Part shown: piece by piece, positions 1 through 64,000 of the stretch
Layout: every line of letters starts with the position of its first letter
Numbering within the stretch: position 1 is the stretch's first letter
Source: Rhodoferax fermentans
GTDB lineage: Bacteria > Pseudomonadota > Gammaproteobacteria > Burkholderiales > Burkholderiaceae_C
Direction: 5' to 3'
Length of the DNA stretch: 64,000 bases
Assembly: GCF_002017865.1 (NCBI RefSeq)
Contig: NZ_MTJN01000002.1
Location: forward strand, 3,348,001 to 3,412,000
Made by a program: the position numbers and the translations under genes
Notes under the pieces: model-generated
Databases searched by the model: none
Told to the model about the DNA's origin: nothing
Seen by the model: the letters and a program-made list of their open reading frames with translations, nothing else

Positions 1-71
1 CGCGCGGTGTTTTCGGCTCGCTCGGTGTAACGGTTCATCCAGAACAGGTGGTCGGCGGTTCGTGACAACAT
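1..71 (-). CDS. alpha-E domain protein (DUF403), 5' end only
   Basis: The reverse strand from 71 reads M-L-S-R-T-A-D-H-L-F-W-M-N-R-Y and then T-E-R-A-E-N, which is the usual opening of alpha-E (DUF403) proteins. The rest of the gene lies outside the window. It starts 28 bases after the stop of the ATP-grasp gene on the same strand, and this two-gene order is the normal one for the family. Alpha-E proteins are helical and of unproven function; together with a circularly permuted ATP-grasp enzyme they have been predicted to take part in a peptide-ligation or peptide-modification pathway. Only 23 codons are visible, so the call rests on the N-terminal motif and the neighbour. Confidence 0.8.
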   Translation of the reverse strand, partial: MLSRTADHLFWMNRYTERAENTA

Positions 72-99
72 AGGTGGCTTTCGTGGGTGATCTGGGTGC

Positions 100-1623
100 T
101 CAGCTCGCGTCGGGCTCGGTGCTGGACTGGGTCTGCGACTGCGCCGCGTGGACGGCGGCAGAACGGTCGTCCTCCAGAACCCAGGTGTCCTTGGTGCCAC
201 CCCCTTGTGAGGAGTTGACCACTAGCGAGCCTTCTTTCAGCGCCACACGGGTCAGGCCACCCGGCACCATCTGCACGGATTTGCCGCTCAGCACATAAGG
301 GCGCAGGTCGATGTGGCGTGGGGCAATACCACTCTCGACAAAAGTCGGGCAACTCGACAAACTCAATGTGGGTTGCGCGATGTAACCCGAGGGGTTGGCC
401 ATCACCGCCTTTTTGAAGTCTTCGACCTCGGCCTTGGTTGCCGCAGGCCCCACCAGCATGCCATAGCCGCCCGCACCATGCACCTCCTTGACCACCAGGT
501 CTTTCATGTTGGCCAGCACATAGGCCAGGTCGTCCTTGTTGCGACACATGTAGGTCGGCACATTGTTGAGGATGGGTTTTTCACCGAGGTAAAACTCGAT
601 CATCTTGGGCACATAGGGGTAGATCGACTTGTCGTCGGCCACACCGGTGCCGACCCCGTTGCAGATGCTCACATGGCCGGCCTTGTAGACCTCAAGCAGC
701 CCGGCGCAACCCAGCGTGGAGCTGGGGCGAAACACCGTTGGGTCAAGAAAATCGTCGTCCACACGACGGTAGATCACATCCACCCGCTGCGGACCACGGG
801 TGGTGCGCATGTAGCAGAAGTTGTCTTTGCAGAACAAGTCCTGCCCTTCGACCAGCTCGACACCCATTTGCTGCGCCAGGAAAGCGTGTTCAAAATAAGC
901 GCTGTTGTACATGCCGGGCGTGAGCACCACCACGGTGGGCTCGGCTGTGGTGGCCGGGCTGCTTTCACGCAGGGTCTCCAGCAACAAATCTGGGTAATGC
1001 GCAATCGGCGCCACCCGGTGTTTGTTGAACAGGTCGGGGAAGAGGCGCATCATCATCTTGCGGTCTTCGAGCATGTAGCTCACCCCACTGGGCACACGCA
1101 GGTTGTCCTCAAGCACGTAATACTCACCCTTGCCACTGGCGTCGGGTGCCCGCACCAAGTCAATGCCCGAAATCTGCGAATAGACCTGGTTGGGCACATC
1201 CACCCCGATCATCTGCGGGCGGAACTGGGCGTTTTGCTCGATCTGCTCGCGCGGGATGTGCCCGGCTTTCAGAATGTCCTGGTCGTGGTAGATGTCATGC
1301 AAAAAGCGGTTCAACGCGTTGACACGCTGGGCCAGACCGGCCTCCAGCATGCGCCATTCATTGGCCGGGACAATGCGTGGAATCAGGTCAAACGGGATCA
1401 GGCGCTCGGTGCCCGCACCATCCTCATCTTTGTCGCCATACACCGCAAAGGTGATGCCGACACGGCGGAAGATCATCTCTGCTTCTTCACGGCGTTTGGC
1501 CATCATGTCGCCCGGCTGGCGGGCTAGCCATTCGTCGTAAATCTTGTAGTGATCGCGGATTTGCGCGCCATGGGTGAAGAACTCATAGGGCAAACGCGTG
1601 TACATCTCGTCGAATTTCTGCAT
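100..1623 (-). CDS. circularly permuted type 2 ATP-grasp protein (DUF404/DUF407)
   Basis: The protein has 508 residues and matches the circularly permuted ATP-grasp family across its length, with conserved stretches such as PRIVPANEW, GVDVPNQVYS, YVLEDNLRVPSG and the glycine-rich KEVHGAGGYGM. ATP-grasp enzymes join a carboxylate to an amine or thiol through an acyl-phosphate; the substrate here is unknown. An upstream in-frame start at 1665 exists, but ATG at 1623 is preceded by AGGAG nine bases away and homologues begin at M-Q-K-F-D-E-M, so 1623 is preferred. The downstream gene encodes the partner alpha-E protein. No transglutaminase or NTN-hydrolase gene, which often completes this cluster, is visible. 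Confidence 0.9.
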   Translation of the reverse strand: MQKFDEMYTRLPYEFFTHGAQIRDHYKIYDEWLARQPGDMMAKRREEAEMIFRRVGITFAVYGDKDEDGAGTERLIPFDLIPRIVPANEWRMLEAGLAQRVNALNRFLHDIYHDQDILKAGHIPREQIEQNAQFRPQMIGVDVPNQVYSQISGIDLVRAPDASGKGEYYVLEDNLRVPSGVSYMLEDRKMMMRLFPDLFNKHRVAPIAHYPDLLLETLRESSPATTAEPTVVVLTPGMYNSAYFEHAFLAQQMGVELVEGQDLFCKDNFCYMRTTRGPQRVDVIYRRVDDDFLDPTVFRPSSTLGCAGLLEVYKAGHVSICNGVGTGVADDKSIYPYVPKMIEFYLGEKPILNNVPTYMCRNKDDLAYVLANMKDLVVKEVHGAGGYGMLVGPAATKAEVEDFKKAVMANPSGYIAQPTLSLSSCPTFVESGIAPRHIDLRPYVLSGKSVQMVPGGLTRVALKEGSLVVNSSQGGGTKDTWVLEDDRSAAVHAAQSQTQSSTEPDAS

Positions 1624-1815
1624 GAATATCTTCTCCTGAGCAAACGATAGCAAGCTTTGGGCCAATCAACGGGCTACTGCCCCAGCCGCGCATGTCTGTT
1701 TATGCACCTTTTTCCTGTCATCAGGCTTTCCCCGCTGTGCCTCCCGCAGTGCCGATGGCACAGCTTTCTCCAAAAAGCTGCCTTGTAAGTCAGCAAGGGC
1801 TTTGAAGATCGGCCC

Positions 1816-4284
1816 TCAAGGCACCCGGTGGTGCCAGTAACGCTGATCAACCTGGCGCTGACAGCGCACAGTCTGCGACCACCACGACTGCCAGGTCATG
1901 GCACCACAATGGGGCGTATCAAACAAGCGGGTTCCAAGGGCCTGATAACGCACCAAAACAGAGTCAGCAGGGTGAGCAAATCGGTTTCTGTAACCCGCTT
2001 GCACCAGCGCGATGCGTGGTTGCACGGCCTCCAGAAAGGCGCCACTGCTGGAGGACTTGCTGCCATGGTGCGGCACCAGCAGCACATCGGCACGCAATGT
2101 GGGCACGGCACCGGGCGGGCCACTGGCCAGGGTCTGCACCAGTTGGGCTTCCTGCGGCTGCTCGATGTCCCCCATCAGCAAGGCCGTCTGCTGGCCGTTG
2201 GTGATGCGCAGCACACAACTCAAGGCGTTGGGCTTGGTGAGCCGACCATAGTCGGCGGCCTGTGGGTGCAGCACCTCAAAATCCACCCCGTCCCAGCGCC
2301 AGCGCTGGCCTGCCACACAGCGCGTGGCCGGGTGCTGTGTGACCAGGCTGTCCTCACCGGCCATCGAGCTGATCAACTGGGCCTGCGGCTGCATGCCCAG
2401 TACCGCCTGGGCGCCACCGGTGTGGTCGCTGTCGCGGTGGCTCAGCATCACGGTATCGAGTTGCACCCCCAACGCCCGCAGCAAGGGCACCAACACACGC
2501 TGGCCGGCATCACTTTCGCTGCTGAAACGCGGGCCGGCGTCGTACAACAAAGCATGGTGTTGGGTGCGCACCAACACCGCACTGCCCTGCCCGATGTCTG
2601 CCGCCAGCAGCTCAAACTGTCCCAGTGGCGGCCTGGGTGCCTGCCACAACAACACCGGCATCACCAGCGGCAGTGCGGCCAGACGCAGGCTCCAAGGCAG
2701 ACGCAAGGCCAGCAACACGCCACCCAAGACCGCTGCCGCGCCAGCCCACCACGGCGCCTTGGCCACCCAAAGCACTGCCCCCGGCCAGCTCGCCAGCCAG
2801 CGCAGCACCTCGCCCAACAGCTCAATCACCCCAGCAGCCCAGGTCCACAAGCCGGGCACCATCACGCCGACCATGGCAAGCGGTGTCACCAGCAACGTCA
2901 CCACGGGAATGGCCAACACATTCGCCAGCAGCCCCACCAGCGAGACCTGGCCAAACAGCAGCAGGCTCAAGGGCGTGAGCGCCAGCGTGATCACCCATTG
3001 CTCGCGCAGCATGGCAACAAATCGGCCTCTAGCCCTTTTATCAATTGGGCTGACAGCTCCCGAATCTGAAGCAAACAATACCCCCACCGCCACAAAACTC
3101 AGCCAGAAGCCAGCCTGCAACAGGGCCCACGGGTCCAGCAGCACCACCGTCACACAGGCCAGCAGCCACACCTGTGGCCACGGCCAGCGCAGACCCAGCA
3201 AACGCAAGGCACCCACGGTGGCCAGCATCAGCACCGTGCGTTGGGCGGGCACACCCCAGCCGCTGAACAGGGCGTACAGCGTCGCCAGCACCAGGCCACC
3301 CAGCAAGGCCGCACTCGGTGCAGTCAGCCACAAGCACAGCCGCGTGGAACGTCGCCACAAGCTTCCTGCCAGTGCAGCGGCCAGCCATGCAAACATCGTG
3401 ATATGGAGGCCCGAAATGCTCATCAAATGGGCCACACCGGTGGCGCGAAACACATCCCAGTCAGAGCGCTCAATCGCGCCTTGGTCACCGGTGACCAAGG
3501 CCGCCAACACACCGGCAGCGCGTGGGTCGGACACCCTGGCAAAAATGGACGCCCGCACCTGTTGTCGCAAACCGTCCACCGGGTGCTGCCCGGTTTGCCC
3601 CAGACGTTGGGGCGGCGGGTCACGGCGGCCAGCACGCACATAACCGGTGGCCTGCACACCTTGCTCCCACTGCCACAGCTCGTAGTCAAAGCCGTGCGGG
3701 TTGAGGCCACCATGGGGCGCTTTGAGCCGCACATTGAACCGCCAACGCTCACCTGCCTGCACAACAAACGGGGTGCGCTGCAACTCACCGGCCGGATCGC
3801 TGGCGCCATCGCCCTGGCCAAACACACCGCTGTACCAGGCCAGCTCCAGTCGCTGCGGCAGCGCCACCGGCTGCCCATTTAGCCAGGCAGTTTCCGGCTC
3901 AAAGCGAAAACGCAAACCCCCTTCAAAAGGCTGCGGCAAACCGGCCACCACACCGCTGAGCGCGATGTCTCGCCCCTCCAACGCTGGCGCCAAGGCCGAG
4001 TCGACAAACAGCGTGGCCCGCCAACCGGTGATGCCCACCGCCAACAGCACAAAAGCCAGACCACTGGCCAGCGCCGCCGCGCGCCCACGTGCTTTTAAAT
4101 AGATAGCTATCAGCCCAATCAATATCAGGGCCAGAAGCACAAAAAGTACATATATGCGAGAGGACCACAGTGCCGCCTGCTGCAGCTGCAAGGCGCTGCC
4201 CGCCAGGATCCCCAGCAGCGCAGGCGTCAAGCCCGGCAGACGCTGCGCTGTCGTGTGGGGAGAAGGGCCATGAAACTCGGGCAT
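1816..4284 (-). CDS. comEC: DNA internalization competence protein ComEC/Rec2
   Basis: This is a full-length 822-residue ComEC, the inner-membrane channel that carries single-stranded DNA into the cytoplasm during natural transformation. In order it has N-terminal membrane helices (about 20-90), an OB-like soluble domain, the competence membrane domain beginning near the conserved SISGLHI at about residue 288, and a C-terminal metallo-beta-lactamase-like domain from about 557 (DIGQGSAVL, HRDSDHTGG near 613, VPHHGSKSS near 736). The metal-binding motifs look intact, so a nuclease role is plausible. Two AT-richer segments, coding for residues about 50-62 and 409-420, match the dispersed palindromic repeat of this genome. 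No other competence gene is adjacent. Confidence 0.95.
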   Translation of the reverse strand: MPEFHGPSPHTTAQRLPGLTPALLGILAGSALQLQQAALWSSRIYVLFVLLALILIGLIAIYLKARGRAAALASGLAFVLLAVGITGWRATLFVDSALAPALEGRDIALSGVVAGLPQPFEGGLRFRFEPETAWLNGQPVALPQRLELAWYSGVFGQGDGASDPAGELQRTPFVVQAGERWRFNVRLKAPHGGLNPHGFDYELWQWEQGVQATGYVRAGRRDPPPQRLGQTGQHPVDGLRQQVRASIFARVSDPRAAGVLAALVTGDQGAIERSDWDVFRATGVAHLMSISGLHITMFAWLAAALAGSLWRRSTRLCLWLTAPSAALLGGLVLATLYALFSGWGVPAQRTVLMLATVGALRLLGLRWPWPQVWLLACVTVVLLDPWALLQAGFWLSFVAVGVLFASDSGAVSPIDKRARGRFVAMLREQWVITLALTPLSLLLFGQVSLVGLLANVLAIPVVTLLVTPLAMVGVMVPGLWTWAAGVIELLGEVLRWLASWPGAVLWVAKAPWWAGAAAVLGGVLLALRLPWSLRLAALPLVMPVLLWQAPRPPLGQFELLAADIGQGSAVLVRTQHHALLYDAGPRFSSESDAGQRVLVPLLRALGVQLDTVMLSHRDSDHTGGAQAVLGMQPQAQLISSMAGEDSLVTQHPATRCVAGQRWRWDGVDFEVLHPQAADYGRLTKPNALSCVLRITNGQQTALLMGDIEQPQEAQLVQTLASGPPGAVPTLRADVLLVPHHGSKSSSSGAFLEAVQPRIALVQAGYRNRFAHPADSVLVRYQALGTRLFDTPHCGAMTWQSWWSQTVRCQRQVDQRYWHHRVP
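3024..3058 (+). repeat. dispersed palindromic repeat copy inside comEC
   Basis: The segment contains AGCCC (3031-3035) and GGGCT (3047-3051) around a TTTTATCAA-type loop, with GGCCTCT on one flank and ACAGCT on the other. The layout matches the intergenic copies at 35699, 41892 and 51451. It is read in frame by comEC, on the opposite strand, as part of a cytoplasmic or periplasmic linker. Confidence 0.65.
4099..4137 (+). repeat. second palindromic repeat copy inside comEC
   Basis: ATAGATAGCTATCAGCCC is followed by a ten-base loop and GGGCCAGAAG, the same arrangement as the intergenic copy at 41892-41930. On the comEC strand it encodes part of an N-terminal hydrophobic helix (residues about 50-62). 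The arms are shorter than in intergenic copies, consistent with decay or amelioration. Confidence 0.6.
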
Positions 4285-4310
4285 GCCAACATGCTAACGC
4301 CCGGCCTGGG

Positions 4311-5717
4311 CTAAAACAGCTTGAGGCCTTTGAGCATCACGATCAGGATCAAGGCTGGCGACACATAACGCAGCAAGAAAAACACCGCCCGGATCAGCTG
4401 TTGGTTGTGCAACTGGCCTTGGTTGCTCATGGCTTGGCTGAACTTATCCAGCCCCCAGGCCCAGCCGACAAACAAGGCAATGAAAATGCCCCCGATCGGC
4501 AAAATGATGTTGGACGACACAAAGTCAGCCACATCAAACGGTGTCAGACCAAACAGCTTGAACTCAGCCAGCGTGCTGTTGCTCAGGGCACTGGCCGAGC
4601 CCAGAACCACCAGCAAAGCAATGGTCAGCAACGTGGCTTTCGGGCGCGACAGTCCCACACGCTCATGCAGGATCACCACCGGCACCTCCATCAGCGACAG
4701 CATGGCCCCAGTGGCAGCAATCGATGCCAACACAAAGAAAACCACCATCAAGCCCTGCCCCATCGGGATCTGGGAAAACACCGCCGGGATCGTGATGAAC
4801 ACCAGGGCGGGCCCGGCCGTGGGTTCAAAACCAAAGGTGAACACCGCCGGAAAAATGGCGATACCGGCCAGCATCGAGATACACAAATCCGCCGCCATAA
4901 CACGCACCGTGGTGAGCGGGATGTTCTGATCGTCACGGAAATAACTGCCATAGGTCATCATGGTGCCCATGCCAATCGACAGCTTGAAAAAGGCCAGCCC
5001 CATGGCGGTCAACACCACCGATGCGGTGATTTTGCTGAAATCCGGCTGAAACAAAAAGACCAGACCGTCCAGCGCCTTGTCCAGGCTCAGACTGACGGCA
5101 CACAACAGCACCAGCAGCAACAACAGAATCGGCATCAGCCTCTTGGTGATGGCCTCAATGCCCTTGGTGACCCCCATCAGCAAGATGCCACCAATAAACA
5201 CCAGCACCCCCCACTGCCACAGCAGTGACTGCATCGGGTCGCTGATCAAGGCACCAAACGCAGCCTCGGTCACCTTCGGATCACTGCTGAGGATCGAGCC
5301 ACGCATGGCTTTGACCACATAGGCAAACACCCAGGCGACCACTTCGGAGTAAAACGACAGGATCAGAAAAGCCCCCAACATGCCCGCCGCACCAATCAGC
5401 CACCAGGGCTGCCCTTTGGGTGCCAAAGCCTGCAAGGTGGAAATCGGGTTGGCCTTGCCCACACGCCCGAGCGAAATCTCGGCCATCATCACCGGCAAGC
5501 CAACCAGCAGCGTGGCCAGCACATACACCAGCAGGAAACCGGCACCGCCATTGGCCCCGGTCAGGTACGGAAATTTCCAGATGTTGCCCAGGCCAACAGC
5601 AGAGCCCAGTGTGGCTGCAAGTACCCCAAAACCGGTGCTGAAGCCAACGCGCGCCAAGCCCGACTTAGAAGGTTTGCCACAACCGGGAACGGCAGATTCA
5701 TGCGAGGTGGAGGTCAT
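4311..5717 (-). CDS. sodium-dependent transporter of the NSS/SNF family
   Basis: The 468-residue protein belongs to the neurotransmitter:sodium symporter family, which imports amino acids or related compounds with Na+. The diagnostic first membrane helix is visible near residues 25-60: GSAVGLGNIWKFPYL followed by NGGAGFLLVY. Further hydrophobic helices run to the C-terminus, giving about eleven or twelve in total. The N-terminus carries a short polar tail (about 20 residues). Substrate cannot be read from sequence; bacterial relatives carry leucine, tryptophan, tyrosine or alanine. It lies 26 bases upstream of comEC on the same strand, so the two may be cotranscribed. The start at 5717 has no strong ribosome binding site. 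Confidence 0.9.
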   Translation of the reverse strand: MTSTSHESAVPGCGKPSKSGLARVGFSTGFGVLAATLGSAVGLGNIWKFPYLTGANGGAGFLLVYVLATLLVGLPVMMAEISLGRVGKANPISTLQALAPKGQPWWLIGAAGMLGAFLILSFYSEVVAWVFAYVVKAMRGSILSSDPKVTEAAFGALISDPMQSLLWQWGVLVFIGGILLMGVTKGIEAITKRLMPILLLLLVLLCAVSLSLDKALDGLVFLFQPDFSKITASVVLTAMGLAFFKLSIGMGTMMTYGSYFRDDQNIPLTTVRVMAADLCISMLAGIAIFPAVFTFGFEPTAGPALVFITIPAVFSQIPMGQGLMVVFFVLASIAATGAMLSLMEVPVVILHERVGLSRPKATLLTIALLVVLGSASALSNSTLAEFKLFGLTPFDVADFVSSNIILPIGGIFIALFVGWAWGLDKFSQAMSNQGQLHNQQLIRAVFFLLRYVSPALILIVMLKGLKLF

Positions 5718-5951
5718 GATGTTGCTTTTTTATAAGGTGATATGGAGGTGCACCGAAACGGTGCTGCAAATAGGAAGTGCTGCTCTGAGCTACATCAGAT
5801 GGGAGAACACCATTCCGTAGTGAAGAACCACTTAGGTATATGACTCAGAAGGCCGTGTAACGGACCCCAACGAGCTCAAGCCCCAGACCTGCATGACAGC
5901 GCAAGACCTGACGGCATATGCCGACAGGAAGAATAATGGCCGCAGCGAATC
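5718..5951. other. intergenic region, 234 bases
   Basis: This stretch lies upstream of the NSS symporter gene and downstream of tcdA. It holds a perfect short hairpin (GCACCG, loop AAA, CGGTGC, around 5750-5764) in the leader of the symporter gene. I looked for a glycine riboswitch, because such leaders occur upstream of amino-acid symporters, but the conserved core was absent. No small gene is supportable. Confidence 0.4.
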
Positions 5952-6695
5952 TCATGTGTCAGCCAGTTTGTTCAGCACATAACCGGCCGCACATTGTCCA
6001 AAAGTGGCTGTGACTGTGACCAATGAGCCGAAACCGTGGCAGTTGAGTGAACCATCACCAACGATGCCACACGATGCGTCAGGGGGAGCTACTGGTTCAC
6101 GACTGAACACACAGGCCAAGCCAATTTTTTTAGCATCACGCGCTGCGCCATGGTTTTTGCGAAGCTGATAACGCACCTTCGACAACAAAGGATCGTGCGT
6201 CACTTGGGACAAATCATCCATGCTTGTCAGATGCGCGTGTCTTTTGCCACCTGCAGCGCCCGAGGCAACAAAAATCGCCCGCTGCTTTATGGCCCAGTTC
6301 GCCATGACGGTTTTGACATGCCACTGATCGCATGCATCAATGACTGCGTCAACGCCTGCAGGCAAGAGCTGGGGCCAATTGGCCGGTGTTGCAAACTCGT
6401 CGATGCAATTCACCTGGCAATCTGGGAAAAAAGTATGGATCCTGTCGCGCATCGCCATCACTTTGGCTTGCCCTAAACTGGCTTCTGTCGCGTGAATCTG
6501 CCGGTTGATGTTGGACTCCGCCACATGGTCCAAATCGATCAGCGTCAATCTGCCAACGCCACTTCGAGCCAATGACTCTGCCGCCCAGGAGCCCACGCCC
6601 CCTACCCCGACAACCGCAACATGTGACTGCCTCACCTTCTGAGCGCCAGACACTCCAAAAAGCCGATCCAAGCCGGCAAATCGACGATCTTCCAC
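5952..6695 (-). CDS. tcdA: tRNA threonylcarbamoyladenosine dehydratase TcdA
   Basis: This 247-residue member of the ThiF/MoeB/HesA E1-like family is closest to TcdA (CsdL, YgdL). TcdA uses ATP to cyclise N6-threonylcarbamoyladenosine at position 37 of tRNAs. Visible motifs are the nucleotide-binding GVGGVGSWAAESLARSG near residues 30-47, LIDLDHVAESNINRQ, and DACDQWHVK with VASGAAGGK in the central domain. The C-terminal cysteine region (SCGIVGDGSLNCHG) is retained. It sits 28 bases downstream of cpoB on the same strand and may be the last gene of the tolB-pal-cpoB transcript. Confidence 0.9.
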   Translation of the reverse strand: MEDRRFAGLDRLFGVSGAQKVRQSHVAVVGVGGVGSWAAESLARSGVGRLTLIDLDHVAESNINRQIHATEASLGQAKVMAMRDRIHTFFPDCQVNCIDEFATPANWPQLLPAGVDAVIDACDQWHVKTVMANWAIKQRAIFVASGAAGGKRHAHLTSMDDLSQVTHDPLLSKVRYQLRKNHGAARDAKKIGLACVFSREPVAPPDASCGIVGDGSLNCHGFGSLVTVTATFGQCAAGYVLNKLADT

Positions 6696-6723
6696 AATGC
6701 GACGCGGGGAAAGGTGCCTTGAG

Positions 6724-7503
6724 TTACTTCAGCGAAGCCAGTCGCTCTTTGGCGGCGACTGCCGCCTCGGACTGCGGGTAGGCTTTGATCAGATTGGTCA
6801 AAGTGGTTCGAGCGCCCTTGCTGTCCTTCAGCTCCAACTGGCAATTGGCCACCGACAAGACGGCTTCTGGTGCACGAAGATGCTCCGGATTTTTGGCAAT
6901 CAAAGAGCGAAAATTGACAATCGCTTCTTTGTAATCACGAGTGGCGTATTGCGCATTGCCCAGCCAGAACAAGGCCGTCAGCGCATAACCACTGCCGGGG
7001 TAACGCGACAGGAAGCCAGAGAACTGGCTTTGCGCATTGACAAAGTCACCTTTTCTGAAAACTGCAAGCGCGGCTTCATAGTCACGCTTCTCAGCAGGAG
7101 TCACAACAAACTCCACACCATCCACGCTGACCTTTGCGGGTTCCAGCTTGGACAAACGCTCCGAGAGGCTTTGTGCCTCGTCTTTGTTGTGTTGCTGCAG
7201 ATCTGCCACATCTTTGGCCACTTTTTCGTTCACACCGCGCAAAGACGCCAGGTCAGCGCGAAGCAACTCCATTTGCCTCTGCAGCTCCAGCAAACCACGC
7301 CCCAATCCGGCGTTCTCATCCTTGCTGCTGGTTTGAATCTGGTCAGTATCCGCCCTGAGCTTCTCAACACGCTGGCGCAAATCCAGAATGGCCTTGCGCG
7401 CCTCATCGTCTTCAAAAAGACCAGCGTGTGCCCACGTGGCCAGCAGCACACCAACCACAAAAACAAGCTGAGCTTTAGGGAAACGCATCTGCATCACGCG
7501 CAC
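6724..7503 (-). CDS. cpoB: cell division coordinator CpoB (YbgF)
   Basis: The 259-residue periplasmic protein has a signal peptide (MRVMQMRFPKAQLVFVVGV... with cleavage near WAHA), an alpha-helical coiled-coil segment from about 30 to 115 and C-terminal tetratricopeptide-like repeats from about 135 (DYEAALAVFRKGDF, SGYALTALFWLGNAQY, APEAVLSVANCQLEL). CpoB coordinates outer-membrane constriction with septal peptidoglycan synthesis together with the Tol-Pal complex. It follows pal by only a few bases, the standard order. A shorter start at the M-R-F-P-K methionine is possible. Confidence 0.92.
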   Translation of the reverse strand: MRVMQMRFPKAQLVFVVGVLLATWAHAGLFEDDEARKAILDLRQRVEKLRADTDQIQTSSKDENAGLGRGLLELQRQMELLRADLASLRGVNEKVAKDVADLQQHNKDEAQSLSERLSKLEPAKVSVDGVEFVVTPAEKRDYEAALAVFRKGDFVNAQSQFSGFLSRYPGSGYALTALFWLGNAQYATRDYKEAIVNFRSLIAKNPEHLRAPEAVLSVANCQLELKDSKGARTTLTNLIKAYPQSEAAVAAKERLASLK

Positions 7504-7508
7504 CCAGA

Positions 7509-8042
7509 TTATTGATAGCGGATTTCAGCCCGGCGGTTTTTGGCATAGGCAGACTCATCGTTGCCCACCACCGCTGGCTTTTCCTTGCCAAAACTCACAG
7601 CTTCAAGCTGGCTGCTGGGCACACCAAGCACACTCAGCGCACCAACAACGGCCTCAGCACGCTTTTGACCCAATGCCAAGTTGTACTCGCGGCCCCCCGT
7701 CTCATCGGTGTGGCCTTCAATAGCCACCTTGCGACCAGACTGGCTCATAATGACTTTGGCATTTTCTGCAATCAATGCCTGAAATTCTGGGCGAATGACA
7801 AAGCTGTCGTAATCAAAGTAGATGATTCTCTTGGCTGATGGCAACCCACCCTGGGCACCATTCGCACCGAGATCTACAGGCGCCACGCCACCACTTTTGA
7901 CACCTGAAGCACCCGCATCACCCGCGCTTCCTGACACGGGGTTGGCCGTGGCATCAGAAACCGGCACATCATTCAACGGCACCGTCGAGCCGCATCCAAC
8001 CAAAAAAGCACTCACAACAAAAGACAAGACCAACCGTTTCAT
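7509..8042 (-). CDS. pal: peptidoglycan-associated lipoprotein Pal
   Basis: Pal is an outer-membrane lipoprotein that binds peptidoglycan and is part of the Tol-Pal system. The sequence opens with a lipoprotein signal ending in LVGC (lipobox), then a low-complexity Gly/Ser/Ala linker, and a C-terminal OmpA-like domain with IYFDYDSFVIRPEF and the peptidoglycan-binding region EGHTDETGGREYN...LGQKRAEAV. A TTG codon lies one triplet upstream at 8045, but ATG at 8042 has AGGAG six bases upstream, so 8042 is chosen. It lies between tolB and cpoB with short spacers. Confidence 0.95.
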   Translation of the reverse strand: MKRLVLSFVVSAFLVGCGSTVPLNDVPVSDATANPVSGSAGDAGASGVKSGGVAPVDLGANGAQGGLPSAKRIIYFDYDSFVIRPEFQALIAENAKVIMSQSGRKVAIEGHTDETGGREYNLALGQKRAEAVVGALSVLGVPSSQLEAVSFGKEKPAVVGNDESAYAKNRRAEIRYQ

Positions 8043-8061
8043 CAAACTCTCCTAAAAATCA

Positions 8062-9336
8062 TCAATTCAAAAAAGGGCCCCAATGCGGCTCGCGAATATC
8101 ACCATTCTGACCGTTCAGCCGGGCCTTCACCTTGCCGTCCAAAGTGGTCGTCATCAAAGCTTCCCGTCCTTGGGACTGGGTCGCATAGACCACCATTTTG
8201 CTATTGGGTGCAAAGCTGGGACTCTCGTCTGCAGCCGTATCAGACAACACGCGCACATTGCCGCTGTCAATATCCAGCAAATGCAGCCTGAAAGCACCGC
8301 CTGTGCGTGAAATATAAGCCATCCAACGTCCGTCCTGGCTGATGGATGGAGAAATGTTGTAAGCACCGGTGAATGTGACGCGCTCGACGCCCTGACCATT
8401 CACACCCACCTTGTAAATCTGCGGCGAACCACCACGGTCACTGACAAAATAAATGCCGCGCCCATCTGGCGAAAAAACCGGTTCGGTATCGATGCTGTTG
8501 GATTGGATCAAGCGGCGCGGCTCTCCACCTGTCGCACTCAACAAAAACAACTGGGAACCACCGTCGCGGCTCAAGGTCACGGCCAGCGTCTTGCCATCAG
8601 GCGACCAGGCTGGCGCACTGTTGGAACCTTTGAAGTTCGCAATCAGGCGGCGCTTGCCCGAGCTCACGTTATGAACATAAATCACCGGCTTGCGCGACTC
8701 AAATGAAACATACGCCAACTGGTTGCCATCGGGTGACCAAGCTGGAGAAATGATGGGCTCAGGACTGGCCAATGCAGACTGGGCATTTTCTCCGTCAGCA
8801 TCAGCGACCCACAGCTGGTAACGCGGCCCAGATTTGGTGACATACGCAATACGTGTCGAAAAAGCGCCTTTGTCGCCCGTCAGTTTTTCATAAACGTAAT
8901 CAGCCACCCGATGCGCAGCCAGACGGGCGTCAGCGGCATTCACGGCAAAACTCTGACCACCCAGATCTTGCCCCTTGACCACATCCCACAGCCGAAAGCG
9001 AACATCAACACGACCATCAGCCAAGGTGCTCACGCTGCCGGAAACCACCGCATCAGAACCTGCGCGGCGAAAGACGGACAAATCCGGCAAAGACACCTCA
9101 TCCAGCGCGCCATGGGTCGCCGCCACAGCCCGAAACTGCCCGCTGCGCTCCAAATCTGCCTGAACAATCTCGGAAATCTTTGCAATGGCGGTGGCTTGGC
9201 CTTTAAAAGGCATCACCGTGATCGGGACTTGGGTCAAGCCCACGCCGGAGACTTCAACGCGGAACTGCGCCGAAGAAGGCAAGCTAAACAATGCCAACAG
9301 GAAGCAAAACAAGGTTGAAACAAAAGGAAATCGCAT
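8062..9336 (-). CDS. tolB: Tol-Pal system protein TolB
   Basis: TolB is a periplasmic protein with a signal peptide ([17 protein letters not shown]..., cleavage near PSSA), an N-terminal alpha/beta domain and a six-bladed beta-propeller. The propeller blades are visible as repeated SPDG or S-x-DG signatures: [60 protein letters not shown]. It binds Pal and helps maintain the outer membrane during division. The in-frame GTG at 9348 is an alternative start; ATG at 9336 gives a cleaner signal peptide. The usual upstream neighbours tolQ, tolR and tolA are absent; a glycosyltransferase gene lies there instead. Confidence 0.94.
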
Positions 9337-9397
9337 GCAGTAGGTCACTTCTTTGGATAGATTGCGAAACGTCAGCGCACAGGCCCAGGATTTCAGT

Positions 9398-10480
9398 TTA
9401 CACAGCGCTTCGGCGCTCTTTGTGGAAGATGGCCTGCATCATGGCGGCTGTGGAGTGCTGATTTTGGAGTATCTGGCCTGCTTGAAAGGCCCGCCGGGAA
9501 AATGCATCGTAGTCACGCACAATTTCTTCAATGGCTCGCCGCAGGCCATATGGTGATAGATCGCTGGTTGTCACCCCTGCATTGTGCTCCAAAACAATAC
9601 GTCCCAGCCACGTGTTGGCTGTAACCACCACCGGGCAACCTGCGGTCAGGGCATCCAGAGTCACACCACTGACCCGATCCTGAAAATCAGCTTCTGCATA
9701 GGCCTGTATGCTGATCCCTCCGACAAACTGCGCACGGTAGTCTTGAGGTGAAAGTGTCTCGCTGAGCAGTGTCAGTTGTGGATAGTTGGACTGCTTGAGG
9801 CGCTCAATGTGGGTCAAGATGTCCGGGCCATGTTTGGCTTGGTGCGTCGCAGAGGTTTGAATCCAGAAGGGCCAGGTGCCCTGACTGTGCGCCAAGTCAT
9901 CCACCAAATCGGCAATCCGGCTGAAGCCTTTGTCCATCCGCGCTGCGCCCGCAAACAACAAGTGTCGAAACCCTGACAAAGTTTGTCTCTGAGGCTGATC
10001 AATCACATGCGGATAGGCCACTGTGGTGGCTCGAAAACCAAGTTCTTTGAAAAAAACGGTGGTGGTCTCGGTTGTACACAAAACCTCGATATATGGCTGG
10101 CTCCGAGCAATGGCTGCCAGCTTCCCTGCTTTGGACGCCTTGGTGCCCAGCCAGTGCACATACACATACACCTTGTCAGGTGGAATCTGAGCTTTAGCCG
10201 CCCAATTCAGGAGCACCAGATCAGTGGTTCCCGCAGTGGAAAGCAGAATTTTCCCCGGCTGATCCAAGAGACGTTTGTAGAGGAAAAAACTTTGGATTTT
10301 TCGCAAAGAACGAGAAAAATACGGCTGAATCTCTCCGCGAGATGTCCAAGACTGCCCGATCTCTTTCCCCGACCAGATACGGATGTGTTCTGCAGGAGCC
10401 GTTTTGGCAATGGCCTCAACCAAACTGTAACAATGCCCCGTGTAGCTGTTTAGCGTGGGCTCAACAATGTTGAAGATCAT
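9398..10480 (-). CDS. glycosyltransferase, GT-B fold (GT4-like)
   Basis: The 360-residue protein has the two Rossmann-like halves of a GT-B glycosyltransferase. The C-terminal half carries [14 protein letters not shown] (donor-domain start, about 190) and a variant of the nucleotide-sugar motif, [18 protein letters not shown] (about 280). It has no membrane segments and should act on the cytoplasmic face of the inner membrane in surface-glycan synthesis. It follows the GT2 gene on the same strand by six bases, so the two form an operon running away from msbA. Acceptor and sugar cannot be assigned. Confidence 0.8.
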
Positions 10481-10486
10481 GCGCGA

Positions 10487-11248
10487 TCACTGATTGGCTG
10501 GCTGTGCCAGTTGCCAGAGTTTGATGTGTCGGTAATAGCTGCCTTCCGCGTTGGCGATGGCCAATGCCAGCCCATGACCACCATCCAGAAATCCAGCCTT
10601 GAAAACATAGGTCCGGACAAAGGCCCACAAACCATGCCCGACGGCCCCCCATACGGAAGATCGCTTGCCCCGACCCCAAGCCTGTTGTGCAGAGGCTGTG
10701 GAATAGCGATCAATCTTGGTCAAAACATCCGAGAAACTGCGGTGGCTATAGTGAAGCAATGCATTTTTAAGCGGTTGCGATTGCCCCCGATGAACCAGCC
10801 TTTCATGCACCAGATCATCGGAAAAACGGGCAGAACCCCGCTTGAACAGACGATCCACATAGTCTGGGGTCCAGCCAGAGTGTCGAATGAAACGGCCACA
10901 AAACCAGGATGAGCGAGGAATGCTGTAACAGTCTGCAGCATCAGCTCTAGCGATCACCGTCAAAATTTCCTGGCGAAGTTCAGGTGTAACACGCTCATCG
11001 GCGTCCAGAGACAACACCCAATCCCCGGTCGCCAGATCCAGCGCTCGATTTTTCTGCGGGCCAAAACCAGGCCAATCTGGAGTCACAGCCACCTTTGCAC
11101 CCCGTTGACGTGCCAAGTCCGCAGTCTGGTCAGCGCTCGTGTTGTCCACCACCACAAGCTCATCAGCAAATTCGACAGACCGCAGACAGGATTCGATGTT
11201 AAGTTGCTCATTGCGGGTGATGACAACAACTGAAAGACGCATAGACAT
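10487..11248 (-). CDS. family 2 glycosyltransferase, WaaE/KdtX-like (LPS core)
   Basis: This 253-residue GT-A enzyme begins with SVVVITRNEQLNIESCLRSV and has DELVVVDNTSADQT and LDADERV as metal- and nucleotide-binding elements. Length and the later motif GWTPDYVDRLFKR fit the WaaE/KdtX group of LPS inner-core glucosyltransferases. It is transcribed divergently from msbA, a common neighbourhood for core genes. The methionine six bases downstream (11242) is an alternative start; neither has a strong ribosome binding site. Specific sugar transferred is inference. Confidence 0.85.
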   Translation of the reverse strand: MSMRLSVVVITRNEQLNIESCLRSVEFADELVVVDNTSADQTADLARQRGAKVAVTPDWPGFGPQKNRALDLATGDWVLSLDADERVTPELRQEILTVIARADAADCYSIPRSSWFCGRFIRHSGWTPDYVDRLFKRGSARFSDDLVHERLVHRGQSQPLKNALLHYSHRSFSDVLTKIDRYSTASAQQAWGRGKRSSVWGAVGHGLWAFVRTYVFKAGFLDGGHGLALAIANAEGSYYRHIKLWQLAQPANQ

Positions 11249-11350
11249 TCTTGGAGGTGACGGAGTTCAACTGATAATAACTGCCTCGCCGTTTCAGGAG
11301 GCTCTGCGTGAATCCGTAATGGATGCACCAGGCGTTCAATCAGTCACTTC

Positions 11351-13096
11351 ATGTCTAACCCCGCTCCGCAAAGTAGTCGCGCGCTCTATGCCAGGCTCTT
11401 GACCTATCTCCGCCCGTACTGGAAGGCGTTTGGCCTGGCTGTTTTAGGCATGATATGCACAGCTGCTACCGAACCGGTATTCCCTGCCATCATGAAATAC
11501 CTGCTGGACAACGGGTTCCAGACTTCGGATCCACGCATGGTCTGGATTATTCCACTGGGCATCGTCGGCCTGTTTGTGGTTAGAGGCTTCTTTTCCTTTT
11601 GTACCGCTTATCTGATGATCTGGATTTCCACCCATCTGGTGACGGACCTGCGCAGGGAGATGTTCGACAAGCTGCTGCGGCTACCGACGCAGACCTTTCA
11701 CGAGCAGTCCGCTGGCAAGCTGATCTCGCGTCTTATGTACGATGTGGGTAATGTCAACGAGGCCGCCACCCACGCCTTGGTTACCGTGGTGCGAGAGTCC
11801 CTGACGGCCATCGCACTTCTGAGCTACCTTCTCTACCTGGACTGGAAACTGACCATGATCACCCTGGTCATTGGCCCTTTTATCGCGTTAATCATCAAAG
11901 GTTTCGGCCAGCGGATGCGTCAAGCCAGCCGTAATACGCTGGAATCGATGCGCCATATGTCACATGCCATTGAAGAAACCGTGGTTGCGATCAAAGTGGT
12001 CAAAATCTTCGGTGGTCAGGCGCAGCAGACCGAGCGCTTTGATCGCAGTACCGAACGCTATCGCCGCTCCATGATGCGGGAGGCCACACCCTCTTCCGCC
12101 ATCACACCGATCACCCACATGGCCGCGTCCCTGGCGGTGGCACTGATTGTTTTCATGGCGCTGAGTCAGACCACCGGCCAAGCCAGTGCTTCCGCAGGCG
12201 GATTCATTTCTTTTATCACCGCGCTGCTGATGCTGATCTCGCCGATCAAACAACTCACCACGGTCAGTTCCACGCTGCAGCGGGGTCTGGCTGCCAGCGA
12301 AAGTGTATTCAGCCTGCTTGACACCCCTACCGAAGAAGACACAGGCCACCGCGAACTACCACGCGCCCAGGGAGACATCAAATTTGATCGTGTCAGCTTC
12401 CAATACCCTGGCTCGGAGCGGACAGCGCTGGATGATGTGAGCTTTCACATCAGCCGAGGTCAAACAGTGGCACTGGTCGGCGCCTCCGGCGGTGGCAAAA
12501 CCACCATCAGCACCCTCATTCCGCGGTTTTATCAACCTACTTCAGGCCAGATCCGGATCGATGGCATTGAAATCCGTGAACTGAGCCTGGTCAGCCTGCG
12601 ACAGAACATTGCCCTGGTCAGCCAGGACATCGTGCTCTTCAACGATACCCTCGAAGCCAATATTGCATTTGGACTGAGTGGGATCTGCGACCGCGAAAGC
12701 GTGATTGCCGCGGCCAAAGCCGCCAACGCCTGGGACTTCATTCAACAACTGCCGGACGGCCTGGCAACGGTCATTGGTGAAGACGGCGCCAAACTCTCGG
12801 GCGGCCAACGCCAGCGTATTGCCATTGCCCGTGCCTTGCTCAAGAACGCGCCGATCCTCATTCTGGACGAAGCCACCTCGGCGCTGGATACCGAGTCTGA
12901 GCGCCAGGTCCAGGCCGCATTGGCGGTACTGATGAAAGACCGGACAACCCTGGTTATTGCCCACCGGCTCAGCACCATCGAAAATTCAGACCGTATCCTC
13001 GTGCTGGACAAAGGGCGCATCGTTGAATCCGGCTCACATGCCGAGTTGATTTCTGCTGGCGGCTACTACGCCAATCTGAACCGTATCCAGGCGTGA
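11351..13096 (+). CDS. msbA: lipid A export ATP-binding/permease MsbA
   Basis: MsbA is the half-size ABC exporter that flips lipid A-core across the inner membrane. The 581-residue protein has a six-helix transmembrane domain (to about residue 310) and a nucleotide-binding domain with Walker A GASGGGKTT near 376, the signature LSGGQRQR near 482, Walker B ILILDEATS near 501 and the switch histidine in IAHRLST. Its place at the head of a glycan cluster and next to a core glycosyltransferase supports a lipid A/LPS role rather than drug export. The 102 bases upstream form a divergent promoter region with the GT2 gene. Confidence 0.93.
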   Translation: MSNPAPQSSRALYARLLTYLRPYWKAFGLAVLGMICTAATEPVFPAIMKYLLDNGFQTSDPRMVWIIPLGIVGLFVVRGFFSFCTAYLMIWISTHLVTDLRREMFDKLLRLPTQTFHEQSAGKLISRLMYDVGNVNEAATHALVTVVRESLTAIALLSYLLYLDWKLTMITLVIGPFIALIIKGFGQRMRQASRNTLESMRHMSHAIEETVVAIKVVKIFGGQAQQTERFDRSTERYRRSMMREATPSSAITPITHMAASLAVALIVFMALSQTTGQASASAGGFISFITALLMLISPIKQLTTVSSTLQRGLAASESVFSLLDTPTEEDTGHRELPRAQGDIKFDRVSFQYPGSERTALDDVSFHISRGQTVALVGASGGGKTTISTLIPRFYQPTSGQIRIDGIEIRELSLVSLRQNIALVSQDIVLFNDTLEANIAFGLSGICDRESVIAAAKAANAWDFIQQLPDGLATVIGEDGAKLSGGQRQRIAIARALLKNAPILILDEATSALDTESERQVQAALAVLMKDRTTLVIAHRLSTIENSDRILVLDKGRIVESGSHAELISAGGYYANLNRIQA

Positions 13097-13190
13097 AAAT
13101 TTCTACCTGGTCTCTTTCCAAGGCGGCCAAATCGACCCATTTAGAACTTTTAGCCGCCAAAGCTCTAACTGACTATGGAAAACGTTGTCA

Positions 13191-14078
13191 ATGAAACCAC
13201 TGACTCTCTATTGCAAAAGTTACAGAACCGATCTGCGGCGTGTGGTTCGGCTGGCGCAGTCCATCCGGCAGCACAACACGGACAACTTGCCCTTTTATGT
13301 GTCGGTGCCCCAGCATGACCTGGCACTGTTTCGCGAACATCTGGGGGGCTTTGCGGTGGAATTGCTGACCGACGAAGACATCCTTCAAGCCTCACCGCGG
13401 ATCGACGCAGAACAAGTCAGGCGCATGCCAGGCAGCCTGTCGCAGCAGGTGGTGAAATCCGAATTCTGGCGTCTTGGCCTGTCGACGGCCTACCTTTGCC
13501 TAGATTCGGACGCAGCCTTTATCCGGCCGTTTAGTTTGGCAGATTTCATGACGGCCGAGGGCACACCCTACACCATGTTGGACGAATGTCATGATCTGAT
13601 GGAAGACGCAATTCGTCACCAACGCAGGCGGGTGGTTGATGCCTACATCAAGGAAGCCGATCTGGTGCAACAGCTTTTTCAGCGGCTGGGGCGGCGCTAC
13701 AGTTTTGGCCCCTTTCCTCTGGTCTGGCACCGGGCGGTCTGGGAAAGTCTGGACAGCCACTATCTACAGCCCAAAGGCATGAACTTTGCCGATGCAATCA
13801 CGCAGGCGCCCATTGAATCACGATGGTACGGCGAGGCTTTGCTCGCCTATGGAGCGATCCCGCTGCTTCCCTGCCAGGCTCTGTTCAAGGTCTACCACTA
13901 TGCCTGGCAATACGACCGGGACCAACGCGATGGCGTCAGGTCGCTAGACCTGGCTCAATTCTATTGCGGCGAGATCAAACAATCCAACTGGGAGCGGGAG
14001 ATGGATTGGCCCCAGGAGGGTGGTGGTGTTCTTTCTCGGTTGGGCCGGAGGTTGCGCCGCCGCTTGGGGCGCATCTGA
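13191..14078 (+). CDS. DUF6492-like putative glycosyltransferase
   Basis: The 295-residue protein starts KPLTLYCKSYRTDL and contains LGLSTAYLCLDSDAAFIRPF, where a D-S-D triplet after a hydrophobic strand resembles the DxD metal site of GT-A glycosyltransferases. This N-terminal pattern (CKSY..D...V..L..SI..HN) fits DUF6492. The C-terminus is rich in arginine, which could contact the membrane. ATG at 13191 is preferred over the in-frame TTG at 13185. Its position just after msbA among glycosyltransferases supports a role in glycan assembly; its sugar is unknown. Confidence 0.65.
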   Translation: MKPLTLYCKSYRTDLRRVVRLAQSIRQHNTDNLPFYVSVPQHDLALFREHLGGFAVELLTDEDILQASPRIDAEQVRRMPGSLSQQVVKSEFWRLGLSTAYLCLDSDAAFIRPFSLADFMTAEGTPYTMLDECHDLMEDAIRHQRRRVVDAYIKEADLVQQLFQRLGRRYSFGPFPLVWHRAVWESLDSHYLQPKGMNFADAITQAPIESRWYGEALLAYGAIPLLPCQALFKVYHYAWQYDRDQRDGVRSLDLAQFYCGEIKQSNWEREMDWPQEGGGVLSRLGRRLRRRLGRI

Positions 14079-14133
14079 GCCCGCCAACCCTGTCAGCCTG
14101 ACGGGCTGTCATTGCCTGAAGTTCAACTAAAGC

Positions 14134-15045
14134 ATGGAAAAATTGTCGATCTTTATTCTTTGCCATAACCGCCCCGAAGACGCCCGACAGGCGGTCCGCT
14201 CGGTGCTGGCTCAAACGGACAGTGCGTTCACTCTGACGGTGTCCGACAACTCCAGCAACGATGACGTGCAGCGGATGATGCAAACCGATTTTCCCGAAGT
14301 GCCTTACGTACGCCGGGTACCGATGTTGCCAGCCCTGGCACACTTCAACCGCTGCATCGACGAGGCGCCAGATGGTTATTTTTGCCTGTTCCATGACGAT
14401 GACCTCATGGGCCCGGATTTTGTCGCCGAAGTTCACGCCAGCCTGCAGGCCCTTCCGACAACCATTGCCCTGGGCTGCAACGCCCACATCGAATCCTTTG
14501 GGCAGTTACAAAAGAAGCCTTCATTTCTGTCGTCGCGAAACATTGAAACCATCAGCTCTGCCCGTGATCTTGCGGCACGTTATTTCTCGCGGGCACAGTC
14601 GGGCATCGCGCCATTTCCCAGCTATGTTTATCACAAGCCACAACTCGGTCAGCTCAGATTCAAGCTGGACGGTGGCAAATACAGCGATGTCACCTGGCTT
14701 CTGAACCTGGCCATGAAGGGGCACATCCGCTGGATCAGCAAACCATTGATGACCTACCGCATCCATACCAGCAACGACGGCGCTACCGAGTCCAGACGAG
14801 ATCGGCTGCGTTTTTTGGCATATATCAAGAAAAACCGCACCATGTTGGGAAGCGAGGTCTTGCAGGATTACCGGTGCTCTTTCATTTACAAGACTTTCCT
14901 GAAGTCCGCCGACCTGTCGCACCCCAGCAGAAACCGCCTGGCCCAAGCCTTCATACAACATTACCGTTGGGCGAGGTATGCGCGATTCGACACCTATGAA
15001 GCCCTTTTCAAACGGGCGCTGGTCAAAGCCCTGGGCCAACCATGA
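14134..15045 (+). CDS. family 2 glycosyltransferase
   Basis: A 303-residue GT-A enzyme opening with LSIFILCHNRPEDARQAVRSV, followed by TVSDNSSND (nucleotide binding) and CLFHDDDLMGPDF, where the D-D-D run is the metal-binding site. Later residues include YSDVTWLLNLAMKGHIRWI, typical of the acceptor side in this family. It ends in a four-base ATGA overlap with the next gene, so the two are translationally coupled. The transferred sugar is not predictable. Confidence 0.85.
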   Translation: MEKLSIFILCHNRPEDARQAVRSVLAQTDSAFTLTVSDNSSNDDVQRMMQTDFPEVPYVRRVPMLPALAHFNRCIDEAPDGYFCLFHDDDLMGPDFVAEVHASLQALPTTIALGCNAHIESFGQLQKKPSFLSSRNIETISSARDLAARYFSRAQSGIAPFPSYVYHKPQLGQLRFKLDGGKYSDVTWLLNLAMKGHIRWISKPLMTYRIHTSNDGATESRRDRLRFLAYIKKNRTMLGSEVLQDYRCSFIYKTFLKSADLSHPSRNRLAQAFIQHYRWARYARFDTYEALFKRALVKALGQP

Positions 15046-16085
15046 TTTACGCGACCCTTCATGCCGACGGACATAGTTGCAACTCGCTTTTTGCGGAAGA
15101 AGACCTGGTTCATCGCCACAACCCGACCTCAACCCCCCGCTTGCTGCGGCAGGCCTTTCTGGAACGCGGCATTGAGGTCAACACGGCCGACCTGAACCAG
15201 GGTCGAGAAATTGCCTTCGAATTGCACCTCGAAGGCCGACCTTTGTCCCCCCTGCAAGTTCCGCGCTACCTGATCGCACTTGAAAACCCCTATATCAATA
15301 AGCTCAACGCCAGCAGTGACTATTGCCAGAACTTTGACTTGGTCTTCGCCTGGGATGTACGCCTGCTCCAGTTGGCGCATGTAGTGCCCATCCTCATTCC
15401 TCACCCGCTGGTCTGCCACGACTTTCCGGGGCCGGAGCAACGTGACATATTCAGTTGCCTGATCAACGCTAACAAAGCTTTCAAGGAGGTGCTGCCAAGT
15501 GACCTCTACTCGGAACGGATCAACACCATCCGTTGGTACGAAAAACAGGCCCCTGGCCAATTCAGCCTGTATGGTCTGGGCTGGGAGAAATCTACCCCGG
15601 CATTTACTCTGGGCAGCAAGCTCAAACGCAGCATGTCACGGCTACAGACCCGTCTTTTCGGCATCCCGCCTTTTCCGAGTTTTCGCGGCGAGCTGAAAGA
15701 CAAGTCAACGGTGCTGCGCCGGGCCCGGTTTTCCTACTGTTATGAAAACAGCCGCGACCTATCCAACTACATCACGGAAAAAATCTTTGACAGCCTGGTC
15801 AACGGCTGTGTGCCGATCTATTGGGGTGCCGACAATGTGCTTGAGCACATTCCTGAGGGCTGCTTCATCGACCGGCGGAAGTTCAGCAACACGGAGCAAG
15901 TTCACCAGCATTTGTTATCGATCAGCGCCGCAGACCATGCCCAGTACCAGCACAACATCTGGCGGTTTTTGCACACCGATGGCGCCCACAAATTCAGTTC
16001 CGAGCACTTTGTCAAGCAAGTTGTTGATCGGGTGTGCCGCCATCTGGATGGCTTGCAAACCCAAGCCGCTATGATTCCAAAGTGA
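15042..16085 (+). CDS. family 10 (alpha-1,3-fucosyltransferase-like) glycosyltransferase
   Basis: The 347-residue protein carries the GT10 signature near residues 230-270: [21 protein letters not shown] followed by [12 protein letters not shown]. In this family the motif binds the GDP moiety of the donor, usually GDP-fucose. The N-terminal half is more divergent and contains [13 protein letters not shown]. No GDP-fucose synthesis gene is present in the window, so the donor could come from elsewhere or be another GDP-sugar. It overlaps the preceding GT2 gene by four bases. Confidence 0.8.
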
Positions 16086-16122
16086 ATACTTTGTGCCCTT
16101 TTTACCTTTTTCAGGCCCCCTT

Positions 16123-16896
16123 ATGAAAGCAGTCATTCTTGCAGGAGGACTCGGTACCCGGATTTCCGAGGAAACCTCTACTCGCCCAAAACCGATGATT
16201 GAGATCGGTGGAAAACCGATCCTATGGCACATCATGAAGATCTACGCCCATCATGGCATCAACGACTTCATCATCTGCTGCGGTTATAAGGGTTACCTGA
16301 TCAAGGAATACTTTGCCAACTACTTCCTGCACATGTCCGACATCACCTTTGACATGAGCAAAAACACCATGGAGGTGCACCAACAAAGCGCCGAACCCTG
16401 GCGAGTCACGTTGATCGATACGGGCGACAACACCATGACCGGTGGTCGCGTGAAACGCGTGGCAGACTATGTCAAAGACGAAGAAGCTTTTTGTCTGACC
16501 TACGGCGATGGTGTGGCTGATGTCAACATCACCGATCTGCTTGCTTTTCATAAAACTCAAAATGTCAAAGCCACCTTGACAGCAACCATTCCACCTGGTC
16601 GTTTCGGCGCGCTTGACTTGAGCGGCGGCAAAGTCAATAGCTTCATGGAGAAACCCAAGGGCGACGGCGCCATGATCAACGGTGGCTTTTTTGTGCTGTC
16701 ACCAGCTGTGATTGATTTCATCGACGGGGACAGTTGCATCTGGGAGCGCGGCCCCTTGGAAACACTGGCCCAGAACGGTCAACTGGCCGCCTACCAGCAC
16801 CACAGTTTCTGGCAACCCATGGATACCTTGCGCGACAAAACCTACCTGGAAGAACTCTGGCAGTCTGGCAAAGCGCCATGGAAGGTCTGGTCGTGA
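16123..16896 (+). CDS. rfbF: glucose-1-phosphate cytidylyltransferase RfbF
   Basis: RfbF makes CDP-glucose from CTP and glucose-1-phosphate, the first step towards CDP-3,6-dideoxyhexoses. The protein starts [18 protein letters not shown], the nucleotidyltransferase loop, and contains [18 protein letters not shown] and [11 protein letters not shown] (metal site near residue 128). The 257-residue length is normal. A longer frame from a GTG at 16093 is rejected because the conserved loop begins directly at 16123. It overlaps rfbG and heads the rfbFGH sugar operon. Confidence 0.95.
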
Positions 16897-17966
16897 ATCC
16901 GGCATTCTGGTCAGGTAAACGCGTTTTTTTAACCGGCCACACCGGCTTCAAAGGCAGTTGGCTCAGCCTGTGGCTACAAAGCCTGGGCGCTGAAATACAC
17001 GGCCTGGCGCTCACTCCGCCCACCACACCCAACCTGTTCACCGTTGCGCAGGTGGCGAATGGCATGGCCAGCAGCACCATTGGCGACATTCGCGACCTGG
17101 CCACCGTGCAAAAAGCCATGCAAACCAGTCAGGCCGACATCGTGATCCACATGGCGGCACAACCGCTGGTGCGCCTGTCTTACGCCGAACCCGTTGAAAC
17201 CTACGCCACCAATGTGATGGGCACCGTGCATGTGCTGGAGTCGGCCCGCCACACCCCGAGTGTCAAGGCCGTGGTGGTGGTCACTACCGATAAGTGTTAT
17301 GAGAACAAAGAATGGCTCTGGGGCTACCGTGAAGACGAACCTATGGGCGGTTTTGACCCCTACAGCAACAGCAAAGGCTGCTCAGAACTGGTGACCAGTG
17401 CCTACCGTTGCTCGTTCTTCAAAGACAAAGGCATTGCCTTGGCATCTGCCCGTGCTGGGAACGTCATCGGCGGTGGCGATTGGGCTGCAGACCGCTTGGT
17501 GCCAGACATCTTGCGTGCCTTCGAGAAAAACCAGCCTGTGGTCATTCGCAACCCCCATGCCACCCGACCCTGGCAACACGTGCTGGAGCCGCTTAGTGGT
17601 TATCTGTCATTGGCAGAGCACCTGTACACCGATGACCAAACATTCGCCGAAGGCTGGAACTTCGGCCCCAAGGATGACGATGCACAACCCGTGCAATGGA
17701 TTGTTGAGCACATGGTCAACAACTGGTGCAACGGCGCAAGCTGGCAACAAGACGACGGTGTTCACCCGCATGAAGCCAACTACCTTAAGTTAGATATCTC
17801 CAAAGCCAAAGCCCGACTGGGCTGGGAGCCACGCTGGCCCTTGGCAGCTGCGTTGAAGCACATCACCACGTGGCATCAAGCTTGGCTGGCCAATGATGAT
17901 ATGAAAAAAATGTGCTTAGCGCAGATACAGCAATACTCTTCAGCTATTTATTCAGAAGCAATATGA
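16893..17966 (+). CDS. rfbG: CDP-glucose 4,6-dehydratase RfbG
   Basis: This extended short-chain dehydrogenase converts CDP-glucose to CDP-4-keto-6-deoxyglucose. Visible are the NAD-binding [14 protein letters not shown] near residues 15-28, [25 protein letters not shown] and the catalytic region around [11 protein letters not shown] (in this family the Tyr-x3-Lys element is YSNSK). GTG at 16893 overlaps the rfbF stop as GTGA and has GGAAGG seven bases upstream; ATG at 16878 is the alternative start. It ends in an ATGA overlap with rfbH, so rfbF, rfbG and rfbH are translationally coupled. Confidence 0.94.
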
Positions 17967-19306
17967 CAACTGCACCTATTCAATTTACGCCCAAAGCCCC
18001 TGATGCCATCCGCCGCGAAATTGCTGCACTAGTGCAACAGTATTCAGATATCGTTCATGCGCCCCAAGCTTTTGTCCCCGGTGAAACCCTGGTGCCGCCT
18101 TCGGGCAAGGTCATTGGTGCCCAGGAACTCAAGAACATGGTCGAAGCCAGCTTGGACGGCTGGCTGACCACAGGGCGCTTCAACGCCGAGTTTGAGAAAA
18201 AGCTGGCTGCCTTCATCGGCATCAAACACCTGATCACCGTCAACTCCGGCTCCTCGGCCAATCTGGTGGCCTTCAACACCCTGACCTCCCCCAAGCTGGG
18301 CGCACGCGCCATCCAGAAATGTGACGAAGTCATTGGTGTGGCAGCTGGCTTTCCGACCACCGTCAATCCCATCTTGCAGTTTGGCGCCGTGCCGGTGTTT
18401 GTGGATGTGGACCCGCTGACCCACAACATTGATGCGTCCAAGATCGAAGCCGCCATCGGCCCCAAGACCAAAGCCATCATGTTGGCGCACAGCCTGGGCA
18501 ATCCCTTCAACCTAGACGTTGTCACTGCCCTTTGCAAAAAACATAACTTGTGGCTGGTGGAAGACTGCTGCGATGCGCTGGGCACCACCTACCGCGGCCA
18601 GATGGTCGGCACCTTCGGAGATATCGGCACGCTGAGTTTTTACCCAGCCCACCACATCACCATGGGTGAAGGTGGTGCAGTATTCACCAACAGCGACGAA
18701 CTCAAGGCCATTGCCGAGAGCTTTCGCGACTGGGGCCGCGACTGCTACTGCCAACCCGGCAAGGACAACACCTGTGGCAAACGCTTTTGCCAGCAACTGG
18801 GCAAACTGCCCTACGGCTACGACCACAAATACACCTACAGCCATCTCGGCTACAACCTCAAGATCAGCGACATGCAGGCCGCCTGCGGCCTGGCCCAACT
18901 GGAACAAGCGCCCCAGTTCATCCAGGCCCGCAAGGACAACTTTGCCTTCCTGAAAGCACGTCTGAAAGACTGTGAGGAATTTGTCAACTTGCCCCAGGCC
19001 ACCGAACACTCAGACCCGTCATGGTTTGGTTTCCCCATCACCCTCAAGGACAACTGCCCGGTGACCCGACTGGACCTGCTGACCTACTTGGACCAAAACA
19101 AGGTGGGTACCCGCCTGCTGTTTGCTGGCAACCTGACACGCCAACCCTACATGACAGGAGCCCATTACCGCATCAGCGGTGACCTGAGCAACACCGACAA
19201 CGTGATGAACAACACCTTCTGGATCGGGGTGCAGCCGGCACTGACACGGGAGATGCTGGAGTTTGCGGCTTCCAAGATCGAAAGTTACCTGGGCGTGAAT
19301 TTTTAA
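17963..19306 (+). CDS. rfbH: CDP-4-keto-6-deoxyglucose 3-dehydratase RfbH (E1)
   Basis: RfbH (DdhC, E1) is a PMP-dependent, [2Fe-2S]-containing enzyme that removes the 3-hydroxyl, giving the 3,6-dideoxy-4-keto sugar after reduction. The diagnostic replacement of the PLP lysine by histidine is visible in [11 protein letters not shown] (about residue 231). Cysteines C-Y-C-x7-C near 260-270 and an upstream E-D-C-C fit the iron-sulfur ligands. The 447-residue length is normal. The start at 17963 overlaps the rfbG stop. Its usual reductase partner (E3, ddhD/rfbI) is not in the window. A two-subunit transketolase follows at once. Confidence 0.94.
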
Positions 19307-19318
19307 GTGCACACCGCC

Positions 19319-20164
19319 ATGACCGATCTCCCTGCAACACCCACGCGAACTACCATGGCAAGCTTCGATGCTAGGGCATTGCGCAAAACCGTTTTGGACA
19401 TGGCTTTTGCCGGTTCAACTGTTCATATTGGTTGTGCGTTTTCCATCATCGAACTGTTGGCCGTGCTGTACCGCAGCCACCTGCGCTACCCCGGTAACGA
19501 TCCACAAGCAACAGACCGTGACTACCTGGTGCTCAGCAAAGGCCACGGCGTCATGGCGCAGTACGCCTGCATGCGTGAGCTGGGGTGGCTCAAGGATGAA
19601 GCGTTCTCAGGCTACTTTGCCGATGGCAGTGATCTCAAAGGTTTGTCGGATTCACGCATTCCCGGCCTGGAGGTCACCTCCGGCTCACTGGGCCACGGTT
19701 TCTCTGTCGGCCTCGGCATGGCCATGGGTGCCAAGTTGCGCGGCACCGATCAAAAGACCTACGCACTGGTTGGTGATGGTGAAATCAACGAAGGTCCGAT
19801 CTGGGAAGGTGCTTTGTTTGCGGCGCACCATGAACTCAAGAACTTCATCGTGATCGTCGATGAGAACGGCTTTCAGGCCATGGGGCGTACCCAGGATGTA
19901 CTTCGATTGGGCGCCATACAGAGCAAATTCGAGAGTTTCGGCTTTGAAGCGCGGACCATCGACGGCCATGACGAGGCCGCGATTGACCACGCCATCGAGC
20001 AGCTCTGGGCCAGCAGTTCAACAGCACCCAAAGCCCTCATCGCCAAAACCGTCAAAGGCAAAGGTGTGCCCTTCATGGAACACAACAACATCTGGCACTA
20101 CACGCGGCTCAACCAGGAAACCTATGCACAAGCATTGGCCGCAGTGGCCGGGAGTGCGTCATGA
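19319..20164 (+). CDS. transketolase, N-terminal subunit
   Basis: The 281-residue protein is the thiamine-diphosphate-binding half of a split transketolase. It has LSKGHGVMAQYA, TSGSLGHGFSVGLGMA and the ThDP/metal motif GDGEINEG near residue 151, closed about 30 residues later by VDENGFQ. Transketolases move a two-carbon ketol unit between sugars. A GTG at 19307 is a longer alternative start. Position after rfbFGH, overlap with the C-terminal subunit gene and the following SDR gene suggest that the acceptor is the 4-keto-3,6-dideoxy sugar rather than a pentose phosphate; that is inference. Confidence 0.88.
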   Translation: MTDLPATPTRTTMASFDARALRKTVLDMAFAGSTVHIGCAFSIIELLAVLYRSHLRYPGNDPQATDRDYLVLSKGHGVMAQYACMRELGWLKDEAFSGYFADGSDLKGLSDSRIPGLEVTSGSLGHGFSVGLGMAMGAKLRGTDQKTYALVGDGEINEGPIWEGALFAAHHELKNFIVIVDENGFQAMGRTQDVLRLGAIQSKFESFGFEARTIDGHDEAAIDHAIEQLWASSSTAPKALIAKTVKGKGVPFMEHNNIWHYTRLNQETYAQALAAVAGSAS

Positions 20165-21081
20165 GAGCTGCCTTCTCAGACACCCTGGTCCGCCTGGCCA
20201 AGGCCGACCCGAATGTGCTCTTGCTCACTGGTGATCACGGCTACGCCTTGTTTGATGATTTCCGCCGGGAATGCCCGGCGCAATACATCAATGCCGGTAT
20301 TGCCGAGCAGAACATGGTCGGCATGGCGGCAGGCCTGGCCCGCACCGGCTTCAGACCCTTCGTTTACGGCTTGAGTGCCTTCATCCCGGTACGGGTGCTT
20401 GAGCAGATCAAGCTCGACATCGCCCATGACCATTTGCCGGTGATCCTGATTGGTGACGGCGCCGGTTTTGTCTACAGCCATTTGGGCACCAGCCACCAAT
20501 CGACCGAAGACATGGCCTGTACCCGCGCCATCCCTGATTTGTCGGTCTACTCCCCTGCAGACCGCTTTGAAGTCAGTGCATGTATGGCGTTGGCCTACCA
20601 AACCAAAGTGCCGGTCTATTTGCGCATGGGCAAATCAGATCGTGGGGACGTGCATACCCATGACCTGAGCCAAGTCAAAGCTGGGCAGTTGCTGCAGGTG
20701 AAGGCCGGACAAGCTGGCGCCATCAGCTTGATTGCCACCGGCGCTTTGGTGCGCACGGCCCTGGATATCGCACAGGCGTCTTACCCTGAGGCCAGCGTCT
20801 GGAGTGCGCCGTTCATCAAACCGATGGACAGTCAGCAGGTGATAACCATCTGTGCGCAGAGTCGGGCCGTCATGGTTCTGGAAGAGCATTCCGTGCTGGG
20901 TGGTTTGGGTTCTGTCATCACCGAGATCGCCAGCGAATTTGCGCCAGTTCGGATTCTGCGGGTGGGTGTACAAGATCGCTTCTCGCAGCACTGCGGTACC
21001 TATGAATATTTGCTGAAAGAACACGGTCTGGATCGGCCTGCGGTTGAGCAGCGCATTCGCGATTTCCTGATCGCGAATTGA
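20161..21081 (+). CDS. transketolase, C-terminal subunit
   Basis: The 306-residue protein supplies the pyrimidine-binding and C-terminal domains of the split transketolase. It contains LLTGDHGYALFDDF, the catalytic-glutamate region NAGIAEQNMVGMAAGLA near residue 45 and HLGTSHQSTEDMA. The start overlaps the stop of the N-terminal subunit (ATGA), as expected for equimolar subunits. The pair is distinct in size from a fused housekeeping transketolase (about 660 residues). Context points to nucleotide-sugar modification. Confidence 0.88.
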   Translation: MRAAFSDTLVRLAKADPNVLLLTGDHGYALFDDFRRECPAQYINAGIAEQNMVGMAAGLARTGFRPFVYGLSAFIPVRVLEQIKLDIAHDHLPVILIGDGAGFVYSHLGTSHQSTEDMACTRAIPDLSVYSPADRFEVSACMALAYQTKVPVYLRMGKSDRGDVHTHDLSQVKAGQLLQVKAGQAGAISLIATGALVRTALDIAQASYPEASVWSAPFIKPMDSQQVITICAQSRAVMVLEEHSVLGGLGSVITEIASEFAPVRILRVGVQDRFSQHCGTYEYLLKEHGLDRPAVEQRIRDFLIAN

Positions 21082-21084
21082 GCC

Positions 21085-22023
21085 ATGCGCATCGCTATTT
21101 TGGGTGCCACCAGCCAGATTGCCAAAGATCTGATTCTTTCATTTGCCGCGCACAGCCAGCATGACTTGGTGCTGTACGCCCGCAGGCCGGAAGTTGTATC
21201 GCAATGGATGAACAACATTGGCTTGGTCGACCGATATCTGGTTGCCGACTTCACGGCCTTCAGCCCAGCAGAGCACTTTGATGCTCTTCTCAACTTCGTC
21301 GGGGTTGGCAACCCGGCCCAGGCAGCCGAGATGGGGGCATCGATTTTTGATGTCACGCTTAAATACGACGACATGGCCTTGGGCTATCTGCACCAGCATC
21401 CCGATTGCCGCTATATCTTTCTGAGTAGCGGTGCGGCGTATGGTGCAAGTTTTGATGAACCAGTAAACGAAACCACCCAGGCTTCCATTGCCATCAACAA
21501 CCTCCAGCCGCAGGACTGGTATGGCGTGGCCAAACTCCACGCCGAATGCCGACACAGGGCCTTGGCACCTTTACCGATTGTGGATCTGCGAGTCTTTAAC
21601 TATTTCAGCCATACGCAGGACATGGAGGCACGGTTTTTGATCACCGACATCGTGCGGGCAATTCGTGACAAGACCGCTCTGAAAACTTCCTCAGACTACA
21701 TCGTTCGCGATTACCTGCATCCAGCTGATTTTTACCAATTGGTCAGGGTGTTGTTGGCTGCGCCTGCAACTAACACAGCACTTGACTGCTATAGCTTGGC
21801 ACCCATTGACAAAGCCACCTTGCTGACGGTCATGCAGGACAAATTTGGATTGTTGTATGAAATACAGCACTCAGGTGTCGCGGTGAATGCAACGGGAAGG
21901 AAGCCTAATTATTTCTCAAAAAATAAATATCCTAAAGAGTTCGGATATTACCCGTCTTTTTCTTCCATCAATGGCATATGCAATGAAATTGAAAAATACT
22001 TCATGCAGGATAATTTGTATTAA
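21085..22023 (+). CDS. NAD-dependent epimerase/dehydratase (SDR), putative branched-sugar reductase
   Basis: This 312-residue extended SDR has the dinucleotide motif LGATSQIAKDL at its start, FLSSGAAYGASF and the catalytic pair in DWYGVAKLHAE (Tyr near residue 146, Lys four later). It begins three bases after the transketolase stop, so it belongs to the same operon. In the yersiniose pathway an SDR (YerF) reduces the keto group of the newly added two-carbon branch; the same role here is inference from position. The last ~50 codons become noticeably AT-rich, marking the transition to the foreign-looking next gene. Confidence 0.82.
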   Translation: MRIAILGATSQIAKDLILSFAAHSQHDLVLYARRPEVVSQWMNNIGLVDRYLVADFTAFSPAEHFDALLNFVGVGNPAQAAEMGASIFDVTLKYDDMALGYLHQHPDCRYIFLSSGAAYGASFDEPVNETTQASIAINNLQPQDWYGVAKLHAECRHRALAPLPIVDLRVFNYFSHTQDMEARFLITDIVRAIRDKTALKTSSDYIVRDYLHPADFYQLVRVLLAAPATNTALDCYSLAPIDKATLLTVMQDKFGLLYEIQHSGVAVNATGRKPNYFSKNKYPKEFGYYPSFSSINGICNEIEKYFMQDNLY

Positions 22024-22042
22024 AAGCAGGTACAAATAAAAA

Positions 22043-23068
22043 ATGAAAGAACTAACCATTGGCATACCTACATACAACGGAGCTCCCCACATCCGCGAGG
22101 CAATTGATAGCATCATTTTTCAAATACCATCATACCCAAACAATACTGTCGACATATTAATATCAGATAACGCATCCACCGATACAACAAGAGAAATAGT
22201 TAGCGAGTATTTGAAAAAATATCCGAAAATTATCCAATACAGAAGAAACGAAGTAAATCTTGGATTCGACAAAAATGTTGACCTTCTTTTCAAAGAAGCT
22301 CAGGGCGATTATGTATGGCTACTTGGCGATGATGATGCACTTTACAATAACTCAATCAACCACATTCTTGATCTGATAAAAAGAAATAAAAAACTCGGAG
22401 TCATACAAGCAAACTTTGACAAGTATGACGAAAAGCTCGAAAAAGTTATCGAAGAGGTAAAATTCTCAAAAGATTTATATTGCGCCAATGCAGATACTTT
22501 TCTTTACAACTGCAAAGGTAGATGGGGAGCCATTGCCTCTCTTATCATAAAAAAGAATACATGGAATTCATTAAATCTGAATGACGCATTTGGTACACAA
22601 ACAATCTTTGGATATGGCCTCTTTAAGATCTTACTGCTATCAGATTCATATATAGTTAAAAAACCTCTAATTAAGGTTCGTGATGGAAGTCAAAAAGCAG
22701 TCAAAAATGGTGATGGAGACACTAGAATAACTATTGCCCTCTCCTCAGGAACTCTTTACAAAAATATGCCAAAAATGGGATACAGCAAAAGCATCACAAA
22801 ATGGCATCTAAATGCAGACAGAAATTATGCATATGAATCAATACCAATAGCTAAACTTTGGGGTATAAAAGACAAAAAAACAATCATAAAGAAATTAATA
22901 GAGATTCATAATAGCCCAATTCTCTGGCTGAAATGGATACCCACAATCCTTCTTCCTGATTTTTTATATAGATCATTTTATTTTATTCGAAAAAAAATAA
23001 GCAAAAAAGCAAAGCCTATCGAGAAAAAAATTAAAACTTTCATTAAAAAATCATCTGATTCCTGTTAA
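22043..23068 (+). CDS. family 2 glycosyltransferase, abequosyltransferase-like
   Basis: The 341-residue enzyme opens with LTIGIPTYNGAPHIREAID and carries ILISDNASTD, RRNEVNLGFDKNVD and VWLLGDDDALYNNS (metal site near residue 95). The NLG-F/P-D-x-N and GDDDAL combination resembles RfbV/WbaV abequosyltransferases, which transfer a 3,6-dideoxyhexose; this fits the upstream pathway. Base composition is far below its neighbours (roughly one third GC), lysine and isoleucine are abundant and codons end in A or T, so recent horizontal acquisition is likely. The C-terminus is strongly basic and could bind membrane. Confidence 0.85.
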   Translation: MKELTIGIPTYNGAPHIREAIDSIIFQIPSYPNNTVDILISDNASTDTTREIVSEYLKKYPKIIQYRRNEVNLGFDKNVDLLFKEAQGDYVWLLGDDDALYNNSINHILDLIKRNKKLGVIQANFDKYDEKLEKVIEEVKFSKDLYCANADTFLYNCKGRWGAIASLIIKKNTWNSLNLNDAFGTQTIFGYGLFKILLLSDSYIVKKPLIKVRDGSQKAVKNGDGDTRITIALSSGTLYKNMPKMGYSKSITKWHLNADRNYAYESIPIAKLWGIKDKKTIIKKLIEIHNSPILWLKWIPTILLPDFLYRSFYFIRKKISKKAKPIEKKIKTFIKKSSDSC

Positions 23069-23092
23069 TCGCTAGAATTTGGTGATTTGAAA

Positions 23093-23896
23093 TTAAGCCA
23101 TCAATTGAAATGAACACAACGATTGTATGGAGCGTTCAATCACACGATCTTCGCCTGAAAACCATTGTTTTGGAATCAACACCAGTGCCGATCTATTCAA
23201 CATGGCTGCGATCAGGCTGAACTGGCTGTTTGAGCAAATAAAAACGCGGGCATTGCGCATGATGCGGTGGGCAGTAAATGCATCGGCGTTGTCCAAATAA
23301 ACAGTAATATTGAAATACGTCGACATGGCTTGTTTGACTTTTGAACTGATGGGTGAGTCTGAAAGAACAACCACGGCGTTGAGCAAGCCAGAAAATTTGG
23401 CCGCCTGTTCAATGAATGCGTCGTCTGAAATCAAATGACTGGCTACATTGACGTAATCACCCCGACGAATATGGACACACAAATAGCCACCGACTACAGA
23501 AACGGGCAAAGCGTCAGGCAAGTTGTCTGCGATTCTGAAAACATCTTGCGCTTCTGGCTCGGCCAGAGCTGCCAAGCCCCATTGCATTTTTTCAGGTCCA
23601 TCAACCACGACCTTGGCAACACGCCTAACAGCCTCGGTTGCTGTCTCAAATGACTGGTATTCCAGTCCAAACGGGCCGAGTTGCCATGACCAATGAGAAC
23701 AGTCGCCCGGATTTCCCGCCGTTGCCACATGTTCTGGCGTCTCAAAATAGGACAGATCGGCATAAACAAGCTCACCCGCCCGTTTTTTCGAAAAATAGAT
23801 GGCAGCACTGATGATCTGTGCGCCCATGCCACCAGAAAAAGTGATGACCGTTGGTTGATTTTTGGAATTGGATTTAAACCACTTAAAACTAACCAT
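23093..23896 (-). CDS. family 11 (alpha-1,2-fucosyltransferase-like) glycosyltransferase
   Basis: The protein contains the GT11 hallmarks: TFSGGMGAQIISAAIYF near the N-terminus, the donor-binding VHIRRGDYVN near the middle and VFICSNSQFSLIAAML near the end. GT11 enzymes usually transfer L-fucose from GDP-fucose. Several starts are possible (23953, 23911, 23905, 23896); ATG at 23896 has GGAG nine bases upstream and is chosen, giving 267 residues. It lies directly downstream of two GT4 genes on the minus strand and converges with the AT-rich gene at 23068. GC content is intermediate between that gene and the rest. Confidence 0.8.
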   Translation of the reverse strand: MVSFKWFKSNSKNQPTVITFSGGMGAQIISAAIYFSKKRAGELVYADLSYFETPEHVATAGNPGDCSHWSWQLGPFGLEYQSFETATEAVRRVAKVVVDGPEKMQWGLAALAEPEAQDVFRIADNLPDALPVSVVGGYLCVHIRRGDYVNVASHLISDDAFIEQAAKFSGLLNAVVVLSDSPISSKVKQAMSTYFNITVYLDNADAFTAHRIMRNARVFICSNSQFSLIAAMLNRSALVLIPKQWFSGEDRVIERSIQSLCSFQLMA

Positions 23897-23918
23897 TTTT
23901 GACATCTCCATGAAGCAA

Positions 23919-25256
23919 TTAGGCAGAAGTCCGCTGCGTGATCCATGCAGCAAGTTGCTCCACCGCCCGCTGTGTCGTGTACGGGCTGGTACGGCCGCTG
24001 TCAGGCAAACCGTTCACTAGCCACGCTTCGTGCAACTGCACCAATGCCAACACCAGCTCCTCTGCGGTCATTTGCAGCGCCGACCCGGCACTACCCGTCA
24101 ACACCACCATATGCCCCTGCCCACGCAGCATTTCCGCCATCTGAGGGTTGCGATGCACCGTCGCCAGTATGGGCCTCTGCATCCACAGGTACTCATACAT
24201 TTTGGAAGGAATGTATTCCTCACAAATGGGTTCTTCCCCGTGCAGCAGCAACAGCACATCCACGGAACGCATGCGCCGCAGGATCTGCTCACGGCCACTC
24301 AAGCCAGTTTGAGGGTCGGCCTCGATGCGACCAAAATGCCGCACCTGTTCGCGCACCGGAGATGCGGCAATGGTTTCACTGGATACGGCGTCCAGCGGTC
24401 CACCATACAGATGCAGTTCGGTCTGAGCCATCAATTCCGGGCGTTGCGCCTGTAACTGCTCCAGGGCACCGATGATGCTGCTCAGATTGCGCGTGGTTGA
24501 CAGCGACCCAAAATGCCCGATCACAAACTTCGGCCCGCGCTGTGACGGTGGCAACGTCTGAAAAGGTTGGTCGATGCCTGGCAGCATCATCTTGCCGCGC
24601 TCACCCAGTTGGGGGTGGCGCATACGGGCACTGTCCAGAGCCTGTTGTGTGAACCAGATGGCAATGTCCGCCTTCTCACAGATGGTTTTCTCCACCTGTG
24701 CCTGCATCTTGTCCTGCGCACTCTCAGGTACTCGTCCAGGGGTCACAAACGGATCATGCACCTCAGCCAACCACGGTATGCCAGTACTCTTTTTCAGAGC
24801 GTGGCCAGCCACATGGGCTGCAAAAGCGCCCCCTGTTGAATAAATCAGATCAAAGGGCCTCTGGCGTGCCAGCGCCCGGCCCTTCAGATAGGCACTGAGC
24901 CACCAGGACCAAGAGCTCTCCACCGGCCGGAATATTTTCTCCACCACAAAAGCAGGTAGAAGCAGCACAGACGCCAATGTCATCAAGCTTCGGTAAACCA
25001 GCCGGTTTTGAAAACGCCGCCGCAACACATGCCGCAGCTCAAAACGCAGGCCAGCCGGCCCCACAGGCCAGACCTGATGATGCTCAACGACCGTATCTTT
25101 GATCCCGGACACACCGCTGATGACCACAACCTCGATACCAGCACGTAACAAATGTGGCAACTTGTCGGTAATTGTTTGACTGGCCGCTCGGCCATCCATG
25201 TTGAAGGCATGAGAAATGATCAGCCAACGTTGCTGATGGTTATCGCGCATAGTCAC
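23919..25256 (-). CDS. glycosyltransferase, GT-B fold (GT4-like)
   Basis: A 445-residue GT-B enzyme with an N-terminal acceptor domain beginning RWLIISHAFNMDGRAASQT and a donor domain opening with FVIGHFGSLSTTRNL near 230. The nucleotide-sugar region has CEEYIPSKMYEYLWMQRPILA (about 350-370), a P-S-K-x-Y/F-E-Y pattern common in GT4 enzymes. GTG at 25256 overlaps the previous stop as GTGA; ATG two codons later (25250) is an alternative. It is coupled to the upstream GT4 gene. Substrates unknown. Confidence 0.82.
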   Translation of the reverse strand: MTMRDNHQQRWLIISHAFNMDGRAASQTITDKLPHLLRAGIEVVVISGVSGIKDTVVEHHQVWPVGPAGLRFELRHVLRRRFQNRLVYRSLMTLASVLLLPAFVVEKIFRPVESSWSWWLSAYLKGRALARQRPFDLIYSTGGAFAAHVAGHALKKSTGIPWLAEVHDPFVTPGRVPESAQDKMQAQVEKTICEKADIAIWFTQQALDSARMRHPQLGERGKMMLPGIDQPFQTLPPSQRGPKFVIGHFGSLSTTRNLSSIIGALEQLQAQRPELMAQTELHLYGGPLDAVSSETIAASPVREQVRHFGRIEADPQTGLSGREQILRRMRSVDVLLLLHGEEPICEEYIPSKMYEYLWMQRPILATVHRNPQMAEMLRGQGHMVVLTGSAGSALQMTAEELVLALVQLHEAWLVNGLPDSGRTSPYTTQRAVEQLAAWITQRTSA

Positions 25257-26320
25257 TCTGCTGGTAAATGGTTTTTTGCAAGTATGTCGGCATAAATACA
25301 GACAGTTTCTTCTGCCACTGTGCGCCAGGGCCGCTCAAACTGAGGCACGACCTCAACACGGCACAACTGTTGATCGACAGCCTGCACCCAGGCTTCAAGC
25401 GGCGCCGTCAGCGGCAGCACAAGACCAGATGCATCGTTGACGTGTGTGGCGGCACCACACACGTCCGAGATCACCACCGGCACCCTTGCTGACATGGCTT
25501 CGCTGATCACCATGCCATAGGGTTCAGCCCTGGCGGGATGCAACAGCACATCAAATGCTGGATAAGGAGCCTGAGCACTCCAGCCAACCAGCTGATATCC
25601 GCCTTGCCAATCTGCAAACAAGTGCGCTACCTCAGCAGCGTCTGGCCCGACAACATACAGCTGCAGATCCTGTCGTTTGTCACGCAAAGCGGCAACCACC
25701 TTGACAGCCCAGGGCAAACCTTTGCGTTGCCACTCTTTGCCGACAAACCCCACGATGCCACCTTGTGGCAAAACAACACGTGGCTCACGCACAGCACCTG
25801 GCACCACACCCGGGACCACTGGCTCCGTCAATTTGTAGGCCAGTTGGGGGTAATAGTGCGCGATCGATTGTTTGATGAACGGTGAGTTCGGTACCACAAA
25901 TTGTGGCCGGGACAACTCACGCCGCTCTAAATACAACTGCATAACCACTCGCAAAGACAGCCATCGCCACCAAGGGCGCTCAAAAATCGTGGCAAAAGGC
26001 GGACCATGAAAGGTGGTGATGTGATGGAGACTAAGTCGCTCATGGCTGTGCACCAGGCGGTCAGCATTGGGGTGATCCCGTAACCAGCAAGACACCCGCC
26101 GACTAAAGCGCAACAACGCCAGCCAGCGCGGTCGAGGCGCTACCTTACCCAGTTCAACCACCTTCATGCCCGCTGGTTTGTCAGCATGACAACGTTCACA
26201 CACCACCGTCACCTGGTGCCCGAGCAACACGAGCTCTTGTGTCAACTCCCAGACATAACGTTCCATGCCCCCGACCGGGCCATACCGGCGCACCACATGG
26301 ACCAATTCACACGTCATCAC
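25253..26320 (-). CDS. glycosyltransferase family 4 (WaaG/RfaG-like)
   Basis: The 355-residue protein has the N-terminal VVRRYGPVGGMERYVWEL loop that binds acceptor and phosphate in GT4 enzymes, and a C-terminal donor motif ARAEPYGMVISEAMSARVPVV (about 265-290) with the E-x7-E arrangement. A GFVGKEWQRKGLPWAV stretch starts the donor domain. This layout resembles LPS core glucosyltransferase I (WaaG), but acceptor identity is inference. It lies 54 bases downstream of rng on the same strand and overlaps the next GT4 gene. Confidence 0.83.
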   Translation of the reverse strand: MMTCELVHVVRRYGPVGGMERYVWELTQELVLLGHQVTVVCERCHADKPAGMKVVELGKVAPRPRWLALLRFSRRVSCWLRDHPNADRLVHSHERLSLHHITTFHGPPFATIFERPWWRWLSLRVVMQLYLERRELSRPQFVVPNSPFIKQSIAHYYPQLAYKLTEPVVPGVVPGAVREPRVVLPQGGIVGFVGKEWQRKGLPWAVKVVAALRDKRQDLQLYVVGPDAAEVAHLFADWQGGYQLVGWSAQAPYPAFDVLLHPARAEPYGMVISEAMSARVPVVISDVCGAATHVNDASGLVLPLTAPLEAWVQAVDQQLCRVEVVPQFERPWRTVAEETVCIYADILAKNHLPAE

Positions 26321-26374
26321 ACGCTTGCCCCTTCACCACTAAAGACGTAGCCCGGCCATCGACTAAGGCCAGCC

Positions 26375-27850
26375 CTACAACAGCACAATGTCGTACTGCT
26401 CCTGCCCCATCGCACCTTCGCTTTGCAGTGACACCGGCTTGCCAATGAACTCGGAGAGGCCGGCCAAATGCTGGCTTTCTTCGTCCAAAAACAGCTCGAT
26501 GACCTTGGGCGAGGCCACCACCCGGAACTCCTTGGGGTTGAACTGGCGCGCCTCACGCAAAATTTCGCGAAAAATATCGTAGGCCACGCTGCGTGGCGTT
26601 TTGACAATGCCTTTGCCCTGGCACAGCGGGCAGGGTTCACACAACATGTGCGCCAGGGACTCGCGGGTGCGCTTGCGTGTCATCTCCACCAGCCCCAGCT
26701 GCGAAAAGCCGCCACACATGGTTTTGACACGGTCACGCGCCAGTTGTTTGCGCATCTCGGTCAACACCGCCTGGCGGTGTTCCTCACGCTCCATGTCGAT
26801 GAAGTCCACCACAATGATGCCGCCCAGGTTACGCAAACGCAGCTGCCGGGCAATGGCTTGCGCGGCTTCCAGGTTGGTTCTGAAGATGGTGTCATCAAAG
26901 TTGCGGGCGCCGACAAAACCACCGGTGTTGACATCCACCGTGGTCAGCGCCTCGGTCTGGTCCACGATCAGGTAACCACCCGACTTCAGCTCAACCCGCC
27001 GCCCCAGGGCCTTGGCGATGTCTTCGTCGATCGAGTGCAAATCAAAAATCGGCCGCTCACCCTTGTAGTGCTGCAGCTTTTGCGCCGCAGCCGGCATGAA
27101 CTCCACACCAAAGGCTTTCAAAGCCTCAAACTGCTCCAGCGAGTCCACCCGGATGGAGACGGTGCGTTCACCCACCATGTCGCGCAGCACCCGCTGCATC
27201 AGGCTCAAATCCTGGTGCAACAAGGAGCTGGCAGGCAGCTTGGTGGCGGCCTCACGGATGCGTTTCCAGGCTTTGCGCAGGTAAGCGATGTCGTCAGCCA
27301 GTTCCTGGTCGCTGGCATCCTCGGCGTTGGTGCGCAGGATGAAGCCGCCACCCATGTCCCCCACCAGCGACTGAACGCGCTGGCGCAGGCTCTCGCGCTG
27401 CTCGGTCGGGATCTTTTGCGACACACCAATGTGGTCGTCCTGCGGCAAAAAAACCAGCATGCGCCCTGCAATGCTGATCTGGGTGGACAGGCGTGCACCC
27501 TTGGTGCCAATCGGATCCTTGATCACCTGAACCATCAGGCTCTGGCCCTCAAACACCTGTTTTTCAATCGGAATTTGCGAAGCTGCCGCACGCGCGTTGG
27601 AAATGGTTTCACCCTCGGCAGGTGGGTGCCAGACATCGGCCACATGCAAAAACGCAGCACGCTCCAGACCAATGTCGATGAAGGCCGACTGCATGCCTGG
27701 CAGCACCCGCACCACCTTGCCCAGGTAGACGTTGCTCACCAGGCCACGCTCGAGCGAGCGCTCGACGTGCAACTCCTGCAGCGCACCGCCCTCGACAATG
27801 GCCACACGCGTCTCCTGCGGCGCCCAATTGATCAGAATATCTTCTTGCAT
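26375..27850 (-). CDS. rng: ribonuclease G
   Basis: RNase G (CafA) is an endoribonuclease for 16S rRNA 5' maturation and mRNA decay. The 491-residue sequence begins DILINWAPQETRVAIVEGG, has an S1 RNA-binding segment (NVYLGKVVRVLPGMQSAFIDIG, 40-65), the catalytic metal site in TVDVNTGGFVG near 306 and the zinc-link CEPCPLCQGKG near 405. Unlike RNase E it lacks the long C-terminal scaffold. It is the last gene of the yebC-to-rng operon, 27 bases after maf. Confidence 0.95.
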   Translation of the reverse strand: MQEDILINWAPQETRVAIVEGGALQELHVERSLERGLVSNVYLGKVVRVLPGMQSAFIDIGLERAAFLHVADVWHPPAEGETISNARAAASQIPIEKQVFEGQSLMVQVIKDPIGTKGARLSTQISIAGRMLVFLPQDDHIGVSQKIPTEQRESLRQRVQSLVGDMGGGFILRTNAEDASDQELADDIAYLRKAWKRIREAATKLPASSLLHQDLSLMQRVLRDMVGERTVSIRVDSLEQFEALKAFGVEFMPAAAQKLQHYKGERPIFDLHSIDEDIAKALGRRVELKSGGYLIVDQTEALTTVDVNTGGFVGARNFDDTIFRTNLEAAQAIARQLRLRNLGGIIVVDFIDMEREEHRQAVLTEMRKQLARDRVKTMCGGFSQLGLVEMTRKRTRESLAHMLCEPCPLCQGKGIVKTPRSVAYDIFREILREARQFNPKEFRVVASPKVIELFLDEESQHLAGLSEFIGKPVSLQSEGAMGQEQYDIVLL

Positions 27851-27877
27851 AGGGGGCAGACTGTAACGCCTCGCGGC

Positions 27878-28480
27878 CTAACGGCCCAGTCCGAAACCTT
27901 GCAACAAGGTGTTGGTCTCAAACATCGGCAAACCCATGATGCCACTGTAACTGCCGCTGATATGGGCAATGTGTGCGGCCACCCTGCCCTGCACCCCATA
28001 AGCCCCCGCCTTGCCCATCGGTTCGCCACTGTCCACATAGGCCTGGATCTGCGCATCACTCAGGGTGGCAAAGGTCACTCTGGAGATCGACACCGCCTGC
28101 TGACGCTGCTGTTCGGTGCCGAGTGCCACCGCTGTGAGCACACGGTGGGTTTTGCCCGACAGGGCACGCAGAATACGCACCGCGTCAGCATCATCCAGCG
28201 GCTTACCCAGAATCACTCGGCCCAGCGCCACCGTGGTGTCTGAGCACAAGACGGGCGCGGCTGGGAGGCCACGCTTTTTCAGCCGCGCCAAGGCCGCGTC
28301 GAGCTTGAGCTGGGTGACACGCTGCACATAGGCCAGCGGCACCTCACGCGGCAGAGCCGCTTCCAGGGCTTCCGCGTCTTCATCCGCATCAGGCAGCAGC
28401 AACTCATAGGCCACACCAAGCTGCTCCAGCAGCTGCCTGCGTCGTGGGCTTTGGGAGGCCAAATAAACGAATGACTTCAT
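27878..28480 (-). CDS. maf: Maf family nucleoside triphosphate pyrophosphatase
   Basis: The 200-residue protein starts with VYLASQSPRRRQLLEQLG, the Maf nucleotide-binding motif, and contains VLCSDTTVALGRVILGKP and the later GKAGAYGVQG. Maf proteins hydrolyse non-canonical or methylated nucleoside triphosphates (dTTP/UTP or m7GTP classes) to monophosphates and limit their incorporation. The sequence does not decide clearly between the subfamilies. It starts six bases after the rlmH stop. Confidence 0.92.
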   Translation of the reverse strand: MKSFVYLASQSPRRRQLLEQLGVAYELLLPDADEDAEALEAALPREVPLAYVQRVTQLKLDAALARLKKRGLPAAPVLCSDTTVALGRVILGKPLDDADAVRILRALSGKTHRVLTAVALGTEQQRQQAVSISRVTFATLSDAQIQAYVDSGEPMGKAGAYGVQGRVAAHIAHISGSYSGIMGLPMFETNTLLQGFGLGR

Positions 28481-28486
28481 GTCTGA

Positions 28487-28954
28487 CTACTCCCGGTGAT
28501 ACGGGTGATTGGCATTGATCGACCAGGCGCGGTAGAGCTGCTCCACCAGCAACACCCGCACCATCGCATGAGGCAGCGTCAGGTCGGACAGGCGGATGCG
28601 TTCATGCGCTGCCTGCCGGAAAGCCGGGTCCAGTCCGTCCGGCCCACCAATCACCAGTGCCACATCACCGCCGGACAGCTGCCAGTCCTTGAGCTTGCCG
28701 GCCAGCGCCATGGTGGTCAGCGTGGTGCCACGTTCGTCCAGCGCCACGATACGGCAGCCTTTCGGAATGGCCGCCTCAATACGAGCGCGTTCAGCGGCGT
28801 AAATGGTCTCCAGCGATTTGGAGGCGCGTGGCTCGGTTTTGACCGCCTTGAGTTCGAGCTTGATCTCGAACGGAAAGCGTTTGGCGTAATCGTCCCAGGC
28901 GGTTTGTGCCCAGTCGGGCACACGCTGACCTACCGCAACTATCAGCAGCCGCAC
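28487..28954 (-). CDS. rlmH: 23S rRNA (pseudouridine1915-N3)-methyltransferase RlmH
   Basis: A 155-residue SPOUT methyltransferase that methylates pseudouridine 1915 in helix 69 of 23S rRNA using S-adenosylmethionine. The sequence [15 protein letters not shown], then [21 protein letters not shown]-type loop ([15 protein letters not shown]) and the C-terminal [18 protein letters not shown] match the family, including the knot that binds SAM. It follows rsfS by two bases, a conserved arrangement in many proteobacteria. Confidence 0.95.
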
Positions 28955-28956
28955 AC

Positions 28957-29856
28957 TCAGGCTTTGCGCGAAGCGGGTTTGGCGGCCCGTTTGGCGGGCG
29001 CAGACTTGGCCGCAGATTTTTTGGCAGCAGGTTTGCTGGGCGCATTCACCACCAGGGTTTTGATCCGGGGTTTGGCCACAGTTTCAGCATCTTTTGTGCC
29101 TCTGACCCTTGTGGGTGAAGCCTTAGCAACTACTTTTTTCGCAGCAGCTGCCTTGGCCTCTTCCTGCTTTTTGAGCTGTGCTTTGGAGGGGAAGGCGTCT
29201 TCCAAACCCTTCTTGGCGGCGCTGGAGCGGCGCAGGCTGGTCTCGGGTTTGGCGGCACGAGCCGGCTGGGTCGGTGCGGCAGGCGTCTTGACGGCCTTGG
29301 CCACCACCGGCTTGGCCGCGCCAAGCTTCAGGCGCACCGGTTTTTCACCCCACAACTCTTCGAGGTTGTAGTAGGTGCGGTAGCTGGGCTGCATCACATG
29401 CACCACGGCCTGGCCACAATCCACAATGATCCACTCCCCATTGGCTTCACCCTCAACCCGGGGTTTGGGGAAACCGGCGTCACGCACCGCATCCACCACA
29501 CTCATGGCCAACGCCTTGGTTTGCCGGTTGGAGGAGCCCGAGGCGATGATCACCCGCTCAAACAGCGAGGACAGCTCTTCGGTGTCAAACACCACAATCT
29601 CCTGCGCCTTGACGTCTTCGAGGCCGTCCACAATCGCACGTTGCAGTTTTTGCACGTTTTTCTTGCCATCCGCTTTTGCCTCGGACTTGGCCACGGGTTT
29701 GACCGCTGGTTTGGTGACAGCGCGTTGGCGCTCTTCGGCTTCCAGCGGCGTCAGCGCCTGGCTGGCCGCTTTCGCGGTGGTCTTGGCGGCCGATTTGGCG
29801 GGGGTTTTGGCGGCGCGTTTGGCTGCGGTCGGGGTGGTGGTTTTGGTAGTCATCAA
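28957..29856 (-). CDS. rsfS: ribosome silencing factor RsfS with long Ala/Lys-rich tails
   Basis: RsfS binds L14 on the 50S subunit and blocks subunit joining in slow growth. The conserved core occupies about residues 68-180: [56 protein letters not shown] and YNLEELWG. The protein is 299 residues, over twice the usual 105-130, because of a 67-residue N-terminal and a roughly 118-residue C-terminal extension rich in Ala, Lys, Pro and Thr with [12 protein letters not shown] units, resembling histone H1 tails. The start overlaps the nadD stop by four bases; a later start closer to the core cannot be excluded. Confidence 0.92.
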
Positions 29857-30476
29857 GAGGATAGGTAAAGGTGGTGGTCGGCAATATAACGCGCAACGCT
29901 CTCGCCCACCAGTGCCGTCACGTTTTGGTGGGTAGAAATGGCAGAGCGGATGTCGGTTGCGCTGATGGCCATCGATGGCATTTGCAGGTGGAAAAAACGC
30001 TCGGGATACGCCTTTTCTGCATCAAATACGGCCCTGAACCTCGTTAGATCTGGACGATCAGCTACACATATTGTAGCTGATTGCAAAATCTCCTGCCACG
30101 ACTGCCAAGTCGTCAGCGCTTGCGCCTGATCGGCGCCAATGATCAGGAAAAACTCGGCCTGGCTGAACTCGGCACACAACTCACGCAGGGTGTCGATGGT
30201 GTAACTGGGCCCGGCGCGCCGGGTTTCACGCGGATCGACCCAAGCCTGGGGGATGTCGGCAAACGCCAGCTGCGTCATGGCCAGACGGTGGGTGGCCTCG
30301 GTCAGTACCCGGGCTTTGTGCCAGGCCTGACCGGTGGGCACCACACACAGGCCGTCCAGACCCAGCTGGACCACGGCGGCCTGCCCCAGCGCCACATGCG
30401 CCAAGTGCGGCGGGTCAAACGAACCACCCAGGATACCGATGCGTTTGGGCGCCACGCCAGACGAGCTCAGAGCCAC
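29853..30476 (-). CDS. nadD: nicotinate-nucleotide adenylyltransferase
   Basis: NadD forms nicotinate adenine dinucleotide from NaMN and ATP in NAD synthesis. The 207-residue protein has [18 protein letters not shown] (nucleotide-binding, residues 12-30), [16 protein letters not shown] and the C-terminal [10 protein letters not shown] motif that completes the active site. It overlaps hemF by ten bases and rsfS by four, in the order common in this family of bacteria. A 10-bp perfect palindrome lies within the gene at 30057-30081. Confidence 0.95.
30057..30081. repeat. 10-bp palindrome inside nadD
   Basis: ATCAGCTACA (30057-30066) and its exact complement TGTAGCTGAT (30072-30081) flank a five-base loop. 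It is AT-rich compared with the surrounding nadD sequence and is read in frame as part of the strand near [10 protein letters not shown]. It is not clearly the same family as the AGCCCTT repeats, though it shares the AGCTA core. Confidence 0.6.
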
Positions 30477-31402
30477 TCCCGACGGACCAGAAACTGTTCT
30501 GTCAGCGCGGCCTCAGGCGAACCCGGCGCGTGTACCTGGCTGTAGGCCCAGCTCACCAGCGGCGGCATCGAGAGCAAAATCGACTCGGTGCGCCCCCCCG
30601 ACTGCAGGCCAAAGTGGGTGCCCCGGTCCCACACCAGGTTGAACTCCACGTAGCGGCCTCGGCGGTAAAGCTGGAAGTTGCGTTCGCGCTCGCCATAGGG
30701 TGTGTCTTTGCGGCGCAAGACGATCGGCAGGTAGGCACCCAGAAAACTATCCGCCACCGACTGCATCATGGCCAGGCTGCGCTCAAAGCCCAGCTCCTGA
30801 AAATCGTCAAAAAACACGCCGCCCACACCGCGCTGCTCACCCCGGTGTTTGTTGCAGAAGTAGTCGTCACACCAGGTCTTGAAGCGCGGGTATTTGTCGT
30901 CCCCAAACGGGGCCAAAGCGGTTTTGCAACTCTGGTGAAAGTGCACCGCATCTTCCTCAAAACCGTAATACGGCGTCAGGTCCATGCCGCCACCAAACCA
31001 GCACACCACCGAACCATCGCTGGCGGTGGCCGAGATCATGCGCACATTCATGTGCACCGTGGGCACATAGGGGTTGCGCGGGTGAAACACGAGCGACACC
31101 CCCATGGCCTCAAACGGCACCCCCACCAGACCGGGCCGGTGCTGCGTGGCTGAAGGCGGCAGGCTCGGGCCGCGCACATGCGAAAAACCGCAACCCGCAC
31201 GTTCGAACACCGGGCCGTTTTCCAAAATCTGGGTGATGCCCTGCCCTTGCAACTTGTCGCCGGGCTCCTTGTGCCAGGCATCGGTCAGGAAGGCGCTGCC
31301 GTCGATCTCACTGATGGCGCCGGTGATACGCGCCTGCAGGCCACGCAGGTAGTTGCCGACCTGTACTGTCACATCCCCCGACTGGCTCACCTCGGCTGTC
31401 AT
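30467..31402 (-). CDS. hemF: oxygen-dependent coproporphyrinogen-III oxidase
   Basis: HemF oxidatively decarboxylates coproporphyrinogen III to protoporphyrinogen IX using O2, a cytosolic step of heme synthesis. The 311-residue sequence contains [67 protein letters not shown] and [12 protein letters not shown], all hallmarks of the family. It is coupled to purD by a four-base overlap. An aerobic lifestyle, or at least an aerobic heme route, is implied. Confidence 0.96.
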
Positions 31403-32700
31403 GCAGCCGTACCTTTGATAGCACGGTGCCCAATATCGGTGCGGTATTGCATGCCATCAAAGCGAATACCTGCGGCCACCTCGTAGGCACGCTGCTGGGC
31501 CAGGCGCACGTTATCGGCGAGCACCGTCACACACAACACGCGCCCGCCAGAGGTTTGCAATTGCCCATCCACCAGGGTGCTGCCCGCATGGAAGACACAG
31601 GCGTCCTCCACTTCTTTGGGAATGCCGGTAATGGCATCACCCTTGCGCGGCTGCATCGGGTAGCCATGGGCGGCCAGCACCACACCCAGGGCGGTGCGGC
31701 GGTCCCACTCCAGCTCGATTTGGTCGAGCTTGCCGTGCGGGCCGGGCTCGGTGGCGGCCAGCATCACGTCCACCAGATCGGTTTTGAGGCGCATCATGAT
31801 GGGCTGGGTTTCGGGGTCACCCATGCGGCAGTTGAACTCGAGCGTTTTGGGCTTGCCCTGGGCGTCGATCATCAGGCCCGCGTACAAAAAGCCCGAGAAC
31901 GGAATACCGTCTTTTTCCATGCCACGAATCGTTGGCAAGATGATCTCGCGCATGGCGCGGGCATGCACATCGGGCGTGACGATGGGTGCGGGGGAATACG
32001 CACCCATGCCACCGGTGTTGGGGCCCAGATCGCCATTGAGCAGGCGTTTGTGATCCTGGCTGGTGGCCAGTGGCAGCACGTTTTTGCCGTCCACCATCAC
32101 GATAAAGCTGGCCTCTTCTCCGGCCAGAAACTCCTCGATGACCACCCGCGCGCCACCAGCGTTGTGGCTCACACCGAGGGTGTTGTCGAGCAGCATGAAG
32201 TCCACCGCCGCGTGCGCCTCGGCCAGGGTGGCGGCCACCACCACCCCTTTGCCAGCGGCCAGGCCATCGGCCTTGACAACGATAGGTGCACCCATCTTGT
32301 CGATGTAGGCATGGGCCAGCACCGGGTCAGAAAAGGTCTCAAACTCGGCCGTGGGAATGGCGTGGCGCTTCATGAAAGCTTTGGAAAACGCCTTGGAGCT
32401 TTCCAGCTGGGCGGCGGCCTGGGTCGGGCCAAACACACGCAGACCGTGTTTGCGGAACTCGTCGACCACGCCAGCAGCCAGCGGCCCCTCGGGGCCGACC
32501 ACCGTCAGGGCGATCTTCTGGGCCAGCGCCCATTCACGCAGCTGCTGGATGTCGGTGATGTCCACATTCTCAAACTGCGGGTCCAGCGCGGTGCCGCCAT
32601 TGCCCGGTGCCACGTAGATCTTGTGGGTTTTGGGCGACTGGGCCAGTTTCCAGGCCAGGGCGTGTTCGCGGCCACCGCCGCCAATGACGAGGATTTTCAT
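31399..32700 (-). CDS. purD: phosphoribosylamine--glycine ligase
   Basis: PurD makes glycinamide ribonucleotide in purine synthesis. The 433-residue ATP-grasp enzyme starts [19 protein letters not shown], has [48 protein letters not shown] and [12 protein letters not shown] in the expected order. Its start codon overlaps the yebC stop (ATGA), and its own stop overlaps hemF, so all three are translationally coupled. Confidence 0.97.
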
Positions 32701-33431
32701 AAGTCTTGGGTGTCGAGTTGGGCGTTGTGGTACACCGCTTGCACATCATCCAGGTCTTCAATGGCGTCGAGCAGCTTCTGCATGCGGGCTGCCTCGTCGC
32801 CTGTGACCTCGATCGGGTTTTCGGGCCGCATCGTCACCTCGGCATCGGCGGGGGTCAGGCCAGCGGCCACCAGCGCGTCCTTGATGGCTTCAAAGTCTGC
32901 CACCGGGGTGATCACCTCAATGGCGCCGTCCTCGTCGGTGATCACATCATCGGCACCGGCTTCCAGCGCCACTTCCATCACCTTGTCTTCACTCACACCT
33001 GGGGCAAAAATGATCTGGCCGCAGTGTTTGAACTGGAACGCCACCGAACCCTCGGTACCCATGTTGCCGCCAAACTTGGAGAACGCATGCCGTACCTCGG
33101 CCACGGTGCGCACCTTGTTGTCGGTCATGGTGTCGACAATGATCGCCGCGCCACCAATGCCGTAACCCTCGTAACGGATTTCTTCGTAGCTGATGCCGTC
33201 GAGCGAACCGGTGGCTTTGTCGATGTTGTATTTGATGCGGTCGGCCGGCATGTTGGCCGCCTTGGCGCGGTCAATGGCCAGGCGCAAACGCGGGTTGGCG
33301 GACAAGTCACCGCCACCGGAGCGCGCAGCCACGGTGATCTCACGGATGATGCGCGTCCAGATCTTGCCGCGCTTCTCGTCCTGACGGCCTTTGCGGTGCT
33401 GAATATTGGCCCATTTACTGTGTCCTGCCAC
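32697..33431 (-). CDS. YebC/PmpR family protein
   Basis: This 244-residue protein of the TACO1/YebC family begins [23 protein letters not shown] and carries [21 protein letters not shown] and [14 protein letters not shown]. Family members were described as transcriptional regulators; recent work on relatives links them to translation of polyproline stretches by the ribosome, so the exact role is unsettled. It is the first gene of the operon running to rng and is divergent from the HerA-like ATPase gene across 58 bases, which must hold both promoters. Confidence 0.94.
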
Positions 33432-33489
33432 GGGAATTCCTTTGAAAATTCGTTACGCTATTGGCTCGATTGTACTTTTTGAGTCCGAT

Positions 33490-35019
33490 ATGCCTGAACC
33501 CATCCTGATCGCCCAGCACGGCCAGACCCAGTGTTTCCTGCAGCCCGACAAGGCCAATCGCCACGGGCTGATCACCGGCGCCACCGGCACCGGCAAAACC
33601 ATCACCCTGCAAACCCTGGCCGAAGGGTTTGCCAAACTCGGTGTGCCGGTGTTCATGGCCGACATCAAGGGCGACTTGACCGGTATCTCACGCCCCGGCA
33701 GTTCCACGCCAAAACTGGCCAAAGTCCTTTCAGAACGAGGGCTGGATGCTCCAGAATACGCAGCGTTCTCAACCACATTGTGGGATGTGTTTGGTGAGCA
33801 AGGCCACCCGGTGCGCGCCACCGTGAGTGACCTGGGCCCGCTGCTGCTCTCGCGCATGCTCAACCTGAACGACACCCAGGCCGGGGTGTTGCAGCTGGTG
33901 TTCAAGATTGCTGACGACGCGGGTCTGTTGTTGCTGGACATGAAAGACTTGCGCGCCATGTGCCAGCACGTGGGCGACAACGCCTCGAGCTTCACCACCG
34001 AATACGGCAACATCAGCGCCGCCAGCATTGGCGCCATTCAGCGCGGCCTGATGCAGATCGAAGCCCAGGGCGGTGACAAGTTCTTTGGCGAGCCGATGCT
34101 CAACATCGACGACTTCATGCAGACCGACAGCGCCGGGCGCGGCATCATCAATGTGCTGGCCGCCGACAAACTGATGAACTCACCGCGCCTGTACAGCACG
34201 TTCCTGCTGTGGCTGCTCAGTGAGCTGTTCGAGAACCTGCCCGAAGTGGGTGACCTGGACAAGCCCAAACTGGTGTTCTTTTTTGACGAAGCGCACCTGC
34301 TGTTCAACGACGCGCCCAAGGTGCTGATCGAACGCATCGAGCTGGTGGTGCGGCTGGTGCGCTCCAAAGGTGTGGGCGTGTACTTTGTGACACAAAACCC
34401 GCTCGACATCCCCGACAGTGTGCTGGCCCAGCTGGGCAACCGGGTGCAACATGCCCTGCGCGCCTTCACGCCGCGTGACCAGAAAGCGGTCAAGTCGGCA
34501 GCCGACACCATGCGCCCCAACCCCGGCCTGGACATCAGCGCGGCCATCACCGAACTGGCCGTGGGCGAAGCCTTGGTAAGTTTTCTGGACGAGAAAGGCC
34601 GACCCTGCCCGACCGAGCGGGTTTACGTCTTTCCCCCGGCCAGCCAGATTGGTCCAATCACCCCCGAGCAGCGCCAGACCTTGCTGGCCGAGTCCATCGT
34701 TGCCGGTGTCTACGAAAAAACACTGGACCGCGAATCGGCCTTTGAAAAGCTCAAAGGCCGCTCTGCCGAACGCGCCAGCGCCGCCACCAAAAACGGCACG
34801 GACAAAACAGGCGCTGCCGATACGCCCGCTGCCGAGTCCGGCGGCCTGCTCGACAGCCTGGGCTCTGGCCTGGGCAGCCTGCTGGGTGGTGGCAATGGCC
34901 GGCGCACCTCGGCCGGTGAACAACTTTTCAAAAGTGCGGCCAGTTCGATTGGCCGCGAAGTGGGTCGTCAGATCATTCGGGGTGTTTTGGGTGGTATCTT
35001 TGGCGGTTCCAAAAGATAA
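33490..35019 (+). CDS. HerA-like ATPase, DUF853 (YjgR family)
   Basis: The 509-residue cytoplasmic protein has a HerA/FtsK-type P-loop: [14 protein letters not shown] near residues 26-40 (Walker A) and [13 protein letters not shown] near 260 (Walker B), followed by [21 protein letters not shown] with the sensor glutamine. The C-terminal ~100 residues are low-complexity and glycine/serine rich and end [12 protein letters not shown]. Homologues occur widely but have no settled function; DNA translocation is inferred from the fold only. ATG at 33490 is chosen over an upstream frame start at 33406 because conservation begins at M-P-E-P-I-L. Confidence 0.88.
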
Positions 35020-35036
35020 ATGCAGGAAAGCAATTC

Positions 35037-35678
35037 ATGACGACATCCGATCCTTTCGTTCACGTGATCACGCACCCGCTGGTGCAGCATAAACTCACCC
35101 TGATGCGCCGCAAAGACGCCAGCACCACCAGTTTCCGTACCCTGCTCAATGAGCTGGCGATGCTGATGGCTTATGAGGTGACACGCGACATGCCCACCCA
35201 AGATGTGGAGGTCGAGACCCCGCTGGAAACCATGACCGCCACCATGATCGACGGCAAGAAGCTGGCACTGGCCTCCATCCTGCGTGCGGGCAACGGGCTG
35301 CTGGAGGGTTTTCTGGCGGTGGTACCCGGCGCCCGCGTCGGCCACATCGGCCTGTACCGCGACCCGGCCACGCTGCAAGCGGTGGAGTACTACTTCAAGA
35401 TGCCCAAAGACATGCCCGAGCGTGACGTGATTGTGGTCGACCCGATGCTGGCCACCGGCCACTCGGCGATCGCCGCCATCACCCGTGTCAAGGCGCTGCA
35501 ACCGCGTTCCATCAAGTTCGTCTGCCTGCTGACCTGCCCCGAAGGTGTCAAGGCCCTGCGCGAAGCCCACCCCGATGTGCAGATCTTCACGGCAGCCATC
35601 GACCGCCAGCTCAACGACCACGGCTACATCCTGCCGGGTCTGGGTGACGCCGGTGACCGGATCTTTGGTACGCAGTGA
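35037..35678 (+). CDS. upp: uracil phosphoribosyltransferase
   Basis: Upp salvages uracil to UMP using PRPP. The 213-residue protein has [18 protein letters not shown] at the N-terminus, [14 protein letters not shown], the PRPP-binding [16 protein letters not shown] near residues 133-150 and the C-terminal [10 protein letters not shown] uracil-binding segment. It follows the DUF853 gene by 17 bases and may be cotranscribed with it. A repeat hairpin lies directly downstream and could serve as its terminator. Confidence 0.96.
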
Positions 35679-35698
35679 GTTAATGGTCTTTTTGGCTG

Positions 35699-35730
35699 CC
35701 AGCCCTTTATTCATAAGGGCTGGTAGCTAT
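35699..35730 (+). repeat. dispersed palindromic repeat, downstream of upp
   Basis: CCAGCCCTT (35699-35707) pairs perfectly with AAGGGCTGG (35715-35723) over a seven-base loop and is followed by TAGCTAT. This is the best-preserved copy of the repeat family in the window, and as it lies 20 bases after the upp stop and before an AT-rich tract it may also end transcription. Confidence 0.8.
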
Positions 35731-36040
35731 TTATTTTGTATTCAGTTTCTGCAAGTTGAACTGGCTGTGGTGGAGCGGTAAGCAGCGTGTCCTGTCGTTA
35801 GCTGTCGCATACCGGACGATCATATGGCCGATGGTGTGATTTTGGATGCTGGGTAGCGGGCCAATCGTTGTGACGCGCTTTGTGCAGGTTGAAGACCGTC
35901 ACGACCTGACGTCCGCGGCTTCGAACGGACATGCCACAACATGTCATTTAGTTTGCGAGATCCAGCTTTCCAATAGACGATCAAGATCGCTTAGTTACGC
36001 CTGCAACAGGCCACTTTCAAAAATTGACTCAGTATCGACC
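35731..36040. other. non-coding stretch between upp and a lipoprotein gene
   Basis: About 310 bases between convergent genes. It contains only short open frames with no recognisable protein, a small hairpin around GTCCG...CGGAC, and no tRNA, promoter or repeat beyond the copy at 35699. It may be decayed sequence. Confidence 0.4.
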
Positions 36041-36865
36041 TCAAGGAAATGCGTGCAATGACAGTTTCGTCCATTGTTTGACCCAGCAGCAGGAATGGTC
36101 AACATTGGGAACAACTTGCATCTCAGGTCGATACGCTATGGGAAAGCGAGACAGATAAGCCGAAACCACTTCGGGAGTTATATTGACATCTGCGCTCCCA
36201 ACAAAATGCAGCTGAGAGATGCCCTGCAAACTATTCCACGCATCAGCTGGATTTAGCGAACCCGTTAAGGGCGTGACACGATGTAAAACTGTCCAGAACC
36301 GATGGTCAAGATTGCCTGCTACGGTCACCAGCCGAACAACATCGTGCCGACCTGCCGCCACCAGAGCAGCAACTGCGCCACCCCCAGAGTACCCCACCAG
36401 CACAAGCGCATCAGCTTCGTAGCGGCGTTTGAGTTCATCAATGGCCTGACTGCTTGCGTCAATTACCGGTGGGGCAAAACGGCGATCTGTCCAATAGCTT
36501 ACATCGCAACCACGCCGATCCAAGTCACTCACATACTGACAAGGACGAGCCAAATATGCTGCTGCGCCTTGCACATGCTGCAACGCCAACTGAAGAGCAA
36601 TTGGCTGCAGTGGTGTTGGATCATCTGACGATTGTTCCCGGTTAAGCCAAGCCAAGCCATCCCCTTCAATGTAAATCGTCAAGACTTTACTGGCTTTGAT
36701 AGGAGCTGGAACATATGCGGCGAGGACAAAATTATGTGTAGACAAACGTAGTGGTTGCCAGCTTTTGGCAAATGCCAGAGCATCAGCTCTATTTCTCCGC
36801 ACCTCGGGCGTCATACTGGAACAGGCTGACAGTAAATATACAAATAGAAGAAACACAGCGCGCAT
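36041..36865 (-). CDS. putative lipoprotein with alpha/beta-hydrolase fold
   Basis: From ATG at 36865 the protein begins MRAVFLLFVYLLSAC, a lipoprotein signal with an LSAC lipobox, so it should be anchored to a membrane on the periplasmic side. The 274-residue sequence contains VLVGYSGGGAVAALVA, the G-x-S-x-G nucleophile elbow of alpha/beta hydrolases, and later NVDHSCCW, where the histidine could complete the triad. ADVNITPEVV might supply the acid. Substrate is unknown. A longer frame from 36919 would run into the terminator region upstream and is unlikely. Confidence 0.7.
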   Translation of the reverse strand: MRAVFLLFVYLLSACSSMTPEVRRNRADALAFAKSWQPLRLSTHNFVLAAYVPAPIKASKVLTIYIEGDGLAWLNREQSSDDPTPLQPIALQLALQHVQGAAAYLARPCQYVSDLDRRGCDVSYWTDRRFAPPVIDASSQAIDELKRRYEADALVLVGYSGGGAVAALVAAGRHDVVRLVTVAGNLDHRFWTVLHRVTPLTGSLNPADAWNSLQGISQLHFVGSADVNITPEVVSAYLSRFPIAYRPEMQVVPNVDHSCCWVKQWTKLSLHAFP

Positions 36866-36926
36866 AAACAGATCAAATCCAATAAGGTTCACCAGTACAG
36901 AAAAGTGGCGGCGGCGCATAAAAAAA

Positions 36927-36953
36927 CCGACCAGAATTTGGTCGGTTTTTTTT
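36927..36953 (-). terminator. rho-independent terminator after the autotransporter gene
   Basis: CCGACC (36927-36932) and GGTCGG (36940-36945) form a stem with a seven-base loop, flanked by runs of A on one side and T on the other. On the minus strand it follows the autotransporter stop by about 20 bases; the A/T flanks make it potentially bidirectional. Confidence 0.85.
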
Positions 36954-36973
36954 AGGACAAATGCAGTAAAAAC

Positions 36974-38698
36974 TCAGAATGCCCAGCGCGCAGTGGCCTG
37001 CACCGTGTTTTGCTCATAAGAGTTGCCAAATGTTCCGTCATAAGCGACTGAAGCGGTGAAATTTTTGGCGGTGAAAACATTTACACCAAAACCCACTGAG
37101 TACGTATCCTCGTCAAGTTTCTGGCCAGGCGTCAGGAAAGTCGCACCACCACCGGTGAAGCTGGCTGAAGAATCAATACCATCGTTCTGAAAGTCATGAT
37201 GCCAAAAGACGCGTGCAAATGGCTGCAGCTTAAGACTGCCCCAAATCGCATCGTGATTCAACTGAGCACCCAAACTGGCACGCAGGCGCTTCGTGGTTGC
37301 CTCGGCCACATTCAGAGCCAACGCGCCGCCACCCGTTTCAGTGTAGGAATATTGCTTGAGTTGCATCCAGTCGACTTGAATCTTGGGCGTGATTGTGGTT
37401 GAAGGTGAGAGGGCAAAAGCCATGCCACCGCCCAAGCGTACACCCCACAGATCGCCATCGTATTCGCCGCTGGCGATGCCATTCACCACCGTATCACGCT
37501 GGCTTTTGTAGTGTTTCTTGCTATAGGCAAGCATACCTTCTGAATAAATGCGCCCATAGTCCTTGCTTCCATAAACAGACAACTGGGTGCTGGTGACGCC
37601 ATTGTTATCACCAGTCAACTGATCCTTGAAGGACAAGGACGTGTCAGAGTAATTGAGCGCCAGACCAGCAATCAGGCCAGTGGCCAACTCACGATCCGCG
37701 CCAAATGCAACGCCCCAACCCTTGCTGCTGTATCCGGCAAAACCGTCTTTAGAGCCCTGCTTCCCCTCAGACCCATAGGTGCGCAGCCAGACGCCACTGT
37801 TCTTTGGCTCATCACCAGACGACAGCCCGGTTTTGATGCCGCCGGCATTGGCAAACGCAGGAGTCGTGAACGCGCCATCCACAACACGCAAGCTTTCCAG
37901 GCGGGCACTAACCCGGTCGAAAGCAGAAGCGCTGGCGTCATGACTGGCAAGCAGCAGCGCGCGTGAAGACACAGGTGTCAGTTTTTCCAGCGCAGCTTGC
38001 TGCTGCGTCGGTGTCAAGGCCGACAGCGCGGTGATTGCACTGGCCATCGCACCCGTGCCACCGTTTAAGGCGTCAAGCACTTCCGCCGCACTGCTGCTGC
38101 GGACGGTGGAATTGGGCGCAAATTGTCCCACTGCTGGGATTGCAAAAAACTGCAATGTTCCGGGGCCAAAAGAGGCAAAGTCAAGCGGCAAGCCCAGGGA
38201 GGCATCACCCGCTTCCCACGTTGAAATCACAAGAAAGTAGCGTGTCCCAGCGGTCATCGAATAATTGACGATCGTTGGGCATTGACGTGAAGAACTACAC
38301 GACACGACTGCTGCACTGCCGATAGATCGGGCAGCGTTGTCAAGAGCACCATCATCGTTAAATGCATCGGGGGGGGTGGGATGCTGTGCGCTGAACGCGC
38401 CGTTGTACACCATCATCACGGTATCGGTCGGTGCACTGGTTTGCCCCAGCGTGTAGAGGCCGGTAGCGGTCGGAATGACGGTCACACCGGCAAAGGAGAA
38501 GGCGTGTGTACCGGATGCCAAAGTCGTTAGGGGTTCTTGCAGATGCGAAACATTGAGACTCAGTTGCTGAATGCTTGTCAGGCTTGACGTCAGACTGTAG
38601 GTCGTTGTGACCCCAACGGCATGAGCCGGGAGTGATAAGGCACTGGTGAGCGCCAGGGCCAAAGCGTTCAGCGGTAGATGCTTGTTTCTCGAAACCAT
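36974..38698 (-). CDS. autotransporter beta-barrel domain protein
   Basis: The 574-residue protein has a Sec signal peptide (basic MVSRNKH, a hydrophobic core, cleavage near LPAHA), a passenger of about 280 residues without obvious beta-helix repeats or protease motif, and a C-terminal autotransporter barrel from about residue 310 (SGVWLRTYGSEGKQGS, GWGVAFGADRELATGLIAGLALNYSD) ending in the outer-membrane signature TARWAF. The passenger contains a C8 tract (38369-38376 on the other strand). ATG at 38698 is preceded by purine-rich AGAAGAA; an upstream start at 38737 would spoil the signal peptide. An IS5-type element lies 100 bases upstream and may affect its expression. Confidence 0.85.
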   Translation of the reverse strand: MVSRNKHLPLNALALALTSALSLPAHAVGVTTTYSLTSSLTSIQQLSLNVSHLQEPLTTLASGTHAFSFAGVTVIPTATGLYTLGQTSAPTDTVMMVYNGAFSAQHPTPPDAFNDDGALDNAARSIGSAAVVSCSSSRQCPTIVNYSMTAGTRYFLVISTWEAGDASLGLPLDFASFGPGTLQFFAIPAVGQFAPNSTVRSSSAAEVLDALNGGTGAMASAITALSALTPTQQQAALEKLTPVSSRALLLASHDASASAFDRVSARLESLRVVDGAFTTPAFANAGGIKTGLSSGDEPKNSGVWLRTYGSEGKQGSKDGFAGYSSKGWGVAFGADRELATGLIAGLALNYSDTSLSFKDQLTGDNNGVTSTQLSVYGSKDYGRIYSEGMLAYSKKHYKSQRDTVVNGIASGEYDGDLWGVRLGGGMAFALSPSTTITPKIQVDWMQLKQYSYTETGGGALALNVAEATTKRLRASLGAQLNHDAIWGSLKLQPFARVFWHHDFQNDGIDSSASFTGGGATFLTPGQKLDEDTYSVGFGVNVFTAKNFTASVAYDGTFGNSYEQNTVQATARWAF

Positions 38699-38800
38699 TT
38701 CTTCTTTCTCTTTCCATATGGTGGCATTGCTGCACATTTATGCCGGTAAGTAGGCGCTGTAGAAGCGTTGTGCTTATGTTACGGCACCTTGATGAGCTAG

Positions 38801-39967
38801 GGCAACGCTGAACAAGTGCCGTCAAACCCGCGCCATGCTGTGCAGATGATCCAAACTGGTTTGAATTTCGCCAATTTGCTGGCGCATTGACCCCTTTGGG
38901 TCCTGTTTCAGGGGTCTCGCGACCCCTGTTGCGTTTTGTGGACGCCCCTGTGCCATCAACCTTTGTCGGCTGAGATAGATGTTGGCCAGCGCCAAAGCAG
39001 TAAACGCCCGCGTGGCGTTCTTCTGCAGCCCACGGTAACGCACCTTGCCAAAGCCCCACAGGCGCTTGACCACACCAAAGACATGCTCCACGCGTGAGCG
39101 GATCTTGGATTTGTTGCGGTTCTTGGCGCGAATGCCTTCATCGACCACACCAGAGCGGCGACTGCGCTGGTTGGTGAAGTCTTTGGCCTTGGGTGCTGTA
39201 CTGTGGATCAAGTCCCTCTGGCTGGCGTAGGCACTGTCGCCATAGACGCGTTGCTCCTTGCCATGCAACAAACTGGGTAGTGGGTGTTTGTCATGCACGT
39301 TGGCCGCTGTGACCACCGCATGGTGGGCCAGACCACTTTGGCTGTCCACACCGATGTGCAGCTTCATGCCAAAGTACCACTGTTGGCCCTTGCGGGTTTG
39401 GTGCATGTCGGGGTCACGGGACTTGTTGGCATTCTTGGTGGAGCTGGGTGCGCCAATGATGGTGGCGTCCACAATGGTGCCGGTGTTGAGCTTGAAGCCT
39501 TGGCTTTGCAAGACGGTGCCTACTTGGGCAAACAGGGCCTCGCCCAGTTTGTTGTCATTGAGGAGTTTGCGAAACTTCAGGATTGTGGTGGCATCAGGCA
39601 CAGATTCACGCCCCAGGTCAATGCCAACGAAGCGACACAGACTCACACTGTCGTACAGAGCTTCTTCACACGCCAGATCTGCCAGATTGAACCAGTGCTG
39701 AACGAAGTGGATGCGCAGCATGCGCTCCAGCCCGATGGGTGGACGCCCATTGCCAGCCTTGGGGCAAAACGGCTCGATGACTTCGCACAGGACTGCCCAG
39801 GGAACGATGACTTCCATGGTCTTCAAGAACTCGTCGCTCCGAGTGGGTTTGCGATAGCTGTCAAAGCTTTGCCGTTCGGCCAGGGCCAGGGTTTGTTGTT
39901 TCATCTGCAACCTGCAGAAGCCAGCTTCCCCACAAGTCGGCCGGACAACAAGCACTTCAGCACTCGC
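38801..39967 (-). mobile_element. IS5-family insertion sequence
   Basis: The element is delimited approximately by imperfect inverted ends: GGCAACGCTGAACAAGTGC at 38801 and, on the opposite strand, GGCGAGTGCTGAAGTGC ending near 39967. The left end resembles the GAACAAGT-containing ends of the IS5 group. CTAG occurs immediately left of the element but no matching duplication was found on the right, so the boundaries, especially the right one, are tentative. It contains one intact transposase gene. Confidence 0.6.
38822..39904 (-). CDS. IS5-family transposase
   Basis: The 360-residue DDE transposase starts MKQQTLALAERQSFDSYRKP and has the IS5-group N-terminal region RPPIGLERMLRIHFVQHWFNL. Catalytic residues are visible as VDATIIGAPSS (first D), VYGDSAYASQRD (second D) and RSRVEHVFGVVKR (E, with the Y/R-x-R context). 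No frameshift or stop is seen, so it looks active. A start at 39991 is possible in frame but would lie outside the inverted end. Transcription runs towards the autotransporter gene. Confidence 0.93.
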   Translation of the reverse strand: MKQQTLALAERQSFDSYRKPTRSDEFLKTMEVIVPWAVLCEVIEPFCPKAGNGRPPIGLERMLRIHFVQHWFNLADLACEEALYDSVSLCRFVGIDLGRESVPDATTILKFRKLLNDNKLGEALFAQVGTVLQSQGFKLNTGTIVDATIIGAPSSTKNANKSRDPDMHQTRKGQQWYFGMKLHIGVDSQSGLAHHAVVTAANVHDKHPLPSLLHGKEQRVYGDSAYASQRDLIHSTAPKAKDFTNQRSRRSGVVDEGIRAKNRNKSKIRSRVEHVFGVVKRLWGFGKVRYRGLQKNATRAFTALALANIYLSRQRLMAQGRPQNATGVARPLKQDPKGSMRQQIGEIQTSLDHLHSMARV

Positions 39968-40002
39968 CTGGTACACCTGCCGCTCCATCACTTCATCGGC
40001 TT

Positions 40003-40045
40003 TTTGGCCTGAAGCCCTTTACAAACAAGGGCTGACAGCTATACA
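40003..40045 (+). repeat. dispersed palindromic repeat beside the IS element
   Basis: TTGGCCTGAAGCCCTT is followed by a seven-base loop and AAGGGCT, then GACAGCTATACATTG. The arms AGCCCTT (40013-40019) and AAGGGCT (40027-40033) are perfect. It sits about 40 bases outside the inferred right end of the IS element. Confidence 0.75.
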
Positions 40046-40109
40046 TTGTTTAGCCATCCATGCCATCTAGGCACTGCCAGTGGCGGCCACTACCGAAAGG
40101 AGGTTCACC

Positions 40110-40385
40110 GTGCTCAACAACAACCCGCAGTACCGTACCGTGGCCCAGGCCTTCCCGCATATCGGTGACAAGCTCACAGCTTATTGGGGCCACAGCAACT
40201 TTGTGGCCTACATGGAGGGGCTGTTACACGGCACCCGCAATGGCACCCGTCGCGGCTTTCCGGCGGACATCCTGATGGCCCTGCACTATCTGGCCGAACA
40301 ACACAAAACGGCGTTTCCGCAGTACGAGGTCACAGATGATTTCTGGGCCTATGTGGAGAGCAAGCCAACGGTACCAAACCATTAA
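40110..40385 (+). CDS. small protein of unknown function
   Basis: GTG at 40110 is preceded by AAAGGAGG six bases upstream, one of the strongest ribosome binding sites in the window, so it is preferred over an in-frame GTG at 40080. The 91-residue soluble protein reads LNNNPQYRTVAQAFPHIG and contains YWGHSNFVAYMEGLLHGTRNG; it has many aromatics and no signal peptide or membrane segment. I do not recognise a functional family. It is flanked by the IS element and sbcB and appears to be transcribed alone. Confidence 0.65.
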   Translation: MLNNNPQYRTVAQAFPHIGDKLTAYWGHSNFVAYMEGLLHGTRNGTRRGFPADILMALHYLAEQHKTAFPQYEVTDDFWAYVESKPTVPNH

Positions 40386-40427
40386 CCTGGGGGGTAGTTT
40401 TGGCGTCCGCCAGCGACCAGCGCGTGT

Positions 40428-41870
40428 TCAATCGACCTGCGGCGCCACCATCTCCGCGTAGTCGTACAGCGCACCCAACACCGCTTCACCGCGCTCGTCA
40501 GCCGTTTCGGCCAGTTGGTCGAGCTGGTCAAACAGCGCAGTCAGCGTGAGTGCGCCACCCTCACCTTCCAGCAGCCGGGCCGCGCGGTGGGCCTCCCAGG
40601 CGGCGGCCTCGTCCGCCGACAAACTGGCCGGGAAATTGCGCGCGCGGTAACGCCACAACAGCTCGGTCAACCGGGCATCGTCAAAGGCCGGGCGGGCTTG
40701 GGCAAGTTGTTCGGGGCTGCTTTGGCGCAGGTCGTTGAGGCGGCGGCGGTCGGTATTGCCGATAAAGCCGCCGTACAGGTCTTGGTCCACATCCACCGGG
40801 CCAGCGGCCTCGCGTTTAAACACCTCAGCCCAAATGGCACTCATGTCAGGCAGGTCGCGCGCGACTGCAGCGTTGGCGAGTTGGGCAGCCACATTAATGC
40901 CCCAGCGCTGCGCCATGGGTTCGCTGAGCACCTTGAGGTTGCCCATCACCATCGGCGACTTGTTGATGTGCACCGACTTGATCGGCAGGCGCAACACACC
41001 TTCGGGCAAGTCGGCGCTGCGGGTGAACAGGCGTTGCTGGATTTGTGTGGCGTTCAAACTGGCCAACTCGCTCGGGTCTTGTGACAGGTCCCAGGCCAGC
41101 AGCTCGTTTTTGTTGCCCGGGTGCATGGCCAGCGGCCACATCAGCGCCAGGCAGCCGCGCTCAGGTGAGAACATGCCTGAGACATGCCAAAACGGCCGTG
41201 CGTTGGCGGGGGTGCTAGGCAAACCCAGCTCGGCCAGCACCCGGTCTTTTTTGTGCAGGCCAAAGCAGAAGTCAAACAAGCGCGGTTGCGCGGTTTTGAT
41301 CAGCCGCGCCAGGGCGATGGTCGCGTGCACATCGCTCAGCGCATCGTGGGCGGCTTCGTGGACCAGACCGTTCGCAGCGGTCAGGTCGGTGAGTTTGAAG
41401 CTGGGTTTGCCTTCGGCGTTTTTTGGCCACTGGATGCCCTCGGGGCGCAGGGCGTAGGCGGTGCGCACCACGTCCAGAATGTCCCAGCGGCCGCAGTCGT
41501 TCTGCCATTCACGTCCATAGGGGTCGATCAGGTTGCGCCAGAACATAAACCGCGTGATTTCGTCGTCAAAACGGATGGTGTTGTAACCCACACCCACGGT
41601 GCCGGGCCAGGCCAGCGCCTGCTCAATCTGCGCCGCAAACTGGTGTTCGGGCAGGCCTTTTTCCAGACATTCCTGTGGCGTGATGCCGGTGATCAGGCAA
41701 GACTGGGGGTCGGGCAAAAAGTCGTTGGCAGGCTGGCAATACAACATGATCGGCTCACCCACCTGGTTCAGATCGGCGTCGGTGCGAATCGCGGCAAACT
41801 GTGCCGGGCGGGCGCTGCGGGTGTTGACACCGAAGGTCTCGTAGTCGTGCCAGAGGAAAGTGTGGACCAT
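40428..41870 (-). CDS. sbcB: exodeoxyribonuclease I
   Basis: ExoI degrades single-stranded DNA 3' to 5' and acts in mismatch repair and recombination. The 480-residue sequence begins FLWHDYETFGVNTRSARPAQFA, with the DxE exonuclease I motif, then YNTIRFDDEITRFMFWRN and EAAHDALSDVHATIALARL (exonuclease III motif). The SH3-like and C-terminal helical domains follow, for a family-typical length. A repeat copy lies in its upstream region. Confidence 0.94.
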   Translation of the reverse strand: MVHTFLWHDYETFGVNTRSARPAQFAAIRTDADLNQVGEPIMLYCQPANDFLPDPQSCLITGITPQECLEKGLPEHQFAAQIEQALAWPGTVGVGYNTIRFDDEITRFMFWRNLIDPYGREWQNDCGRWDILDVVRTAYALRPEGIQWPKNAEGKPSFKLTDLTAANGLVHEAAHDALSDVHATIALARLIKTAQPRLFDFCFGLHKKDRVLAELGLPSTPANARPFWHVSGMFSPERGCLALMWPLAMHPGNKNELLAWDLSQDPSELASLNATQIQQRLFTRSADLPEGVLRLPIKSVHINKSPMVMGNLKVLSEPMAQRWGINVAAQLANAAVARDLPDMSAIWAEVFKREAAGPVDVDQDLYGGFIGNTDRRRLNDLRQSSPEQLAQARPAFDDARLTELLWRYRARNFPASLSADEAAAWEAHRAARLLEGEGGALTLTALFDQLDQLAETADERGEAVLGALYDYAEMVAPQVD

Positions 41871-41891
41871 GACGCTTTTTCAGAGTATTAC

Positions 41892-41934
41892 AAAATAGAT
41901 AGCTACCAGCCCTTTTTCATCAAGGGCTGGAGGA
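41892..41934 (+). repeat. dispersed palindromic repeat between relA and sbcB
   Basis: AAATAGATAGCTA precedes CCAGCCCTT (41906-41914), a seven-base loop and AAGGGCTGG (41922-41930). The stem is nine perfect base pairs, and the arrangement is the inverse of the copy at 35699. It lies between two genes of the same strand and may end the relA transcript. Confidence 0.8.
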
Positions 41935-41945
41935 CAAAAAAGGCA

Positions 41946-44189
41946 TTATTTCCGGCGTGCCGAGTTGACACCCGGCAGCTCGGCCACCAGGCCCAGCACC
42001 TTGTGCAGGCGGCCCGAGTCGGACACCTCCACGGTGAAGGTCATCCAGGCAATGCCCTTGATGGACTGGGTCTGCACCCCAATCACGTTCATCTTCTCTT
42101 TGGTGAAGACTTCGGAAATGTCGCGCAGCAGGCCCTGACGGTCATGCGCCTGCACCGCCACATCCACCGGGAACACCGAGCCGCTCATGGCGCGTGCCAC
42201 GCCCCACTCCACCTCGATCAGGCGCTCGCCATTTCTGGCGACCATTTCCTTGAGGTTGCTGCAGTCCTTGCGGTGCACACTGACGCCTTTGCCACGCGTG
42301 ACAAAACCACAAATCGCGTCCGGCGGTGCCGGTTTGCAACACTTGGCCATCTGGGTCATGAGCGAATCCACCCCCACCACCAGCAGGCCACCTTTGCTCG
42401 GGTTGTCACCCGAGCGGGGTTTACGCAGCACCGGGGCATTGGCGTCAAACTGCGGCGCCTCGGGTGGGCGCAGCACCTGCTCGATGGCGCGCAGCGAAAA
42501 CTCGTCCTTGCCCACATCCTCAAACAGCGCGGTGGCGTTGGCAAAACCCAGTTGCACTGCCAGATCGTCGAGTTTTAGAGCGGTTTTGCCTTCGCGCTGC
42601 AGCAGTTTTTCAACCGCCTCGCGGCCTTTTGCAATGGTTTCACTCAGAGCCAGCGCGTTGAACCAGGCGCGCACCTTGGTACGGGCGCGGTGGCTCACCA
42701 GGTAACCCAGCTCGGTGTTGAGCCAGTCACGCGAGGGGCCGCCCTCTTTGGCAGCGGTCACTTCGACCGTCTGGCCGTTTTTGAGCGCGGTGTTGAGGGG
42801 CACCATGGCGCCGTCCACACGAGCCCCTCGGCAGCGGTGGCCCAGGTCGGTGTGCACGGTGTAGGCAAAGTCCACCACGGTGGCGCCCTGCGGCAGCTCA
42901 ACGATGTTGGCATCGGGCGTCAGCACATAAATGCGGTCGTCCAGCAGGTCCTGGGTCTGCACCCCGGACAGATCGCGTTCCCAGGCCAGCAGCTGTCGCA
43001 GCACCGCAATCTTGGCATCGTAGGCGCCGGTGGCCGACACCCCCGCGTAACCCTTGGCGCCCGCCTCCTTGTAGGCCCAGTGCGCGGCCACACCGTTTTC
43101 GGCATGGTCGTGCATGGCCTGGGTGCGGATCTGGATCTCGGTGGGCAGCCCGGCCGCGTCACGCACCACAGTGTGCAAAGACTGGTAACCGTTGACCTTG
43201 GGTTTGGCGATGTAGTCGTCAAACTCCTCGGTGATCGGGGTGAAATGGTGGTGCACCCAGCTCAGGGCGCCATAACACTCGGGCACACTGGCCACTAGGA
43301 TACGCAGCGCCCGCACGTCGTAGACCTTCTCGAACCCGAGCGACTTGCCACGCATTTTTTTGACAATGCTGTAGATGTGTTTGGGCCGGCCCGAGACCTT
43401 GGCCACAATGCCGTTGGCATTCAGATCTGCTTCGAGCTGGCTGCGCATACGCTCCACATGGGCTTCACGCTCGACGCGTTTTTCATCGAGCAAGCGGGCC
43501 ACCTGTTTGTAGGTGTCGGGCTCCATAAAACGGAACGCCAGGTCTTCCATCTCCCACTTGATTTCCCAGATGCCCAGGCGGTTCGCCAGCGGTGCAAACA
43601 CTTGCAGCGACTCGGCCGCAATGCCCTCGGGTATGGGCCGCTTGGTGGCGGCAAAAAAGCGCAGCGTCTGCAGGCGCGAGGCCAGGCGCAACATCACCAC
43701 CCGCAAATCGCGCGAAAACGCCAGCAACATCTTGCGCACGTTTTCGGTCTGCACGGCGGCCGCCTGTTGCGCCGCCGGGGTGTCCACCACCACCGCCGGG
43801 CGGGTGGCCTTGGCCATGCGCGCCTGGCGCTGCACCCGCACCAGCTTGGTGGTTTCCATGGCCAACGCGGCAAAGTTGTCACCAAAGGCCTTGGCAATCA
43901 CCTCTTGCGGTTTGTTCAGGTGGTCACAGGCGTACACCAGGTAACTGGCGGCCTGCATGGCTTCCGAGCCACCGATTCTTTTCAGAATGACGGCCACCGC
44001 ATCGGCATGGGCCAGGGTGTTTTCGCCGGTGTCGAGTTCTTCGCAGGACAGCAGCGGCTCGGCAAAGGCACGGGCCCGCGCCAAGGCCTGTGGGTGCTCG
44101 GGCAGACTCTGGGCGGTGGCGGCCACCACCGGCAGCACGGCTTGGGCAGAGCGCTCGGGGGTGGTCACTTCAATCTCGGAAATTTTCAT
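41946..44189 (-). CDS. relA: (p)ppGpp synthetase RelA
   Basis: The 747-residue protein has the long RSH layout: degenerate N-terminal HD domain, synthetase domain, TGS domain (DRIYVLTPDANIVELPQGATVVDFAY, about 415-445) and a C-terminal ACT domain. In place of the HDxxED hydrolase motif it has YACDHLNKPQ near residue 88, so hydrolase activity should be lost. The synthetase has the RelA-type EFDDYIAKPKVNGYQSLHT. It should therefore be the ribosome-associated stringent-response synthetase, with a separate SpoT elsewhere. It lies 40 bases downstream of the alpha/beta hydrolase gene. Confidence 0.93.
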   Translation of the reverse strand: MKISEIEVTTPERSAQAVLPVVAATAQSLPEHPQALARARAFAEPLLSCEELDTGENTLAHADAVAVILKRIGGSEAMQAASYLVYACDHLNKPQEVIAKAFGDNFAALAMETTKLVRVQRQARMAKATRPAVVVDTPAAQQAAAVQTENVRKMLLAFSRDLRVVMLRLASRLQTLRFFAATKRPIPEGIAAESLQVFAPLANRLGIWEIKWEMEDLAFRFMEPDTYKQVARLLDEKRVEREAHVERMRSQLEADLNANGIVAKVSGRPKHIYSIVKKMRGKSLGFEKVYDVRALRILVASVPECYGALSWVHHHFTPITEEFDDYIAKPKVNGYQSLHTVVRDAAGLPTEIQIRTQAMHDHAENGVAAHWAYKEAGAKGYAGVSATGAYDAKIAVLRQLLAWERDLSGVQTQDLLDDRIYVLTPDANIVELPQGATVVDFAYTVHTDLGHRCRGARVDGAMVPLNTALKNGQTVEVTAAKEGGPSRDWLNTELGYLVSHRARTKVRAWFNALALSETIAKGREAVEKLLQREGKTALKLDDLAVQLGFANATALFEDVGKDEFSLRAIEQVLRPPEAPQFDANAPVLRKPRSGDNPSKGGLLVVGVDSLMTQMAKCCKPAPPDAICGFVTRGKGVSVHRKDCSNLKEMVARNGERLIEVEWGVARAMSGSVFPVDVAVQAHDRQGLLRDISEVFTKEKMNVIGVQTQSIKGIAWMTFTVEVSDSGRLHKVLGLVAELPGVNSARRK

Positions 44190-44229
44190 GAAAACGCTGT
44201 ATCAAAAAGGGTGGGCTTGGGTGTGGCCT

Positions 44230-45135
44230 CTAATGGTCGGGGGCCAGCAGAAAAGACCGCACCGCATCCACCTGCGGCTGCGCCACAAACGTGGGCGCGT
44301 GGCCCACACCGGCAAACTCAACCAGCTGTGCTTTCGGGCCGCGTTGTGTCATGGCCTGGGCTGTGGTCGCTGAGAGCAGGTCTGACTCGGCACCGCGTAC
44401 CAGCAGCGTCTGTGCGCTGATCTGGTCATAGGCCTGCCACAGCAGCGCCTCACCCTGGGCAGCAGACTCAAGCGTCATGGCCTTGAACGGCTCAGCCAGC
44501 GCCGGGTCGTAACGCAGCGTGAGCCGGCCAGAGCCATCGGCCAGCGGTTTGATCTGCGGGCGTGTCAGGGCCAGCCATTGTTCGGGGGTGTGCGGGCCAA
44601 AGCTGCTGGCAATGGCCCAGAGCGCGTCAGCGGCCTGCTGCTCGGTGTCAAACACCGGCACCTGGCCCAGGTACTGACCGATACGTTGTAAAGCTTGCCA
44701 TTCGATCACCGGCCCGACATCGTTGAGCACCAGACGATGGACCTTGGCAAAAGGCGGCAAATCGGGCTGGCCCGCCACCACCAGACCAATCAAGCCCCCC
44801 ATGCTGGTGCCGACCCAGTCCAGCCGGGTGGGCTGCAGCTGCGCCAGCAAGGCCAGCATGTCAGCCGCATAAAACGGCAGCTGGTAGCCCTGCGGGTCTT
44901 TGAGCCAATCGCTCTGGCCGCGCCCCGCCACATCCGGGCACACCACGCAGATGTCGCCACCGGCCTGTTCACACAGCGCCTGCGCCAGCGTGTCAAAGTC
45001 GCGGCCCTGACGCGTCAGGCCGTGCACACACAGCACCACATGGCGACTGGTCGGGTTGCCCCAGTGCCAATAGGCCATGCGGTGGCTGCCCTGGGCGTCG
45101 GGGCAATCGATAAATGCAAGGGTGGGGTTGGACAT
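44230..45135 (-). CDS. alpha/beta hydrolase
   Basis: A 301-residue cytoplasmic hydrolase. Motifs include VLCVHGLTRQGRDFD (oxyanion loop), DWVGTSMGGLIGLVVA (nucleophile serine near residue 116) and FAGVGHAPTF with the likely catalytic histidine near 282; RGAESDLL precedes it and may supply the acid. The substrate is not predictable; esterase or lactonase activity is typical. Upstream of relA on the same strand and divergent from the bdhA gene. Confidence 0.85.
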   Translation of the reverse strand: MSNPTLAFIDCPDAQGSHRMAYWHWGNPTSRHVVLCVHGLTRQGRDFDTLAQALCEQAGGDICVVCPDVAGRGQSDWLKDPQGYQLPFYAADMLALLAQLQPTRLDWVGTSMGGLIGLVVAGQPDLPPFAKVHRLVLNDVGPVIEWQALQRIGQYLGQVPVFDTEQQAADALWAIASSFGPHTPEQWLALTRPQIKPLADGSGRLTLRYDPALAEPFKAMTLESAAQGEALLWQAYDQISAQTLLVRGAESDLLSATTAQAMTQRGPKAQLVEFAGVGHAPTFVAQPQVDAVRSFLLAPDH

Positions 45136-45235
45136 GATGGGGCGTCACTGGATAATGACTGCATCCTAATTCAATCCGGCCAGCCACCCCGCTTTGGTCG
45201 CCCCCAACCCTTCTATTTTTTGCGGAGAAGTTCCC

Positions 45236-46006
45236 ATGCTCACAGGTAAAACTGCCCTGGTCACCGGCTCTACCAGCGGCATTGGTTTGGGTATTGCCAA
45301 GGCACTCGCTGCGCAAGGTGCCAACATCGTGCTGAACGGTTTTGGGGATGTGGACGGCCCCAAGACCGAAGTCGCGGCACTCGGTGTGCAGGTGGCCTAC
45401 CACGGCGCCGACATGAGCCGCCCCGAAGAGATTGAAGCTTTGATGTCTTTTTCCGCCGAGCGTTTTGGCCGCATCGACATCCTGGTCAACAATGCTGGCA
45501 TCCAGCATGTGTCGCGCATCGAGAGTTTTCCTCCTGAGCGCTGGGACGCGATCATCGCCATCAACCTCAGCAGCGCCTTCCACACCACCCGGCTGGCCCT
45601 GCCGGCCATGCAGGCGGCGGGCTGGGGCCGCATCATCAACCTGGCCTCGGTCCACGGCCTGGTCGCCTCGGCTGAAAAGTCAGCCTATGTGGCCGCCAAA
45701 CACGGCCTGGTTGGCCTCACCAAGGTCACCGCATTGGAAAACGCCAGCAGCGGTGTCACCTGCAACGCGATTTGCCCGGGCTGGGTACTCACACCGCTGG
45801 TGCAAAAACAGGTGGACGCCAAAGCGGCGGCGCTGGGCCTCTCCAACGACGAGGCGGTTGCGCTGATCTTGGGCGAAAAAGAGCCCTCCAAAACCTTCAC
45901 CACCCCTGAGGAACTGGGCGCACTCGCGGTGTTTTTCTGCTCACCCGCAGGCAACAACGTGCGGGGTGTGGCCTGGAACATGGACGGCGGCTGGGTGGCG
46001 CAATAA
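45236..46006 (+). CDS. bdhA: 3-hydroxybutyrate dehydrogenase
   Basis: The 256-residue short-chain dehydrogenase oxidises D-3-hydroxybutyrate to acetoacetate with NAD+, a step in polyhydroxybutyrate use. It has TGSTSGIGLGIAKAL (NAD binding), LVNNAGIQHVSRIESFP, the catalytic SAYVAAKHGLVGLTK and the C-terminal NMDGGWVAQ, all typical of the bacterial enzyme. ATG at 45236 follows GGAGAAG and is preferred over an upstream start at 45194. It is divergent from the alpha/beta hydrolase gene. Confidence 0.93.
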   Translation: MLTGKTALVTGSTSGIGLGIAKALAAQGANIVLNGFGDVDGPKTEVAALGVQVAYHGADMSRPEEIEALMSFSAERFGRIDILVNNAGIQHVSRIESFPPERWDAIIAINLSSAFHTTRLALPAMQAAGWGRIINLASVHGLVASAEKSAYVAAKHGLVGLTKVTALENASSGVTCNAICPGWVLTPLVQKQVDAKAAALGLSNDEAVALILGEKEPSKTFTTPEELGALAVFFCSPAGNNVRGVAWNMDGGWVAQ

Positions 46007-46019
46007 GCAGGCAAACTGC

Positions 46020-46066
46020 TTGCTATTTCTTGAATAGCAAGATGCCCTTATCAGACAAGGGCTTGA
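46020..46066 (+). repeat. tandem hairpins after bdhA (repeat-family relative)
   Basis: A first hairpin TTGCTATT...AATAGCAA (46020-46040) is followed by a second with GCCCTT (46044-46049) and AAGGGC (46057-46062). The second hairpin resembles the core of the dispersed repeat, and the GCTAT half is provided by the first. As it begins 14 bases after the bdhA stop it probably also terminates that gene. Confidence 0.65.
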
Positions 46067-46123
46067 GCCCTATTATTCATAAACCATCTGATTGAATCCA
46101 GGCGAGCTGTGGCCAACCAAGGC

Positions 46124-46131
46124 GGGGGGGG
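46124..46131 (+). repeat. G8 homopolymer upstream of the sensor kinase gene
   Basis: Eight consecutive G residues lie about 140 bases upstream of the probable ATG of the hybrid sensor gene. No coding function is seen for it. Such tracts can vary in length by slipped-strand mispairing and alter promoter spacing. Confidence 0.6.
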
Positions 46132-46271
46132 AAACAGGTCGAATGCAGCGACACACTGTTTTGGCCCGCTCTGGTCGGGGCGTTCATCCGGCTTGGTTGT
46201 AGCGGGTCAACGTGCCTTGCGCTTCAGGCCAGATTGCTTAAACTGGCTTTACTTTGTCCAATGCTTCACAC

Positions 46272-49217
46272 ATGAGAATTCAGCATCAAAGCCAGGCGCC
46301 CTCATTGACACGCTGGCTGAAGGCCACGGGTCGCTGCTGTTGGCTGCTGTGTGTCGGCGTGCTGTTGCTGAACGCACAGCCTGGCCGAGCCAATCAGGCC
46401 GCAGCCGAGACAGGTGCCCCTGGTGCGGCCCAGCGCCAGGCAATCCATGTGGTGAGTGACGACAACTTTCCGCCCTATCTGTTTCGCAATGCCGACGGTC
46501 AAGTCGAGGGATACCTGGTGGACCTGTGGCAACTGTTCGAAGAAAAGACAGGCATCAAGGTCACCCTCACCGCCACCAACTGGGCCAATGCCCAGTCCAT
46601 GATCCAGGCCCGCCAGGCCGATGTCATCGACCTGATTTTCCAAACACCCGGGCGCGAAGCGTTGTACGAGTTCTCCAAACCCTACGCCGACTCTCCCTCT
46701 TCCTTATTCACCCACGCGTCCATCAGCGGCATATACGGCATTCAGACACTCAAAGGTTTTCAAATTGGCGTCCAGGCTGGCGACGCCTGCATTGAGCAAC
46801 TCAAAAGCCAGGGTATCCACAGCCTGCTGACTTACCCCAATTACGCCACCCTGATTGCGGCTGCCAGAAGCCAGGAAGTCAAGATTTTCTGCATGGATGA
46901 GTCCCCTGCCAACTTTTACCTGTACCAGACAGGGTCTCAGCATGAGTTTCTGAAATCCTTTGTGCTCTACACCGGTCAGTTCCACCGTGCGGTACCCAAA
47001 GGGGAAGTTGCGTTGTTGCGCCAGATCGAGACGGGTATGTAGGAGATCTCTGCAGCCGACATTGCCGAGCTCAATGAGAAATGGCTTGGCGCCAGATTGC
47101 ACTACTCCCCCTATGGCCGCTACCTGGGCTGGGGCATGCTGGTTTTGCTGGCCACGGGGCTGCTGCTCGGTGGCTGGAACATGGTGTTGCGCCGTGTGGT
47201 AACGAGCAAAACCGCTGCGCTGGCGAAGGCGCTCAAGGACTTGAAAACAGCCAATGACACAACGCGGGAAGTGAATGACCAACTGACCGCCACGCTGGAA
47301 GCCATTCCGGACATGCTGCTGCGTGTGGACCAGAAAGGCTGTTTGCTTGAGGTATTTGCCAGCAAGGAGGATGGTGTGCGCACCCTCCCCTACGGCGAGC
47401 TTGGCAAATCCTTTTCAGAGCTGCTGCCTGCCGAAGCGGCGCAGACACTGGCCGATGCCATCGATGTCGCAGCCAGCTCTGGCAGCGACTATGGTCGGGT
47501 GCTGGCGCTGACCATTGCAGGACAACCCCGTTGGTTCGAACTCTCAACCGCACTGAAAAGGTCCAGCGAGGGCAAACCGCCGCAATTTTTGATGCTGTCA
47601 CGCGACATCACCATGCGCCGGCAATCGGAGCTGGAGCTGATCCGCATGAAGGAAGCCGCCCTGGAAGCCGAGAAAAACAAACAGTTCCGACTGTTGTTCG
47701 ACTCGGCACCGGTTGCCATGGTGTACCTCCACGGCCAGGTGATTGAATCAGTCAACCGGTGTTTCACCGCCCTGTTCGGCTACGAGGAAGGTGATATCAG
47801 TACGCTGCAGGATTGGTGGCTGCGCGCCTATCCCGACACCAGCTACCGTGCCAGCGTGCAGACGCAATGGGCGCAGGCCGTTGAACAAGCGATGCTGGCA
47901 CAAGGCATGGTCCAAGCCCAGGAATACCAGGTCAGTTGCAAAGATGGTCAGAGACTCACCATGCTCATCGGCGGCCAAATGGTCGACAACGGGATGATCG
48001 TCACCCTGACCGACATCAGCCAACTCAAACAGGTACAACGCCAACTCGATCTGGCCCGCACCGCGGCCCAGGCAGCCAATGCGGCCAAAAGCGCTTTTCT
48101 GGCCAATATGAGCCATGAAATACGGACCCCAATGAATGCCATTGTGGGCATGGCCCACCAGATGCGGCGCGTTGGCCTGCCGACCCATCAGGGGGAACGC
48201 CTTGACAAGATTGACACAGCGGCCCAGCACCTGTTGATGGTGATCAGTGACATCCTGGACATTTCCAAAATTGAATCCGGCAAGCTGGTGCTGGAACAGA
48301 CCCCCGTTGATCTGGTGGCCTTGCTGGACAACGTCAAAACCATCTCGATGGCTCGTGCCAGCAGCAAAGGTCTGTCGCTGGGGATTGAGACCGATACCCT
48401 GCCTGACAAGTTGTTGGGCGATCTGACCCGACTGCAGCAGTGCCTGCTGAACTACGTTGGCAATGCGATCAAGTTCACGGACCATGGCAGCATCACCCTG
48501 AAAGTGCACGTGGTCGAGGAGACGACACAAACGGTATTGCTGCGTTTTGAGGTCACTGACACCGGCCCAGGCATTCCGGCCGATGTGTTGTCCCGCCTGT
48601 TTGGTGCGTTTGTCCAGGCGGACAATTCCATAACACGCCGCTACGGCGGCACCGGCCTGGGCCTGTCAATCAACCGCTTGTTGGCCGAGCTGATGGGGGG
48701 TGAGGCCGACGCCATCAGTACCCCCGGTACAGGCAGCACCTTTTGGTTTACCGCCCGACTGACAAAATCCAGCGAACCCGTTGTCATGCTGCCCCAGGCA
48801 CCTCTTGTTGACGCTGACGCCATCATCCGCCGGGAGTACAGCGGCAGCCGCATTCTGGTGGTGGATGATGAACCGACCAACCAGGCGGTGCTCGAGTTCC
48901 TCCTGCAGGACGCTGGTTTGCATGTGGATCTGGCCGATGATGGTTTTCAAGCGGTGGCCAAAGCCAGGGCTTCCACCTACGCGGCCATTTTCATGGACAT
49001 GCAGATGCCTGGCCTGGATGGTCTGGACGCCACCCGCCAAATACGGGCGCTGCCGACACACACACGCACACCGATCTTGGCCATGACCGGCAACGCCTTT
49101 GAGGAAGATCGCCTGAGCTGCCTGGCCGCTGGCATGAACGACTTTCTGACCAAACCAGTGATGCCCAAGCAGCTATTTGCGGCGCTGTTGAAAGCCCTGG
49201 AGCAAGACACGGTCTGA
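46272..49217 (+). pseudogene. BvgS/EvgS-like hybrid sensor histidine kinase split by an in-frame TAG
   Basis: One continuous reading frame is interrupted at 47040-47042 by TAG (codon about 257). Before it lie a signal sequence and a periplasmic solute-binding domain (VVSDDNFPPYLFRNADG, QADVIDLIFQTPGREALY). Directly after the stop the same frame continues with the domain's normal ending (EISAADIAELNEKWLG), a membrane helix (about 288-310), two PAS-like domains, a HisKA box (MSHEIRTPMNAIVG, His near 614), an ATPase domain (GTGLGLSI) and a receiver (ILVVDDEPTNQ, MDMQMPGLDG). CAG to TAG is the simplest origin. Reinitiation at TTG 47097 or ATG 47136 could give a membrane-bound kinase without its sensor. 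ATG 46272 is preferred over TTG 46254. No cognate bvgA-like gene is adjacent. Confidence 0.85.
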
Positions 49218-49231
49218 CCCAGCCTGAGACA

Positions 49232-49253
49232 ACAGCCCACCTGGGTGGGCTGT
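49232..49253. terminator. 10-bp hairpin between convergent genes
   Basis: ACAGCCCACC (49232-49241) and GGTGGGCTGT (49244-49253) form a perfect ten-pair stem with a two-base loop. It lies between the convergent sensor kinase and CoA-transferase genes. There is no T-run on either side, so it may act as a bidirectional pause or protective structure rather than a standard intrinsic terminator. Confidence 0.6.
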
Positions 49254-49260
49254 CCGGATA

Positions 49261-50781
49261 TCAGGCAGATTCGGTGTTGAGCACCTTGACGGCGTTGTCC
49301 TGCCAGCTGAAGGCTTCGTTCATCAGATGCGGCGTGTGTTTGCCGGGTGACTCGCGCAGGGCACGCTCGTAGTACTCGGTGAGTGCCGGGCGGTAGTCGG
49401 GGTGGGCACACTTTTCGATGATCAGGCGGGCACGCTGTTTGGGCGACAGGCCACGCAAATCCGCCAGGCCCTGCTCGGTGACGATGATCTGCACATCGTG
49501 TTCGGTGTGGTCCACATGGGACACCATCGGCACGATGCATGACAAAGCACCGTTCTTGGCGGTGGACGGTGTCACAAAGAAGGACAGGAAGGCGTTGCGG
49601 GCAAAGTCGCCCGAGCCGCCAATGCCGTTCATGATGCTGGTGCCCTTGATGTGGGTGGAGTTGACGTTGCCGTAAATGTCGGCCTCGATCATCGCGTTCA
49701 TCGCGATCACACCCAGGCGGCGCACCACCTCGGGGTGGTTGCTGATCTCTTGCGGGCGCAGCACGATGCGTTTGCTGTAGAACTCGATGTTCTCGTTGAA
49801 GTCTTTCATCGCCTCGGGGCTGAACGAGATCGCGGTGGCTGAGGCCGAGACCAGCTTGCCAGAGCGCAGCATGTCGAGCATGCCGTCCTGCAGCACCTCG
49901 GTGTAGGCGGTCAGGTTCTCAAACGGGCCGTTGTTCAGGCCAGCCAGCACCGCGTTGGCGATATTGCCCACACCCGATTGCAACGGCAGCAGGTCTGGCG
50001 GCAAACGCCCGGCCTTGACTTCTGCACCGAGGAATTCGATGACGTGGTTGGCAATACGTTGCGAGTTTTCGTCGGGCGCAGCAAACGGGGTGTTGCGGTC
50101 GGGCTGGTTGGTTTCGACCACCGCAATCACCTTGCTCAAATCACAACGCAGGTAGGCTTCACCAATACGGCCATTGGCACGCACCAGCGGGATCGGCTGG
50201 CGGTCTGGCGGCACCTGGGTGCCGTAATAAATGTCGTGCATACCTTCCATGCCGAGGTTCTGCATGGAATTGACTTCGAGGATGATCTTGTCGGCCTGGT
50301 CGATCCAGGTTTTGTTGTTGCCCACCGATGACGACGGAATCAGCCGCCCGTCGGGCAAGATGCCAGCCACTTCGATCACTGCCACGTCCAGGTGGCCCAG
50401 AAAACCGTACCAGACCAGCTGCGCGACGTGCGAGAGGTGCAGGTCGGTGTACTGCATTTCGCCAGCGTTGATCTGTTTGCGCACGGTGGCGTCAGACTGG
50501 TAGGGCAGGCGCATTTCAACGCCATGCGCCTCGGCCAACACCGCGTCAAGCTCCGGTGCGGTGCTGGCACCGGTCCACAGCCCGATGCGAAAGGCTTCAC
50601 CTGCTGCGTGTGCCTGTTTCATGCGCCGCGCCAGCGCCCCCGGCACCAACTTGGGGTAGCCGGAACCCGTAAAACCACTCATGCCCACATTGGCGCCCGG
50701 CGGTATCAGCGCGGCGGCGGCGTCTGCCGACATGATTTTGGATTTCAGGAGGGGGTTGCTCACACGGTCTGCTCGTAACAT
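49261..50781 (-). CDS. acetyl-CoA hydrolase/transferase family protein (succinyl-CoA:acetate CoA-transferase-like)
   Basis: The 506-residue protein belongs to class I CoA-transferases of the Cat1/AarC/ScpC group. It contains NVGMSGFTGSGYPKLVP at the N-terminus, the CoA-binding QSGVGNIANAVLAGL, and LTAYTEVLQDGML, in which the glutamate is the expected covalent catalytic residue; GTSIMNGIGGSGDFARNA lies in the C-terminal half. Members move CoA between succinyl- or propionyl-CoA and acetate or hydrolyse acetyl-CoA; the exact pair is not decidable. The gene stands alone between convergent neighbours. Confidence 0.9.
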   Translation of the reverse strand: MLRADRVSNPLLKSKIMSADAAAALIPPGANVGMSGFTGSGYPKLVPGALARRMKQAHAAGEAFRIGLWTGASTAPELDAVLAEAHGVEMRLPYQSDATVRKQINAGEMQYTDLHLSHVAQLVWYGFLGHLDVAVIEVAGILPDGRLIPSSSVGNNKTWIDQADKIILEVNSMQNLGMEGMHDIYYGTQVPPDRQPIPLVRANGRIGEAYLRCDLSKVIAVVETNQPDRNTPFAAPDENSQRIANHVIEFLGAEVKAGRLPPDLLPLQSGVGNIANAVLAGLNNGPFENLTAYTEVLQDGMLDMLRSGKLVSASATAISFSPEAMKDFNENIEFYSKRIVLRPQEISNHPEVVRRLGVIAMNAMIEADIYGNVNSTHIKGTSIMNGIGGSGDFARNAFLSFFVTPSTAKNGALSCIVPMVSHVDHTEHDVQIIVTEQGLADLRGLSPKQRARLIIEKCAHPDYRPALTEYYERALRESPGKHTPHLMNEAFSWQDNAVKVLNTESA

Positions 50782-50915
50782 GACATTTCACTCAAAAAGA
50801 TAGATTGCATGGCAGGGTTTAACCGACGGCTAAACCTTCTGAGTCTAGCAGCCTGCCACGCTGTGAAGAGGGTTTTCCCTGAGCAAAATGCACGCTTATG
50901 GTGCATAACAAGGGT

Positions 50916-51431
50916 TTATTCGGCCAACGGGCGCCACATGTGGTGTTTGCTGACAAAACCGTCAGCCACCGCAACCGCCATGGGTTCCAGCCCAAAACTC
51001 ACAAAACCAAATCGTTCATACAGCGCTTGCGCTGCCTGGTTGCCCTCGGTCACGGTGAGCTGCACCAACTGGATGCCTGGGCGTGCACGGGCGCAGTCCA
51101 GCGCGGCCTGTACCAAGGCGGAACCCAGCCCGCGCTGACGTGCTTGGGGCGCCACATACATGCCAAACAAGGTGGCCTTGTGGCGCAGTTTGTCGCGCGC
51201 CTCAAAACCCACACCGACCACCGCCACCAGCGCTTGCGCATCAAACACCCCCAGCACCACCTCTGGGGCATCGTCGGCAGGTTCCAGCCGCCTGACCCAC
51301 CAGCTCACCGGTAAAGCAGCGCGCTCGGCCACACTGGAGCTGAACGCCTGTGGGTGCTGGGCATAGGCTTGCAGCATCAGTGTGCGGTACTGCGCCGCAT
51401 GTTCAGGGATCAGACGGATCGGTGGCAACAC
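50916..51431 (-). CDS. GNAT family N-acetyltransferase
   Basis: The 171-residue protein has the acetyl-CoA-binding motif A in the region LFGMYVAPQARQRGLGSALVQAAL (Q/R-x-x-G-x-G/A near residues 108-113) followed by IQLVQLTVTEGNQAAQALYERFGFVSFG, the usual end of the GNAT fold. The acceptor (protein, antibiotic, amine) cannot be inferred. It lies downstream of the kinase gene on the same strand, with a repeat copy in between. Confidence 0.88.
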   Translation of the reverse strand: MLPPIRLIPEHAAQYRTLMLQAYAQHPQAFSSSVAERAALPVSWWVRRLEPADDAPEVVLGVFDAQALVAVVGVGFEARDKLRHKATLFGMYVAPQARQRGLGSALVQAALDCARARPGIQLVQLTVTEGNQAAQALYERFGFVSFGLEPMAVAVADGFVSKHHMWRPLAE

Positions 51432-51450
51432 CTGTTTGCTCCTTCATGTG

Positions 51451-51490
51451 TAGCTATAGGCCCGTTTTATAAAAGGGCCAGAGGCCAAAA
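51451..51490 (+). repeat. dispersed palindromic repeat between the kinase and GNAT genes
   Basis: TAGCTATAGGCCC is followed by GTTTTATAAAA and GGGCCAGAGGCCAAAA. The arms GGCCC (51459-51463) and GGGCC (51475-51479) extend further through the T/A-rich loop. This is the same family with a GGCCC variant of the core. Confidence 0.7.
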
Positions 51491-51500
51491 TCGCTATCAA

Positions 51501-53957
51501 TCAGGCCGACTGCTTGAACGCCATCACCGCCTGGTTGCGCAAGGTGCGCAACAAGGAAAGCTCTTTTTCATCCACCAACAGGCCGCCCTTGTGCGCCATG
51601 TCGGCATAGATCAGACCAAATGGTTTGCCCTTGAGCACCAGCGGCAACACCAGAAACGTGGGTGCGTTATAGGCCTGGATGTACCAGGCAGGCAGGCGCT
51701 GCACGATGCGTGGGTCGGCGGCGTCACTGATCAGGGTGTCGGCCGCCTTAAGGCAAATGGTGGCAAACAGGTCGGGCGTGCCGTTGCTGCGCATCGGCAC
51801 ATTGAACTGTTTCACCACCGCCTCCACCCCCGCGCCCAGCCCGAAACGACCCGTGAGGGTGTCGGTCCTGGGGTCGCGCATGCAAAACACGATGCGGTGG
51901 AGGTCCAGCGCACGAAACATCGCCTCCATGATCATGCGCAGCACATCACTGAGCTTGAAGTCGTCGACCATGGCATTGGTGATGTCCTGCACACCAGCGG
52001 TCAGGGTCTGCGCCCGGCTGTCGGTGCCGGGCTGGGTCAGCGTCAGGATGGCGCCAGTGGGCTCAGCACTGACCTGCGTGGGCATCGGCTGGGTCAAAAC
52101 CTGGGTGGCATGCAAGGCGTTGGCGTTCAGGGTGTCGGCCTCGGGGTCAAGCACCAGGCTGGCGGGCTCCTGCTGCCGAGCATCCAACTTGTGATCGAGC
52201 AGGTGCGCAGCCAAGGAGTCGGGGCGCACGGTGATCTCCATGGCCTGGGCCAGCTCCAGCAGCTTCTTGCGCGCCACCGCTGTGGCGGCGTTGAGCTGTT
52301 CGGTGCTCATGCCCAAGGCCCGGCCATAGGTTTTGGCCACCTGGCCCAGGCGTACATCGACCACCCTGGCATCGGTGTGCAACACCGCATCGGCCATCTC
52401 ATTGGCGACGCGGGTGCTCCAGCGCAAACGGGTCTGACTGTCCTTGATGGGCAGGCTGGGCGGGGTTCCAGTGGGTTTGACCACACAACGCTGGATGCTC
52501 TCCGGCAGTCCCCAGGCTTTGCACACACCCAGGCCCAGCGCCTCATAACTCAGACCCAGCACCCGGGTGGCGGCAGCCTCCTCGCTGATCGGGTCGCGTG
52601 GTGCACTCACCAGTTGGCGCACCGCCAGCGCTTCCTCGGGGAAATAAAACTGCGACAACATGCGCCCCAGATTCTGGAACAGCGCGCCAATAAAAGCGTC
52701 CTCCCCTTCGGTCTGGGTGGGGCACAACGCGGCCGCAATGGCGCCAGCCATCAGCGCGCGCAAAAACTCTTCCTTGAGCAGGTGGGCGTTGGCTTTGTCC
52801 TGCATGTGCTCCAGCAGCACCAGGCTCAGCGCCATGTTGCGGATGCCGTTAAAACCCACCAGGCTGACCGCCCGCGACACCGTGCCGACACTGCTGCCGC
52901 GTGAATAGTGCACGCTGTTGACCAGGCGCAGCAGCTTGTTGGTCAGTGCCACATCCTTGAGGATCTCGTTGGTGACGCTGTTGATGCTTTCCTTGTCCGA
53001 CGTCGCCATGCTCTGGATGCGGCCAATCGACTCGGACAGCGCCGGGAAATCGCTTTTGTTGCGCATGCGGCGCAACAAAAAGTCCAGCGTGCTGCTGGTT
53101 TTGCCGCTGGGGGTGGGCAACTCGCTGTCGGCACTGTCCTTGTGCTGGCCCGACCAGACCAGCAGATCATCCAGAAAAGCCTGGGCACTGGGGTAACGCT
53201 GGTCCACCGCCACAGCGGTGGCTGTCAGCAAGGCCGAGCGCAGCCCGTCATCCAGGCGCGCCATCAGGTCCGGCGGGAAAGCCTGCGGCTCGATGCTGAT
53301 TTTTTGCAGGGTCTGCTGCAACCTGGCTTTGTCGCGGATCGGTTGGCCCCACAACAACTCACCCAGCAGCAAACCCGCGCTGTAGACATCCATCAAGGGG
53401 GTGATGGGTTCACCACGCACCGCCTCAGGCGCCATGTAGGCAGGGGTGCCGGCCACCTCGACCCGGTCCTGGGCCTGCGTTGGCTGGCTGATACGGGCCG
53501 CAATGCCAAAGTCCATCACGCGGGCGCGGCCACTGCGGTCCAGCAACACGTTGGAAGGTTTGAGGTCGCGGTGTACCACCCCGCTGGCATGGGCGGCCAC
53601 CAAGGCGGCCAGCACATCCTGCATCACCGCCACCGCCTGCACGGGCGGCAAGGCACCGTGCTGGGCCAGCTGCTGGGCCAGCGTCAGGCCCGGCACATAC
53701 TCAAACACCAGGTAGGGCTGGTTGTCTTGCACATCGGCCTCAAACACCGGCACGATGTTGGTGTGGGTCAGGCGGCTGACGCTGCGCGCCTCCTGCAGCC
53801 ACTGGGTGACCAGGCCGCTGTCGGGCTGTGCCGCCGGTTTCATGAGCTTGATCGCCACCTCGCGCTCAAGCCGGGGGTCAAACGACAGCCAGACCTCGGC
53901 CTGCGCGCCCTGGCCCAACATGCGCCGGCGCTCAAACCGGCCTATCGCCACACTCAT
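51501..53957 (-). CDS. Ser/Thr protein kinase fused to HDOD and GAF domains
   Basis: An 818-residue three-domain protein. Residues about 5-275 form a Hanks-type kinase: GQGAQAEVWLSFD (loop), VAIKLMK (lysine), VVHRDLKPSNVLL (catalytic, near 129), ARVMDFGIAA (DFG) and GTPAYMAPE. Residues about 300-500 form an HDOD domain (LVNSVHYSRGSSVGTVSRAVSLVGFNGIRNMAL). The last ~150 residues are GAF-like (DFKLSDVLRMIMEAMFRALDL, GLIYADMAHKGG). The arrangement suggests that small-molecule or redox sensing by GAF controls phosphorylation and an HDOD signalling platform. It overlaps the upstream SIMPL gene by four bases. Confidence 0.9.
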   Translation of the reverse strand: MSVAIGRFERRRMLGQGAQAEVWLSFDPRLEREVAIKLMKPAAQPDSGLVTQWLQEARSVSRLTHTNIVPVFEADVQDNQPYLVFEYVPGLTLAQQLAQHGALPPVQAVAVMQDVLAALVAAHASGVVHRDLKPSNVLLDRSGRARVMDFGIAARISQPTQAQDRVEVAGTPAYMAPEAVRGEPITPLMDVYSAGLLLGELLWGQPIRDKARLQQTLQKISIEPQAFPPDLMARLDDGLRSALLTATAVAVDQRYPSAQAFLDDLLVWSGQHKDSADSELPTPSGKTSSTLDFLLRRMRNKSDFPALSESIGRIQSMATSDKESINSVTNEILKDVALTNKLLRLVNSVHYSRGSSVGTVSRAVSLVGFNGIRNMALSLVLLEHMQDKANAHLLKEEFLRALMAGAIAAALCPTQTEGEDAFIGALFQNLGRMLSQFYFPEEALAVRQLVSAPRDPISEEAAATRVLGLSYEALGLGVCKAWGLPESIQRCVVKPTGTPPSLPIKDSQTRLRWSTRVANEMADAVLHTDARVVDVRLGQVAKTYGRALGMSTEQLNAATAVARKKLLELAQAMEITVRPDSLAAHLLDHKLDARQQEPASLVLDPEADTLNANALHATQVLTQPMPTQVSAEPTGAILTLTQPGTDSRAQTLTAGVQDITNAMVDDFKLSDVLRMIMEAMFRALDLHRIVFCMRDPRTDTLTGRFGLGAGVEAVVKQFNVPMRSNGTPDLFATICLKAADTLISDAADPRIVQRLPAWYIQAYNAPTFLVLPLVLKGKPFGLIYADMAHKGGLLVDEKELSLLRTLRNQAVMAFKQSA

Positions 53958-54661
53958 TGAAGCTGGACTGAACCAGACACATTGACCGACACCGAGGCCA
54001 TGCCCGCCTCTACAGGCACCGAGGCATCCTCAACAGCCATAGCACGCACCGCCTTCATCTGCGGCTGGAAGATCGGCCCACCTTCGTCATAGTTGACCGA
54101 AACTTCCCCCAGGGTGTAGCTCTTGAAGTCAAAGGCCTTGGCGATCTCGGTGGCGCGCTGGCGAAACAGCGCAATTGCCTGGGCTTGCGCCTGCGCCTGG
54201 GCACTCTGACGTTGCGCCTGGGTCAGGCCAAAACTGGCGCCAGAGACCGTCAGTGTGTTCAGCTTGCCGGCGGTTTCACTGATGCGGGCAAAGTCCTGGC
54301 CTTCGAGCACCAGCTCGGTGCTGCCCTGCCATCCGGTGATCTTGCCATTGCGGTCATAACGTGGTGACAGGCCAAAACGACCGGTGCGCACCGTCATCTG
54401 GGCCGGGCGGGCCTCCTTTTTGGCCAGATTCAGGGCGGTATCCAAGGCGTTTTTGAGCTGGGTCTGCACCAGCTGCGGGTCGGTGCCTTCCCGTGTGGTG
54501 CTCAGCGACATGGTCAGCAGGTCTTGCGCCACCTGCACACTGGCCTGTGCTGCCAGGCTCACCCGCTGCATCGGCAAAGGTGCCGAAGCCATTTGAGAAA
54601 AAGAAGCGCTAGCCCATGTCAATAAAGCACAGCACGCTACTAATTTTGATGAATTTTTCAA
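53954..54661 (-). CDS. SIMPL domain protein (DUF541)
   Basis: The protein has the SIMPL (DUF541) periplasmic domain: SLAAQASVQVAQDLLTMSLSTTREG, an internal GRFGLSPRYDRNGKITGWQG and the C-terminal VSVNYDEGGP followed by ASVSVNVSGSVQL. TTG at 54661 gives a signal peptide (KNSSKLVACCALLTWASASF) and 235 residues; a start at 54775 would add an atypical leader, so TTG is preferred, though its ribosome binding site (GGAAAA) is weak. The function of the family is poorly known. It is divergent from the OmpR-type gene and coupled to the kinase gene. Confidence 0.8.
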   Translation of the reverse strand: MKNSSKLVACCALLTWASASFSQMASAPLPMQRVSLAAQASVQVAQDLLTMSLSTTREGTDPQLVQTQLKNALDTALNLAKKEARPAQMTVRTGRFGLSPRYDRNGKITGWQGSTELVLEGQDFARISETAGKLNTLTVSGASFGLTQAQRQSAQAQAQAQAIALFRQRATEIAKAFDFKSYTLGEVSVNYDEGGPIFQPQMKAVRAMAVEDASVPVEAGMASVSVNVSGSVQLQ

Positions 54662-54813
54662 GGTGAGTTTTCCAATAAACAAAGAGCCCAAAACGGGTAA
54701 AAACCATGCCAAATTTGTAACAGCGTGTGAATCCGGCGCCAAAACAGGCTTCACCAGCAACAACGCACGCAACAATTGCGGCTGTTACAAATACAAATCA
54801 AGTGGATCGTAGT

Positions 54814-55545
54814 ATGGCTGCAAATTCCCGTGTCGACAAAATCCTGGTGGTTGATGATGATGCCCGCATCCGCGACCTGTTGCGCCGTTACCTGACACAA
54901 GAAGGTTTTGAGGTGCTGCTGGCTGAAGACGGCCGTGCCCTGACCCGCGTGCTCGGGCGCGAGCCGGTGGACCTGATCGTGCTGGACCTGATGATGCCCG
55001 GTGAAGATGGTCTGTCGGTCTGTCGGCGTCTGCGTGGGGCCAATGACCGCACCCCGATCATCATGCTGACCGCCAAGGGGGAAGACATCGACCGCATCGT
55101 CGGGCTGGAAGTGGGCGCAGATGACTACCTCGGCAAACCCTTCAACCCGCGCGAGCTGCTGGCGCGTATCCACGCGGTGCTGCGCCGGCGCCCGCCGGTG
55201 GAGGCGCCAGGCTCACCTTCGGCCGACAAGGCGGTGGTCACTTTTGGCCCGTTCAGCTTCGACATGGGCGCGCGCACCTTGCACAAAGGTGACGAAGAGC
55301 TGGCTTTGACCACCGGTGAGTTCGCCATGCTCAAGGCCCTGGTGCGGCACCCGCGCCAGCCGCTGTCGCGCGAAAAGCTGGCGCAACTGGCCCGCGGGCG
55401 CGACTTCGAGCCCTTTGACCGCAGCCTGGATGTGCAGGTCTCGCGTCTGCGCAAACTCATCGAACACGATGCCTCGGCGCCGCGTTATATCCAGACCGTG
55501 TGGGGTGTGGGCTACGTGTTCATTCCTGATGACAACGGCCAGTAA
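54814..55545 (+). CDS. ompR: OmpR-family response regulator
   Basis: The 243-residue regulator has a receiver domain (KILVVDDDARIRDLL, phosphoacceptor in VLDLMMPGEDG near residue 57, MLTAKGEDID, YLGKPFNPRELLARI) and a winged-helix DNA-binding domain (ALTTGEFAMLKALVRHP, VSRLRKLIEHD, IQTVWGVGYVF). This composition and the FNPRELLARI region resemble OmpR closely. ATG at 54814 is chosen over an upstream frame start at 54727. The stop overlaps the sensor kinase start by 17 bases, giving a coupled two-component system. Confidence 0.92.
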   Translation: MAANSRVDKILVVDDDARIRDLLRRYLTQEGFEVLLAEDGRALTRVLGREPVDLIVLDLMMPGEDGLSVCRRLRGANDRTPIIMLTAKGEDIDRIVGLEVGADDYLGKPFNPRELLARIHAVLRRRPPVEAPGSPSADKAVVTFGPFSFDMGARTLHKGDEELALTTGEFAMLKALVRHPRQPLSREKLAQLARGRDFEPFDRSLDVQVSRLRKLIEHDASAPRYIQTVWGVGYVFIPDDNGQ

Positions 55546-56923
55546 CCCGTCCGTGCCACTGGACGGCGGCCCGGCGCGTGCCCGCAAACCCGCCCTGAGC
55601 CTGTTCTGGCGCACCTTTTTCCTGCTGGCGCTGCTGTTGTTGGGCAGTGTGATTGCCTGGACCCAGACCCTGCTGCAGATGGAGTTTGAGCCCCGTGCGC
55701 TGCAGACAGCCGACCAGATCGCCTCGGTGGTAAACCTGAGCCGTGCGGCGGTGATGCACTCGGACGCGATTGCCCGGGTGTCCTTGTTCAAGACCATGAA
55801 GGACCAGGAGCACCTGACCATCCGTCTGCGTGAACCCAAGGATGTGTTTGAGGTGTTTCCCGCCACCGACCTGAACCGCCATGTGGTTGCGCAACTGCAG
55901 TCGCGCCTGGGGGCAGACACCATTGTGGCCAGCAGTGTCAACCAGGTGCAGGGACTGTGGGTGGGTTTCTCCATCGACAAAGACCGGTATTGGTTGCAGA
56001 CCGAGCGCAACCGCTTTGACCAACCCACCCGGCAGACCTGGACGGTCTGGCTGCTGACTGCGGCGGTGTTGTCACTGGCGGGTGCCGCCGGTATTGCGCG
56101 CCTGATCAACCGGCCACTCAAAGACCTGTCGCAAGCGGCCAGCCGGGTGCACGAAGGTGACTTTGAGGCCAGCACACTCGATGAGACCGTAAGCACCCAG
56201 GAAATCCGGGCGGTGAACATTGGCTTCAACCGCATGACCCGCAAACTCGCGCAGATCGAACAGGACCGCACGGTGATGCTGGCAGGCATCTCACACGACC
56301 TGCGCACCCCGCTGGCGCGATTGCGGTTGGAGGCAGAAATGAGTGTGCCCGACGCGCAGGCACGCGAGGCCATGGTGGGCGACATCGCGCAGCTCGACGC
56401 GATCATCGGCAAATTTCTGGACTACGCCCGCCCAGGCGACATGCGGCTGGTGCCGGTGTCACTCAACCACATGGTCGAGACCTGTCTGGAGCCATTGCGC
56501 AAACGCAGTGACCTCGACTTCAAGCTGGCGCTGCAAGACGGCCTGATGGTGTTGGCCGACCCGGTGGAGCTGCAACGCGCCCTGGTCAACCTGCTCGAAA
56601 ACGCCGCCCGTTATGGCAAGTCCGATGGCACAGAGCTGGCGCGGGTGGACATCTCGGCACGTTACAGCAACGACAAGGTGCTGCTGCGCCTGCGTGACCA
56701 CGGCAATGGTGTGCCACCCGAACAGCTCAAACACCTCACCACACCGTTCTTCAGGGGTGACTCGGCCCGCTCGGCGGCCAACAGCACCGGGCTCGGGCTG
56801 GCGATTGTGGAGCAAACCATCTCGCGCATGGGTGGCGCCTTTGACCTGAGCAACGCCAACGGCGGCGGCCTGTGCGCCAACATCGTGTTGCGCCGGGCCA
56901 CTGGTAGCGCGGTCGCGGCTTGA
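55529..56923 (+). CDS. envZ: EnvZ-like sensor histidine kinase
   Basis: A 464-residue inner-membrane sensor with two membrane helices flanking a periplasmic domain (about 65-170), a HAMP linker (ARLINRPLKDLSQAASRVHEGDF), the phosphoacceptor MLAGISHDLRTPLARLRLE (His near 255), N-box NLLENAARYGK and G-box GLGLAIV. HDLRTPL is typical of the EnvZ group. It should phosphorylate the preceding regulator. The start lies inside ompR. The stimulus cannot be read from the periplasmic sequence. Confidence 0.92.
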   Translation: MTTASNPSVPLDGGPARARKPALSLFWRTFFLLALLLLGSVIAWTQTLLQMEFEPRALQTADQIASVVNLSRAAVMHSDAIARVSLFKTMKDQEHLTIRLREPKDVFEVFPATDLNRHVVAQLQSRLGADTIVASSVNQVQGLWVGFSIDKDRYWLQTERNRFDQPTRQTWTVWLLTAAVLSLAGAAGIARLINRPLKDLSQAASRVHEGDFEASTLDETVSTQEIRAVNIGFNRMTRKLAQIEQDRTVMLAGISHDLRTPLARLRLEAEMSVPDAQAREAMVGDIAQLDAIIGKFLDYARPGDMRLVPVSLNHMVETCLEPLRKRSDLDFKLALQDGLMVLADPVELQRALVNLLENAARYGKSDGTELARVDISARYSNDKVLLRLRDHGNGVPPEQLKHLTTPFFRGDSARSAANSTGLGLAIVEQTISRMGGAFDLSNANGGGLCANIVLRRATGSAVAA

Positions 56924-56992
56924 CACTACACCATCCGCTCAGGCGGCAGGGTTGGTCTGCAAATTCTGTATCCAGTTTGGACAAACCATTGG

Positions 56993-57030
56993 CTGGTCAG
57001 TAACCAGTTCAGTCAGCGGGCTGCTGACTG
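56993..57030. promoter_or_regulatory. inverted repeats upstream of the hydrogenase operon
   Basis: CTGGT-5-ACCAG (56993-57007) and CAGTCAGC-5-GCTGACTG (57010-57030, eight perfect pairs) lie adjacent, about 85-120 bases upstream of the sigma-54-like promoter. No T-run follows, so they look more like protein-binding sites, for instance for an NtrC-type activator, than an intrinsic terminator for envZ; both are inference. Confidence 0.45.
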
Positions 57031-57115
57031 ACACCACCTACACCGCAGGCCACCGGCACAACAAATCAAACACTTAGCCTTGCCTGCTCAGGACTTACCC
57101 TAGCGTCTTCCCAAA

Positions 57116-57131
57116 TGGCACGCAACTTGAT
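57116..57131 (+). promoter_or_regulatory. sigma-54-like promoter of the hydrogenase operon
   Basis: TGGCACG (57116-57122), a four-base spacer CAAC and TTGAT (57127-57131) match the -24/-12 consensus TGGCACG-N4-TTGC(A/T) except at the last G-C position, where A replaces C. It lies 40 bases before the hupS ATG. Hydrogenase promoters of related betaproteobacteria depend on RpoN and a HoxA-type activator, which supports the reading. Confidence 0.6.
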
Positions 57132-57170
57132 CTACCTCAATCGTCCAACAAAAACGATGGAGACAAGCCA

Positions 57171-58247
57171 ATGGAGACTTTCTACGAAGTCATGCGTCGC
57201 CAGGGTATATCCCGGCGCAGTTTGCTCAAATACTGTTCACTGACCGCCACCTCACTCGGCCTGGCACCGTCTTTTGTGCCGCAGATCGCCCACGCGATGG
57301 AGACCAAACCGCGCACCCCGGTGCTGTGGTTGCATGGCCTGGAATGCACCTGCTGCTCCGAGAGTTTCATCCGCAGTGCCCACCCGCTGGCCAAAGACGT
57401 GGTGTTGTCCATGATCTCGCTGGACTACGACGACACCCTGATGGCCGCCGCCGGGCACCAGGCCGAGGCGATTCTGGAAGAGGTGATGACCAAGTACAAG
57501 GGCAACTACATCCTGGCTGTGGAGGGCAACCCGCCGCTCAACGAAGACGGCATGTTCTGCATCCAATCGGGCAAACCCTTCATCGACAAGCTCAAACGTG
57601 TGGCCAAGGACGCCAAGGCGGTGATCGCCTGGGGTTCCTGCGCCTCCTGGGGCTGTGTGCAGGCGGCCAAACCCAACCCGACCCAGGCCACACCGATCCA
57701 CAAGGTGATCACCGACAAACCCATCATCAAGGTGCCCGGCTGCCCGCCGATTGCCGAGGTGATGACTGGCGTGATCACCTACATGCTGACCTTTGACAAG
57801 ATCCCCGAGCTGGACCGTCAGGGCCGACCCAAGATGTTCTACAGCCAGCGCATCCACGACAAGTGTTACCGCCGTCCGCACTTTGATGCAGGGCAATTTG
57901 TCGAGGCCTTTGATGACGAGAGCGCGCGCAAGGGCTACTGCCTCTACAAGGTCGGCTGCAAAGGCCCCACCACCTACAACGCCTGCTCCACCGTGATGTG
58001 GAACGAGGGCACCAGCTTCCCGATCAAGGCTGGCCACGGCTGTATCGGCTGCTCTGAAGATGGCTTCTGGGACAAAGGCTCGTTCTATGACCGCCTGACC
58101 ACCATCCACCAGTTTGGTGTGGAAGGCACCGCCGACAAGATTGGTGGCACGGCGGCGGCCGTTGTTGGTGCGGCAGTCGTCGCCCATGCGGCGGTATCGG
58201 CCATCAGCCGGGCTGTCGCCAAAGACAAACCCACAAGCAACGCCTGA
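57171..58247 (+). CDS. hupS: [NiFe]-hydrogenase small subunit, oxygen-tolerant membrane-bound type
   Basis: HupS (HoxK/HyaA) carries the iron-sulfur clusters that pass electrons from H2 to the membrane. The 358-residue precursor has a twin-arginine signal (SRRSLLK near residue 14) and a C-terminal hydrophobic anchor (about 325-345). The proximal-cluster region reads LECTCCSE and [12 protein letters not shown], so both supernumerary cysteines of oxygen-tolerant group 1d enzymes (C19 and C120 in HoxK numbering) are present. Medial and distal cluster ligands follow ([26 protein letters not shown]). GGAGA precedes the ATG. It heads the hup operon. Confidence 0.96.
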
Positions 58248-58273
58248 CCCACCATTTCAAGGACAAGAACACC

Positions 58274-60130
58274 ATGGGCGCTTACGACACACAAGGCTTC
58301 AAGTTAGACAACACCGGGCGGCGCATTGTTGTTGACCCGGTGACCCGCATCGAGGGTCACATGCGCTGTGAAGTCAACGTTGACAAAGACAACATCATCC
58401 GCAACGCGGTATCCACCGGCACCATGTGGCGGGGGCTGGAGGTCATCCTCAAAGGCCGCGACCCACGTGACGCCTGGGCTTTTGTGGAACGCATCTGCGG
58501 TGTCTGCACCGGCTGCCATGCCCTGACATCGGTCAGAGCCGTCGAAGATGCACTGGGCATCACCATCCCCAAAAATGCTTACCTGATCCGTGAGATCATG
58601 GCCAAAACGCTGCAAGTGCACGACCACGCGGTGCACTTTTACCACCTGCATGCGCTGGACTGGGTGGACATTGTCTCGGCACTCAAAGCCGACCCCAAGA
58701 AGACCAGCGAACTGCAACAACTGGTCTCACCGTCCCACCCGCTGTCGTCGCCGGGTTATTTCAGGGACATCCAGAACCGGCTGAAAAAGTTTGTGGAAAG
58801 TGGCCAACTGGGTCCTTTTGCCAATGGCTACTGGGGCAGCAAAGCGTATGTCTTGCCCGCAGAAGCCAATCTGATGGCGGTCACCCATTACCTCGAAGCG
58901 CTTGACCTGCAAAAGGACTGGGTCAAGATCCACACCATCTTCGGTGGCAAAAACCCGCACCCCAACTACCTGGTAGGCGGTGTGCCCTGTGCCATCAACC
59001 TTGATGGCGACGGTGCGGCGGGTGCTCCCGTCAACATGGAGCGGCTCAACTTCGTCAAGGCACGTATTGACGAAATGATCGAGTTCAACAAAAACGTCTA
59101 CATCCCCGACGTATTGGCCATTGGCACGATCTACAAACAAGCTGGCTGGCTGTATGGCGGTGGCCTGAGCGCCACCAATGTCAGTGATTACGGCACCTAC
59201 GAAAAGGTCATGGGTGATGCCAAAACCCAGCAGCTGCCTGGCGGTGCCATCCTCAACGGCAACTGGGACGAGATCCTGCCGATTGACCCGCGCGACCCCG
59301 AACAGGTGCAGGAGTTTGTCTCACACAGCTGGTACAAATATGCCGACGACACCAAGGGCTTGCACCCTTGGGACGGTGTCACCGAACCCCACTATGCGTT
59401 GGGCGACAAAACCAAGGGCAGCAAGACCAACATCGAGGAAATTGACGAAAGCGCCAAATACTCCTGGATCAAGTCACCCCGCTGGCGCGGTCACGCCATG
59501 GAAGTCGGGCCCTTGTCGCGCTACATCCTGGCCTATGCCCATGCCAGCAAGGGCAACAGCTATGCGCAACGTCCCAAAGAACAGATTGAGTACTCGGCGC
59601 AAGTCATCAACAGCGTCTTCCCCAAGGCCTTGGGTCTGCCAGAAACACAATACACCGCCAAACAGTTGTTGCCCACCACCATTGGCCGCACCCTGGCACG
59701 GGCACTGGAAGGCCAATATTGCGGCGAAATGATGCTCGACGATTTCAACGAGTTGGTCGCCAACATCAAGGCGGGTGACCGCAGCACCGCCAATGTCGAC
59801 AAATGGGACCCGGCCACCTGGCCCAAAGAGGCCAAAGGGGTTGGCACGGTGGCTGCGCCACGCGGCATGCTGGGCCACTGGATCAAGATCAAAGACGGCA
59901 AGATCGAAAACTACCAATGTGTGGTGCCCACCACCTGGAATGGCAGCCCACGCGATGCCAAGGGACAGATTGGGGCGTTTGAGGCCTCGCTGATGAACAC
60001 CCCCATGGTCAACCCCGAGCAGCCGCTGGAAATCTTGCGCACGCTGCATTCCTTTGACCCTTGCCTGGCCTGCTCCACCCATGTGATGAGCCCGGACGGC
60101 CAGGAAATGGCCAACGTCAAAGTGCGTTGA
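58274..60130 (+). CDS. hupL: [NiFe]-hydrogenase large subunit
   Basis: HupL holds the Ni-Fe active site. The L1 motif [20 protein letters not shown] (near 72) and the C-terminal L2 motif DPCLACSTH (near 594) provide the four cysteine ligands; L2 is followed by a 15-residue extension starting V-M-S-P that is cut by the HupD protease during maturation. The 618-residue length is typical. It follows hupS by 26 bases. The subunit is exported with HupS by the Tat system in the folded state. Confidence 0.96.
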
Positions 60131-60165
60131 GTCACCCACACCCTATTTCGAGATTGGAGACCCTC

Positions 60166-60768
60166 ATGAAATTGTTGTCGCAAACCACTTGGCGCGGACT
60201 TGGCCTGACAGCCTTGGCTCTGTCGGCGCCACTGGCCCAGGCCCACACGGGTCACGGCACGTCGGGCATCGCCGAAGGCCTGGCCCACCCATTCGGCGCA
60301 GACCACTTGCTGGCCATGGTGGCTGTGGGCCTCTGGTCTGTCTCAGCCCTGCCCGCCAACAAGGCCTGGTGGGGGCCAGCCACCTTCATGCTGGCCTTGA
60401 TTGTCAGTGCTGCCCTGGGGGCTGCCGGTTTGCGTCTGCCGTTCCTGGAACAGCTGATCTCTCTGAGTGTGGTGCTGTTTGGTGTCATGCTGGTCACAAG
60501 CCGCCTGAAGATGCCGGTGGCGTTGGGTCTGGGCCTGGTGGCACTGGCTGCCTCGCTGCATGGGGTGGCACACGGCGCAGAAACACCTGAAACCGGTTTT
60601 GCGGCCTACGCAACGGGCTTTTTGGCGACCACGGCCACCCTGCATTTTGGTGGCGTGGCCATCGGCTTGGGCATCCGCAAATACCTGGCCGACAAGTCGA
60701 CCTGGGTCATGGCCGGTTTGGGCACGCTCTGCAGTGGTGCTGGCCTGTACCTGTTTAGTCAACTCTGA
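60166..60768 (+). CDS. hupE: HupE/UreJ-type nickel permease
   Basis: The 200-residue membrane protein has an N-terminal signal-like helix (cleavage near AQA), then HTGHG and the diagnostic HPFGADHLLAMVAVGLW, whose histidine and aspartate are needed for metal transport in this family. Six further hydrophobic helices follow. It is expected to admit nickel for hydrogenase assembly. ATG at 60166 has GGAGA upstream. It lies between hupL and hupC, as in several proteobacterial hup operons. Confidence 0.92.
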   Translation: MKLLSQTTWRGLGLTALALSAPLAQAHTGHGTSGIAEGLAHPFGADHLLAMVAVGLWSVSALPANKAWWGPATFMLALIVSAALGAAGLRLPFLEQLISLSVVLFGVMLVTSRLKMPVALGLGLVALAASLHGVAHGAETPETGFAAYATGFLATTATLHFGGVAIGLGIRKYLADKSTWVMAGLGTLCSGAGLYLFSQL

Positions 60769-60805
60769 TCCAAGTCTGGCGCATGCCCCCTCACGAGGAG
60801 ACACC

Positions 60806-61549
60806 ATGAACACCCACAGCGTTTCACCCGCCGCAGACGACCTCCAAGCGGCTTTGCCTACCGAAGCGGAAGAGTTGGCCAAGAGTTCTTCCATCAAGTC
60901 GGTCTACGTTTACGAAGCACCGGTACGTGTCTGGCATTGGGTCAACGCCTCGGCCATCACCGTCCTGTGCATCACCGGTTATCTGATTGGTTCACCCTTG
61001 CCCACCATGCCCGGCGAGGCCAGCGCCCACTTTCTGATGGGTTACATCCGGTTCACCCACTTCACGGCAGCCTATATCCTGGCCATCGGCCTGCTCGGGC
61101 GCATCTACTGGGCGTTTGTGGGCAACCACCATGCACGCGAGCTGTTTTGGGTGCCTCTGTGGCAACGCGCCTACTGGGTGGAAATGTTGTCCATGGTCAA
61201 GTGGTACGCCTTCATGGGCCCACGCCCCGGCCCCTACATCGGCCACAACCCGATGGCACGTTTTGCCATGGTTTTTGTGTTCATCATCACGGCCGTGTTC
61301 ATGATTTGCACCGGATTTGCCATGTATGGCGAGGGCTTGCAGGCAGGCTCCTGGGCGGACAAGTTGTTTGGCTGGGTGATCCCGCTGATGGGTCAGTCCC
61401 AAGACGTCCACACCTGGCACCACATGGGCATGTGGCTGATTGTGATATTTGCCGTCGTGCACATCTACGCGGCCATTCGCGAGGACATCATGGGCCGCCA
61501 GAGCATTGTCAGCACCATGATTTCCGGTTTTCGCACCTTCAAAGATTAA
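60806..61549 (+). CDS. hupC: Ni/Fe-hydrogenase b-type cytochrome subunit
   Basis: HupC (HoxZ/HyaC) is the di-heme cytochrome b that links the hydrogenase to quinones. The 247-residue protein has four membrane helices with conserved histidines in VRVWHWVNASAI, RFTHFTAAYIL, HTWHHMGMWLIV and AVVHIYAAIRED. The N-terminal 35 residues are polar and cytoplasmic. ATG at 60806 has GAGGAG upstream. The next gene starts five bases after the stop. Confidence 0.95.
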   Translation: MNTHSVSPAADDLQAALPTEAEELAKSSSIKSVYVYEAPVRVWHWVNASAITVLCITGYLIGSPLPTMPGEASAHFLMGYIRFTHFTAAYILAIGLLGRIYWAFVGNHHARELFWVPLWQRAYWVEMLSMVKWYAFMGPRPGPYIGHNPMARFAMVFVFIITAVFMICTGFAMYGEGLQAGSWADKLFGWVIPLMGQSQDVHTWHHMGMWLIVIFAVVHIYAAIREDIMGRQSIVSTMISGFRTFKD

Positions 61550-61554
61550 CCACC

Positions 61555-62190
61555 ATGCCCATGCAACAGCTGGTTGACGAACACATCGTTGTGCTGGGGA
61601 TTGGCAATGTCTTGTGGGCCGACGAAGGTTTTGGTGTGCGCTGCATTGAGGCCCTGCAACGCGATTGGACGTTTGCACCCCATGTGGAATTGATTGACGG
61701 CGGCACCCAGGGCCTCTACCTGATCCAGAACGTCCAGTCGGCCACGCGCTTGCTGATTTTTGATGCGATTGACTACGGCCTGGCACCCGGCACCTTGAAG
61801 CTGATTGAGAACGAGGACGTGCCCAAGTTCATGGGTGCCAAAAAGATGAGCCTGCACCAGACCGGCTTTCAGGAGGTGCTGTGTCTGGCGCAGCTCACCG
61901 GGCATTACCCGAGCCAGGTGCTGTTGATCGGCTGCCAGCCCGAAGAACTGGAAGACTATGGTGGTAGCCTGCGTCCCGTCGTTAGACAGGCCATGACGCC
62001 AGCCTTGACCCAAGCCATTGACGCCCTGACAGCCTGGGGTGCCCAACCCCAACGACGTGCCCAAGCCCTGCCAGAAGACGCCGCCCTGACGGGCCCCATG
62101 CTGACGCTGGCGCGGTATGAACGTGAGCGCCCCAGCGCCGAGCAGGCCTGCCGCCAGGGGGACGACCGCTTTATGCCCAAGGTCCTCTGA
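61555..62190 (+). CDS. hupD: HupD/HyaD hydrogenase maturation protease
   Basis: HupD removes the C-terminal extension of HupL after nickel insertion. The 211-residue protein has IVVLGIGNVLWADEGFGVR, with the Asp/Glu metal ligands of the family, then LLIFDAIDYGLAPGTL and KMSLHQTGFQEVL containing the third ligand histidine. A C-terminal ~50-residue polar tail extends beyond the E. coli HyaD core. ATG at 61555 is used; the stop overlaps hupF by one base (TGATG). Confidence 0.94.
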   Translation: MPMQQLVDEHIVVLGIGNVLWADEGFGVRCIEALQRDWTFAPHVELIDGGTQGLYLIQNVQSATRLLIFDAIDYGLAPGTLKLIENEDVPKFMGAKKMSLHQTGFQEVLCLAQLTGHYPSQVLLIGCQPEELEDYGGSLRPVVRQAMTPALTQAIDALTAWGAQPQRRAQALPEDAALTGPMLTLARYERERPSAEQACRQGDDRFMPKVL

Positions 62191-62501
62191 TGTGTATTGG
62201 CATCCCGATGCAGGTGACAGCGCTTGAACCCGGCTTTGCCTGGGTTGACGGGCGCGGTGAAAGCCGACGCGTCAGAACCAACCTGATTGAGCACTGCGCG
62301 CCCGGCCAATGGTTGCTGGTGTTTCTGGACGACGCGCGCGAGTTGATCAGCGCTGAACGCGCGACCGAAGTCAATGCCACGCTGGACCTGCTGATGTCTG
62401 CACTGGGGCACCGTGGCCCAGGCACCTTGCTGGACGAACCCGGCTTTTCTCTGCCCTCCGGTATGGATGTGCAAACCATTCAACAGATGACACAAAGCTG
62501 A
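62190..62501 (+). CDS. hupF: HypC/HupF family hydrogenase chaperone
   Basis: The 103-residue protein starts MCIGIPMQVTALEPGFAWVDG, with the essential N-terminal cysteine after Met that binds the iron-carbonyl intermediate in the HypC family. HupF members of hydrogenase operons protect the large subunit at high oxygen in addition to HypC. The start overlaps the hupD stop. The C-terminal 25 residues extend beyond a minimal HypC. Confidence 0.93.
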   Translation: MCIGIPMQVTALEPGFAWVDGRGESRRVRTNLIEHCAPGQWLLVFLDDARELISAERATEVNATLDLLMSALGHRGPGTLLDEPGFSLPSGMDVQTIQQMTQS

Positions 62502-62526
62502 TCAACACACAACATTGGAGCCACCC

Positions 62527-62991
62527 ATGACCCACTTTGACATCGACGCCCCGCCACTCCTAGCCCAACTGGTCCACAAACACCAAGCCTCATGGATAAA
62601 CTTTGACAACCTAAAGGCCTGGCTGGCCAACCAGCACGGTGATCACGTCTTGTTATTTGCTGGCGACCCGATCCGCTTCCCGGAAGCGGTGGACGTGGCG
62701 GTGGTCTTGCCGGAACTGCAAAAAGCCAGCGCCTCAGTGGGTCGCCCGTTCGGCATGGCAGTTGCTGTGCCTGACACGGCTGAAGCCCTGGCCAAAACAT
62801 TCGGCTCGCAACGCTGGCCCACCTTGATGTTTTTCAGAGATGGTGACTATGTGACCACCCTGTCAGGCATGCACGACTGGACCGACTACCTGGCGCTGCT
62901 GGCCCAAGCCCTTGCCACTCCCAAAGGTCGCGCGCCCACCATTGGCATCCCGCTGGTCAGTAGCCAAGCGCCAACCGCCAGCTGCCACTGA
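62527..62991 (+). CDS. hupG: HupG/HyaE thioredoxin-like chaperone
   Basis: The 154-residue protein fits the HyaE/HupG family of thioredoxin-fold proteins that lack the redox CxxC. Visible segments include the beta strand HVLLFAGDPIRFPEAVDVAVVLPEL and RWPTLMFFRDGDYVTTLSG. HyaE binds the Tat signal of the small subunit and delays export until the cofactor is complete. ATG at 62527 follows GGAG and is preferred over an upstream start at 62515. Confidence 0.88.
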   Translation: MTHFDIDAPPLLAQLVHKHQASWINFDNLKAWLANQHGDHVLLFAGDPIRFPEAVDVAVVLPELQKASASVGRPFGMAVAVPDTAEALAKTFGSQRWPTLMFFRDGDYVTTLSGMHDWTDYLALLAQALATPKGRAPTIGIPLVSSQAPTASCH

Positions 62992-63025
62992 GCGCCCTCA
63001 CCTTTTGCCAGATTGCGAGCCCCAC

Positions 63026-63910
63026 ATGTTTGACATCAAACCGTTTCCCATTCCCGTGGTAGCCGATCTTGGCCCCGGCAGTTATTCAGAAGACGAGACG
63101 CTGGACTACATCTCCATGCCACAGGGCATGGAAACCTTCCACACACCGGTGTTGCCAGAGCCAGAAGAGATTGCCCAACATGCGGGGGCGGTTCAAGTGC
63201 TGCATGAGGTGCTTGGCGCCCTGCGCCAAGTGGCCGAAGGTGCCGCCCCCCAACACACCACAGCCCGCATCACGCTGGCTGGCCTGACGACACCAGACCT
63301 GAGCCTGATCAACCAGGTATTGGGTGAAGGCGAAGTCAGCGCACAGGTGTTGGCCGAACACGGCACACCCGGACTGCAAATCCAGGAATCTGTTTTTGCC
63401 GGTATCTGGCGCGTCATTGCATCTCAAGCGGATGGCACGGTCAGCGACTGGATTGAAGTGGGCGCGGTGCCTGAGGTGCTGCGTCAAACCGCAGCACTGG
63501 ACGGCAGCCAGACCAGCACCGCCACCTTGTCCATGCCACCCGATGTGATGAACGCCCCCAGCGTGTTGGTCGAGCTGCAAGACCAGCGCCAGACCTGGCT
63601 GCCGGGTCAGATCCCCCACGTGGTTAATCTGAGCCTGCTGCCCCTGACACCCATGGACATTGCTTACCTGGACCACCAGCTGGGCACCGGTCGGGTGCTG
63701 ATCCTCTCGCGCGGTTATGGCAACTGCCGCATCACCAACTGCTGTGTGCCCCACACCTGGCGGGTGGTCTATTACAACTCACAAGACGCGGTGATCCTGA
63801 ACTCCGTGGAGGTGACCGACATGCCCGAAGTCGCCTGCGCCGCACCGGAAGACCTGCTTGATTCAGTGCACCGTCTGCATGAAGTTTTGTTATGGGTCAA
63901 CCAGTCTTGA
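63026..63910 (+). CDS. hupH: HupH/HyaF hydrogenase expression/formation protein
   Basis: The 294-residue soluble protein starts MFDIKPFPIPVVADLGPGS and carries SRGYGNCRITNCCVPHTWRVVYYNS near the C-terminus, a conserved Cys-rich segment of HyaF/HupH. It takes part in assembly of the small-subunit clusters in oxygen-exposed cells, by analogy with HoxQ. ATG at 63026 follows the hupG stop by 34 bases. It overlaps the next gene by 19 bases. Confidence 0.92.
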   Translation: MFDIKPFPIPVVADLGPGSYSEDETLDYISMPQGMETFHTPVLPEPEEIAQHAGAVQVLHEVLGALRQVAEGAAPQHTTARITLAGLTTPDLSLINQVLGEGEVSAQVLAEHGTPGLQIQESVFAGIWRVIASQADGTVSDWIEVGAVPEVLRQTAALDGSQTSTATLSMPPDVMNAPSVLVELQDQRQTWLPGQIPHVVNLSLLPLTPMDIAYLDHQLGTGRVLILSRGYGNCRITNCCVPHTWRVVYYNSQDAVILNSVEVTDMPEVACAAPEDLLDSVHRLHEVLLWVNQS

Positions 63911-64000
63911 GCGGCGTGAACGGTCAACAGTTTGAAGGCAGCTACCTGGGCGACAGCTCACGCCTGCCCGCGCACGCCAAGCTGGAGTGCAAGATCTGCT
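63892..64000 (+). CDS. hupI: HupI/HoxR rubredoxin, 5' end only
   Basis: ATG at 63892 opens a frame reading M-G-Q-P-V-L-S-G and ending at the window edge in LECKICW-type sequence (L-E-C-K-I-C), the first metal-binding Cys pair of a rubredoxin. The gene order hupG-hupH-hupI is standard. In Ralstonia eutropha the equivalent HoxR supports hydrogenase function under oxygen. The second Cys pair is outside the window. Confidence 0.85.
   Translation, partial: MGQPVLSGVNGQQFEGSYLGDSSRLPAHAKLECKIC

Follow-up and report, generated by a model that had tools for sequence, protein, structure and literature searches.

The genes at positions 16123-23068 of the window (the whole stretch of DNA that was analysed, 64,000 nucleotides) probably form an operon that makes a CDP-activated 3,6-dideoxyhexose, branched at C-4, for a cell-surface glycan. 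The branch would be added by a split transketolase (TK) using pyruvate, and an SDR would act after it. We give this reading a probability of roughly 0.6. It draws on direct observations: the order of the genes, the conservation of this order, a reductase shared with another type of carboligase locus, and residue changes in the TK pair.

Operon layout and conservation

Reading of the open frames gave the order rfbF-rfbG-rfbH-TK-N-TK-C-SDR-GT, with all frames open and on the plus strand:

16123..16896, +, rfbF/ddhA, glucose-1-phosphate cytidylyltransferase (TIGR02623, 478 bits, cut-off 300)
about 16878..17966 (ATG 16878), +, rfbG/ddhB, CDP-glucose 4,6-dehydratase (TIGR02622, 514 bits, cut-off 278)
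17963..19306, +, rfbH/ddhC, CDP-6-deoxy-4-keto-glucose 3-dehydrase, E1 (PRK15407, 742 bits, cut-off 423)
19319..20164, +, TK-N, ThDP-binding half of the split transketolase (Transketolase_N, PF00456)
20161..21081, +, TK-C, pyrimidine-binding and C-terminal half (Transket_pyr PF02779, Transketolase_C PF02780)
21085..22023, +, SDR of the Epimerase family (PF01370), proposed YerF-like ketoreductase for the new branch
22043..23068, +, family-2 glycosyltransferase (PF00535), candidate branched-sugar transferase, a specificity suggested by its position only

Coordinates and profile matches agreed with an earlier reading made from the sequence only (the sequence-only reading) in the gene set, in the overlaps (rfbF/rfbG, rfbG/rfbH and TK-N/TK-C) and in the spacers, which measure 12 bases from rfbH to TK-N and 3 bases from TK-C to the SDR gene. 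The label "abequosyltransferase-like", given there to the last gene, was not confirmed, because only general GT2 models match it. This glycosyltransferase gene is AT-rich (33% GC). In the profile search, ddhA, ddhB and ddhC, the genes for CDP-4-keto-3,6-dideoxyglucose, all exceeded the curated cut-offs. No ddhD (E3 reductase) was found in the window locus, and the nearest candidate in the genome, a 356-aa Fer2-FNR protein encoded near C2:4054360, scored under every curated cut-off.

For conservation, 356 relatives were ranked by how similar they are to the window TK-C, and the best 80 were examined; because of this ranking, the sample favours like contexts. Cultured carriers of the cassette include Paucimonas lemoignei DSM 7445 (L027) and Janthinobacterium sp. 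FT68W (L025). TK-N directly precedes TK-C in all 80 loci. Upstream of TK-N and on the same strand, rfbH was present in 65 of the 71 loci having at least 1.4 kb upstream, within 200 bp in 44 of them, at 200-1500 bp in 19, and further away in two. Where at least 5 kb upstream was available, rfbF, rfbG and rfbH were all present in 51 of 56 loci. Eleven loci had no upstream rfbH; seven of these were checked, and for six of the seven RfbH is encoded elsewhere in the genome (one match was partial). L077 carries rfbH in the same locus, on the opposite strand. Eight of the 80 TK loci, two of these eight scanned, have a Fer2-FNR gene next to the rfb genes. The background frequency of RfbH was 38 of 398 genomes in a phylum draw.

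The genome search for the rfbH-TK-N-TK-C order that had been suggested on the basis of the sequence showed that it recurs across phyla. Locus maps and the TK tree (90 rows having both halves, FastTree only) likewise placed the linkage of TK and rfbH in more than one phylum. The gene order in the window is not due to chance. A search of the plasmid collection found no match to TK-C (E up to 1e-60) or to the SDR (E up to 1e-25).

Active-site residues and the donor

In the E. coli transketolase, H26, D155, N185, H261 and E411 are ThDP or catalytic residues, and R358, S385, H461 and R520 contact the sugar phosphate. All of the ThDP and catalytic residues compared (H26, H66, D155, N185, H261, E411 and H473, E. 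coli numbers) are kept in the window pair, E411 and H473 as Glu49 and His112 of TK-C. Of the sugar-phosphate contacts, only R358 is kept; Ala29, Gly100 and Lys158 of TK-C stand at the S385, H461 and R520 positions, and Leu108 at that of D469. Other split TKs vary there too: among 18 TK-C sequences (compared alongside 17 TK-N; 20 regions picked among the matches listed), D469 is non-Asp in all 18, H461 is replaced in 17 and R520 in 10. The substitutions at D469, H461 and R520 are not specific to the window clade.

The donor C1-OH contact, H100 in E. coli, is Leu109 in the window TK-N and Leu in 72/72 clade rows compared, that is, in the 71 of the 80 loci with an ORF in the main cluster, plus L091. 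It is His in 24/24 comparators and Phe in the organism's own DXS. Residue counts for TK-C covered 75 of the 80 loci plus L091; L091 is identical to L054, and L026 to L028. The DXS model TIGR00204 matched TK-C with 155 bits, below its cut-off, and the four TK models listed scored 138 or less.

Pyruvate is the most likely donor, because the C1-OH contact is Leu. In the engineering literature, the H100L variant of GsTK reached, with pyruvate, a third of the activity of DXPS, and pyruvate is also accepted by a six-fold variant of the E. coli TK to which H100L and D469T had been added; this evidence comes from engineered enzymes, with aldehyde acceptors and a high Km. The H-to-L exchange at position 100 is the same change that enzyme engineers later made. 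The branch is predicted to be added as acetyl and reduced to 1-hydroxyethyl, as in yersiniose, rather than to be dihydroxyethyl.

The dihydroxyethyl product had been favoured by the sequence-only reading: there the TK pair would hand over a glycolaldehyde unit, and a 1,2-dihydroxyethyl branch would remain after the SDR has acted. Hydroxypyruvate or a ketose phosphate would be the source of the unit. Donors of this kind are the usual ones for transketolases, and the retention of H26, H66, H261, E411 and H473 fits them. Moreover, in a second, distant set of TK pairs linked to rfb genes (L103, L119, L146, L151 and L152), which falls outside the clade, all five keep His100, and in L103, L151 and L152 the same SDR family follows the pair; glycolaldehyde chemistry may therefore exist there. 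For the window clade, however, this transfer is probably the wrong one, given that Leu stands at the contact in every row compared and that H100L lets a TK accept pyruvate. Overall, we consider it unlikely.

A different 2-oxo acid, either 2-oxobutyrate or a 4-hydroxy-2-oxo acid as used by ErwE, would give the same branching with a longer branch. For ErwE these are the preferred donors (PMC12247030, section 6), and possible donor-making aldolase genes are present in the sister loci L090 and L099, which have the same SDR family. However, a scan of the window proteins encoded near the operon found no aldolase of that kind, and we regard these donors as improbable. In L090, the two genes after rfbH were considered as a third carboligase and rejected; they encode an aldehyde dehydrogenase and an aldolase.

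The shared reductase and the YerE slot

A search with the SDR alone detected its family in 10 of 398 genomes. Its gene directly follows a TK pair in five of them (G000, G073, G117, G065 and G085) and a YerE-type PF02776 ThDP enzyme in four (G089, G145, G222 and G248); in the remaining one, G045, it belongs to an rfbFGH locus that also encodes an aldolase and an aldehyde dehydrogenase. The window SDR is 52-61% identical to the four YerE-linked SDRs, and all are of the same family. Three of these four join the TK-linked SDRs in starred groups of a tree with 21 of its 40 inner branches open; the fourth is unplaced. Tyr146 and Lys150, of the YxxxK motif of SDRs, are invariant in 28 aligned members, and the AlphaFold prediction for the SDR has a mean pLDDT of 59. 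No record named YerF was found among the 120 listed matches to a YerE-linked SDR, few of which carry names. The count of SDR neighbours covered the 78 of 80 TK loci with a usable flank; in 13 of these, no member of the three SDR families considered stood next to the pair, and at least four of the 13 lie at contig ends.

The RfbH loci were also examined for both kinds of carboligase. Among 39 loci from 38 genomes, 18 had within 10 kb (11 of them within 5 kb) a PF02776 enzyme, a domain that marks the YerE type and not YerE itself. Four had a TK pair, none had both kinds, and 17 had neither. A YerE-type gene was also present in 4 of the 80 TK loci (L017, L065, L066 and L076). In the window locus the PF02776 carboligase is absent, its nearest match in the genome being more than 100 kb away. 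As for solved structures, the records of 5ahk, which we take to be PpYerE, and 8rph, presumably JanthE, read "acetolactate synthase II, large subunit" and "thiamine pyrophosphate-binding protein", respectively.

The proposal that the TK pair replaces YerE on the RfbFGH product, with the SDR as the reducing enzyme, gains strong support from the position of the SDR after one or the other carboligase in nine of ten genomes. The TK pair therefore occupies the YerE slot, which in turn makes C-4 branching of a CDP-4-keto-dideoxysugar by the window operon a well-supported prediction. With slightly better than even odds, a split TK evolved into a pyruvate:ketone acetyltransferase, with the H-to-L change at position 100 and a nucleotide-sugar ketone as acceptor, and replaced the YerE decarboxylase in a widespread surface-sugar pathway. 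If so, natural TKs using pyruvate and a ketone would extend from Proteobacteria to Chlorobi, Cyanobacteria and Spirochaetes.

Alternatively, RfbFGH, the SDR and the glycosyltransferase would serve an unbranched 3,6-dideoxyhexose of the ordinary kind, abequose for example, and the TK pair would act in an unrelated step. SDRs also make abequose, and the 17 RfbH loci without either carboligase nearby would suit such a product. We judge it very improbable, since the SDR family stands beside ThDP carboligases (nine of ten genomes) or, once, an aldolase set, was absent from the remaining RfbH loci that were mapped, and is encoded in the window 3 bases from TK-C, which itself overlaps TK-N. That the pair is the pentose-phosphate transketolase, lying in the locus by accident, is hardly credible despite its transketolase domains. 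This role was rejected because the genome has a separate full-length transketolase (709-codon open frame, Transketolase_N 529 bits, C2:4211641-4212639); a pair without any second transketolase in the organism was a case that the sequence-only reading had named as speaking against itself, and it does not apply. The changed donor contact and the rfbH linkage across phyla also argue against it.

Proposed pathway and known systems

For the branched-sugar operon, the reactions, the donor and the product are all inferred, as follows. RfbF, RfbG and RfbH, with a non-local E3-type reductase, would make CDP-4-keto-3,6-dideoxyglucose. TK-N/TK-C would then attach a ThDP-bound two-carbon acyl unit to the ketone at C-4, giving a tertiary alcohol; with pyruvate as the most likely donor, CO2 would be lost and acetyl transferred. 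The SDR would reduce the branch ketone to the yersiniose-type 1-hydroxyethyl branch, and the local glycosyltransferase may use the branched product.

If true, a second ThDP superfamily would carry out C-4 branching of CDP-4-keto-3,6-dideoxysugars, and would do so for bacterial surface glycans instead of antibiotics. Transketolase branching is listed only for Streptomyces antibiotic clusters in the relevant part of a 2025 review (PMC12247030), whose section 9 states that ketone use by transketolases has no in vitro demonstration; CDP-4-keto-3,6-dideoxyglucose is a defined candidate substrate for such use. Among the open-access papers listed, judged by title and the opening of the abstract, none links a transketolase with RfbH or with the branching of O-antigen sugars. 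Of two papers that mention transketolase beside polysaccharide genes, one concerns central metabolism and the other a TK pair with aminotransferases in Actinoplanes. Three studies mentioning both "transketolase" and "RfbH" concerned Salmonella and biocides, egg white or biofilms. The 356 relatives in one genome collection, with Leu at H100 wherever compared, would form a clade of natural transketolases for which the use of pyruvate and a ketone is predicted, and the rfbH-TK-TK-SDR string would let annotators predict C-branched sugars.

Among known systems, the split transketolases of the Streptomyces miharamycin and amipurimycin clusters resemble the window pair in their split genes and in the proposed addition of two carbons to a keto sugar. 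They differ in belonging to antibiotic clusters and not to surface-glycan loci; their function is pending according to the same review (PMC12247030, in the part consulted), and the likeness is by description only. The nearest solved chains for both window halves come from the split transketolase of Carboxydothermus hydrogenoformans (6yak, its N-terminal chain, for TK-N, 7.5e-56; 6yaj for TK-C, 6.7e-46), and by analogy an alpha2-beta2 architecture is expected. Unlike the window pair, that enzyme has His at position 100 and, according to an extract of PMC7661550, does not accept pyruvate. DXS, a pyruvate user, resembles the window TK in having a hydrophobic residue at the H100 position (Phe, and Leu in the window), but it is a single chain, keeps Asp at the D469 position and has an aldehyde phosphate as acceptor. 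The closest parallel in gene order is the YerE/YerF branch of yersiniose synthesis in Yersinia and Pseudomonas; Pseudomonas WCS417 is reported to carry homologues of ddhA-ddhD, yerE and yerF together (PMC4509608). There, as in the window, the ddhA-B-C genes are followed by a ThDP carboligase and then an SDR, whereas the carboligase of the window is a two-gene transketolase and not a three-domain PF02776/PF00205/PF02775 enzyme.

Gene order and host genome

The glycan locus comprises the following segments of the window:

16123-23068, + strand: operon rfbF-rfbG-rfbH-TK-N-TK-C-SDR-glycosyltransferase, where TK-N and TK-C are two transketolase halves
21836-23068: SDR 3' end through the glycosyltransferase gene, where GC drops to about 34% vs 58% for the window
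13185-14078: DUF6492 protein within the glycan locus

Domain and profile matches, together with ORF reading, bore out the operon layout read earlier from the sequence, in both gene order and strand. RfbF, RfbG and RfbH each exceeded curated equivalog cut-offs. TK-N and TK-C represent both halves of one transketolase, and the nearest solved structures for either are the Carboxydothermus split transketolase chains. An Epimerase-family SDR starts 3 bases past TK-C, followed by an AT-rich glycosyltransferase gene (33% GC vs 58% for the window) with matches to general GT2 models only. The GC fall possibly marks a recombination boundary. Elsewhere in the host genome (4.47 Mb, 2 contigs), a 709-codon frame encodes a full-length transketolase distinct from this pair.

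Conservation of the transketolase pair

Scanning genome contigs with a TK-C alignment yielded 356 relatives, of which the best 80 were retained, many from metagenome bins. Their hosts included beta- and gammaproteobacteria, sphingomonads, Chlorobi, Planctomycetota, Cyanobacteria, a Cytophagales MAG and a spirochaete MAG. In all 80, TK-N directly precedes TK-C. The rfbH-TK order, for which the sequence-only reading had proposed a genome search, recurred: among the best 80, rfbH lay upstream on the same strand in 65 of the 71 loci with at least 1.4 kb 5' of TK-N (within 200 bp in 44 of the 65), and rfbF, rfbG and rfbH were all present in 51 of the 56 loci with at least 5 kb upstream. Eleven of the best 80 loci had no upstream rfbH, several of them at contig ends; RfbH was encoded in 6 of 7 genomes checked (one a partial match only, one located within the TK locus but on the opposite strand) and was not found in the seventh, a 1.5-Mb bin. 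The pairs grouped in a single clade (FastTree local support 100) that excluded the 19 other split transketolases included in the tree.

A ferredoxin-FNR reductase, plausibly a DdhD partner, adjoined the rfb genes in 8 of the best 80 loci. Genes for a GtrA-like small membrane protein (label assigned by eye) and a polyprenyl-phosphate glycosyltransferase-like protein lay 3' of TK-SDR in L016, L025, L027, L030, L031, L036, L037 and L039, suggesting that this sugar can be attached as a side branch in the periplasm; across the 80 loci their ORF clusters numbered 14 and 21 members. At L015, the contig that carries the cassette (3 kb) is titled 'Bordetella parapertussis' MAG, a species label that looks doubtful, since its TK-tree neighbours are environmental Burkholderiales.

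A reductase shared with YerE-type loci

The SDR family was searched (E up to 1e-40) in 398 genomes of the phylum, drawn regardless of rfb genes or transketolase, and was present in 10. As proposed earlier, a transketolase occupies the place of YerE, the ThDP carboligase of the yersiniose pathway: the SDR directly follows TK-C in five genomes (the window, G073, G117, G065, G085) and a YerE-type enzyme with verified PF02776/PF00205/PF02775 architecture in four (G089, G145, G222, G248). In the tenth, G045, the SDR lies in an rfbFGH locus alongside genes for an HMGL-like aldolase and acetaldehyde dehydrogenase. Of the four YerE-linked SDRs, three clustered with TK-linked SDRs in starred groups of the SDR tree; the fourth and about half of the tree lacked resolved placement. 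More distant members (31-36%) adjoin YerE-type genes in L100 and L126, and a second SDR family also occurs beside TK pairs.

When loci were drawn independently, by RfbH (39 loci from 38 genomes), 18 had a PF02776 gene no more than 10 kb away (11 of them no more than 5 kb), 4 had a TK pair, 17 had neither and none had both. Exclusion is incomplete, as a YerE-type gene co-occurs in 4 of the best 80 TK loci. On the plainest reading, the two enzymes are alternatives for one step. We put the probability of carbon branching of the RfbFGH product by the TK pair at about 0.85.

Among the loci with both, L065 and L066 carry a YerE-type gene about 50% identical to that of L100, perhaps serving two distinct branched sugars of a single glycan. 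Beside rfbFGH and the window's SDR family, HMGL-like aldolase and acetaldehyde dehydrogenase genes occur at L090 (8587-10466) and an HpcH/HpaI aldolase gene at L099 (9320-10102); these aldolases could supply hydroxy-2-oxo acids as donors for branching of the ErwE kind.

Predicted donor and product

His100 of canonical E. coli transketolase holds the donor C1-hydroxyl (PMC9366748). The glycolaldehyde donor of the sequence-only reading is made improbable for this clade by this contact, which is Leu, not His, in the window (TK-N Leu109) and all 72 clade rows. Every one of the 24 comparators has His there: 17 split transketolases from outside the clade, 5 distant pairs linked to rfb genes, TktA of E. 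coli and the host's full-length transketolase. The host DXS carries Phe at this position, as DXPS consistently does (PMC7661550). In Geobacillus transketolase, H100F and especially H100L are reported to increase pyruvate activity, H100L reaching one third of DXPS, and the natural split transketolase, with His, does not accept pyruvate (PMC7661550). An E. coli variant with H100L and D469T on top of four stabilising changes takes pyruvate (PMC10787763).

ThDP-binding and catalytic residues are retained. The window and all 76 relatives have Leu at D469, Gly at H461 and Lys at R520, and the window and 70 of 76 have Ala at S385. These changes are less telling because other split enzymes vary too (D469 non-Asp in 18/18, H461 replaced in 17/18, R520 in 10/18).

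From Leu at position 100 and the H100L literature, pyruvate would be expected as donor, giving an acetyl branch such as YerE makes, a prediction that fits the reductase common to TK and YerE-type loci. If the pair does branch the RfbFGH product, pyruvate is the probable donor; branching and pyruvate donor taken together are somewhat better than an even bet.

Distant TK pairs (31-38%) with His at position 100 occur in rfbF-rfbG-TK-N-TK-C-SDR sets with no intervening rfbH at L151 (5259-9816, G065, with RfbH on another contig) and L146 (2417-7005, G027, with an SDR of the second family). These could branch CDP-4-keto-6-deoxyglucose, its 3-OH not removed, possibly with glycolaldehyde as donor. The TK pairs at L136 and L140 each neighbour a couple of DegT-type genes, which match RfbH at 27-32%, and this arrangement resembles the Actinoplanes wps-2 cluster (PMC13390465); this is another, unexplained use of split transketolases.

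Among the papers listed by searches of open-access literature, none linked transketolase with either RfbH or branching of the O-antigen. A 2025 review assigns YerE-like enzymes chiefly to surface glycans, and transketolases to antibiotic clusters, and cites 13 split transketolase sequences, all from Streptomycetes and none characterised in vitro (PMC12247030). The kind of pathway is already known; what appears to be new is the enzyme class in the YerE slot and the natural H100L exchange.
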